NCBI GenBank assembly: GCA_020353055.1
Contig: CP070686.1
Location: 2,361,424 to 2,399,709, forward strand
From: Caldifarciminota bacterium
Lineage (GTDB): Bacteria > Hydrothermota > Tepidihabitantia > SM23-42
Reading direction: 5' to 3'
DNA length: 38,286 nt
Part shown: in pieces, positions 1 through 38,286 of the stretch
Numbering within the stretch: the first letter of the stretch is position 1
Layout: each line of letters opens with the position of its first letter
Position numbers and translations under genes: made by a program
The notes under the pieces: model-generated
What the model was told of the DNA's origin: nothing
Databases searched by the model: none
What the model saw: only the letters and a program-made list of their open reading frames with translations

Positions 1-140
1 AGATGGTCATGCCTGGCGATAATGCGAATTTTGAGATCGAATTGATCAGTCCGGTGGCGATCGAGCAAGGCTTACGGTTCGCGATCCGCGAAGGCGGCCG
101 CACCGTCGGCGCTGGCGTCGTCACTAAAATAATCGAATAA
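1..140 (+). CDS. tuf: Elongation factor Tu, C-terminal end (5' partial)
   Basis: The window opens inside this gene; only about the last 45 codons are present, ending at TAA 138-140. The readable peptide has the EF-Tu domain III ending: [11 protein letters not shown], then [20 protein letters not shown] and a final IIE. EF-Tu is the GTPase that delivers aminoacyl-tRNA to the ribosome. Domain III contacts the tRNA T stem and is the end seen here. The GTPase domain lies outside the window. The position directly before rpmG, tRNA-Trp, secE and nusG is the usual bacterial arrangement, and the next gene starts two bases after the stop. The family identification is secure although the gene is partial. 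Confidence 0.93.
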
Positions 141-142
141 TC

Positions 143-289
143 ATGAGAGTCATCATCGATCTTGCGTGCAAAGACTGTAAGAATCGGAACTATTCGACGA
201 CCAAGAACAAGAAAAAACAGCAGCGTCTTGAAATTCGAAAATATTGTCCGTTCTGTCGAAAGCATACAACCCATAAAGAAACTAAATAG
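143..289 (+). CDS. rpmG: Large ribosomal subunit protein bL33
   Basis: A 48-residue basic protein that matches bL33 in length and pattern. It begins [12 protein letters not shown] and keeps two CxxC pairs (Cys9/Cys12 and Cys35/Cys38), so this is the zinc-binding form of L33. bL33 sits near the E site of the 50S subunit. It starts two bases after the tuf stop, and there is no space for a separate promoter, so it is co-transcribed with tuf. Its TAG stop (287-289) shares two bases with the first bases of the tRNA-Trp that follows, so maturation of the tRNA 5' end would cut within the stop codon of this mRNA. Confidence 0.93.
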
Positions 290-360
290 GCCTGTAGCTC
301 CAACGGCAGAGCACCCGGCTCCAAACCGGGGGGTTGGGGGTTCAAATCCCTCCAGGCCTG
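288..360 (+). tRNA. tRNA-Trp (anticodon CCA)
   Basis: The cloverleaf can be folded by hand. The acceptor stem is AGGCCTG (288-294) with CAGGCCT (353-359). The D stem is GCTC (297-300) with GAGC (309-312). The anticodon stem is CCCGG (314-318) with CCGGG (326-330), around loop CTCCAAA with anticodon CCA at 321-323. The T stem is GGGGG (336-340) with CCCTC (348-352), including one G-T pair, around loop TTCAAAT. The discriminator is G360, as usual for tRNA-Trp. The 3' CCA is not encoded: only C-A follows before T, so a CCA-adding enzyme is needed. The tRNA lies between rpmG and secE and overlaps the rpmG stop by two bases. Confidence 0.95.
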
Positions 361-376
361 CATGAGGTTAAAACGA

Positions 377-562
377 ATGTTAAATAAGATAAGAGATTAC
401 ATAAAAAATGTCTACTACGAGATGCGTAAGGTGACGTGGCCCACACGCAGTGAAGTCACGAATTCTACTATTGTGGTCGTCGTCATATCGTTGATTGTCG
501 CAGTCATAATATTTGCACTTGATACAGTCTTCACGACTGCATTGGGTCTAATAATACAATAG
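377..562 (+). CDS. secE: Preprotein translocase subunit SecE
   Basis: A 61-residue single-span SecE. The amphipathic segment YYEMRKVTWPTRSEV is followed by one transmembrane helix (roughly residues 30-52). SecE clamps SecY in the inner-membrane translocon, and this short form lacks the two extra helices of the enterobacterial protein. I place the start at ATG 377 because GAGG at 364-367 lies 9 bases upstream. An in-frame ATG at 362 would add five residues but touches the end of the tRNA and has no room for a ribosome binding site. nusG follows after 12 bases, the normal neighbour. Confidence 0.92.
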   Translation: MLNKIRDYIKNVYYEMRKVTWPTRSEVTNSTIVVVVISLIVAVIIFALDTVFTTALGLIIQ

Positions 563-574
563 GATAGATTTTTT

Positions 575-1099
575 ATGCAATGGTACGTCGTACATACGCT
601 CACCGGACACGAACATAAGGTTAAGAAGATACTGGAAAAAATGGTCAAAGACAATAACATGGAAGAATCATTCGGTAAAATCGTCATCCCCGTTGAAAAT
701 CAAGTTCGTATTAAGAAGGGCAAAAAAGTAGTCGAGGAGAAACGGTTGTATCCAGGTTATATAGTGATCGAAATGGAAGGTAATGATGAAACCCTGCGCC
801 TCGTCAATTCGATCTCGGGAGTCACCCACTTTCTTGGTTCAAAGACGAAGCCGATACCCCTCGGCGAAGACGAAATCAAGGAGCTCCTCAAGCAATTAGA
901 GGAATCCAAAGAAAAAGTCGTAACGAAGATCCCCTTTGCTAAAGGTGAACGCGTGTCTGTTACGGACGGGCCTTTTACCGACTTTATCGGTACCATTGAA
1001 GAAATCTACCCGGAACGCGAGAAGGTAAAAGTATTGGTGGTAATATTCGGTCGAACGACTCCGATCGAACTAGGCTTTCATCAATTGAAGAGTTTGTAA
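575..1099 (+). CDS. nusG: Transcription termination/antitermination protein NusG
   Basis: A 174-residue NusG of normal length without an inserted domain. The N-terminal NGN domain starts [13 protein letters not shown] and contains the YPGYIVIEM segment that contacts the RNA polymerase clamp. A linker (about 100-120) leads to the C-terminal KOW domain, seen in [12 protein letters not shown] and FIGTIEEI. NusG stimulates elongation and links RNA polymerase to Rho or to ribosomal protein S10. The gene lies between secE and rplK in the standard order and very probably shares their transcript. Confidence 0.95.
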
Positions 1100-1107
1100 G
1101 GAGAAAG

Positions 1108-1533
1108 ATGGCAAAAAAAGTCATAGCAACTGTCAAACTGCAGATACCTGGGGGCGGTGCAACACCTGCTCCGCCGGTTGGACCGGCGCTCGGTCAACAC
1201 GGCGTCAACATTATGGACTTCTGCAAGGCATTCAACGCGGAAACGAAGAACCTTTCCGGCTTGATCGTCCCTGCCGTAGTTACAATTTACAACGACCGAA
1301 CATTCTCCTATTTGCTCAAGAGCCCACCCGCTGCAGTGTTGCTCAAACAGGCCGCGGGCATTGCTAAAGGATCACCCGTTCCCAACCGTGAGAAAGTCGG
1401 CAAGGTTACCCGGGCGCAGATAAAGGAAATTGCACAGCGCAAAATGAAGGACCTGAACAGTGATACGATCGAACAGTGCATGAAGATCATTGAGGGAACC
1501 GCACGAGGCATGGGTATATTGGTGGAGGATTGA
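1108..1533 (+). CDS. rplK: Large ribosomal subunit protein uL11
   Basis: A 141-residue L11 of standard length. The N-terminal domain contains the proline-rich [20 protein letters not shown] segment. The C-terminal RNA-binding domain contains KAAGIAKGS-like and EGTARGMGI segments. L11 binds 23S rRNA at the GTPase-associated centre and is the contact point for RelA. It starts eight bases after nusG with AGGAG just ahead of the ATG. Its TGA stop (1531-1533) shares one base with the ATG of rplA, so the two are probably translationally coupled. Confidence 0.96.
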
Positions 1534-2243
1534 TGAAACACTCAAAAAGATACAGAGCGAACAAGGAAAAAGTTGAATCAAAAAAGTACTCCCTCGAAGA
1601 AGCCATCAAGAAAGCGAAAGAAACGGCAAATTCGAAATACGACGAATCAATTGATTTGTCCATTAAATTAGGTATCGACCCGAAGAAGACAGATCAGTTC
1701 GTGCGGGGATTCTCAAACTTGCCCCACGGAACGGGTAAAACTAAACGAATACTTGTACTTGCCAAGGGCGAAAAAGAACAGGAAGCAAAGGATGCAGGCG
1801 CTGATTACACCGGATTTGATGAGTACCTCGAGAAACTCAAAGGTGGTTGGAGCGACGTGGACATCATAATCGCAACCCCCGATGTAATGTCCGATATTAG
1901 CAAACTGGGAAGAATACTCGGACCGAAAGGGCTCATGCCTTCACCCAAAGCCGGCACCGTGACTTTCGAAGTTTCTGCTCAGGTAAAAGCCCTAAAAAAA
2001 GGAAAAGTCGAATTTAAGACCGATAAAACTGGTTGTGTACATATTCCTGTGGGGCGAGCAAGTTTCGATGATCAGAAATTGCATGAGAATATTCTGGTCC
2101 TGATGGAAGATCTGCTTGCCGCAAAACCGCAGACGGTGAAGGGTAATTTGATCAGATCGATCACTATATCCTCAACCATGGGGCCCGGAATAGCAATAGA
2201 GGATAAAGAACTTCTCGATCGCGCCAGAAAAGGAGGTATCTGA
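1533..2243 (+). CDS. rplA: Large ribosomal subunit protein uL1
   Basis: A 236-residue L1 of family length with typical segments: FVRGFSNLPHGTGK, the ADYTG motif, and LGRILGPKGLMPSPKAGTVT. L1 forms the mobile stalk that helps deacylated tRNA leave the E site. In many bacteria it also represses its own L11-L1 mRNA. I choose ATG 1533, which overlaps the rplK stop. A TTG one codon earlier is possible but less likely. GGAGG at 1524-1528 lies only four bases upstream of the ATG. The stop overlaps the rplJ start by one base. Confidence 0.95.
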   Translation: MKHSKRYRANKEKVESKKYSLEEAIKKAKETANSKYDESIDLSIKLGIDPKKTDQFVRGFSNLPHGTGKTKRILVLAKGEKEQEAKDAGADYTGFDEYLEKLKGGWSDVDIIIATPDVMSDISKLGRILGPKGLMPSPKAGTVTFEVSAQVKALKKGKVEFKTDKTGCVHIPVGRASFDDQKLHENILVLMEDLLAAKPQTVKGNLIRSITISSTMGPGIAIEDKELLDRARKGGI

Positions 2244-2752
2244 TGCCTGCTCAGAAGAAAATCGAATACGTTGAGAAAATAAGAGAACGTCTCAAGCCAG
2301 GCAAAGCCTTCTATTTTACGGACTTCACTGGCCTTGCCGTAAAACATCTCGAAGTACTACGACGTGAGCTAAGAAAAAATAACGCGGGCTACGTTGTACT
2401 AAGGAATACTCTTGGTTTTCTCGCAATGAAAGACATGGGTTTTGACGAAAATAGAATTAATGAACTCTTTGTTGGTCCAACCGGCATCGCCATCGCTTTT
2501 GATGACCCAGTGGTTCTGGCTAAGGTCCTGAATAGCACGGAAAATCTGAAGTTGAAGGGTGGTATCGTGGAAGGCAAATTTTTCGACACGACCGAAATAA
2601 CCCGGCTGGCAAAAATACCATCCAGAGATGTACTATATGGTCAGATGGTTGGATCAATCAATGTAATCGCAAATTTTGTCGGGACTTTGGAATCGATAAT
2701 TAGAGATCTAATGTATACCCTTGAAGCGCTAAAAGATAAGGAGGTAAAATGA
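2243..2752 (+). CDS. rplJ: Large ribosomal subunit protein uL10
   Basis: A 169-residue L10. The N-terminal rRNA-binding part shows AFYFTDFTGL and the LRRELRKN motif, with the GPTGIAIAFDDPV segment in the middle. The C-terminal helix (about 140-169) carries L7/L12 dimers. L10 anchors the stalk on which translation factors act. The start codon overlaps the rplA stop, so there is no space here for the long L10 leader that some bacteria use for autoregulation. Any control of the stalk genes must act from the upstream transcript or by coupling. The stop overlaps the rplL start (ATGA). Confidence 0.95.
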   Translation: MPAQKKIEYVEKIRERLKPGKAFYFTDFTGLAVKHLEVLRRELRKNNAGYVVLRNTLGFLAMKDMGFDENRINELFVGPTGIAIAFDDPVVLAKVLNSTENLKLKGGIVEGKFFDTTEITRLAKIPSRDVLYGQMVGSINVIANFVGTLESIIRDLMYTLEALKDKEVK

Positions 2753-3141
2753 CGGCGAAAGCAAAAAAGGGTGTTGATGCCTTGGTCGAGGAAATTGGCA
2801 ATTTATCAGTACTCGAGCTATCCGAACTTGTGAAGGCACTGCAGGACAAATTCGGCGTAACCGCTGCTGCACCGATACAAATGGCGGCGCAGCCCGCGGC
2901 AGAATCGGACAAACCTGCTGCTGAAGAAAAATCAGAGTTCGCAGTGAACATGACATCTTGCGGAGAAAAGAAGATTCAGGTGTTGAAGGTTCTGCGCGAG
3001 CTCACTGGCCTTGGGTTGAAAGAAGCAAAAGATTTAATCGACAACCTTCCCAAGGCTGTGAAAGAAGGTGCGACAAAGGAAGAGGCACAAAACATGAAAA
3101 GCAAACTCGAGGAGGTTGGTGCAACTATCGAGTTGAAATAA
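2749..3141 (+). CDS. rplL: Large ribosomal subunit protein bL12 (L7/L12)
   Basis: A 130-residue L7/L12. The N-terminal dimerisation helices (about 1-45, NLSVLELSELVKALQDKFGV) are followed by an Ala/Pro/Glu-rich hinge (about 46-65). The C-terminal factor-binding domain contains KKIQVLKVLRELTGLGLKEAK. It recruits elongation factors to the ribosome. The stretch just after the hinge, FAVNMTSCGEKK, differs from the more usual FDVxLxxxGxxK and places a Cys in the loop; otherwise the domain is normal. It overlaps rplJ by four bases, and a 67-base gap without a recognisable terminator separates it from rpoB. Confidence 0.95.
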   Translation: MTAKAKKGVDALVEEIGNLSVLELSELVKALQDKFGVTAAAPIQMAAQPAAESDKPAAEEKSEFAVNMTSCGEKKIQVLKVLRELTGLGLKEAKDLIDNLPKAVKEGATKEEAQNMKSKLEEVGATIELK

Positions 3142-3208
3142 ATTGACCCTGCGCAATAGAGTACAAGTACCTATATTTTGCCACCATCATGGGGGAAGAG
3201 TATAAATT

Positions 3209-6200
3209 ATGATGAATACTGTTGATTTTTCTAAACGCAAGTCAAGCTTCACCATGCCTCACTTGCTAGAAGTTCAACATGAGTCTTATGATCAATTCAT
3301 GACAAAAACGATTAAGGATATATTTGGTCATGAATTTCCAGTGTCTGATATTCACAACCGCTATCAACTGCTTTATAATTCACACCGTTTCGGCACAGAG
3401 AAGTATTCGGCAAATGAGGCAATTGATAAGGGGGCAACCTATGGTATCCCCCTGAAAGTAAGCTTCAGACTGGTCAGCAAGGAAGACGATGGAGAACTAC
3501 ACGACATCACTGAACAGGAAATATATCTGTGCGACCTGCCCTTGATGACCGAACGTGGTACATTTGTCATCAACGGAGTCGAAAGGGTCGTGGTGAACCA
3601 GATACACCGCTCACCGGGTGTCTACTTCAGCGAAAATAACAATGCGTTTTCGGCCATGGTTATACCCTACCGTGGACAGTGGGTCGAGTTCCTCGTCGAC
3701 CATGCACATACGCTTTATGCGATCCTTGACCGGCGCAAGAAACTCGTAGGAACTATGTTCCTGCGTAGTCTTGGGTTTGAAACGAACGAAGAGATTATCA
3801 GACAGTTCTTTCCGGTCAAAACAGTCGACTTGAAAAATGCTGAAAACTATTTCACCGCTGAAGAAATAACCGAAGGAGAAAACACGATTCTCCCCGCCGG
3901 CGAATTACTCGATGCACCTAACATCGAATTCCTCGTCCACAAGGAAGTGAAGAAAGTCGCGATAATCGACTCGCATCACCCTGGCGTCACCATACTCACC
4001 AATACACTGAAGAAGGACCGGACCCACTCCAAAGAAGAGGCTGCAAAAAAAATCTATACACTACTGCGCTCGATGGCCCCGCCCACGCTCGACATAGCCA
4101 TGTCTTATATCAATAATATTCTATTCGATCTGGGTCACTTTGATCTGGGTGACGTCGGACGGTTCAAGCTAAACATGCGCCTTGGTATTACCGAACGTTC
4201 GAAGAAACACGATTTCGCAATCGAAGATCTTCTTGAAATATTCCGCCGGTTATTCCAATTAGTAGCCAAGGAACTTGAACCAGATGATATCGACCACCTT
4301 GGAAATCGTCGGGTGCGCCGTGTTGGCGAGTTGCTCGGAGAACAATTCAGGTTGGCGATAAAGCAACTGAAACAGAACATCAAAGAACGAGCTTCATTAA
4401 TGGATGAATCTGGACTTTCGCCGCAGGATCTGATCAATCCACGGCTTGTGTCAAATATAATTAACAAATTCTTCACGACATCACAGCTCTCTCAATTCAT
4501 GGAACAGACAAATCCTCTGTCAGAAATGACTCACAAACGACGTATTTCATCGCTCGGTCTTGGCGGGTTAACAAGACAGACGGCAGGATTCGAAGTCCGT
4601 GATGTTCACTATTCACATTATTCCAGGATATGTCCGATCGAGACACCGGAGGGGCCAAATATCGGTTTGATATCGAGTCTGGCTAGTTTTGCCAAAATCG
4701 ATAAATACGGATTCATCCTTGCGCCTTACTGGGTAGTCAAGAATTGTCGTGTGACCGATGAAGTCATGTATCTCAGAGCCGACGAAGAAGACAAATATAC
4801 AATTGCCCAGGCAAACACGCCAGTTGACGACAAGGGTAAGATCATAACCGATCAGGTTCTTTGCCGTCGCCGGGATGATTTTCCGCTGGTGGCTCCGAGC
4901 GAAGTGCATCTGATGGACGTATCACCAGAACAAGTATTCAGTCCCACCACGTCGCTTATTCCTTTTCTGGAGCACGATGATGCTGACCGGGCTCTCATGG
5001 GTTCCAATATGCAGAGACAAGCCGTACCATTGATCGACCCGGATATCCCGTACGTAGGCACTGGAATGGAAGACCGTATCGCAAAGAACTCAGGAATACT
5101 GTTGCTTGCCGAAGAGGATGGAAGAGTTGACTACGCTGACGCTTCAAGGATCGTCATTGAAACGAACCGTAAGGCAAAGAAACGTTATCACCTGTCAAAA
5201 TTCGTGCGGTCAAATCAGAACACCTGCATACATCAGAGACCGCTCGTCGCGGTTGGGCAGAAAGTCAAGAAGAATGACGTACTGGCCGACGGCTACGCAA
5301 CGAAAGACGGCGTTCTCGCCCTGGGGAAAAACGTCCTGGTGGCATTTATGCCTTTCCTCGGCTACAATTTTGAGGATGCCGTTGTTGTCAGCGAAAGACT
5401 TGTACGCGATGACACTTTTTCGTCAATACATATCATAGAGTGTACCTGCGAAGTCAGAGAAACCAAATTGGGTCCTGAGGAAGTAACCCGAGACATACCA
5501 GGATTGTCAGATTTCCTACTGAAGGACCTGGATGAATTTGGCATTGTTCGCGCGGGAGCCGAGGTAGGACCCGACGATATCATCGTCGGCAAAATAACTC
5601 CAAAAGGTGAAACCGAACTGACTCCTGAAGAAAGGCTGATGCGGGCAGTTTTTGCGGAAAAAGCCACTAACGTACGCGACACGTCACTTAGAATCGAACC
5701 AGGTGTCGAAGGCGTCGTCATCGATCGAAAGATCCTTACGCGCAAGACCACTGACCCTCTTGCCAAGAATGTCGAAGAAGAACGCCGGCACAAGATCCAG
5801 CAGGAATTTTCTGCAATGCAGCAGGAAATCCTTACCACCAGAAACAACCTCCTGAAGAGTAGGTTGATCGGCAAAACCGCAGCCTCATCGATTCGGAATG
5901 AAAAAGGTAAAATCATCCTGACCAAGGGAAGAGCATTTGAAGAAAGCTTCTTTGAAGATCTGACAGTAACCAAGATAGAAGCCGACAACAAATTCGTGAC
6001 AAATAACAAGCTGAACGAAGAAATCACGACTATCGCGAAGGAGAGCGAAGAGAGACTGCTTCAAATCGTGGCGGATAAGAAGAACGAAGAAGATAAACTG
6101 TTGAAGGGTGACGAACTGCCGCACGGTGTATTGAAAATTATCAAGGTCTTCATTGCACAAAAGAGAAGAATCGCGGTCGGTGACAAGATGGCGGGACGTC

Positions 6201-6877
6201 ACGGCAATAAAGGAGTAGTGGCAAAAATCATGCCCGAGGAAGACATGCCATTCCTACCCGACGGTACGCCAGTCGACATTATCCTCAACCCGTTAGGTGT
6301 ACCCTCGCGTATGAATGTGGGACAGATCCTTGAAACACATTTAGGCTGGGCTGCAGACAAACTGAAATTCTACGCGACAACACCGATCTTCAATGGTGCG
6401 ACTATCGAAGAACTGAAAGAGAGATTAAAAGAGGCAGAATTACCTGCAGATGGGCAAATCCAGCTGAGAGATGGTAGAAACGGGATGCCAGTTGCATCAA
6501 CGGTTACTGTGGGTCACATGTACATGATGAAATTGATACATATGGTGGATGAAAAAATCCACGCACGTTCCACGGGTCCCTACTCACTGATAACACAACA
6601 GCCGCTCGGCGGAAAAGCACAATTCGGAGGTCAACGTTTGGGTGAAATGGAAGTATGGGCACTCGAAGCCTACGGCGCAGCTTATACGCTCCAGGAGATG
6701 CTGACGGTCAAATCCGATGACGTCGCAGGAAGAGCATCAATGTATGAAGCACTAATAAGAGGCAAGAATCCTCCACGGCCAAGAGCCCCGGCTTCTTTCA
6801 ACGTGCTCTTAAAAGAATTGCAAGGGTTATGCTTCAATATAACCCTTGAGAAAAAGGAGGAACCCGATGAAAAGTAA
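3209..6877 (+). CDS. rpoB: DNA-directed RNA polymerase subunit beta
   Basis: A 1222-residue beta subunit, complete. Recognisable landmarks are the rifampicin pocket (SQLSQFMEQTN at residues 425-435, then HKRRISSLG), CPIETPEGPNIGLI, and the C-terminal GDKMAGRHGNKGV and HARSTGPYSL blocks. With beta-prime it forms the RNA polymerase active site. At the residue matching E. coli Asp516 this protein has Glu432, and the Pro of the usual SALGPGG motif is Leu (SLGLGG). Two adjacent ATGs exist at 3209 and 3212. Its last 11 bases overlap the rpoC start, so the two subunits are translationally coupled. Confidence 0.97.
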   Translation: MMNTVDFSKRKSSFTMPHLLEVQHESYDQFMTKTIKDIFGHEFPVSDIHNRYQLLYNSHRFGTEKYSANEAIDKGATYGIPLKVSFRLVSKEDDGELHDITEQEIYLCDLPLMTERGTFVINGVERVVVNQIHRSPGVYFSENNNAFSAMVIPYRGQWVEFLVDHAHTLYAILDRRKKLVGTMFLRSLGFETNEEIIRQFFPVKTVDLKNAENYFTAEEITEGENTILPAGELLDAPNIEFLVHKEVKKVAIIDSHHPGVTILTNTLKKDRTHSKEEAAKKIYTLLRSMAPPTLDIAMSYINNILFDLGHFDLGDVGRFKLNMRLGITERSKKHDFAIEDLLEIFRRLFQLVAKELEPDDIDHLGNRRVRRVGELLGEQFRLAIKQLKQNIKERASLMDESGLSPQDLINPRLVSNIINKFFTTSQLSQFMEQTNPLSEMTHKRRISSLGLGGLTRQTAGFEVRDVHYSHYSRICPIETPEGPNIGLISSLASFAKIDKYGFILAPYWVVKNCRVTDEVMYLRADEEDKYTIAQANTPVDDKGKIITDQVLCRRRDDFPLVAPSEVHLMDVSPEQVFSPTTSLIPFLEHDDADRALMGSNMQRQAVPLIDPDIPYVGTGMEDRIAKNSGILLLAEEDGRVDYADASRIVIETNRKAKKRYHLSKFVRSNQNTCIHQRPLVAVGQKVKKNDVLADGYATKDGVLALGKNVLVAFMPFLGYNFEDAVVVSERLVRDDTFSSIHIIECTCEVRETKLGPEEVTRDIPGLSDFLLKDLDEFGIVRAGAEVGPDDIIVGKITPKGETELTPEERLMRAVFAEKATNVRDTSLRIEPGVEGVVIDRKILTRKTTDPLAKNVEEERRHKIQQEFSAMQQEILTTRNNLLKSRLIGKTAASSIRNEKGKIILTKGRAFEESFFEDLTVTKIEADNKFVTNNKLNEEITTIAKESEERLLQIVADKKNEEDKLLKGDELPHGVLKIIKVFIAQKRRIAVGDKMAGRHGNKGVVAKIMPEEDMPFLPDGTPVDIILNPLGVPSRMNVGQILETHLGWAADKLKFYATTPIFNGATIEELKERLKEAELPADGQIQLRDGRNGMPVASTVTVGHMYMMKLIHMVDEKIHARSTGPYSLITQQPLGGKAQFGGQRLGEMEVWALEAYGAAYTLQEMLTVKSDDVAGRASMYEALIRGKNPPRPRAPASFNVLLKELQGLCFNITLEKKEEPDEK

Positions 6878-9800
6878 GATCTACGATACTTTCGATCTCC
6901 TCGATTACGATAAGATCAAACTATCTCTTGCTTCACCTGAAACAATTGTATCCTGGTCACGCGGTGAAGTCACCCGCGCCGACACGATCAATTACCGCAC
7001 GCAGAGACCGGAAAAGGATGGATTGTTCTGTGAACGGATATTCGGCCCGGTCAAGGATTTTGAGTGTTCATGTGGCAAGTATAAGAAAGCCAAGTATCGC
7101 GGTACGGTCTGCGAGAGATGCGGAGTAGAAGTAGTCCCATCATCAGTTCGAAGAGACAGGATGGGACATGTTGACCTCGCGGTACCGGTTGCACATCTAT
7201 TCTACTATAAGATTTCACCGAGTAAGATCGGCCTCCTCCTCGATCTTTCAATCAATCAACTTGAAGCAATTCTTAATTACGAAGCCTACGTGGTTCTGGA
7301 ATCGGGTGACTCACCATACAGAAAAGGTGAAGTACTGATTGAGGAAGAATACCAGGAAGCGATAAAGAAATTCGAAGGATTCAAAGCGGATATGGGCGGA
7401 CAGCCGATATACGATCTGCTAAGAGAGATCGATCTGGAAAATCTATCGTCGGACCTGCGCATCAGACTCGAAAAAGAAACATTGCAGGCGAGGCGCGTCC
7501 AATTATTGAAAAAACTGAAGCTTGTCGAAGCATTTCGTCTATCTGGCAACCGTCCCGAGTGGATGGTGTTAACAAGAATCCCTGTAATACCGCCAGATCT
7601 AAGACCCCTCGTGGCCCTGGAAGGCGGGCGCTACGCCACATCGGATCTAAATGATTTGTACAAACGGGTGATAACACGCAACAACCGCGTGAAATCGATC
7701 ACGTCGGGTATAAAAACGCCAGAAGTTATCATTAGGAATGAAAAAAGAATGCTGCAGGATTCAGTGGATGCGCTTCTGGATAATTCACGGCGCAGCCGAC
7801 CGATAAAGGGACGCGGCAACCGACCCCTAAAATCTCTTGCCGACGCGTTGAAGGGAAAACAGGGAAGATTCCGCAGAAATCTGCTGGGCAAGAGAGTGGA
7901 CTACTCTGGCAGATCCGTAATCGTTGTTGACCCGACATTGAAACTCTATCAATGCGGTATTCCAAAGGAGATGGCACTCGAACTTTTCAAACCGATGATC
8001 GTACGGAAGCTTGAGGAACGAGGTGTTGTGGATTCAGAAAGAAGCGCACGCCGCCTGGTCCGGGCACGTTCCACCGAGGTCTACGAAATACTGGACGAAA
8101 TAATCAAGAACCATCCAGTGCTCCTCAACCGCGCTCCCACCCTCCACCGCGTATCGATTCAAGCATTCCTGCCGGTATTGCGTGAGGGACGGGCAATAGC
8201 CATACACCCTCTCGTCTGCCATCCTTATAATGCGGATTTCGATGGTGATACGATGAGCGTACATGTGCCGCTGTCCCCTGAAGCGATACTGGAATCTTAC
8301 ATGCTAATGCTTTCGATACACAACATCCGATCACCCGGCAATGGACGTGCATTGATGGCACCGACCCAGGATATGGTAATCGGACTGCACTACCTTACGA
8401 AACTCAGAAAGGGAACACCGGAGCCGATCAAATCATTCTCTTCGGTTGATGAAATCTACACCGCTATTTATCACGGTCATATCACGTTCCATCAAGAGAT
8501 AAAATATGTGTTCAAGAATAAGATCATTGATACAACACCAGGTAGGGTAATCTTCAATGAACAGTTACCAGCCGAAATGCGCTTCAAGAATGTTGAGGTT
8601 AATAAAAAGACACTCGCCGGCATAGTAGACGAGTGTCTAAACAAATTCGGAACCGAGAAAACAATCAACGTTCTAGATAATCTAAAAAGATTCGGCTTTG
8701 AAATCGCAACCACATCGGGCCTGACAATTGGAATCGATGACATGTTGAGTCTGAAAACCAAGGACAAGATCTGGGCCAAAGGCGCCAAGGAAGTTCAGGA
8801 AATAAATAAAGCACATCAAGGTGGACTGATATCGGAAACCGAGCGCTACAACAAGGTAATCGACACATGGACAAGGGTTTCGATGGATATCGAAGAAGGA
8901 CTCATTGAGGAACTCGAAAAAGATCGTGTGGGATTCAATCCCCTCTACATGATGGTTAATTCAGGCGCGCGCGGTTCGCGTAACCAGGCCTGCCAGATAT
9001 GTGGGTTGCGCGGTCTCATGTCCAAACCACAGCGCAAAGTGACATCCGTTCAAATCATTGAGACCCCGATTAAATCCTCATGTAAAGACGGACTAACCGT
9101 ATTGGAATACTTCATCTCAACACACGGTGCGCGAAAAGGTCTGGCCGACACCGCGTTGAAAACTGCCGACGCCGGTTATCTGACACGCCGCCTTGTTGAC
9201 GTTGCGCAGAATGTAACGACAACGGTGGAAGATTGCGGTACGATCATGGGGCAGGAGATAAGCGCGCTCAAGGAAGGAGAGAAAATTGTCGAACCTTTGA
9301 GCGAACGTATCGTGGGCCGAGTCGCTCTCGTGGATGTGATCGACCCGTTATCAAATGAAATTATTGTCAATGCCGGAGATGAAATCTCCAACGAAGATTC
9401 GATTAAGATCGAGAAAAGTGGCATCGAAAAGGTAAAAGTACGTTCGATTCTGACATGTGAGGCACCAGTCGGGCTTTGCGCAAAGTGCTATGGCCGAAAT
9501 CTCGCTACTGGACGCATGGTGGAAATGGGCGAAGCCGTTGGAGTTCTCGCCGCGCAGTGTATTGGCGAACCAGGTACTCAGTTGACACTCCGGACCTTTC
9601 ACACCGGCGGCGTTGCTTTACGTATCGCGGAAACTGCTTCACGCAATGCAGAGTTCTCTGGTAAGGTCAGTTTCGAAAATCTATCCGCCGCCGAGCGAGA
9701 AGATGGACTGCTGATTAGTTTGAATGACAAAGGCCGGATGATCATCAAAGGCAGTACCCGAAAAATCAGCTACAATATACCGATCGGAGCAATCATCTAT

Positions 9801-10892
9801 CCCAAGGCTAAAACCACAATAAACGAAGAAGATATCCTGTTCGAATGGGATCCATACTCGATACCCATTGTGAGTTCCACGGGTGGCGCGGTTAAATATC
9901 AAGACATCATTCCGGGTGTGACTATGCAAGAAAACTGGGTTGATGAACGGTCCGGAGGCAAGCAATTCGTGATCGTTGAGGACAGACTCCGTCACCACCA
10001 TCCAAAGATAAATATCGTCGAGAAGAAGACAAAGGTGCTGAAAACTTTCTCTATACCGGCTGGTACATATTTACTGGTCAGAGACGGAGACAAGATAACG
10101 CCCGGAACCCTGATTGCGAGGATACCTAAGGAGATCGGTAAGAGTAAAGATATAACCGGTGGTCTACCACGTGTTGAGGAATTGTTCGAAGCGAAAATCG
10201 TCAAGAATCCCGCCGTGGTTACGGAGATCGATGGTATCTGCGATGTAGATGAAGAAAAAGGATTTTGGAAGATAACGGTAACACCGGAAGTGGGTGATGT
10301 AAGATCCTATAAGATACCGACAACACGGTATTTGAAGGTTCACTCGGGTGAATTCGTTCGTGCCGGCGACCCGTTGTGTGAAGGAGCCATTGACCCCCAC
10401 GATATATTGAGGATCAAGGGACCCATGGAGACTCAACGTTTCTTGGTTAATGAAATTCTTGAGGTTTACCGTATACAGGATGTGAAGATAGACGACAAGC
10501 ACATCGAAGTAATTGTACGTCAAATGCTCCAGAAGGTCAAAATTGAGGAACCTGGTAACACACCGTTCGTGGGTGGTGAAATTGTGGATAAACGCCGCGT
10601 AATCGAGGTAAACCAGCAGGCACTGGTTGAAGGAAAAAAACCGGCGACCTACCGCCCCATCTTGCTTGGGATAACCAGGGCAGCCCTCTCCACCGAATCG
10701 TTTTTCTCCGCATCCAGTTTCCAGGAAACAACTAAAGTACTTGCTGATGCCGCGGTCGAGGGTAAGATCGACCGGCTTGAAGGGCTGAAGGAAAACGTCA
10801 TCGTGGGAAGAATCATACCTGCGGGGACGGGTCTCAGGAGTTATCAAGGAATAAGCCTCGAGGTTGAGAAAACTGAAGCCCAGGCCATATAG
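6867..10892 (+). CDS. rpoC: DNA-directed RNA polymerase subunit beta-prime
   Basis: A 1341-residue beta-prime subunit. ATG 6867 is chosen because AGGAGG lies just before it and the protein then begins [15 protein letters not shown], the usual N-terminus; an in-frame TTG at 6846 would add seven residues. The N-terminal zinc site (CSCGKY...CERCG) and the second zinc site ([13 protein letters not shown]) are both present, as is the bridge/trigger region with [16 protein letters not shown]. The three catalytic Asp residues are D457, D459 and D461. The following residues read T-M-S-V-H where most bacteria have Q-M-A-V-H (see findings). A terminator follows 16 bases after the stop. Confidence 0.97.
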
Positions 10893-10908
10893 AACAAATC
10901 AGTTAAGA

Positions 10909-10939
10909 AAAAGGCCCCTCACACGGGGCCTTTTCTTTT
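10909..10939. terminator. Bidirectional intrinsic terminator after rpoC
   Basis: A perfect 10-bp stem AAAAGGCCCC (10909-10918) / GGGGCCTTTT (10925-10934) with loop TCACAC, followed on the plus strand by a T-rich tail. Read from the other strand, the A-run at 10908-10912 becomes the T-tail, so it can also end the convergent minus-strand operon whose last stop codon lies at 10939-10941. It marks the end of the rpl-rpo transcript. Confidence 0.9.
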
Positions 10940-11409
10940 CACAAAAGACTCATTATGAAACCGGTGATAATCGGTACTGAAAAATTATCGTCCAGCGGCA
11001 ATGGAAGAGATTCGAACACTGAGGCGGCAACCGCTCCGACGATAAGAACAAAAAGAGGTAATGTTCCTGTAACAACATATAGTACATAAGCGCTGACCAA
11101 TGATGCAATGAGAAAACCCAGACTTCCCAGTACTGTTTTGTTCTGAAATATTTTGGGACTTTTTATATTCTGACCAAAAATGGCCGCGAACGTATCGCCA
11201 ACGATTATGTAAGAGCATGCAGCTACAACAATTGGCTTGCTGTATAGTAACGAAGTTATGAAGCACCCAAGCAGCAGATATGAAGCACCGCTCAGACGTC
11301 TTATCTCATGACGACGCAGGAACGAACCAAAGAATAGTATGAATGCTTCCTTGATACCGTTGATATGAAGCCGCAGGAAATCTACCATGGCGATGGCAAA
11401 ACAAACCAT
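10939..11409 (-). CDS. CTP-dependent dolichol/phytol-kinase-like membrane protein
   Basis: The canonical-start portion encodes 156 residues of a polytopic membrane protein, about five hydrophobic segments. The motif VGDTFAAIFGQ, followed by a Lys-rich loop and KTVLGSLGFLIAS, resembles the SEC59 / phytol-kinase / CDP-alcohol cytidylyl-type family, which phosphorylates isoprenoid alcohols or lipids using CTP. The same frame stays open upstream of ATG 11409 to about 11517 and encodes RKLLNLWAIFIPITY, which looks like the normal first helix of this family. No ATG, GTG or TTG occurs there; the candidates are ATT at 11515-11517, overlapping the upstream gene's stop, or ATA at 11509-11511. The true protein is therefore probably about 190 residues with a non-standard start. 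The exact substrate is not known. Confidence 0.7.
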   Translation of the reverse strand: MVCFAIAMVDFLRLHINGIKEAFILFFGSFLRRHEIRRLSGASYLLLGCFITSLLYSKPIVVAACSYIIVGDTFAAIFGQNIKSPKIFQNKTVLGSLGFLIASLVSAYVLYVVTGTLPLFVLIVGAVAASVFESLPLPLDDNFSVPIITGFIMSLL

Positions 11410-11510
11410 TGCCAGCAGTATACGCCCACGCGGCTCGGGTGATAACTGATAGGTAATCGGAATGAAAATCGCCCATAGATTGAGGAGTTTTCTGAATACT
11501 TCTGCCTTTA

Positions 11511-12410
11511 TTAGAATCTTAGCCCCGCAGACACTTTGTTTGTGTTGTCAAGATCAGGATGTGCCATGAAAGCATAATCAAGGCTGAATTTTCCGTATTG
11601 AAGACCGATGCCCAGGGTATAATCGCCCCTGTAGATACCCATCCTACCGAATAGCAAATCCCGGTAGCCATACTCGAATCCAAGATTGACATCAAAACCA
11701 TCGACATCGATCATCTTCACAATGTCTGCCTCAATTGCAACAGTCGAGTTAATCGCCTTGAGGTGTATGATTGGCGCTACGCCCAATGCAATCTTTGGCA
11801 ATATCGTCTCCTTGAGACCACTGCTCCAAACAAGGGGCGATAATACAAAATCCCTTATCGCAAAACCGATTCTCAAATAATCAAGTTTATACGCGACGCC
11901 AAGATCCAACCCCCCACCATAACCAGTTATCGCGTTCAGGTTCCGGTAGAATACCTTTATGTTAGCACCAACAGAGAATCGCTCATTACCCTTGGAACCG
12001 TTTATGTAGAATAGAAAATCAGATGTGCCTACGGTATCATAAGGGATCGGTACGTTGTTACTACCGGGGTCCAGGGTAGTATCGGGTAATGTCGTCAGCT
12101 TTATGCCGCTGGTGTGAACATACTGAATGCCTAAACCCAGACTCATATTGCCGCGTGGCAGAACAACTGCCCCAAAATCATTCTTCACCGCTCCCGCGAA
12201 ATTCTCAGCATGCATCACGTGAGCACTCCGTGAGGTGAAAAAAGTCCCCGCCGGGTTGAAATACAATACTGTCGGATCGTTGAACTGAGCGATGCCGGCA
12301 CCACCCATTGCGCTCGCACGCGCACCGACCTGCAACTCCTGAAACTCACCGGCATATTTTGTCCCTACTAAAAAAGCAGGGATCATGAAAAACCCTATGA
12401 TGCGATACAT
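11511..12410 (-). CDS. PorV/PorQ-like outer-membrane protein
   Basis: A 299-residue protein with an N-terminal hydrophobic signal (about residues 1-20) followed by FQELQVGARASAMGGAG and FNPAGT. These are hallmarks of the PorV/PorQ (UPF0164) outer-membrane barrels, which act with the type IX secretion machinery in FCB bacteria. The rest alternates Gly/aromatic beta-strand patterns (GLGIQYVHTSG, FEYGYRDLLFGRMGIYRGDYTLGIG) and ends in the aromatic C-terminus GLRF, typical of a barrel. It overlaps the end of the upstream NHL gene by 16 bases. The family is fairly sure. A function in secretion is inferred from family and from the type IX-style tail on the protein at 21952-23790. Confidence 0.75.
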   Translation of the reverse strand: MYRIIGFFMIPAFLVGTKYAGEFQELQVGARASAMGGAGIAQFNDPTVLYFNPAGTFFTSRSAHVMHAENFAGAVKNDFGAVVLPRGNMSLGLGIQYVHTSGIKLTTLPDTTLDPGSNNVPIPYDTVGTSDFLFYINGSKGNERFSVGANIKVFYRNLNAITGYGGGLDLGVAYKLDYLRIGFAIRDFVLSPLVWSSGLKETILPKIALGVAPIIHLKAINSTVAIEADIVKMIDVDGFDVNLGFEYGYRDLLFGRMGIYRGDYTLGIGLQYGKFSLDYAFMAHPDLDNTNKVSAGLRF

Positions 12411-13681
12411 TTAACACCTGCCTGCATTCTTTTGTTTATCCTTCTGCCATGCCCCTGCAAACCTTTCAGTCTGATTTGGAACATGTATTCACCCGGTGGC
12501 ACCAACTTGTTGTCATTATCCAACCCATCCCAGACAACCAAATACTCACCAGGTGTTCGTCTTATCCCCTCAATAAAATCACGTATTTTCTCACCATGTT
12601 GATTGACGATCGTTATATAAACTCGTGCTTCATCCGTAAGGTATATCGCCAGCGTCGTACCCGGTTTGATGGCCGAAAATTCTCCTGGAAAACACCCGAC
12701 CACGAACCCATCTACGGCTAACCAAAGATACTGACCGCCCTGTTTCTCCGAAACAAAAACTTGACCGTACCTGCGCCATATTGTAATACCACGAGGCGAG
12801 ACAAACTCCCCCTTTCCGGTTCCAGTTCTGCCCACGGAGATGATGTATTTGAGATTATGATCGAATTTGTGGATTTGATTATTAACCTCATCGGTTACAT
12901 AAATACTTCCATAGGAATCCAGCGCCACATAGTGCATGTAAATGTCTGCAAGACCCAATTCAAAATCGTGGACCGAAGCGAGAAACCGTCCGCGGCGCGT
13001 GAATTTCGATACACGCGTACCATAATTGTCAGTCACAACAACGTAATCATCCTTGTGAAAATTATGAGGAGCACGAGAGTCGATAACGGCAATACCCATT
13101 GGCTGATATATCTCACCGTAAGCTTTTCCTGGTGTCCCAAATGTCAACAATAACGAATCGTCAGAAGAGAAAACATAAATCCTCGAACTATCGAAATCCG
13201 TAACGTACAGGTTATTTTCAGAATCAAGACAGACGCCGAACGGCCGTCCCGGTGTCGCGATTTCACCCACCTGTTCCAAACCTCCCTTGCGGTATTGAAG
13301 TTTAACAACCCGCCGATTGCCAAAATCGGCCAGCACGACAAGACCGTCATCGTTCGCCGTGATGCCCTTGGGGTCTGAAAACATTTCATCATCCCCGTAT
13401 ACTTTGACCGAAGACAGTCCTGTATTGTATAGTATATGCCCGGCTCCGGCATTGACTCCAAAGATCGTCAACTCATCATCATCCTTCCGTGTCTTAGGAT
13501 CGTCGAGTTCCTTTAACTTCACCGCAACCACACCCTGGGGATCATCATAGTCGTAAGTTGGGCCAAGAAATAGCTGTAGATAGTATCTTGATGCTCGATA
13601 GAAACCAAGGGTATGTTTGAAGGGAGGTACCGTTAGCGTCTGCGGATCGTAACTAATCAGCAAAAAAAAGATGCACAACAT
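12395..13681 (-). CDS. NHL-repeat beta-propeller protein with FlgD-like C-terminal module
   Basis: A 428-residue protein. After a short hydrophobic N-terminus (LCIFFLLIS) comes a beta-propeller region (about residues 85-310) of NHL-type repeats, such as DPKGITANDDGLVVLADFGNRRVVK and RPFGVCLDSENNLYVTDFDSSRIYVF, with further copies. The C-terminus (about 335-410) looks like a FlgD/Ig-type fold: VYITIVNQHGEKIRDF, then GEYLVVWDGLDNDNKLVPPGEYMFQI. Such proteins are usually exported and bind other proteins or glycans. The short N-terminus lacks Lys/Arg, so the signal peptide is weak. It is first in an operon with the PorV-like gene, and its promoter suggests a leaderless mRNA. The specific role is unknown. 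Confidence 0.7.
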   Translation of the reverse strand: MLCIFFLLISYDPQTLTVPPFKHTLGFYRASRYYLQLFLGPTYDYDDPQGVVAVKLKELDDPKTRKDDDELTIFGVNAGAGHILYNTGLSSVKVYGDDEMFSDPKGITANDDGLVVLADFGNRRVVKLQYRKGGLEQVGEIATPGRPFGVCLDSENNLYVTDFDSSRIYVFSSDDSLLLTFGTPGKAYGEIYQPMGIAVIDSRAPHNFHKDDYVVVTDNYGTRVSKFTRRGRFLASVHDFELGLADIYMHYVALDSYGSIYVTDEVNNQIHKFDHNLKYIISVGRTGTGKGEFVSPRGITIWRRYGQVFVSEKQGGQYLWLAVDGFVVGCFPGEFSAIKPGTTLAIYLTDEARVYITIVNQHGEKIRDFIEGIRRTPGEYLVVWDGLDNDNKLVPPGEYMFQIRLKGLQGHGRRINKRMQAGVKCIAS

Positions 13682-13688
13682 TCATTTT

Positions 13689-13716
13689 ATTATAAGCATT
13701 TTATGACAATTGTCAA
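13689..13716 (-). promoter_or_regulatory. Sigma70-type promoter for the NHL/PorV operon (leaderless)
   Basis: Read on the minus strand: TTGACA (13716-13711), a 16-base spacer, TATAAT (13694-13689). Both elements are perfect consensus. Only seven bases separate the -10 element from the ATG at 13681, so the expected transcript start falls on or next to the start codon. The 12-base palindrome at 13704-13715 overlaps the -35 and the spacer. Confidence 0.8.
13704..13715. promoter_or_regulatory. Palindromic candidate operator
   Basis: A perfect 12-base palindrome, TGACAATTGTCA. It covers five bases of the -35 element of the minus-strand NHL promoter and lies 21 bases from the -35 of the divergent larA-type promoter. 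A dimeric regulator bound here would block the NHL operon and could affect both directions. Part of the palindrome is forced by the TTGACA consensus, so chance is possible. Confidence 0.4.
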
Positions 13717-13736
13717 GTTATCGAACATAAACGATA

Positions 13737-13764
13737 TTGACTTCAAACCAATAGCAGGTATCAT
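13737..13764 (+). promoter_or_regulatory. Sigma70-type promoter for the first larA-type gene
   Basis: TTGACT (13737-13742), a 16-base spacer, TATCAT (13759-13764, one mismatch to TATAAT). The -35 lies in the ten-base block ATATTGACTT, which recurs at 15111-15120 and 18647-18656 in the same gene cluster. The predicted transcript start near 13771 gives a leader of about 95 bases before ATG 13867. No structure is obvious in that leader. Confidence 0.65.
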
Positions 13765-13866
13765 TGTCTACAAATCATATGCACGTATCAAACCTGAATG
13801 TATGGGGTACATATATATGAGCAACACAGTATTCTCACTGAACAACACACGGGGTTCCATCTTAAG

Positions 13867-15117
13867 ATGATAATACCCATACCTTACGGAACTACAAACC
13901 TTAAAATAGAAGCAGATGAGAAATACATACTCGACGTGATAAGCCCGAGGGAATGCGGCTCGGGGAATAACGAGAAAATCCTGAAGAACGCCGTCGATCA
14001 TCCACTGGGCGATGAATCACTCAGCGATTTTCTGAAAGATATAGGCAGGGTGAACGTTGTAGTAAATGACGCTGCGAGACCGACCAGGACCGCAGCGGTC
14101 ATCTCTATCATCAGTGATCTAATCAGGGATCAGGATACCCATTTCGTAGTCGCTACAGGCGCCCACCGCTCACCTGACGAATTTGAACTCATGGATATTT
14201 TCGGTAATCACTACGACCGATACAAAGACAGAATTACTATTCATGACTCAAGAAATGACAGTACACACTACTATCTGGGGCGAACCAGACACGGCAATGA
14301 GATGTGGTTGAACAACAAAACAGCAAAACAAGATAGGATCCTGGTTATAGGATCTATTGAGCCGCACTATTTTGCCGGCTATACCGGAGACAGAAAGGCG
14401 CTATTGCCAGGAATTGCCGCCAACCGCACGATTGAACAAAATCACAGCCTGGCGTTGCATGCTAACGCAAGGCCTCTAAAACTCGACGGCAATCCAGTCC
14501 ACGAGGAAATGATCGATTGTGCGTCGGCTCTCGGCAGGAAAAGGATATATTCAATCCAGATGATCATGGACAAGCATCAAAATATTTGCAAGGCATACAC
14601 TGGGCCCATCATCAGAACACTCGAAACGGCCACCGATGACGCCCGGCACATCTTTTCTGCGCGGATCATCAGAAAAGCAGACATCGTTGTAACCGTTGCC
14701 CAGCGCCCCTTTGACATCAACTTGTACCAAACGCTCAAATCTATCGAACATGGACGCCTTGCCCTCAACGAAGGGGGCATCCTGATCTTTGTTTCGCCAT
14801 GTACGGAAGGCCTGGGTCCGGAGAGCTTCGCCAGGCTATTTGAAAATGAAGATGCTATTCAGAACGCAGCCAAGAAGGCTAGATCACGATATAGTCTCGG
14901 TGACCACAATGCGTACAATCTCAAGACGCTTCGCGAATACGGCGAAATATGGGCCGTGACTGAGATCGCCGAGCCGAACTTGGCGGTCGCCGGCATTTGT
15001 AGATTCGACTCGTTGCAGGTGGCAGTCAACCAAGCGATCCGAGAAAAGGAAAAAATACATAGTCTTCTTTTCCTGACAAACGGAAGTCTAACCGTCCCCG
15101 AAATCAACCGATATTGA
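13867..15117 (+). CDS. larA: LarA-family nickel-pincer 2-hydroxyacid racemase/epimerase homologue 1
   Basis: A 416-residue LarA homologue. The start is set at ATG 13867, where the protein begins MIIPIPYG like its paralogue. The open frame extends to 13798, but those 23 residues look untypical. All catalytic positions known from Lactiplantibacillus LarA can be lined up: D68 and R71 (DAARPT), H100 (GAHR), H167 (PHYFAGYTG), K177 (DRKALLPG), H193 (EQNHS), Q288 and K291 (YQTLK). In LarA these bind the nickel-pincer (NPN) cofactor and the substrate carboxylate. The glycine usual before RK is Asp here (TGDRK). The superfamily includes racemases of lactate, malate and other 2-hydroxy acids; the substrate cannot be assigned. 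The LarB, LarC and LarE cofactor genes are not in the window. Confidence 0.88.
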   Translation: MIIPIPYGTTNLKIEADEKYILDVISPRECGSGNNEKILKNAVDHPLGDESLSDFLKDIGRVNVVVNDAARPTRTAAVISIISDLIRDQDTHFVVATGAHRSPDEFELMDIFGNHYDRYKDRITIHDSRNDSTHYYLGRTRHGNEMWLNNKTAKQDRILVIGSIEPHYFAGYTGDRKALLPGIAANRTIEQNHSLALHANARPLKLDGNPVHEEMIDCASALGRKRIYSIQMIMDKHQNICKAYTGPIIRTLETATDDARHIFSARIIRKADIVVTVAQRPFDINLYQTLKSIEHGRLALNEGGILIFVSPCTEGLGPESFARLFENEDAIQNAAKKARSRYSLGDHNAYNLKTLREYGEIWAVTEIAEPNLAVAGICRFDSLQVAVNQAIREKEKIHSLLFLTNGSLTVPEINRY

Positions 15118-15141
15118 CTTTTGTCATCAAATAAATATAAT
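15114..15141 (+). promoter_or_regulatory. Sigma70-type promoter for the dehydrogenase pair
   Basis: TTGACT (15114-15119), a 16-base spacer, TATAAT (15136-15141). The -35 element contains the TGA stop codon of the preceding larA-type gene (15115-15117). The predicted start near 15148 leaves about 16 bases before a small reading frame at 15164 and about 145 bases before the first dehydrogenase. Confidence 0.75.
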
Positions 15142-15163
15142 TTACGTAACAATCAGACATTTA

Positions 15164-15277
15164 GTGAATAAAAAAGAAATCGTCAAATGCGAAGGCATAT
15201 GTGGTATGTTCTATAAAGAACACTTCTCGAAGAAAATAATCGTGAGGAATCCAACGGATGCATGTGCTTACGATTAA
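15164..15277 (+). CDS. Candidate small protein, 37 residues, three Cys
   Basis: A short open frame from GTG 15164 to TAA 15275-15277. The peptide starts VNKKEIVKCEGICGMFYKE and ends NPTDACAYD. It has a CxxxC pair, a third Cys near the end and a basic middle. It lies right after a strong promoter and ends just upstream of the ribosome binding site of the first dehydrogenase, so it would be the first cistron of that transcript. I see no clear Shine-Dalgarno before the GTG. It resembles no family I know. It could be a genuine small protein, a leader peptide, or chance. The amino-acid composition is protein-like, which is the main reason for listing it. Confidence 0.4.
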   Translation: MNKKEIVKCEGICGMFYKEHFSKKIIVRNPTDACAYD

Positions 15278-15293
15278 GAAGGAGGAATAGTCT

Positions 15294-16217
15294 ATGAAAA
15301 AGGTAAGCATTATCGGTGCAGGTAATGTCGGCGCAAACGCCGCCTTCTACATCGGCGAAAAGAACTTCGCTGACGTCATGCTGGTCGACGTCGTGGAAGG
15401 TCGGGCAAAAGGTAAAGCTCTGGACCTGATGGAGGCAGCGCCAGTCAGATATTATGACGCCAGAATCGAAGGAACTGACGACATCGCGGACATCGCCGGC
15501 TCGGAAGTCGTGGTCATTACGGCAGGGCATGTGCGAAAACCGCAGATGTCCCGACTCGACCTGCTTGAAACAAACGCTAAAGTGATAGATCCTATCATTC
15601 CTCAGATCAAACAACATGCGCCCGAGGCCACAATCATCAATATTACAGAACCGGTCGATGCCCTAACGTGCTATATCTGGAAGAAAGGCAAATTCGACCC
15701 CAAAAAGGTAGTCGGCATGACAGGAGTACTGGACACGACGAGATTCCGCGAATTCATCTCCAAGGAGTTACAGGTATCCACCGCAAACACCACCGCCGTA
15801 GTCATCGGCGGACATCACGATTTTATGGTGATCATCCCAAGGTATGCCAGTGTCGAAGGAATCCCGATTACACAGTTATTACCTCAGGAAAAGATCGACA
15901 ACCTCATTAAACGGACCAGAGCCGCAGGTAGTGAGATTCTTTCGTACCTGAAGACCGCGACGGCGCATTACGCACCGGCAGCTGCCCTCGCTGAAATCGT
16001 CGAAGCCATCATCAAGGATTCGAAACGCATGCTCTGTGTTTCCGCATGTTTGCAGGGCGAGTATGACGTGAAAGATCTATGTCTGGGTGTACCGGCAATT
16101 ATCGGCGCAAAAGGCGTGGAAAAGGTCGTAGAACTTCAGCTAACCATCGAGGAACGTCAACAATTCGAAGAATCGGTTACGGTCATAAAGAACGCAGTGG
16201 ACACACTGGAAATCTAA
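15294..16217 (+). CDS. Malate/lactate dehydrogenase-family paralogue with altered active site
   Basis: A 307-residue LDH/MDH-fold protein with a Rossmann GAGNVG (residues 8-13) and Asp32 for NAD. It keeps the substrate Args R81 and R87, the catalytic relay D147/R150 (LDTTRF) and His174. However, the almost invariant Asn of the VTNPxD motif is Glu119 (ITEPVD). Gly84 of the RxPGMSR loop is Gln (RKPQMSR), and the GGHGDSMVP block reads GGHHDFMVI. Its neighbour at 16233 has the canonical residues at each position, and the two align without gaps up to at least residue 190. It is preceded by GGAGGA. It may use another 2-hydroxy acid, form a heteromer with its neighbour, or be inactive. Confidence 0.85.
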   Translation: MKKVSIIGAGNVGANAAFYIGEKNFADVMLVDVVEGRAKGKALDLMEAAPVRYYDARIEGTDDIADIAGSEVVVITAGHVRKPQMSRLDLLETNAKVIDPIIPQIKQHAPEATIINITEPVDALTCYIWKKGKFDPKKVVGMTGVLDTTRFREFISKELQVSTANTTAVVIGGHHDFMVIIPRYASVEGIPITQLLPQEKIDNLIKRTRAAGSEILSYLKTATAHYAPAAALAEIVEAIIKDSKRMLCVSACLQGEYDVKDLCLGVPAIIGAKGVEKVVELQLTIEERQQFEESVTVIKNAVDTLEI

Positions 16218-16232
16218 GAGGAGGTAATAACA

Positions 16233-17168
16233 ATGAAAAAGGTCACTATTGTGGGCGCAGGAAACGTCGGAAGTTCTGTGGCTCTCTACTTAGCTGAACA
16301 CAAAATTGCGGATATCTACCTCGTCGATGTAGTCGAAGGTCTTCCCGAAGGAAAAGCACTCGATGCCGAAGAAGCCGCACCAATACGACGTTACGATGTC
16401 GAACTCAGAGGCTGCACAGATTTCTCGTGTATGGTCGACTCAGATATAGTGGTTATTACTGCCGGCATCGCAAGACGGCCGGGAATGTCCCGCGATGATT
16501 TGCTGAATACCAATGCCAAAATCATTAAATCCGTATCTGAGAAGGTCGCGGAATATGCACCGAATTCAATAATCATCATGGTTACCAATCCGCTTGATGT
16601 CATGGCCTATCTGGCATTGAAGACGACCGGCTTTGCACTGAAGAAAGTTGTTGGAATGGCCGGAATCCTTGATTCCATCAGATTCAGGTATTTCGTTTCT
16701 CAGAAATTCGGAGTATCAGTCATCGATACCACGGCAATGGTCCTTGGTGGTCACGGTGATTCCATGGTTCCCTTACCAAGATATTCAACCATTGCAGGCG
16801 TTCCCATAACAGAATTGATGCCCAAAGACGATATCGATAAGATAATCGAGAGAACGCGTAAAGGCGGTGCGGAAATCGTTGGCTACCTCAAAACGGGTAG
16901 TGCCTACTACGCCCCGGCGGCTGCAGTCGCGAAGATGGTTGAATGCATTGTCAGAGACAAACGCCGCATCCTGCCATGCTCTGCATATTTGAGGGGCGAG
17001 TACGGTATCGACGGACTCTTCGTCGGCGTACCGGTGATGTTGGGCAAGAACGGCGTGGAAAAAATCATCGAACTCGAACTCATTCCCGAAGAACGTGAGG
17101 CCTTACATACATCTGCCTCAGCCGTCAAGACAGTGATAGAAAAATTGGAGAATCTCGGAATCTTTTAA
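16233..17168 (+). CDS. mdh: Malate dehydrogenase (NAD-dependent, LDH-like type)
   Basis: A 311-residue LDH-like malate dehydrogenase. It has GAGNVG at 8-13 and Asp32 for NAD preference. The mobile loop IARRPGMSRDDLL has Arg81 at the specificity position and Arg87. The rest of the site is Asn119 (VTNPLD), Asp147 and Arg150 (LDSIRF), and His174 (GGHGDSMVP). The Arg at the specificity site favours malate over lactate. The reaction is L-malate with NAD to oxaloacetate in the cytosol. It starts 15 bases after the altered paralogue with AGGAGG ahead of the ATG, so the two are co-expressed. It lies between two LarA homologues. Confidence 0.9.
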   Translation: MKKVTIVGAGNVGSSVALYLAEHKIADIYLVDVVEGLPEGKALDAEEAAPIRRYDVELRGCTDFSCMVDSDIVVITAGIARRPGMSRDDLLNTNAKIIKSVSEKVAEYAPNSIIIMVTNPLDVMAYLALKTTGFALKKVVGMAGILDSIRFRYFVSQKFGVSVIDTTAMVLGGHGDSMVPLPRYSTIAGVPITELMPKDDIDKIIERTRKGGAEIVGYLKTGSAYYAPAAAVAKMVECIVRDKRRILPCSAYLRGEYGIDGLFVGVPVMLGKNGVEKIIELELIPEEREALHTSASAVKTVIEKLENLGIF

Positions 17169-17198
17169 ACAAATTGCCTTGATTTTTACCTTTCATTA

Positions 17199-18581
17199 AT
17201 GAAACTGAAAGTAGGAATACCATACGGCAGAGAGACGATCAATATTCAGGTCGAAGAGCAGAATATTGGCGAGATAGTACTGCCCAATGAAGTGAAAATC
17301 GCAGATGAAGTAGATACCCTTCAGCAAGCTCTGGCCCAACCCATAGCGTCCAAAAGGTTTGACGAATTCATCAAGGACGCCAAAGATATCCTGTTTCTAA
17401 TCAATGACGCAACAAGACCGACGCCTACTGCGAAAGTCCTCAAGATTCTGTATCCAATGATACAGGACAAGAACACAAAATTCCTGATAGCCACAGGTAT
17501 GCATCGAGCACCGACCGAAGACGAATACGTGGAAATATTCGGTGAACTCTATGAAACGCTCAAGGATAGAATCTTTGCTCATGACTCCAAAAAAGATGAA
17601 GATATGATTCATCTGGGCACATCGAAAAACGGTACGGAAATGTACGTGAACAAAATGGCAGTCGATGCGCACAAGATTGTAATCATTGGGTCTGTTGAAC
17701 CGCACTATTTTGCCGGCTACACCGGAGGTAGAAAATCATTCCTCCCTGGTATCGCTGCTTACAGCACCATCGAACAAAATCACAAACTTGCATTGAAGGC
17801 AAGTGCGAGGGCACTAAGTCTCGAAGGAAACCCCGTGCACGAGGATATGGAAGATGCAATCCTGACGATCAAGGAAAAAGAAGTTTTTTCTATCATGACA
17901 GTGCTGGACCGTAACGAACGAATTTATGCTGCCACTGCAGGGGACATCACCGAATCGCTGAAAGCCGCCATAGACCGGGCGCACAGCGTCTTTTCGGTCG
18001 AAATAAAGGAGAAAGCAGATATCGTCGTGGCGGTCGCCCCCTACCCTATGGACATTGACTTGTATCAATCGCAAAAGGCGTTGGATAACGGTAAGTTCGC
18101 CCTCAACGACAATGGCATTCTGATACTTGTTTCAAAATGCCGTATGGGTGTAGGAAGCGACACCTTCATCAAGTTGCTGAGCAGTTGCCGTTCGCCTCAG
18201 GAGACATTGGATAAGATAGACAAGGAATTCAAATTAGGATATCACAAAGCAGCCAAGATGGCCGAGATCGCCCGCTGGGCTCAGATGTGGGCGGTGACAA
18301 GCCTCGACGGAGACATGCTGAGAAGCGTTTTCATAAGACCGTTTCATACATTGCAGAAAGCAATTGATACTGCAATCGCCGAGAAGGGTGAAGAGAAAAT
18401 TCTGTTCTTAATGAATGCCAGTCTGACCGTACCCAAACTCAGAAAACGCCTCGTGTATAGACCCAAGAAGTTCATCTATGCTAGCAGATGGGAGAAAGGA
18501 ATGCCTGCTGCAAGGTATAGAGAATCAGAGATTGAAGAAGCGATAGAAGACGCTTACTATCACATATACTCAGAAATGTGA
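17199..18581 (+). CDS. larA: LarA-family nickel-pincer 2-hydroxyacid racemase/epimerase homologue 2
   Basis: A 460-residue LarA homologue that keeps all catalytic positions: D70 and R73 (NDATRPT), H102 (GMHR), H169 (PHYFAGYTGG), K179 (GRKSFLPG), H195 (EQNHK), Q290 and K293 (YQSQK). It has the normal Gly before RK, unlike paralogue 1. It is longer than typical LarA (about 420-430) by a C-terminal extension of some 45 residues after VPKLRK, rich in Arg, Tyr and Glu. It begins 30 bases after mdh without a recognisable ribosome binding site or promoter, so it is probably read from the dehydrogenase transcript. Racemisation of a 2-hydroxy acid is the expected activity; the substrate is unknown. 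Confidence 0.88.
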   Translation: MKLKVGIPYGRETINIQVEEQNIGEIVLPNEVKIADEVDTLQQALAQPIASKRFDEFIKDAKDILFLINDATRPTPTAKVLKILYPMIQDKNTKFLIATGMHRAPTEDEYVEIFGELYETLKDRIFAHDSKKDEDMIHLGTSKNGTEMYVNKMAVDAHKIVIIGSVEPHYFAGYTGGRKSFLPGIAAYSTIEQNHKLALKASARALSLEGNPVHEDMEDAILTIKEKEVFSIMTVLDRNERIYAATAGDITESLKAAIDRAHSVFSVEIKEKADIVVAVAPYPMDIDLYQSQKALDNGKFALNDNGILILVSKCRMGVGSDTFIKLLSSCRSPQETLDKIDKEFKLGYHKAAKMAEIARWAQMWAVTSLDGDMLRSVFIRPFHTLQKAIDTAIAEKGEEKILFLMNASLTVPKLRKRLVYRPKKFIYASRWEKGMPAARYRESEIEEAIEDAYYHIYSEM

Positions 18582-18605
18582 TGAACTGACGTCGCCGCCA
18601 GTTCA
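18582..18605 (+). repeat. Inverted repeat after the second larA-type gene
   Basis: A perfect 7-bp inverted repeat, TGAACTG (18582-18588) and CAGTTCA (18599-18605), with a 10-base loop. Its first bases overlap the end of the stop codon at 18579-18581. It has no T-run directly after it, so it is a weak terminator candidate. It could instead protect the 3' end of the upstream mRNA. Confidence 0.4.
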
Positions 18606-18649
18606 GCACGCCACCCTGCCAATTTTATTGATACAAACAACAGCAAATA

Positions 18650-18677
18650 TTGACTTCCAAAAGGATTTCAATATAAT
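18650..18677 (+). promoter_or_regulatory. Sigma70-type promoter for the lipoyl-carrier gene
   Basis: TTGACT (18650-18655), a 16-base spacer, TATAAT (18672-18677). The -35 again lies in ATATTGACTT (18647-18656). The predicted transcript start near 18684 leaves a leader of about 110 bases before ATG 18797, and the leader holds a hairpin. Confidence 0.8.
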
Positions 18678-18705
18678 AGATTCTGTAATTACAAAAATAT
18701 ATGGT

Positions 18706-18724
18706 GCGCGTGTTTGTCACGCGC
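18706..18724 (+). promoter_or_regulatory. Leader hairpin upstream of the lipoyl-carrier gene
   Basis: A perfect stem GCGCGTG (18706-18712) / CACGCGC (18718-18724) with a five-base loop TTTGT. It sits about 22 bases after the predicted transcript start. There is a T-rich stretch 26 bases further on (TTTTTGTTTTT). Alternative uses are RNA stability, an attenuator, or a protein-binding DNA palindrome. I see no glycine-riboswitch core. Confidence 0.4.
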
Positions 18725-18796
18725 TGCACAACTTTGATGCATTACCGTAACTTTTTGTTTTTAGATTCCTATTGCTGATTAGAAAGGAGGCATCAG

Positions 18797-19231
18797 ATGG
18801 AGATCCAGGGATACAATGTACCTGAGGATTTATATTATCACGATGAGAACACCTGGGTAAGGATGGAAGAAGATGGTTCAGCGAGAGTGGGCATGGATGA
18901 TTTCTACCAGAAACAAGCCGGCGACACGACTTATGTTGATTTGCCTTTTGAGGGTGACTCTGTGAGTCAGGGTGAAACCTGTGGTAAGATCCAATCCTCA
19001 AAATGGGTCGGTAAATTCGTCTCGCCGATTTCTGGCGAAATCGTCGAGGTCAACAGTGAGCTGGAGAATGATTGTCGCTTGATCAATAAGGATCCTTATG
19101 GCGGTGGATGGATCATGCGAGTAAAGCCTTCTAATCTGGACGAAGAATTGAAAAATCTCGCCCACGGAGCGGATGCGTTAGAGAAATTCATCCAGAACCA
19201 TGTTGATAAAGCAAGCAAAGGCGGTAATTAG
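18797..19231 (+). CDS. GcvH-like lipoyl-carrier protein
   Basis: A 144-residue protein with the GcvH fold pattern: TWVRMEEDGSARVGMDDF, VDLPFEGDSVSQGE, then the lipoyl hairpin and SPISGEIVEVNSEL. The lipoyl-lysine is Lys69 in QSSKWVGK. In ordinary GcvH this motif is ESVKAxSD, so the acidic residues on both sides are replaced by Gln65-Ser and Lys73. GcvH shuttles aminomethyl groups in glycine cleavage; no gcvT, gcvP or lipoamide dehydrogenase is in the window. Related lipoate-binding proteins serve sulfur-oxidising Hdr-like complexes. The next gene carries Hdr-type CCG motifs, so a role as a dithiol carrier in 2-hydroxy-acid oxidation is proposed. It has a good ribosome binding site (AAAGGAGG) and its own promoter. 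Confidence 0.8.
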   Translation: MEIQGYNVPEDLYYHDENTWVRMEEDGSARVGMDDFYQKQAGDTTYVDLPFEGDSVSQGETCGKIQSSKWVGKFVSPISGEIVEVNSELENDCRLINKDPYGGGWIMRVKPSNLDEELKNLAHGADALEKFIQNHVDKASKGGN

Positions 19232-19383
19232 CGGCAGATTAATGCATTGTGGTATTTTTTGAAGTCAGTTTACGTTTGTCGTACTTAAAAACCAATAAAG
19301 TTCAAGAATATTCTCCTGAAAAATAAATCGTCTAATTTTCTGGGCGAAGGAAAGAGAGAATTGTTTTAACCTAAGGGGGTTAA

Positions 19384-21882
19384 ATGCCGATAAAGAAGGA
19401 AATAATCAATGAATTGCGTGAAATCGTTGGCGCCGATTATTGCAGAGCGAACAATGCTGAATTGTACGTGTATGCTTTTGACAGCAGTATTCACCGGAAA
19501 AAACCCGATGTAGTAGTTCAGCCAACGAAAACGGAGCAAGTTCAGAAAATCGTACTCCTTGCGAATAAACATAAGATCCCGGTCGTACCGCGTGGTGCCG
19601 GCTCTGGGCTTTGTGGAATGGCAGTGCCGATCGATGGAGGTATCGTCGTCGACCTGCAGAGGATGAACCGCATAGTAGATATGCGGATCGGGGACCTCTA
19701 CTGTGTTGTCGAACCCGGTGTTGTTTACAACGACTTCATCGCCGCCCTCGCGCCGTACAAGTATTTCATACCAGGACCAGCCTCGGGGGAAGTCGCAACA
19801 CTGGGTGGCATGATCGCGCTCAACGCTTCCGGCGGAAAGGCAGTCAAGTACGGTGCGACGCGGGACTATGTTATTGGCATGGAATTCGTCACTCCAACCG
19901 GTGACATCGTGCGAGCCGGTGCAAATACTATGAAGCACTCAAGCGGATATCAGTTCGAGAAACTACTGGTTGGATCAGAAGGAACGCTCGGTATCATAAC
20001 AGAAGCGAACATCCGGATTGTACCTAAACCAGAAAAGAGAGCCGCGTGCGTAGCTTCCTTCGACGATCTGGAAAAAGCCGGCCAAGCGGTCGCGGACATC
20101 ATTGCTAAACCACTCATCCCGTCGCAGCTTGAAATCATGTCGCGAGCCTGCATTCAAGCAGTCAACAAAGCAACCAACATGGGGCTTCCAGAAGTCGCTG
20201 GGATGCTCTTGATCGAGCTGGATGGTGCTCCAGAGGTTGTAAAACGTGATGTTGAAATCGTCGGAGAGATATGCAAAAAAGCGGGTGCGGTGTCGGTTGA
20301 ATCCACTGAAGACGAAAAACGCATTGTCGAACTCTGGAAAGCAAGAAAGCAAATGATACCGTCACTCAGTATTCTCAAAGAACATTACGCCACAACGATG
20401 CTTGCTGATGACATGGCTGTCCCGCCCTCACAAATTCCAAAAGCAGTTGCCGGGATCTGGGATATATCGGAAAAATACGACATAATCATTCCTCCGTACG
20501 GCCACTCAGGGGACGGTAATCTTCACACAAAAGTACTGATGATGCCGGCTAATCCAGAACACTGGAAACAGGCACAGAAAGCAGTGACTGAAATATATGA
20601 ATTGATACATGCCCTCGGCGGAACAACGACGGGTGAACACGGCATCGGCATAACCAAAGCACCAGACTTCTACCGCGAACGAAAAACTATGATCCCGTTG
20701 ATGCAGACCCTGAAAAAGGCATTCGACCCAAACAATATTATGAACCCTCATAAACTCGACCAGTGGACAGACGATTTCGTGCACGAACTGCGTTACCCGA
20801 CAGATCAGAACAGAAAACTCGAAGGGCACCTGGCCAAGTGGGAAGAAGAGATGATGACCTGTACGATGTGCGGGTACTGCAAGAACGTATGCCCAACGTT
20901 TGTGGATCTACTGTGGGATCCGCCGTCGAGTCGCGGAAGAGTCATCATGTCATACGGCATGCTCGAGAAGGAATTAGAGCCTGACGATTCTGTCGTTAGC
21001 GCTATATATCAATGTACACTCTGTCGCGATTGCAACCGCCGCTGTCCCTCAAAGGTCAAAGTTCCTGACATCGTTCGTGCCGCGCGCGCCGACCTCGTTG
21101 AAGCTGGATTTGCATACGACAGCCACAAGGCATTCATCGACAATATCAAAAAAACCGGAAACATCTTCGCCGATACTGAAGTAATGGCTCCGCTGCGCGA
21201 CGGCGAAACACCCGTATTTGTGGGTTGTCAATTTCTTGCTCGCCCGAACCAGACAAAGATGTATTTGAAGCTCTTTGAGAAACTCGGAATGAAACCAAAA
21301 GTGGTGAAGGAAGTATGTTGTGGCTATCCCATGGAAGCACTCGGTTTTGCCAAAGATTTTGAAGAACACCAGATGAAATTCAAAGAATTGTTTCCTTTTG
21401 ATACGGCGATAACCCTCTGCCCCACTTGTACGGTTTATCTGAACGAAGCCTACAAAATAAAAGCAAAACACGCGATGCAGGTAATAGCTGAAAAACTACC
21501 GGATGCGAACTTGAAGAAACTGAGCGGCAAAGTAACGTATCACGATCCTTGTGACCTTTCCCGCGGTGCCAAGGTAACCAAAGAACCCAGAGAAATAATC
21601 AACCAGCTCGGCCTCGAACTCGTTGAGATGAAATTCAAGGACAACACTTCAAGATGCTGTGGCGGTGGCGGCGGAATACTTGTCTCGGACAATCCACTAT
21701 CAACCAGGATCGCATCGAACCGTATAAAAGAAGCGCAGAAGACCAAAGCCGACACCATTGTAACTGCATGTGCAACTTGCGAACAAGTGCTCAAGACTGC
21801 GGCAACCGCAGCAGCAGATAAGGGTGACGGAAAGATCAACGTCATGGGACTACAGCAGATGATATGGAAAGCACTGGCGTAG
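19384..21882 (+). CDS. Fused FAD / iron-sulfur 2-hydroxyacid oxidase (GlcD-GlcF type)
   Basis: An 832-residue fusion. Residues 1-460 form a GlcD-like flavoprotein: the FAD-binding loop PRGAGSGLCG near 69-78, GPASGEVATLGG, VGSEGTLGI, HSGDGNLH near 374, and GEHGIG near 418. Residues 490-560 hold two 4Fe-4S motifs (C493/496/499/503 and C544/547/550/554). The C-terminal part has two complete CCG motifs: C615, C645-C646, C679, C682, and C723, C758-C759, C796, C799. Such enzymes oxidise D-lactate, glycolate or related 2-hydroxy acids; the electron acceptor varies. No membrane segment is visible. It follows the lipoyl gene after 152 bases and ends at a strong terminator. The ribosome binding site AAGGGGG is clear. 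Confidence 0.88.
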   Translation: MPIKKEIINELREIVGADYCRANNAELYVYAFDSSIHRKKPDVVVQPTKTEQVQKIVLLANKHKIPVVPRGAGSGLCGMAVPIDGGIVVDLQRMNRIVDMRIGDLYCVVEPGVVYNDFIAALAPYKYFIPGPASGEVATLGGMIALNASGGKAVKYGATRDYVIGMEFVTPTGDIVRAGANTMKHSSGYQFEKLLVGSEGTLGIITEANIRIVPKPEKRAACVASFDDLEKAGQAVADIIAKPLIPSQLEIMSRACIQAVNKATNMGLPEVAGMLLIELDGAPEVVKRDVEIVGEICKKAGAVSVESTEDEKRIVELWKARKQMIPSLSILKEHYATTMLADDMAVPPSQIPKAVAGIWDISEKYDIIIPPYGHSGDGNLHTKVLMMPANPEHWKQAQKAVTEIYELIHALGGTTTGEHGIGITKAPDFYRERKTMIPLMQTLKKAFDPNNIMNPHKLDQWTDDFVHELRYPTDQNRKLEGHLAKWEEEMMTCTMCGYCKNVCPTFVDLLWDPPSSRGRVIMSYGMLEKELEPDDSVVSAIYQCTLCRDCNRRCPSKVKVPDIVRAARADLVEAGFAYDSHKAFIDNIKKTGNIFADTEVMAPLRDGETPVFVGCQFLARPNQTKMYLKLFEKLGMKPKVVKEVCCGYPMEALGFAKDFEEHQMKFKELFPFDTAITLCPTCTVYLNEAYKIKAKHAMQVIAEKLPDANLKKLSGKVTYHDPCDLSRGAKVTKEPREIINQLGLELVEMKFKDNTSRCCGGGGGILVSDNPLSTRIASNRIKEAQKTKADTIVTACATCEQVLKTAATAAADKGDGKINVMGLQQMIWKALA

Positions 21883-21896
21883 TTTCCTAATAAAAT

Positions 21897-21928
21897 AAAG
21901 AGGGGCAGCATAGCTGCCCCTCTTTTTT
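21897..21928. terminator. Intrinsic terminator closing the 2-hydroxyacid cluster
   Basis: A perfect 11-bp stem AGAGGGGCAGC (21899-21909) / GCTGCCCCTCT (21913-21923) with a three-base loop ATA, followed by five more Ts. An A-run at its other end lets it work in both directions, so it can also end the convergent beta-helix gene, whose stop is at 21952. Confidence 0.93.
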
Positions 21929-21951
21929 GTCAACAATATTCCATTAGGCTG

Positions 21952-23790
21952 CTATTTTGCAAAAACCATCTTTCTCACTGCATTGAATTCTCCAGCATTG
22001 AGGATGCAGATATAAACACCGGGACTAACCCGCATCCCTTCAGCGTCATCACCGCACCAGTGTACCGTGTAGGTTCCTGGCATACGTACACCGCTCACCA
22101 GTGTTACCACCAACCTGCCCGAGACATCAAAAATACTCAGGTCAACATTACTCTCCTCGGGTAATGAGTAACTGATAGATGTGGTCTGCGTGAACGGATT
22201 CGGCCGGCTCTGACCGAATTGGAATTGATCAGGTACATGGACTTCCTTATATTCTTCGATGCCGGTCACAACGACATAATTCTGACAGAATTCTGAAGTA
22301 TTGAAATTCATGTCTGTAGTCGTAGCGGTTATGTGATCTCCGATATTGAGACCAGTGACTGTAATATTCCAATTTCCCGAGGAAACGGGGGTCGTAAGAT
22401 TTATGTAAACCTGGCCCTCGCCGTATCCGGTTGGATCGGGGCTAGCCCTGAAGATCTCGATCGTTGCCTGCGTCGGGTCGGTATCAATATCGAGTGTACC
22501 GGCTATTGCTGTCTGTCCGCCGCTATATACCGCACTCGTTATGATCGGAAAATTGAGGTCTTCATTTGCTCGAAAATCGGGATCGCCTCCATCATTGAGA
22601 GTCACGCCGTCATCATCGAGGTCGATCCCGAGCAGATTGTTGTTGTAGATCGAATTCATGTTGATAGCATTACGGTCGGCGTTTATCGTATTGGAATCGC
22701 TCTCCCAGATCAGCACCCCGTTGCGGCCATTGTATGCGATCGTGTTCATGGCAACAATATTGTCGGTCGCAAAACCGCCCTGATACCACGTACCATATAC
22801 ACCTATGCTCACCCCATCGCGGGTATTTGGTAAGGGAGCAAGGGCAACATCGAGCCCAATTATGTTATTGCTGACGGTATTGGCATAGGTGTAGATCGGC
22901 GGTACTGCTTCAGCGTATCCGATTATGCAAACACCTTCGAAATCATTTCCTGAGATGAGATTATTATCGACAATGTTATCATGGGCACCCTCACCGATAT
23001 ACACACCATCATGATCATTTCCGAGATCAAAACCACCTGCAACATCCGTACCCACGTAATTGAAAAGAACCGTGTTAAAACCAACATCACCCGGAGGGCA
23101 ACTCGCAATGCCGATACCCTCGGCATAGTTGCCGGATGAAAGGTTGCCCTGAACTACATTATTGATGGCAACTCCGAGGGTGCCTGGCGTGCATATTATA
23201 TAAATACCTGCCCACAAACCCTGAAGGCTCCATCCATTTCCCATGTCTACCGTACCGGTTGGGTCAGTACCGACAAAGTTGCTGTAGATAATGTTGTTCT
23301 GCGATACATCAGGTCTCGCCTGAACCCTTATTCCATCCTGCTGGAAATTGTGCACCACCAAACCCTGAACAGTATTATTCGAGGACCATATGTGAATACC
23401 ATGAGCCGCACCGGCATTCACACCGTCGAGTACGATCATCAAATTGGCGGTTGAAGGCGGGTTCGCTCCTGCCCAGGATCCAGGCTGCGAAAGTCCGTCA
23501 AGCAGCACACCTGCCTGGTCCGTGAGCACCGGTAACGGCATTATTGGGGCAATGACAAAAGGTCCCGTGCCGCCGATGTTGAACACAATCGTATCAGGCC
23601 CCGGATTGAAATTTGCGCCGTTCATGCACCATCTCAGACTGCCCGGGTTGTTGTCATCAGGTACTGTTCTATTGACCGTATATGTAGCAGCGTTCCCTGT
23701 ATTCGAAACGGCAAATGAAAGTATCAATAAGAAAAAAAATGCAGGAGAGATATGACTCTTAATATTGAACACCAAACTTGATTTCTTCAT
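21952..23790 (-). CDS. Secreted right-handed beta-helix protein with type IX-style C-terminal tail
   Basis: A 612-residue exported protein. The signal peptide is about residues 1-35 (hydrophobic AFFFLLILSFAVSN, ending near NAA). Next is an N-terminal TVPDDNNPGSLRWC segment found ahead of polymorphic beta-helix outer-membrane repeats. A long Asn/Gly-rich helix region follows (about 100-400) with strings such as NNTVQGLVVHNF and DNIVDNNLISGN. The end (about 530-612) fits a type IX sorting domain: SRPNPFTQTTSISYSLPEE, VDLSIFDVSGRLV, GVYICIL and a final KMVFAK. Proteins of this kind are often surface adhesins or polysaccharide-active. No catalytic residues can be assigned. It has its own promoter at 23818-23845. 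Confidence 0.8.
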   Translation of the reverse strand: MKKSSLVFNIKSHISPAFFFLLILSFAVSNTGNAATYTVNRTVPDDNNPGSLRWCMNGANFNPGPDTIVFNIGGTGPFVIAPIMPLPVLTDQAGVLLDGLSQPGSWAGANPPSTANLMIVLDGVNAGAAHGIHIWSSNNTVQGLVVHNFQQDGIRVQARPDVSQNNIIYSNFVGTDPTGTVDMGNGWSLQGLWAGIYIICTPGTLGVAINNVVQGNLSSGNYAEGIGIASCPPGDVGFNTVLFNYVGTDVAGGFDLGNDHDGVYIGEGAHDNIVDNNLISGNDFEGVCIIGYAEAVPPIYTYANTVSNNIIGLDVALAPLPNTRDGVSIGVYGTWYQGGFATDNIVAMNTIAYNGRNGVLIWESDSNTINADRNAINMNSIYNNNLLGIDLDDDGVTLNDGGDPDFRANEDLNFPIITSAVYSGGQTAIAGTLDIDTDPTQATIEIFRASPDPTGYGEGQVYINLTTPVSSGNWNITVTGLNIGDHITATTTDMNFNTSEFCQNYVVVTGIEEYKEVHVPDQFQFGQSRPNPFTQTTSISYSLPEESNVDLSIFDVSGRLVVTLVSGVRMPGTYTVHWCGDDAEGMRVSPGVYICILNAGEFNAVRKMVFAK

Positions 23791-23817
23791 ACTGCCTCCC
23801 TTATTTTTGTTTACGGA

Positions 23818-23845
23818 AGTATAAAAGAATATCTCAAAATGTCAA
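23818..23845 (-). promoter_or_regulatory. Sigma70-type promoter for the beta-helix gene
   Basis: On the minus strand: TTGACA (23845-23840), a 16-base spacer, TATACT (23823-23818). The predicted transcript start near 23811 leaves a 20-base leader with GGGAGG before ATG 23790. The gap 23846-23897 between this promoter and the malQ stop shows no terminator. Confidence 0.75.
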
Positions 23846-23897
23846 GTTAAAAATGAAGTCGATGCTACGAATACAGCGATATTTCTAACTAAAAGGA

Positions 23898-25430
23898 TCA
23901 AGCACGACCATACGTTGTGTTCATCGCACGTAACCGTTTGGCCAGGGAAGATGTCAGAAACCGCGGTGATAACCGCCAGCGCCAATTGCCTTTGATGCTT
24001 GCCGGACGGTTCATACGGGCACTGCTGTCCAACCCCAATATATCCTGCATTGGTATGATTGCTGTATTCGCCGCGGATGTCATGGCAAGACGAACGAATT
24101 CTGTATGCACTTTCCGAACCGTGACTCTCTTGCCGAGATATGCGAATAGTCTCTTTTTTTCCGATTCAGAAGCCTCATTTTCGAACCAACCCCTTACCGT
24201 ATTATTATCATGCGTGCCGGTGTACACGATGCAGTTCTTCGTATGATTGTGCAGCAAGTATGGATTCGTGGCAGCATTATTCGTAAAAGCAAAAAGCAGC
24301 ACCTTCATCCCCGGTAAATCGAATTGTTGAATAACGTCTCTTACGTCAGGGGTGATTGTTCCAAGATCCTCCGCAATCAGAGGCAGATTCGGGAACCGGC
24401 GACGTAGTGTTTTCAGGAAATGTCGGCCCGGCGCCTTTATCCATTTTCCGTTCTTCGCCGTTTTCGCGCGGGAAGGTACTTGCCAGTAAGCCATAAAACC
24501 CCTGAAATGATCCAACCTAACATAATCGAAAAGACGGAAACTGTGTGCCAAGCGCTGTACCCACCATCGATACCCAGTGCGGCGGATGATTTCCCAATCA
24601 TATACTGGATTGCCCCATAGTTGACCCGTATCACTGAAATAATCAGGCGGTACGCCTGAAACGAAAAGCGACCTTCTGTCTTTATCCAGTTTGAACATAT
24701 CCGGATGTGACCACACCTCGACACTATTGAAATCAACATATATCGGCATATCACCTATGATCTGGATTCTTTTCTCGGTGCAATACTTTTTCAACTGCTG
24801 CCATTGTTCGTAAAAAACGAACTGCAAAAATTTCTCCTGTTCGACGCCTTTCCGGAATTTTTTTTCAAAAACCCCCAAGGTTTTTTGCTCCCTCCGCTTC
24901 AATCGATCAGGCCAATCTCCCCAGGTTTTGCGCGCCAGGTATTTATTCAATGCAAGGAAGAGTACGAAATCAGATAGCCAGTAATCGTTGCTCCTGCAGA
25001 AAAGCAAGTATTTTTTGTTTTTGTCTTTAGTCTCACAGAAACGCTCGTATGCTCTTTCAAAAAGACGATCCTTATAGCGAATAACTTTTGTATAGTCGAC
25101 TCTGGTTTTCGGAAAACATGGCTTGTCTTTCAAGTCGTGGTCCGTTAAATAACCTGCACGTAACATCATATCGGGGCTGATCAAATATTTATTGCCGGCA
25201 AATGCCGACATGCAATTGTAGGGTGAATATTCACGCCTGTAGTTAACCGGCGTCAAAGGTAAGATCTGCCAACAGCGCATCCTTGCCCTGAAAAGGAAAT
25301 CAGCGAATCGGTATGCCCCAGAACCGAAATCGCCGATACCGAAACGCGAGGGCAGACAGGAAATATGTAGCAAAACCCCACTGCTCCTATTACCAAAAAG
25401 ACCTCGCTGACAATTATCTCTTCGATTCAT
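23898..25430 (-). CDS. malQ: 4-alpha-glucanotransferase (amylomaltase)
   Basis: A 510-residue GH77 enzyme of standard length. It starts SSGVLLHISCLPSRFGIGDFG, with the substrate-site block LPLTPVNYRREYSPYNCMSAFAGN. The catalytic residues are recognisable: the nucleophile Asp in VRLDHFRG, the acid/base Glu in IAEDLGT, and the stabilising Asp in GTHDNNTVRGW. It disproportionates maltodextrins by moving glucan segments between chains, in the cytosol. Its ATG overlaps the glgB stop (ATGA), so the two are translated together. It is the last gene of the alkD-like, glgB, malQ operon. The pairing suggests glycogen or alpha-glucan storage metabolism; no glycogen synthase or phosphorylase is in the window. 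Confidence 0.95.
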   Translation of the reverse strand: MNRRDNCQRGLFGNRSSGVLLHISCLPSRFGIGDFGSGAYRFADFLFRARMRCWQILPLTPVNYRREYSPYNCMSAFAGNKYLISPDMMLRAGYLTDHDLKDKPCFPKTRVDYTKVIRYKDRLFERAYERFCETKDKNKKYLLFCRSNDYWLSDFVLFLALNKYLARKTWGDWPDRLKRREQKTLGVFEKKFRKGVEQEKFLQFVFYEQWQQLKKYCTEKRIQIIGDMPIYVDFNSVEVWSHPDMFKLDKDRRSLFVSGVPPDYFSDTGQLWGNPVYDWEIIRRTGYRWWVQRLAHSFRLFDYVRLDHFRGFMAYWQVPSRAKTAKNGKWIKAPGRHFLKTLRRRFPNLPLIAEDLGTITPDVRDVIQQFDLPGMKVLLFAFTNNAATNPYLLHNHTKNCIVYTGTHDNNTVRGWFENEASESEKKRLFAYLGKRVTVRKVHTEFVRLAMTSAANTAIIPMQDILGLDSSARMNRPASIKGNWRWRLSPRFLTSSLAKRLRAMNTTYGRA

Positions 25431-27340
25431 CGAGGTCTCTTGTCTTTTTTAAGAAAAACAACCGACAGCGGCGGCAAGGTCACTACCAATGAGTATTTTC
25501 TGCCGTGGCATGGTTCATTTTGAGCTTCTACACCGCCGAGGTTGCCCAATCCACTGCCGCCGTAGTCTTCTGCGTCGCTGTTCAATAGCTCACGCCAGAA
25601 ACCCGGCCCCGGACAGCCGATTCGATAGTCGTGCCTGGGAATCGGCGTGAAATTCCCAGCAACAAGAATGTTGTCTGCTTTGCACTTTGCCTTGCGGAGG
25701 AGTATTAGTACGCTCTCTTGCCAGTTGCCGCAATCCACCCACTCGAAACCCGTCTCCTCAAAGTCCCTTGTATGTAGTGCTGGTTCTTCTCGATACGCGC
25801 GGTTGAGTTCGCGAACCCAATTCTGAACGCCTTTGTGAGGCATATGTTTTGCAAGGTCCCAGTCAATCGTCCGCTCGTGATCCCACTCCCGCCACTGGGC
25901 AAATTCACTCCCCATGAATAGCAGTTTCTTACCCGGATGTGCATACATATATCCGAGCAGAAGGCGCAAATTGGCGAACTTTTGCCAATCATCACCGGGC
26001 ATCTTAGCCAGCAATGAACCTTTTCCGTGCGTCATTTCATCATGTGAGAGAGACAGAACGAAATTTTCATAGAAAGCGTACCATATGCTGAAAGTCAACT
26101 GTTCATGGTGATATTTTCTGTGTATCGGATCTCGATTGAAATATTCAAGCGTATCATGCATCCAACCCATGTTCCATTTCATGCCGAATCCAAGACCGCC
26201 GACATACACCGGACGCGAAACCATCGGCCATGCGGTGGATTCCTCGGCGACAGTTTGGACATCGGGGTATTCCCGGTATACAGTCTCATTGAGTTTTCGC
26301 AAGAACTCTATCGCTTCAAGATTCTCCCTGCCTCCGTAGCGGTTTGGGATCCAGTCGCCCTCTTTGCGTGAATAATCGAGATACAACATTGATGCCACTG
26401 CATCAACGCGAAGCCCGTCAACGTGATACTTGTCAAGCCAGAAGAGAGCACTACTGACGAGAAAATTCCTGACCTCGTTTCGCCCGTAGTTGAAAATACA
26501 GCTATCCCAATCAGGATGCAAACCTTTTCTCGGATCGGCATGTTCGTATAAATGAGTACCATCAAAATACGCTAATCCATATTCATCGTTGGGGAAATGT
26601 GACGGCACCCAGTCCAGTATTACGCCGACACCATTCAGATGGAGGTATTCGATCATGAACATCAAATCCTGAGGAGAACCATATCTGCTTGTCGGTGCAA
26701 AATATCCCAACACCTGATAGCCCCAGGACCCGTAAAAAGGATGCTCCATTACCGGCAGAATTTCGATGTGTGTAAAACCCATTTCCTTCACGTATGAGAC
26801 GATTTTCGGAGCTAGATCACGGTAGTTCATGAACCGGCCTTGTTCGCGTAACCATGAACCGAGATGCATTTCGTATATTGAAATTGGTTTGTCCAGAGAG
26901 TTTTTTTCACGCCTTTTTTTCATCCACTCACCATCATGCCATCGGTATTCCAAATCCCATACGATACTTGCTGTTCTTGGCGGTTGTTCCCAGTATGCAG
27001 CAAACGGATCTCCCTTGTCAATTTGATAATTGTAGTATTTCGACATAATATGGTATTTGTACAACGCCCCGTGCCCAACTCCTGGAACAAAGCCCTCCCA
27101 GATACCCGAACCATCCCAACGCACACCAAGAGGATTCGCTCCTGGTTGCCACTTGTTGAAATCTCCGATCACAGAAACCGAAGCAGCACTCGGTGCCCAA
27201 ACTGCGAAGTAAGTACCATCTTCCTTCCCTTTCTTCACGATGTGAGCACCAAGTTTCTCGTACATTCTAAAATGGTTTCCTTCCTTAAAAAGGTAAATAT
27301 CATGGTCGGTGATCGGGCTTTTGCTCTTCATGTCAATCAT
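25427..27340 (-). CDS. glgB: 1,4-alpha-glucan branching enzyme
   Basis: A GH13 branching enzyme of 637 residues from ATG 27340, which overlaps the upstream TGA as ATGA; an in-frame GTG at 27361 would give 644. The N-terminal CBM48 domain contains YFAVWAPSAASVSVIGDFN. The catalytic barrel has HFPNDEYGLAYFDG, the nucleophile Asp in DGLRVDAVASMLY, the acid Glu in VAEESTAW and the third carboxylate in LSLSHDEMTHGKGSL. The C-terminal beta domain ends near LPPLSVVFLKK. It forms alpha-1,6 branches in glycogen. The N-terminus is short (no second CBM48). Confidence 0.95.
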   Translation of the reverse strand: MIDMKSKSPITDHDIYLFKEGNHFRMYEKLGAHIVKKGKEDGTYFAVWAPSAASVSVIGDFNKWQPGANPLGVRWDGSGIWEGFVPGVGHGALYKYHIMSKYYNYQIDKGDPFAAYWEQPPRTASIVWDLEYRWHDGEWMKKRREKNSLDKPISIYEMHLGSWLREQGRFMNYRDLAPKIVSYVKEMGFTHIEILPVMEHPFYGSWGYQVLGYFAPTSRYGSPQDLMFMIEYLHLNGVGVILDWVPSHFPNDEYGLAYFDGTHLYEHADPRKGLHPDWDSCIFNYGRNEVRNFLVSSALFWLDKYHVDGLRVDAVASMLYLDYSRKEGDWIPNRYGGRENLEAIEFLRKLNETVYREYPDVQTVAEESTAWPMVSRPVYVGGLGFGMKWNMGWMHDTLEYFNRDPIHRKYHHEQLTFSIWYAFYENFVLSLSHDEMTHGKGSLLAKMPGDDWQKFANLRLLLGYMYAHPGKKLLFMGSEFAQWREWDHERTIDWDLAKHMPHKGVQNWVRELNRAYREEPALHTRDFEETGFEWVDCGNWQESVLILLRKAKCKADNILVAGNFTPIPRHDYRIGCPGPGFWRELLNSDAEDYGGSGLGNLGGVEAQNEPCHGRKYSLVVTLPPLSVVFLKKDKRPR

Positions 27341-28083
27341 CCGGTTGCCATCAATTGACACTTCTGTTCAGGGCTGAACCTTTCAATAGCATATCTCAGT
27401 GCCCTTCTGGGCATTTCGCGTTTGTGTCGCTTTACGAAATCAAATACCTGTGAAGGAAACACTAAACTCGCATCCTTCAACATCCAACCGTAGCCGTTCT
27501 GGACCAAATAATCTCTATCGAGCAAGAGTGCATCGGCTATCTTGAATGCAAACTCCAAATGCTCACCCTCACGCAGTGAATATATCAAAATAACAGCGGC
27601 ACCGCGTCTCTGCCATCTATTCTTCGACGATGTCCAGGCACAAACATCGGGCAGGAATTCAGGATATTTATGGATGAATGATCCAAATGCATGTCGGCAA
27701 AGATCATCGCATGCACCCCAATTCGAAACATATTTTTCAAGCCAGGCCTCGAAAATTTGAAAATCCTCGGGAGCATATTGCCTGTGTAGACGGTACGCCC
27801 ATGCAAAAGCAATTGTTTTTTCTTCACTGTATTCTGACCGCAATAGATCTTCGCATAAAGAGAATATTATTTTCTTCTTTTCCTTATTTATCTTACGGAA
27901 GAAATTGGCAGCAATTTTGCGCACGTTAGCAGACCTGACCCCGTACAGGACAATACCTTCCCTGAAGTACGCTTCTGCTCCTTTGCGGTACCGGTCATCA
28001 ATATGTCTTTTGAGCTCACGCACTATTCCTGTGCGTATGCTTTTTGCCTGATATTTTTTGCTGACAGATTTCTTCCTTTTCAT
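27337..28083 (-). CDS. AlkD-like DNA alkylation repair protein (HEAT-like repeats)
   Basis: A 248-residue alpha-helical protein matching the DNA alkylation repair (AlkD/AlkC) family. It has the early YGVRSANVRKIA motif, the WGACDDLC segment matching the Trp-Asp pair used for base excision in AlkD, and the later NGYGWMLKDAS block. AlkD removes positively charged alkylated bases such as 3-methyladenine without base flipping. The ATG at 28083 is only seven bases from a consensus -10 element, so the mRNA is probably leaderless. It is the first gene of a three-gene operon with glgB and malQ, an unusual companion. Whether this copy is catalytic cannot be told by eye. Confidence 0.8.
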   Translation of the reverse strand: MKRKKSVSKKYQAKSIRTGIVRELKRHIDDRYRKGAEAYFREGIVLYGVRSANVRKIAANFFRKINKEKKKIIFSLCEDLLRSEYSEEKTIAFAWAYRLHRQYAPEDFQIFEAWLEKYVSNWGACDDLCRHAFGSFIHKYPEFLPDVCAWTSSKNRWQRRGAAVILIYSLREGEHLEFAFKIADALLLDRDYLVQNGYGWMLKDASLVFPSQVFDFVKRHKREMPRRALRYAIERFSPEQKCQLMATG

Positions 28084-28090
28084 ATGCTAC

Positions 28091-28118
28091 ATTATACAGA
28101 TAACTCGAACAAACTCAA
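28091..28118 (-). promoter_or_regulatory. Sigma70-type promoter for alkD-glgB-malQ (leaderless)
   Basis: On the minus strand: TTGAGT (28118-28113), a 16-base spacer, TATAAT (28096-28091). Exactly seven bases separate the -10 from ATG 28083, the same geometry as the NHL operon promoter at 13689-13716. The expected transcript therefore starts at the initiation codon. The -35 contains the TGA stop of a gene remnant. Confidence 0.75.
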
Positions 28119-28269
28119 TGAGCTTCTCTACAGGATATCCGCTTGCCGATTTCGATGATCAGCCGCACGTTATTCTTCTCATACATCTTGAAATCAAAAC
28201 CACCAAGTTCAAATGTTCATCCATATCACGGACGGCGACAGCATCAAACCAACCCTGTATGCAGAACGA
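28115..28269 (-). pseudogene. Probable 3' remnant of a frameshifted gene
   Basis: Between mscL and the alkD promoter the minus strand encodes protein-like text in two adjoining frames and no start codon at the 5' end. The first frame reads GWFDAVAVRDMDEH (about 28250-28213). A shift near 28210 moves into a second frame, FELGGFDFKMYEKNN then VRLIIEIGKRISCREAH, ending at TGA 28117-28115. The two join naturally if one base was lost. I do not recognise the family. It might instead be chance coding-like sequence, but the composition of the joined text is convincing. It begins right after the mscL stop, in the same frame. Confidence 0.4.
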
Positions 28270-28725
28270 TTAATTACCTTTCAATTCAGACGTGCAGAAC
28301 GGACACCTCGTTGCTTTGATCGGAATCGTGGACTGACAGAACGGACAAGCTTTTGTCGTCGGTTCGGCGGCAGGTTCCTCCTTCTCCCTCTTCATTTTGT
28401 TGATGCTTCGGATCACGAGAAAGACAGCAAAAGCAACAATGATGAAACTGATAATCGTATTGATGAAAGTTCCGTAGTTTATCGAAACCGCACCCGCGGC
28501 CTGGGCATCGGCAAGCGAAGCATAAGGGCCCACAGTCGTACCCTGTTTTAGCACCACAAAGAGATTGGAGAAATCAACATTGCCCAAAAGCAATCCGATC
28601 GGCGGCATGATAACGTCTGAAACCAATGATTTCACGATCGTGCCAAATGCCGCACCAATGATGATACCCACTGCCATGTCGACCACATTTCCACGCATGG
28701 CAAATTCCTTGAATTCCTTCAACAT
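28270..28725 (-). CDS. mscL: Large-conductance mechanosensitive channel with zinc-ribbon tail
   Basis: A 151-residue MscL. The N-terminal amphipathic helix and first span, [24 protein letters not shown], form the pore-lining helix. Next come [10 protein letters not shown], a periplasmic loop, and the second span [16 protein letters not shown]. MscL is a tension-gated emergency valve of the inner membrane. In place of a plain helical bundle the cytoplasmic tail ends with two CPFC pairs (ACPFCQST and RCPFCTSEL), a likely zinc ribbon. That tail is known in a subset of MscL proteins. It lies 12 bases after the HAD gene, with AGGTG ahead of the ATG, so it is co-transcribed. Confidence 0.93.
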
Positions 28726-28737
28726 AAGACACCTCCC

Positions 28738-29430
28738 TCAATTGTTTAATGACAAAAGTTCTTTTAATCCGTCAATTTCAAAATCGGCATATTCACGTGC
28801 TTTGGCTATACGCTCTGGCCAGAAATGCTTGATGACATGAATCGTCATGACCGTCGTCATGCCGATTTCCTTCGCACCTTTCAGTTCATTACTACCTCCA
28901 TCGCCGACATACAACGTCTCTCCCGGCAATACACCTAGTTCATCAAGGCATTTCATGTAGATTTCTTTTTCGGGTTTTACAAAACCGACGTCGCAGGAAA
29001 AAACAACGCTGTCGAAAAACCTGCTTAAGGGCGAATCACGCCAACCGAGGATTTCGTTTACATCCGCGTTACTTATCAGCCCAAGCAATTTTTCTCTCCG
29101 TTTCAGCCTGCCAAGAGTTTCCAGAGTCGTATCCTCGACGTTGACCAACGCGTGCTTGAACCGGTTAATACGGTTTGTAACTGCTGCTTTGATCGTTTCG
29201 GTTGTGATGCCTGGATCAATTGCATGCGCCATCTTCTCGATTATTTCATAAGGCTCGGTCATCTTACCACGCAACCGTTCATCAGAGTAGACAAGCAGTT
29301 GCTTATTCCAGTCTTCCCGCGAGACCCCGAGAAGTTCACTGGTGCCCTTACCCGGCAATCGCATGATATCGGCCGACGTCAATGTGTGAAAGAGATCAAA
29401 GATAATAGCACGGTACTCATCAAGGCTCAT
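28738..29430 (-). CDS. HAD-superfamily hydrolase
   Basis: A HAD phosphatase of 230 residues from ATG 29430, where the protein begins MSLDEYRAIIFDLFHTLT. The frame is open to 29508, but that part would overlap the upstream gene. The motifs are motif I DLFHT (first Asp nucleophile, though the second Asp of the usual DxDxT is Phe-His), motif II SNAD, motif III Lys in VKPEKEIY and motif IV GDGGSNELKGAK. The helical cap lies between motifs I and II (C1 type). The replacement of the second Asp suggests a dehalogenase or phosphonatase-like subgroup, or altered activity. The substrate is not predictable. Confidence 0.85.
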   Translation of the reverse strand: MSLDEYRAIIFDLFHTLTSADIMRLPGKGTSELLGVSREDWNKQLLVYSDERLRGKMTEPYEIIEKMAHAIDPGITTETIKAAVTNRINRFKHALVNVEDTTLETLGRLKRREKLLGLISNADVNEILGWRDSPLSRFFDSVVFSCDVGFVKPEKEIYMKCLDELGVLPGETLYVGDGGSNELKGAKEIGMTTVMTIHVIKHFWPERIAKAREYADFEIDGLKELLSLNN

Positions 29431-29455
29431 ATGTTGTCGTGGCGTCGTGTAAGCA

Positions 29456-30526
29456 TCATGTTTTTTCGTACAAACCGCGGTTTTCCATACGCTTCCTTTC
29501 CCAAGCACTGAAATCGTCAGGAGGATCTATCAGTTCTGTATCGGATTTGCGGACGAGTTTCGCCGCTTGAGCAGTACAACCTGTTACACACAGACCACAG
29601 CCAATACACCTTTCCAACTGAACGACCACCGCGTCGTCTTTCTCGATGATTGCCTTCACCTGGCAGCGCTCAACACAGACACCACATGAATTACAGATAT
29701 CCGGTTCGATCACCGCGTAGTAATTGGCACACGCAACAGATTCTTCAATGCCCCAATCCGTAATGCCTCTCAGAATTGCACAACAACAACCACAGCAGTT
29801 GCATACGTAATATACGTCCTTGATCACATTACTAACAGTGTGGACAAGGCCCAACTTCTCCGTTTCGTCCAGTAAGGAGAGGGCCTGTTCTTTAGTAATA
29901 TCGTTCGGCCGCTTCGGACGTTCGACAGGTGAAAACGTCATGCAATTCTTCACGGGAAAATCACACCTGCGGCTGTGCAGCACTTCCTGTTCAACACGGC
30001 ATATACAATCCCGCACGCGGAAGGATTTTGATTTTTCAAGCATCGACTTGATGTCATCGTACGGAAGTATCCATTCAGACTTGACCGCACTCTGGGCGGG
30101 AACGACTCTGTGCAAGGCGGGCTGCGGTTTCATAATGCCTGCAGCACCGCCATCTTCCATATATTCCTCGAACAGATGAGCGAATTCGTGGTCCATATTC
30201 TCTAACTGAGCCTCGTAGATGCCTACCACGAACGGCGCCAAGCGAAAGACTAGCTTCGCGTCCTTTCTTGACATCCACAAGAGTCCCCGCTTCGACATTT
30301 CAATGAGACGTGTTTTCAGTTCATCCTCTGCCGCACCGAACCTTCCGGCGATTTCGGCAATCGTTTCATATAGCGCGGTAAGCCCGCTTGCGAGATGGGC
30401 TTCTTCCTCGGAAAAGATCTTCTTAAGAATGAGGATCTCCACTTTTGACGGTGTCCTGGGAAAACCGTTGGGCAGACCATCGAGGGCAGCGGCGAGCCTT
30501 TCAAAGATACCTTCGTCTTTTGCCAT
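29456..30526 (-). CDS. 4Fe-4S ferredoxin-type protein with extra Cys cluster and N-terminal helical domain
   Basis: A 356-residue soluble protein. The N-terminal part (about 1-100) is helical and looks like a winged-helix or homeodomain-like region (EIAGRFGAAEDELKTRLIEMSKRGLLW). The middle (174-195) has Cys174, 176, 188 and 195. Next is the Cys-rich loop VCNCCGCCC (Cys242, 244, 245, 247-249). The C-terminus holds two standard 4Fe-4S motifs (278/281/284/288 and 307/310/313/317). Such proteins occur in anaerobes as electron carriers or as sensors. Function is not assigned. It follows the small secreted gene at 16 bases. Confidence 0.75.
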   Translation of the reverse strand: MAKDEGIFERLAAALDGLPNGFPRTPSKVEILILKKIFSEEEAHLASGLTALYETIAEIAGRFGAAEDELKTRLIEMSKRGLLWMSRKDAKLVFRLAPFVVGIYEAQLENMDHEFAHLFEEYMEDGGAAGIMKPQPALHRVVPAQSAVKSEWILPYDDIKSMLEKSKSFRVRDCICRVEQEVLHSRRCDFPVKNCMTFSPVERPKRPNDITKEQALSLLDETEKLGLVHTVSNVIKDVYYVCNCCGCCCAILRGITDWGIEESVACANYYAVIEPDICNSCGVCVERCQVKAIIEKDDAVVVQLERCIGCGLCVTGCTAQAAKLVRKSDTELIDPPDDFSAWERKRMENRGLYEKT

Positions 30527-30542
30527 AATAGCTCAGCCTAAC

Positions 30543-30995
30543 TTAGTCAATTTCGTGGTATATCAGCATACCATAATGAGCAGCGCTGAAATCCTCGTCC
30601 CATTTATATACAGTTAACTCAACCATATACTTATTGGTTTCATAGGGTTCAACCGTGACGACCGGATGATTATCCGACTCATCATCAGATACAACTTCGA
30701 TCCACTCGCCTTCAACGTCCATATAGACTGTAATATCCAGGTCCTTTATACGCCAGTCTCCGAAAGCTGCTATACCGTAGGTCCATCCCTCATGCAGCGT
30801 CCTGCTGAATGTTGCTCCGTTGTTGGTAATTATATCCGCCTGCACATGGACGATTTCCTGACTCAGACTATCCTCAAGGAAATAAACATATTCGGTCATA
30901 TCATCCATAATACCCTTCATCGTGGTGTACATATCTGCATGCATTAGTGAAGGAACACCGAAGAACACAAGAGACAAAAATAGTAGCTTACGCAT
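30543..30995 (-). CDS. Small secreted protein of unknown function
   Basis: A 150-residue protein beginning MRKLLFLSLVFFGVPSLMHA, a clear signal peptide with cleavage expected near residue 20. The mature part is acidic, rich in Asp, Glu, Tyr and Trp, without Cys, and contains beta-rich stretches (DLDITVYMDVEGEWIEVV, YMVELTVYKWDED). I recognise no family. It has its own consensus promoter and strong ribosome binding site (AAAGGAGG), so it can be expressed apart from the genes around it. The location is probably the periplasm or outside. Confidence 0.75.
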   Translation of the reverse strand: MRKLLFLSLVFFGVPSLMHADMYTTMKGIMDDMTEYVYFLEDSLSQEIVHVQADIITNNGATFSRTLHEGWTYGIAAFGDWRIKDLDITVYMDVEGEWIEVVSDDESDNHPVVTVEPYETNKYMVELTVYKWDEDFSAAHYGMLIYHEID

Positions 30996-31012
30996 TTTAC
31001 CTCCTTTCGTCG

Positions 31013-31040
31013 ATTATAACAATAATGAAATCATGGTCAA
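31013..31040 (-). promoter_or_regulatory. Sigma70-type promoter for the small secreted gene
   Basis: On the minus strand: TTGACC (31040-31035), a 16-base spacer, TATAAT (31018-31013). The predicted transcript start lies next to the ribosome binding site (31007-31001), giving a leader of only about 11 bases. The promoter sits in the gap after the YhiN-type gene, so the Fe-S, HAD and mscL genes below may also be read from it. Confidence 0.78.
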
Positions 31041-31068
31041 TAGTCGCAACACTTCCAAGGTCATTACA

Positions 31069-32337
31069 CTATTCTTTGCTGTTACTTTTTACTTCTTTAC
31101 ACATGCTACATGCACTTTCACCGGCAAGATATCCTGTCGAAAAAGCAGCCTGAAGGTTATACCCACCAGTATCTCCTGCGATGTCAATCACCTCACCGCA
31201 GAAGAATAACCCTTGAACTAATTTTGACTGCATAGTATAAGGGTCGATTTCCTCCAGCGCAACTCCGCCGTCGGTAACAATAGCCTCAGCAATCGGTCGC
31301 GGCCCCCTAACGGTAAGTCTGAAATCAATGAGATGCTGAAGCAATCTCTCGCGTTCCTCGCGGGTTAATTCACAAGCATGTTTCTCGACTGGTATACGCG
31401 CCCGCGTAAGGAAAACGTCGATCGCCGCAATGGGAAGTAGATGCTTGAGAACATTCCTGCATTTCATCTTGCCATACTGGTCAAACTCGCGCAGCAGTCT
31501 TTTTTCCAATTGTGTCTTAGTAAGTGCAGGTTTAAAGTTGATCGATAAGATGACCTTGTGCTTGTAGTGTTCTTGCACGATTGAACGACTCATCGACAAT
31601 ATTACCGGACCCGAAACGCCAAAGTGTGTAAACAACATCTCGCCAAAAAGACAGGCAAACTTCTTGCCACTGGCATAAGCGCTCACCTCAACGTTTTTGA
31701 GGCTTAGACCCTGCATTTCACGTGCAAAATCCTCCTCAATTTCAATAGGGACAAGACTCGGTTCGGGTTTTCTCACCCGATGTCCCAGATCCATTGCAAA
31801 TCTATAACCGGCGCCAGTCGAACCGGTTAGAGGGTAGGATAGACCACCGGTTGCCACTAGTACTGACCGACAATGTATTTCAATACCATCCCCCTGCACG
31901 CCGACAACTCGATCGCCCTTTACGACTATCGCATCGACATCGAATTCTGTCCTAACGTCCACACCCATGTTTTGTAGATATCTGGACAGGCACTCTACTA
32001 TGTCTGCTGCTTTATTAGAACTCGGAAAAACCCGCTTTCCTCTCTCCACGACAGTCGCTACACCTCGCGTTTCGAAGAAATGAATCAAATCACGGTTGAA
32101 GAACCGCGCAAAGCAATTACGCATAAATTTTCCGTTCTCACCATAGTGTTCTACGAAAGATTCCACCTCTCCCATATTAGTAAGGTTGCAGCGTCCTTGA
32201 CCGGTTATCGCAAGCTTTGAACCGAGTCGCTCCATCTTTTCAAAGAGCATCACAGTACACCCGGTTTCGGCTGCTCTTCCCGCAGCCATCATACCGGCAG
32301 GTCCACCGCCGATCACGATTACTTGTGTACCGCTCAC
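31069..32337 (-). CDS. FAD-dependent flavoprotein of the HI0933/YhiN family
   Basis: A 422-residue FAD protein. The N-terminal dinucleotide fold VIVIGGGPAGMMAAGRA is followed by the family signature LGSKLAITGQGRCNLTN near residue 40. The middle domain has VLVATGGLSYPLTGSTGAGY. The C-terminal FAD block is LFFCGEVIDIAGDTGGYNLQAAFSTGYLAG. Its members are annotated as NAD(P)/FAD-dependent or aminoacetone-oxidase-like enzymes, with no settled function. It starts with GTG 32337, overlapping the maf stop by four bases, so the two are translated together. Confidence 0.88.
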   Translation of the reverse strand: MSGTQVIVIGGGPAGMMAAGRAAETGCTVMLFEKMERLGSKLAITGQGRCNLTNMGEVESFVEHYGENGKFMRNCFARFFNRDLIHFFETRGVATVVERGKRVFPSSNKAADIVECLSRYLQNMGVDVRTEFDVDAIVVKGDRVVGVQGDGIEIHCRSVLVATGGLSYPLTGSTGAGYRFAMDLGHRVRKPEPSLVPIEIEEDFAREMQGLSLKNVEVSAYASGKKFACLFGEMLFTHFGVSGPVILSMSRSIVQEHYKHKVILSINFKPALTKTQLEKRLLREFDQYGKMKCRNVLKHLLPIAAIDVFLTRARIPVEKHACELTREERERLLQHLIDFRLTVRGPRPIAEAIVTDGGVALEEIDPYTMQSKLVQGLFFCGEVIDIAGDTGGYNLQAAFSTGYLAGESACSMCKEVKSNSKE

Positions 32338-32930
32338 AGTACCACGTCTTTCAGGACTTTCTCTAATTCTTTGATTGGTAATCCAATGATATTTGAACGA
32401 CTTCCTTCGTATCTTTCAACCAGAAACCTCCCCCTCCCCTGTATTGCGTAGGCACCGGCCTTGTCCATTGGTTCGCCAGTCGCCACATAACTTTTTATCA
32501 TCTCTTCAACGACTCTACGCATCCAAACCTTGCTTCTTACGGCAAAGGTAGTGAAATGCGTGCGAGAAGGTACAAAAACGGCAACGCCGGTAACAACTTC
32601 ATGGCAATTGCCACTCAATTTCCTCAGTATTTGTACTGCGTGCGCGGCATCCTCGGGTTGTCCAATAATATTACTTTCGAACGATATCACGGTATCCGCG
32701 CCTATGACGGCAGCGATCTCGTCGACTTCACCCTCATATTTTTTCCAAACCGCTTGCGCCTTGTTCTTGGCGATCCTTGTGCAGTAATTCTCCGCATCTT
32801 CATTCGGTTCCACTATCTCCTCGATATTACTTTCCATTACTACGATCCTGTCTTCAGGCACAATGGTGGCGAGAAGCCGCAACCTGCGAGGCGATCTTGA
32901 GGCGAGGATTATTTTTTTGGCATTATCCAT
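32334..32930 (-). CDS. maf: Maf-family nucleoside triphosphate pyrophosphatase
   Basis: A 198-residue Maf protein. It begins MDNAKKIILASRSPRRLRLL, the phosphate-binding signature, and has the catalytic VIGADTVISFE block and later GAYAIQGRGRFLVE. Maf proteins hydrolyse non-canonical or damaged nucleoside triphosphates to monophosphates, releasing pyrophosphate. ATG 32930 is preferred. A GTG at 32954 would place the start on a TATAAT-like element (GTG-TATAAT), which is more likely a -10 box, though I see no good -35. It leads a pair with the YhiN-type gene. Confidence 0.9.
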   Translation of the reverse strand: MDNAKKIILASRSPRRLRLLATIVPEDRIVVMESNIEEIVEPNEDAENYCTRIAKNKAQAVWKKYEGEVDEIAAVIGADTVISFESNIIGQPEDAAHAVQILRKLSGNCHEVVTGVAVFVPSRTHFTTFAVRSKVWMRRVVEEMIKSYVATGEPMDKAGAYAIQGRGRFLVERYEGSRSNIIGLPIKELEKVLKDVVL

Positions 32931-32976
32931 ACGTAAAGTGAGTATATTATACACAACAAAGATAGATTTACCAGAC

Positions 32977-32996
32977 CATAGACCGAAATGTCTATG
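32977..32996. repeat. Inverted repeat in the maf / small-membrane-protein gap
   Basis: A perfect 7-bp inverted repeat, CATAGAC (32977-32983) and GTCTATG (32990-32996), with a six-base centre. It lies between the divergent maf gene and the small membrane gene, about 35 bases upstream of the TATAAT-like element (32945-32950) in front of maf. It may be a regulator site or chance. Nothing else is seen in 32997-33067. Confidence 0.3.
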
Positions 32997-33067
32997 AATC
33001 CTGCCGCTCTGCCTCTTTCATTGATGCCATTACTATACTACAGCGAGTTGCAACCAATAGAGGACTG

Positions 33068-33095
33068 TTGACATTTTCTGAAAAGGGAATAGAAT
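33068..33095 (+). promoter_or_regulatory. Sigma70-type promoter for the small membrane protein
   Basis: TTGACA (33068-33073), a 16-base spacer, TAGAAT (33090-33095). The predicted transcript start near 33102 coincides with the ribosome binding site AAAGGAGAA (33102-33110), so the leader is only about 14 bases. Confidence 0.7.
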
Positions 33096-33115
33096 TCTCT
33101 TAAAGGAGAAACTGC

Positions 33116-33304
33116 GTGATAAAGATTTTGCTCTGGTCAATACTCTTCGTTCTCTGCTGGCCTTTGGCCATTCTTATTCTGCTGCTCTACCCTGTTATCT
33201 GGCTTATCCTGCTCCCGTTCAGGCTTTTCGGTATAGCAGTGAATGGTGTATTGTCGGTCTTCAGAGCAATAATCATGTTACCTGCCAGGATACTCGGCGG
33301 CTAA
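33116..33304 (+). CDS. Small hydrophobic membrane protein, 62 residues
   Basis: A very hydrophobic 62-residue protein starting at GTG 33116 with AAAGGAGAA five bases upstream and its own promoter. The first 38 residues form one long or two short membrane helices (LLWSILFVLCWPLAILILLLYPVIWLILLPF), rich in Pro and Trp. The C-terminal part has a short amphipathic helix with two Arg (VFRAIIMLPARILGG). I know no family function for it. The independent promoter and good start signal make it likely a true gene. It is the only plus-strand gene in the right third of the window. Confidence 0.7.
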   Translation: MIKILLWSILFVLCWPLAILILLLYPVIWLILLPFRLFGIAVNGVLSVFRAIIMLPARILGG

Positions 33305-33331
33305 CTACAAATAACTATTAGCAATACAAAA

Positions 33332-33826
33332 CTATTTCTTAAGAAGATGCGCAACGATTGCTCTTGATACTTCTATCTCCTCCTTTATCGTATTATGGGA
33401 GATACGGATCTCCCAGTACGCAAAACCAACTCCTGCAAAAATAAAAAACATTCCGGCCATGAAAGCAATGAGCGTCATCGTAACCAAATGCAACTCAGAG
33501 ATGTACGAGAATCCGATGAAGGCAGAAGTGATAACAAAAAAAAGAATCGCCAACAGTGTTGCACCGCTCGACCTTTTCAGCAATTGGGCGCGAGACACAA
33601 GCATATCGATCTGATGCTCAATGCTCTGGAGACGTTCCGAATCAATATCTGCCAGTGTTGTCTTTTTGGCAATACCCGTCTTCTCCTGGTTCAACAGACG
33701 GATCCTGTCAATCACCCGGCCCAATTTGGGCGTCAGGGTAAGGAGCAGCAAACCCGAACAGGAAATCATCACCGCCGGTGATAACATGGCCTGGATCACA
33801 GAAAATACCCTCGCGTCAATGCTCAT
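33332..33826 (-). CDS. DUF2721 family membrane protein
   Basis: A 164-residue protein with three hydrophobic spans: about 10-30 (AMLSPAVMISCSGLLLLTL), about 88-108 (ATLLAILFFVITSAFIGFSY) and about 115-138. A charged helical loop (about 35-85) separates the first two. The start ARVFSVIQAMLSPAVMIS and the RVIDRIRLLNQE segment are typical of DUF2721, whose function is unknown. A Shine-Dalgarno (GGAGG) precedes ATG 33826. It is the last gene of the minus-strand run and lies 57 bases from the flavodoxin gene. Confidence 0.8.
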   Translation of the reverse strand: MSIDARVFSVIQAMLSPAVMISCSGLLLLTLTPKLGRVIDRIRLLNQEKTGIAKKTTLADIDSERLQSIEHQIDMLVSRAQLLKRSSGATLLAILFFVITSAFIGFSYISELHLVTMTLIAFMAGMFFIFAGVGFAYWEIRISHNTIKEEIEVSRAIVAHLLKK

Positions 33827-33883
33827 AAAACCTCCAAAGCAACATTAAGAACAAATCACCTACTGACAAAACTATAAATACTA

Positions 33884-34357
33884 CTATTCCCCGAGTTTGG
33901 CGCCAACCTCCGCAGCCCATGCACGTACTTTATCCGGGTCACAGGTATCTGCCTGCACTTTGCCGAGTACTTTCATCCGGCCGCCAAATGCCGCAGTCGC
34001 CACCGGTTTCAGGTTAGGATGTTTAGTCAGAACATCATCCAGATATTTATTGACGGCTTCATCATGCGTCTTCGGGTCGCCTGCCGAGCACGCTGAAACG
34101 AATATTACTACATTCTTGCCCTCGAAATCACCCTTCAGGAGTTTCTTCGCTTTCCCATACCATCTGCCCATGCGAATACCGCTGCCGATAAAAATATTCC
34201 GGTACTGGCTAAAATCAGGTTTGGGTTTTTTCTTCAGATTCACCACATCGACATCGAAACCGCACTTATCACGCAGTACACTCGCGATGATATCCGCTGA
34301 CTCGCCGGTAACACCGCTTTTCGTTTCGTACGCAATGATCGTCTTTTCCTTGCTCAC
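33884..34357 (-). CDS. Flavodoxin-domain protein
   Basis: A 157-residue flavodoxin-like protein. The FMN phosphate loop is YETKSGVTGESA (about residues 9-20), and the later loops IGSGIRMGRWYGKAKK and FVSACSAGD match the isoalloxazine-binding regions. It resembles the short flavodoxins related to HemG (menaquinone-dependent protoporphyrinogen oxidase) more than electron-carrier flavodoxins. Its start overlaps the end of the 2TM gene by four bases (ATGA), so it is translated with it. The redox role is inferred from the fold. Confidence 0.85.
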   Translation of the reverse strand: MSKEKTIIAYETKSGVTGESADIIASVLRDKCGFDVDVVNLKKKPKPDFSQYRNIFIGSGIRMGRWYGKAKKLLKGDFEGKNVVIFVSACSAGDPKTHDEAVNKYLDDVLTKHPNLKPVATAAFGGRMKVLGKVQADTCDPDKVRAWAAEVGAKLGE

Positions 34358-34644
34358 TTCTTCTCCTTCTCCATTAATTCCTTTATCTTTCTCTCTTCCC
34401 AGTCTTTACCCAACATTTTTTGTGTTCCGAACACGCTCAAACCGTGAATGGCCAATCCAATGCCCCAACATATGAGCGGCCAGTAGAACCAGAGATGCCT
34501 TGGTGAAGTCAATATATTCAGAAGAAACAAACCGGCATTTACTGCCAGGTATACATACAGATGCGAGTAGAAGGATCTTAACTCCTCTACCCGTTTTCTC
34601 GCCCTTTCGTAACTATCTTGTTCATTTGTCTTCTGTCCCTTCAT
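34354..34644 (-). CDS. 2TM domain protein
   Basis: A 96-residue protein with two membrane helices (about 27-45 and 53-71), charged ends and the pattern YERARKRVEELRSFYSHLYVYLAVNAGLF, characteristic of the 2TM family. This domain is found alone or ahead of histidine kinases and LytTR regulators. A strong ribosome binding site (AAGGAGG) precedes ATG 34644, which lies inside the last 23 bases of the nitroreductase gene. The stop overlaps the flavodoxin start. Function unknown. Confidence 0.82.
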   Translation of the reverse strand: MKGQKTNEQDSYERARKRVEELRSFYSHLYVYLAVNAGLFLLNILTSPRHLWFYWPLICWGIGLAIHGLSVFGTQKMLGKDWEERKIKELMEKEKK

Positions 34645-35587
34645 TATTTCCTCCTTGATTCTGGGTTACCTGCACTCCTTTAGGGTTGTATTTCTCAAAC
34701 CAAGAGAATCCGAATTCCTTCATTATCAGTAGAAAATCCTCGTTACCTTCGGGCATGATATCTGCCGCATAATGTAAACCGAAATAACGCTGTGCGACGC
34801 TGATATGCCCTTTGTTCTCGATATCGGCTACACATTCGTCGGCAAATGAGTTACCGTGAATTTTGAGGCATACTTCGCGAATCCTCTCCAACCTTTCCTT
34901 GTTTTTTTCTATCTTTGCGTGATGGTATTTCTCGGCGTAGGCATCCTTCAAACGAGCATCACTTATCTCTCCGTATTCTTCTTCGTGGACAACGATTTCA
35001 CGTCCCAATTTTCTACGCACCATTAATTCAGATTTTGGATATCCCAAACATAGCAATACAACCGGTAGAACACCTTTCGGCAATTTAAACATGTCACGTA
35101 CTTCAATCATGATATCCATGACAGTGCCTATATACACAGAACCTATGCCGAACGAATCCGCGGCCGTGCAGATGTTCTGCGCACAGATGATCGTGTCCTG
35201 AAATGAAATCCAGAAGTGTCTGAAACTATCACGGGCACTGAACGGTGCGATTTCCAGCCGCGCCCACTTCTCCAAACGATGCCAATCGATGCAGAATAGC
35301 AGGTTCACCGGGGCTTTAGCGATAAATTTCTGACCACACATGTCGCCGAGTTCACGACTCGCCGTTTCCGATTGTATTTTGATGATCGAATATGGCTGGA
35401 GGTTGCCGCCGGTCGCCGCATGAATACCTGCGTCCAATATTTGGTTCATTACGTCATCCGGTATTTTTCTATCCGAGAAGTTACGGCAACTCGCCCGCTC
35501 CATCAGTAATTTCATTGTTTCGTTCGGATAGATCCCAGCCGCCTTTTCTTTGAATCCATGATGCGACGGCATTTTGTCCTTATTCAT
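34622..35587 (-). CDS. Nitroreductase-family protein with C-terminal extension
   Basis: A 321-residue protein. The first 200 residues fit the nitroreductase fold: RASCRNFSDRKIPDDVM (FMN phosphate Arg), ATGGNLQPYSI, FGIGSVYIGT, and PVVLLCLGYPKSE. Members are FMN enzymes that reduce nitro-compounds, quinones or flavins with NAD(P)H. The extension (about 215-321) is Lys/Glu-rich and contains SVAQRYFGLHYAADIMPEGNEDFL, which is not part of the core fold and which I cannot place. GAGGAGG lies seven bases before ATG 35587. It sits between a methyltransferase and the 2TM gene in an apparent operon. Confidence 0.85.
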   Translation of the reverse strand: MNKDKMPSHHGFKEKAAGIYPNETMKLLMERASCRNFSDRKIPDDVMNQILDAGIHAATGGNLQPYSIIKIQSETASRELGDMCGQKFIAKAPVNLLFCIDWHRLEKWARLEIAPFSARDSFRHFWISFQDTIICAQNICTAADSFGIGSVYIGTVMDIMIEVRDMFKLPKGVLPVVLLCLGYPKSELMVRRKLGREIVVHEEEYGEISDARLKDAYAEKYHHAKIEKNKERLERIREVCLKIHGNSFADECVADIENKGHISVAQRYFGLHYAADIMPEGNEDFLLIMKEFGFSWFEKYNPKGVQVTQNQGGNNEGTEDK

Positions 35588-35609
35588 CCGATATCCTCCT
35601 CGTTTGAAC

Positions 35610-36383
35610 TTATCTCTTTCGAAAAACTGCGTGAATCGTGCTATCCGGTCTTGCCGGAGTCATGTCCTTCAGATTATCATATGCCTCGACAAATTCCAGC
35701 CCCGCCTTTGAAGCCATTTCGACCAGTTCGGCATATGAATATATCCTCAATCTGACCTTTAGCTCGTCAACGTATCTCAGATTATTACCACTTTTCTCAT
35801 AGAATACCCATGTTTCCACGTTTATAGACTGGTAACGGTCAAAGCTATTATCTCTGTGTAATACCACATACCTATCAGTTTCGTTGAACAGGTTAGGGCA
35901 GTAATGATTCAGCAGAAATTCATGCGACATCGTATTGAGTATAAGGAACAACCCGTTCTTCTTCAACAAACCTGCAACGTCCCTGAACAACTTCTCGTCA
36001 GTCTTTTTTTCATAGTAGCCGATCGACGTCCATACACTGAATGCCGCGTCGAATTTACCGCGCACAAGGCGAGGAAGTTTTCTCATATCGCCGCAGACCA
36101 ATTCAACCTCAGCCCGGTTTTTGACTGCCCTCTTTCTTGCATCATCAATGTAGGCTGGACCGACGTCGACACCGGTGACGCGGTAGCCCTTTTTCGCCAG
36201 CGGAAGGCATATTCGCCCGTTGCCGCATCCAATATCCAGCAGGCGTCCTCTGGTTATACCTTGCTGTTTTAAGATCTTCGCTATCGCCCGCACGGTTAGC
36301 TTGTTACGCTGCCAGCCCCGGTCGAGGAAGTGCAACCACAATTCAGGTTTCGTGACAAAGAATCTTCTTGTCCAATGTTTCAT
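35610..36383 (-). CDS. Class I SAM-dependent methyltransferase
   Basis: A 257-residue methyltransferase. Motif I GRLLDIGCGNGRICLPLAKKG is followed by the acidic residue binding the ribose (VTGVDVGPAY). GDMRKLP is at motif II and FDAAFSVWTSIGYYE near motif III. The substrate is not predictable. It resembles the partial methyltransferase at the right end of the window in motif layout (GDMR at the same place), and the pair may have arisen by duplication. The ribosome binding site GGGAGG precedes ATG 36383. Confidence 0.88.
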   Translation of the reverse strand: MKHWTRRFFVTKPELWLHFLDRGWQRNKLTVRAIAKILKQQGITRGRLLDIGCGNGRICLPLAKKGYRVTGVDVGPAYIDDARKRAVKNRAEVELVCGDMRKLPRLVRGKFDAAFSVWTSIGYYEKKTDEKLFRDVAGLLKKNGLFLILNTMSHEFLLNHYCPNLFNETDRYVVLHRDNSFDRYQSINVETWVFYEKSGNNLRYVDELKVRLRIYSYAELVEMASKAGLEFVEAYDNLKDMTPARPDSTIHAVFRKR

Positions 36384-36424
36384 TCATCCTCCCTCTCGCG
36401 GCAACGAGAAATGGTCAACACCTA

Positions 36425-37198
36425 TTATTTCCGAACAGCAAACTTCAAACCTGACCATGTTTTGTCAATTGCACAAACCTTGTAATCAACGAGCCCGGAA
36501 TTGAGCCCCGCTTCACGCACCGATTTCTGCGACAAATCAGAAGAAATAGGCGAACTCTTTTTTGGCCAGACGATCCATATTCCAGCACTCTTGGTCCGTC
36601 TGGAAATATCCCCCACACGATTCTGTAAGACTTTCTTGGACTTGACAAACCAGATGATAAGACCATTTTGCTTACTGAACCGTCTCCGTAAGGTAACCCC
36701 GTCCGGCATTGAAGTCAATAATCTATCGAAATTATGGGGCGCGTCAATAAGAGTAACGACTGTGTTTTGCCTGATTCCCAGTTTCTTCACGAGAGGAGTA
36801 CCTGAATATCCGCTTAGCAGCGAATCAGGCGCTGATGGACTAATAGGCGGATGCTCAATAGCATGTTCTAAAGCACGCCTGACGGTGTTCCACTCCGTGT
36901 ACGTTGCATCGGGTATATGCTTTCGAATTTTTGCCACCTTTTCCGGCGTACCACCAACAAATACAATGGGTAGATAGCGCGTCGCCTTATAATGGCGTAC
37001 ATAAATACCCACGTCACGACCTCCAGACGGCGCATGCGTTAGGTCGATAATAACCGCAGCCGGCGGACGCTCTTTCATGCTACGTAGCGCCGTCGGGCTA
37101 ACATCTACCAGTTCAACTCGGTAGCCGAACTTTTTCAATCCGCGCACCCTCTCGTGTACTTCGCCCGGTTTTTTGTGGAACAAACACACCCGCTTCAC
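36425..37198 (-). CDS. Pseudo-receiver domain fused to DUF3052-like domain
   Basis: A 257-residue two-domain protein. Residues 1-110 look like a response-regulator receiver fold, with the phosphoacceptor-like Asp in AAVIIDLTHAPSGG (about residue 52). The usual N-terminal acidic pair is missing (KRVCLFHKK), as is the Lys after strand 5 (PIVFVGGTPE), so it is a degenerate receiver. Residues 130-257 match DUF3052: YSGTPLVKKLGIRQ, then LIIWFVKSKKVL and GIWIVWPKKSS. DUF3052 has no assigned function. It starts with GTG 37198. The fusion suggests a signalling input to the DUF3052 part. Confidence 0.68.
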   Translation of the reverse strand: MKRVCLFHKKPGEVHERVRGLKKFGYRVELVDVSPTALRSMKERPPAAVIIDLTHAPSGGRDVGIYVRHYKATRYLPIVFVGGTPEKVAKIRKHIPDATYTEWNTVRRALEHAIEHPPISPSAPDSLLSGYSGTPLVKKLGIRQNTVVTLIDAPHNFDRLLTSMPDGVTLRRRFSKQNGLIIWFVKSKKVLQNRVGDISRRTKSAGIWIVWPKKSSPISSDLSQKSVREAGLNSGLVDYKVCAIDKTWSGLKFAVRK

Positions 37199-37237
37199 GT
37201 AGGCTCACCAGTGATCATCGTGCAAGGATTTGGACAC

Positions 37238-37669
37238 TCATACCACAGAGAACCGCTCTACTTTCAATGTACCTGGTTTGAGATACTCGATGTCGCGGGT
37301 ATGTATACGGAGTAGTGCGTATCCGGGGTCGTTGGTGTCTTTCCAGAATTCCTTGAAAAACGGGGTGTTCTCGGCAATCAATGTGCGCGTCTTGGTATCG
37401 GTTATAACCTCAGCAGTACCGGCGCCCCTTATATATCCACTTGTCTCACCGGTTTTCAGTAATAGACAGAACTCAATGCTGTTATTAGCATTGATCTGTT
37501 TGATCTTATTGTCATCTGAACCCGTGGTGACCCACATCTTCTTGTCATAGTGGATGAGCGTGACCGGTCTCACCCTCGGCGTATCGCCCTCGACCGTTGC
37601 CAGATAAATGACCTGCATATCCTTGAAATATGCCCAAACTTCCTTCCTTGTTTCTTCCACACTACCCAT
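37238..37669 (-). CDS. Pyridoxamine 5'-phosphate oxidase-family (flavin-binding split barrel) protein
   Basis: A 143-residue split-barrel protein: YLATVEGDTPRVRPVTLIHY, then KMWVTTGSDDNKIKQINAN and EFCLLLKTGETSGYIRGAGTAEVI. This is the small PNPOx-like fold that binds FMN or F420, or sometimes heme. The family does many redox jobs and most short members are not true PNP oxidases. The ribosome binding site AGGAGG lies six bases before ATG 37669. It is flanked by methyltransferase and pseudo-receiver genes on the same strand. Confidence 0.85.
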   Translation of the reverse strand: MGSVEETRKEVWAYFKDMQVIYLATVEGDTPRVRPVTLIHYDKKMWVTTGSDDNKIKQINANNSIEFCLLLKTGETSGYIRGAGTAEVITDTKTRTLIAENTPFFKEFWKDTNDPGYALLRIHTRDIEYLKPGTLKVERFSVV

Positions 37670-37694
37670 GGTACTCCTCCTTTTGCATCATAAT

Positions 37695-38286
37695 TCAAAT
37701 CTTTCGTTCACCAACCACTATCCTGCGTATTGCGCTTTTCGGTACTGGTTTCGGTGGTACTTCGAGATGCCGGTCAGAATAGGAAGCCGAGTATTCAAAA
37801 CCTGCCTTCGAAAGCATCGCTCTCATTTCTGGAATAGTGTAGCAGCGTATTCGTTCATTTGCGTTATACCCTGGTTCATCTTTGGGAACGATCATTGTAC
37901 CATCTTTTCGAATAATAAAACCCGTACCGCAACGAACTGATGTCTCTGCCTCAAGCCATTCCTCGCCTAATTGCCAGCCGTCATCGAGTTCTCTCCACGA
38001 CCGGCTATTATCGATTTGCTCGTTCGCCGAAGTGAACATGATGAAAACCTTACCGCCTTTCTTCAGCGCCTTCCGTATTGATACTAACAATTTCTGGTCA
38101 TCAACATCACCGAAAAATCCAAAAGACCCACTCAGTATGACACAGCCATCAAATTCGTTTTCATAGTCAATCTCACGCATATCGCCCACAATGAAACTGC
38201 CTTTCAGGTTTTCTTTTGAGAATTGCGCCTGTGCAAACTCGATAAGCGAAGGTGCAATATCGATACCGACTACTTCATATCCCTTC
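37695..38286 (-). CDS. SAM-dependent methyltransferase (5' partial)
   Basis: The gene runs off the right end of the window. The open frame continues beyond the internal Met at 38189 to 38286 and reads KGYEVVGIDIAPSLIEFAQAQF before GDMRE, so the real start is outside. Visible parts are the end of motif I (VVGIDIAPS), motif II (GDMREID), DGCVILSGSFGFFGD and KKGGKVFIMFT. It is a class I methyltransferase of unknown substrate. It is the first visible gene of the minus-strand run that ends at 33332. Confidence 0.85.
   Translation of the reverse strand, partial: KGYEVVGIDIAPSLIEFAQAQFSKENLKGSFIVGDMREIDYENEFDGCVILSGSFGFFGDVDDQKLLVSIRKALKKGGKVFIMFTSANEQIDNSRSWRELDDGWQLGEEWLEAETSVRCGTGFIIRKDGTMIVPKDEPGYNANERIRCYTIPEMRAMLSKAGFEYSASYSDRHLEVPPKPVPKSAIRRIVVGERKI

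Follow-up and report, generated by a model that had tools for sequence, protein, structure and literature searches.

Candidate division WOR-3 contains bacteria in which a canonical malate dehydrogenase (MDH) gene directly follows a gene for an MDH paralogue with an altered active site, raising the question of which function the latter fulfils. The pair was recognised in a window (G000:C1:2361424-2399709), i.e., the whole stretch of 38,286 nucleotides that was analysed, of a 2.69 Mb genome comprising a single contig. The initial annotation of this DNA attributed the alterations to selection for a new substrate or for a regulatory/heteromeric role rather than to decay; the coordinates, reading frame and residues that it gave proved correct. 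The product of the first ORF is termed MdhE here, with residues numbered from its own Met (Table 1).

Table 1. Features of the mdhE-mdh locus, positions referring to the window
Feature	Position	Strand	Description
larA1	13798..15117	+	Paralogue of the LarA family of Ni-dependent racemases; evolves fast; missing from relative G005
mdhE	15294..16217	+	Glu-form malate dehydrogenase paralogue; 307 aa; Ldh_1_N/Ldh_1_C, AF2 model, PDB match 7aob
mdhE codons 52-54	15447..15455	+	R-x-Y signature in both pair members and in no solitary MDH; residue comparison
mdhE codon 119	15648..15650	+	Glu for otherwise invariant Asn (LDH Asn140); residue comparison
mdhE codon 175	15816..15818	+	His for Gly beside catalytic His174 (LDH 196); residue comparison
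mdhE/mdh gap	16218..16232	+	15 nt with AGGAGG ribosome-binding-site-like sequence, coupling both genes
mdh (partner)	16233..17168	+	Canonical malate dehydrogenase; 311 aa; all catalytic residues, R52/Y54; TIGR01763 438 bits
larA2	17199..18581	+	Member of the LarA family; closest NCBIfam model is LarAH6 malate racemase (385 bits; cut-off of 500 not reached)
gcvH-like	18797..19231	+	Lipoyl-carrier protein; conserved in WOR-3 operon
glcD(F)	19384..21882	+	GlcD-type FAD 2-hydroxyacid oxidoreductase fused to 4Fe-4S and CCG domains

Sequence and fold of MdhE

MdhE and its downstream partner (50 % identity) are the sole two Ldh_1 proteins of the whole genome. In the window, MdhE displays E119 (in ITEPVD), Q84 and GGHHDFMVI, the corresponding residues of the partner being N119, G84 and GGHGDSMVP. 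As read initially, MdhE retains the NAD site (GAGNVG, D32) as well as R81, R87, D147, R150 and H174, and with these the Asp168-His195 relay and the equivalents of Arg102, Arg109 and Arg171 (LDH numbering). Its domains and Rossmann/LDH fold assign MdhE to the LDH/MDH superfamily: (i) Pfam domains Ldh_1_N and Ldh_1_C both score above cut-off (123.6 and 102.9 bits), (ii) the AlphaFold2 model reaches pLDDT 87.5 and pTM 0.87, with lowest confidence in segment 215-224, and (iii) the best PDB matches of this model in Foldseek are type-3 MDHs (7aob, TM 0.94, 50 % identity). A 92 %-identical MdhE is encoded in a candidate division WOR-3 MAG.

With 368.9 bits (partner 438.3), MdhE exceeds the cut-off (351.85) of the equivalog model TIGR01763 (MalateDH_bact); therefore, this model does not separate MdhE from catalytic MDHs. 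The score would agree with MdhE being an ordinary MDH isozyme that tolerates Glu119. However, such an isozyme is very unlikely, since Asn119 lines the substrate (PMC4109310) and is invariant in 161 solitary MDHs and 27 partners, and since strict pairing with a canonical MDH (see below) speaks against a redundant isozyme.

PRK06223 and TIGR01763 both name MdhE 'malate dehydrogenase' despite the replaced invariant active-site residue. Since NCBIfam uses this name, MdhE is probably mis-annotated widely, and it may enter metabolic reconstructions as a second MDH.

Distribution and pairing

At least 29 bacterial genomes contain the Glu form, and their taxonomic labels place them in five phyla: WOR-3 (11), Desulfobacterota (11), the Krumholzibacteriota-containing phylum (5), Opitutia of the Verrucomicrobiota (1) and Rokubacteria (1), the last label to be treated cautiously as it refers to one 3.4-kb MAG contig. 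Canonical MDHs of other phyla emerged when 84,980 species genomes were scanned, and targeted searches then reached the 29 genomes; seven of the canonical MDHs matched outside WOR-3 are adjoined by a second, Glu-form ORF. These tandem Glu forms rule out an origin private to WOR-3. In the home phylum, MdhE is encoded in 11 of 147 genomes; seven of these belong to the genus of the window, three to further genera of its family and one to a different family. A change private to this contig, which the initial annotation had considered, or a sequencing error is ruled out by the occurrence of Glu119 in every MdhE-bearing relative. The Glu form is absent from 50 genomes of other phyla that possess solitary MDHs.

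The question posed initially, whether the Glu form always sits beside a normal mdh, can be affirmed for all 27 intact cases: each is directly followed, on its own strand, by an Asn-type MDH gene, and in 26 of them the two genes overlap or are at most 35 nt apart. Within WOR-3, the canonical gene lies directly 3' of mdhE in 10 of 11 genomes, the pair of the remaining one (G006, the 28th genome) being split between two contigs. The 29th genome was predicted from its partner alone (L180), which starts 54 bases from the end of a truncated contig. The preceding bases encode the C-terminus of an MdhE (...TQEKLVSRVKEKAS, followed by the stop codon), and L180 is therefore a partner rather than a solitary MDH. 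Co-occurrence of the two homologues is obligate (27 tandem pairs, one split pair and one contig-edge pair). In all seven non-WOR-3 genomes checked, the pair accounts for the only MDH family matches (E <= 1e-20). Two enzymes of a single pathway would, however, show such adjacency as well.

Residue signatures and altered pocket

Position 119 is Glu in 27 of 27 MdhE, versus Asn in 27 of 27 partners and 161 of 161 solitary MDHs, i.e., the replacement reported for the window is general. The other changes reported with it fared differently. At position 175, Gly is replaced in all 27 MdhE (His in 18, Thr in 8, Arg in 1). Position 84 varies between lineages (Q, H, E or G within WOR-3, mostly G elsewhere), as do F177 and I180; this variability excludes G84Q and, apart from position 175, the GGHHDFMVI stretch with its MVI end from the conserved signature. 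Among the canonical invariants, N119 and G175 are fully and P248 is mostly replaced in MdhE, and no others fully.

The NAD motif (G8, G10, G13) and D32 at the end of beta-2 are found in all MdhE covering that region, and D32, R81, R87, R150 and H174 are retained at >=95 %. The full Asp-His relay is intact in 24 of 27 MdhE, catalytic D147 (Asp168) being Ser in the other three (L056, L062 and L222). First-shell residues of MDH are Arg102, Arg109, Leu112, Asn140, Leu167, Asp168, Arg171, His195, Met199, Gly236, Gly237, Ile239, Val240, Ser245, Ala246 and Pro250 (PMC4109310). Positions 102, 109, 167, 171, 195 and 199 are unchanged in all MdhE examined, and 140 is Glu in all. The kept NAD motif together with the altered first shell points to a protein that would still bind NAD and a C4 dicarboxylate, while the C2 carbonyl oxygen would no longer be stabilised. 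On chemical grounds, a carboxylate at position 119 would favour a hydroxyl or ammonium group at C2.

The same pocket may be read as that of an active dehydrogenase with a new C2 substrate, e.g., an L-aspartate/iminosuccinate dehydrogenase. In favour of this reading, MdhE retains the NAD motif, the catalytic His and all three substrate arginines, with N119 turned into a carboxylate, and it is under strong purifying selection (see below). The complete relay in 24 of 27 members makes catalysis on another substrate possible, which counts against the two-subunit reading given below. In the aspartate version, the arginines would hold both carboxylates and Glu119 the amino group, while the partner MDH would supply or drain oxaloacetate. 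A new substrate is nevertheless unlikely: intact MdhE never occurs without a canonical MDH, which such an enzyme would not need, three MdhE have lost the catalytic Asp, and the contexts read showed no recognisable transaminase or nitrogen gene beside the pairs.

Column-by-column comparison of the groups revealed Arg52 and Tyr54, located just after helix 37-47, in all 27 MdhE, all 27 partners and the 28th partner L180, but in none of the 161 solitary MDHs. The first sample of solitary MDHs (n = 122) contained one carrier, L180, later reassigned as partner. A further 40 Desulfobacterota MDHs, picked blind to their state at these positions, were all solitary, all had Asn119 and none had R52 and Y54. 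A similar tendency is seen for an aromatic residue at position 19 and for Glu22. In Chloroflexus MDH, Glu25 is located at the dimer-dimer contact (PMC4250060). Arg52 and Tyr54 may be subunit-contact residues; their presence in both members could also reflect common ancestry of the two paralogues instead of an interface. Glu119 together with R52/Y54 suffices to find MdhE in any genome.

Evolution and selection

Values of dN/dS are 0.011-0.020 for MdhE and 0.005-0.021 for the partner; they were determined by YN00 for close pairs alone, others being saturated, and are approximate (dS 0.6-1.9). The high dN/dS that the initial annotation had associated with decay is hence not found, and relaxed selection is excluded. 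The one broken Glu form is a second, isolated copy in G072 (L225, about 4850-5770; G072:C11:40852-41765), which contains TEPVD and GGHHDYM, is frameshifted and has no MDH partner recorded on its contig. This copy would fit a decaying duplicate. In case of the paired gene, however, decay or a sequencing/assembly artefact has a negligible probability and is refuted by the occurrence in 29 genomes, open frames, invariant E119 and dN/dS of about 0.01-0.02. Ordinary isozyme, decay and artefact are accordingly disfavoured or excluded.

Phylogenetic analysis clusters the Glu forms on one side of a branch with 100/99 support, as the initial annotation had proposed to examine, even with codon 119 and columns 175-180 left out; partners (97/89) and solitary MDHs (99/95) are likewise separated. 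In a quick tree with LDH outgroups, which is prone to long-branch effects and has one outgroup row (L247) misplaced, unity of the Glu forms receives a support of only 39. The pairwise distances among MdhE parallel those among the partners (Mantel r 0.91, 27 pairs, 0 of 2000 permutations as high), although r partly reflects shared species history and the between-lineage correlation alone is 0.45. This parallel indicates that the two genes are passed on together, be it by inheritance or by transfer.

MdhE evolves about 1.8 times faster than its partner. This rate, the obligate pairing and the R52/Y54 common to both members would also suit a structural or assembly subunit, whose mixed tetramer with MDH stabilises or localises the latter (e.g., to fumarase, malic enzyme or Hdr-type complexes) while its pocket drifts without any ligand role. 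Such a subunit appears distinctly improbable, as E119, R81, R87, R150, H174 and the NAD residues do not vary between phyla, which a structural role alone would not require.

Genomic contexts of the pair

The WOR-3 operon has the order larA1-mdhE-mdh-larA2-gcvH-glcD(F), of which the mdhE-mdh-larA2 core is constant, while genes around it are lost or replaced; the context comprises LarAH6-like racemases and a GlcD-type oxidoreductase. Where read, the five related Desulfobacterota pairs are preceded by malic enzyme and followed by class I fumarase genes, and Hdr-type genes are encoded in the vicinity; in G432, the order is pair, fumarase beta subunit and HdrC/HdrB/HdrA-like genes. On the Rokubacteria contig the pair is followed by HdrC and HdrB, and in Desulfotignum citrate synthase and isocitrate dehydrogenase are encoded a few genes away. 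No telling neighbour was recognised at the Krumholzibacteriota and Opitutia loci. To these malate or C4-acid settings, an MDH subunit fits better than an enzyme for an unrelated substrate. The Hdr and GlcD/CCG neighbours prompted consideration of electron bifurcation by MdhE, which was set aside because neither MDH has a flavin or FeS domain and because neighbours differ between lineages.

Several further features of the WOR-3 operon were observed. Within the genus, LarA1 shares 54-64 % identity (dN/dS 0.14-0.18) compared to 78-94 % for LarA2, and larA1 is missing in G005 (L034); despite its fast evolution, LarA1 keeps motifs such as EPHYFAGYTG.RK. In three genomes (G001, G006 and G020; L031, L035 and L040), separate glcD and glcF genes (46-54 % identical) take the place of the fused GlcD-CCG gene, i.e., a displacement in place at the operon end. 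The GcvH-like protein beside the GlcD-FeS-CCG oxidoreductase is conserved in WOR-3 operons, and the genome of the window harbours another gcvH beside gcvP (G000:C1:721892-722248). Possibly, the GcvH-like lipoyl protein carries electrons for the 2-hydroxyacid oxidoreductase with the CCG domain.

Proposed two-subunit malate dehydrogenase

Of the two roles offered by the initial annotation, the regulatory/heteromeric one is favoured by the obligate pairing, the separate clade of the partners, the shared Arg52/Tyr54 and the loss of the catalytic Asp in three MdhE; a new substrate stays in the discussion as the main, though less likely, rival. We therefore propose, with a probability of roughly 0.6, that MdhE and the canonical MDH together constitute one enzyme of two obligate subunits, MdhE being the modified and probably sensory one.

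In the proposed hetero-oligomeric NAD-malate dehydrogenase, malate would be oxidised by the canonical subunit. MdhE has kept the fold of LDH/MDH proteins, the catalytic His, the NAD motif and the three arginines holding C4 dicarboxylates; with a carboxylate replacing Asn at position 119, which faces C2 of the substrate, and with the residue beside the catalytic His also changed, it should have little or no MDH activity. Its putative ligand would be a C4 dicarboxylate whose C2 carries a hydrogen-bond donor (malate or L-aspartate), bound together with NAD(H). The binding state may be relayed from MdhE to the catalytic subunit via dimer or dimer-dimer contacts, comparable to the gamma subunit of NAD-isocitrate dehydrogenase (NAD-IDH).

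More tentatively, and with odds somewhat below even, one may speculate that a single fixed Asn-to-Glu change made the MdhE pocket a sensor for amino- or hydroxy-C4-dicarboxylates (aspartate, malate), and thereby an allosteric switch at the malate/oxaloacetate node. To our knowledge, no MDH with such a dedicated allosteric regulatory subunit or switch has been known. Precedents for the two-subunit reading are the citrate-binding subunit of NAD-IDH (PMC5241874) and ligands at the MDH oligomer interface, which act on the active-site loop more than 30 A away (PMC8355244). If true, the branch point of malate and oxaloacetate would gain regulation or new chemistry through a conserved second subunit whose active site has been rebuilt and which occurs in several phyla, and several lineages of mostly anaerobic, uncultured bacteria would possess an allosteric malate/oxaloacetate switch.

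Comparison with known systems

Few enzymes have been studied as thoroughly as malate dehydrogenase, which is regarded as a homo-oligomer. A search confined to open-access literature yielded no description of a tandem, adjacent, heteromeric or paired MDH of this kind. In HicDH and in apicomplexan LDH, Asn140 is retained. Like MdhE, both are divergent members of the LDH/MDH superfamily whose pocket has changed (PMC4109310), but they change position 102 or the specificity loop, whereas MdhE shows the reverse, with 102, 109 and 171 kept and 140 changed.

The LDH-like tetrameric type 3 NAD-MDHs (PDB 7aob; 4cl3 of Chloroflexus aurantiacus) share with MdhE the fold (TM 0.92-0.95), the NAD motif, the equivalents of Arg102, Arg109, Arg171 and His195, and 42-50 % sequence identity. 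In contrast to them, every MdhE has Glu at Asn140, the Gly196 equivalent is replaced, Pro248 is mostly lost, the Asp168 equivalent is missing in three members, and MdhE is always paired with a canonical MDH.

The candidate for a system working alike is human IDH3 alpha/gamma (PMC5241874). Its fold family (decarboxylating IDH) is unrelated; yet, as proposed for MdhE and its partner, IDH3 combines homologous subunits in one NAD-dependent dehydrogenase of the TCA cycle, one of them having an altered active site that serves as allosteric ligand site.
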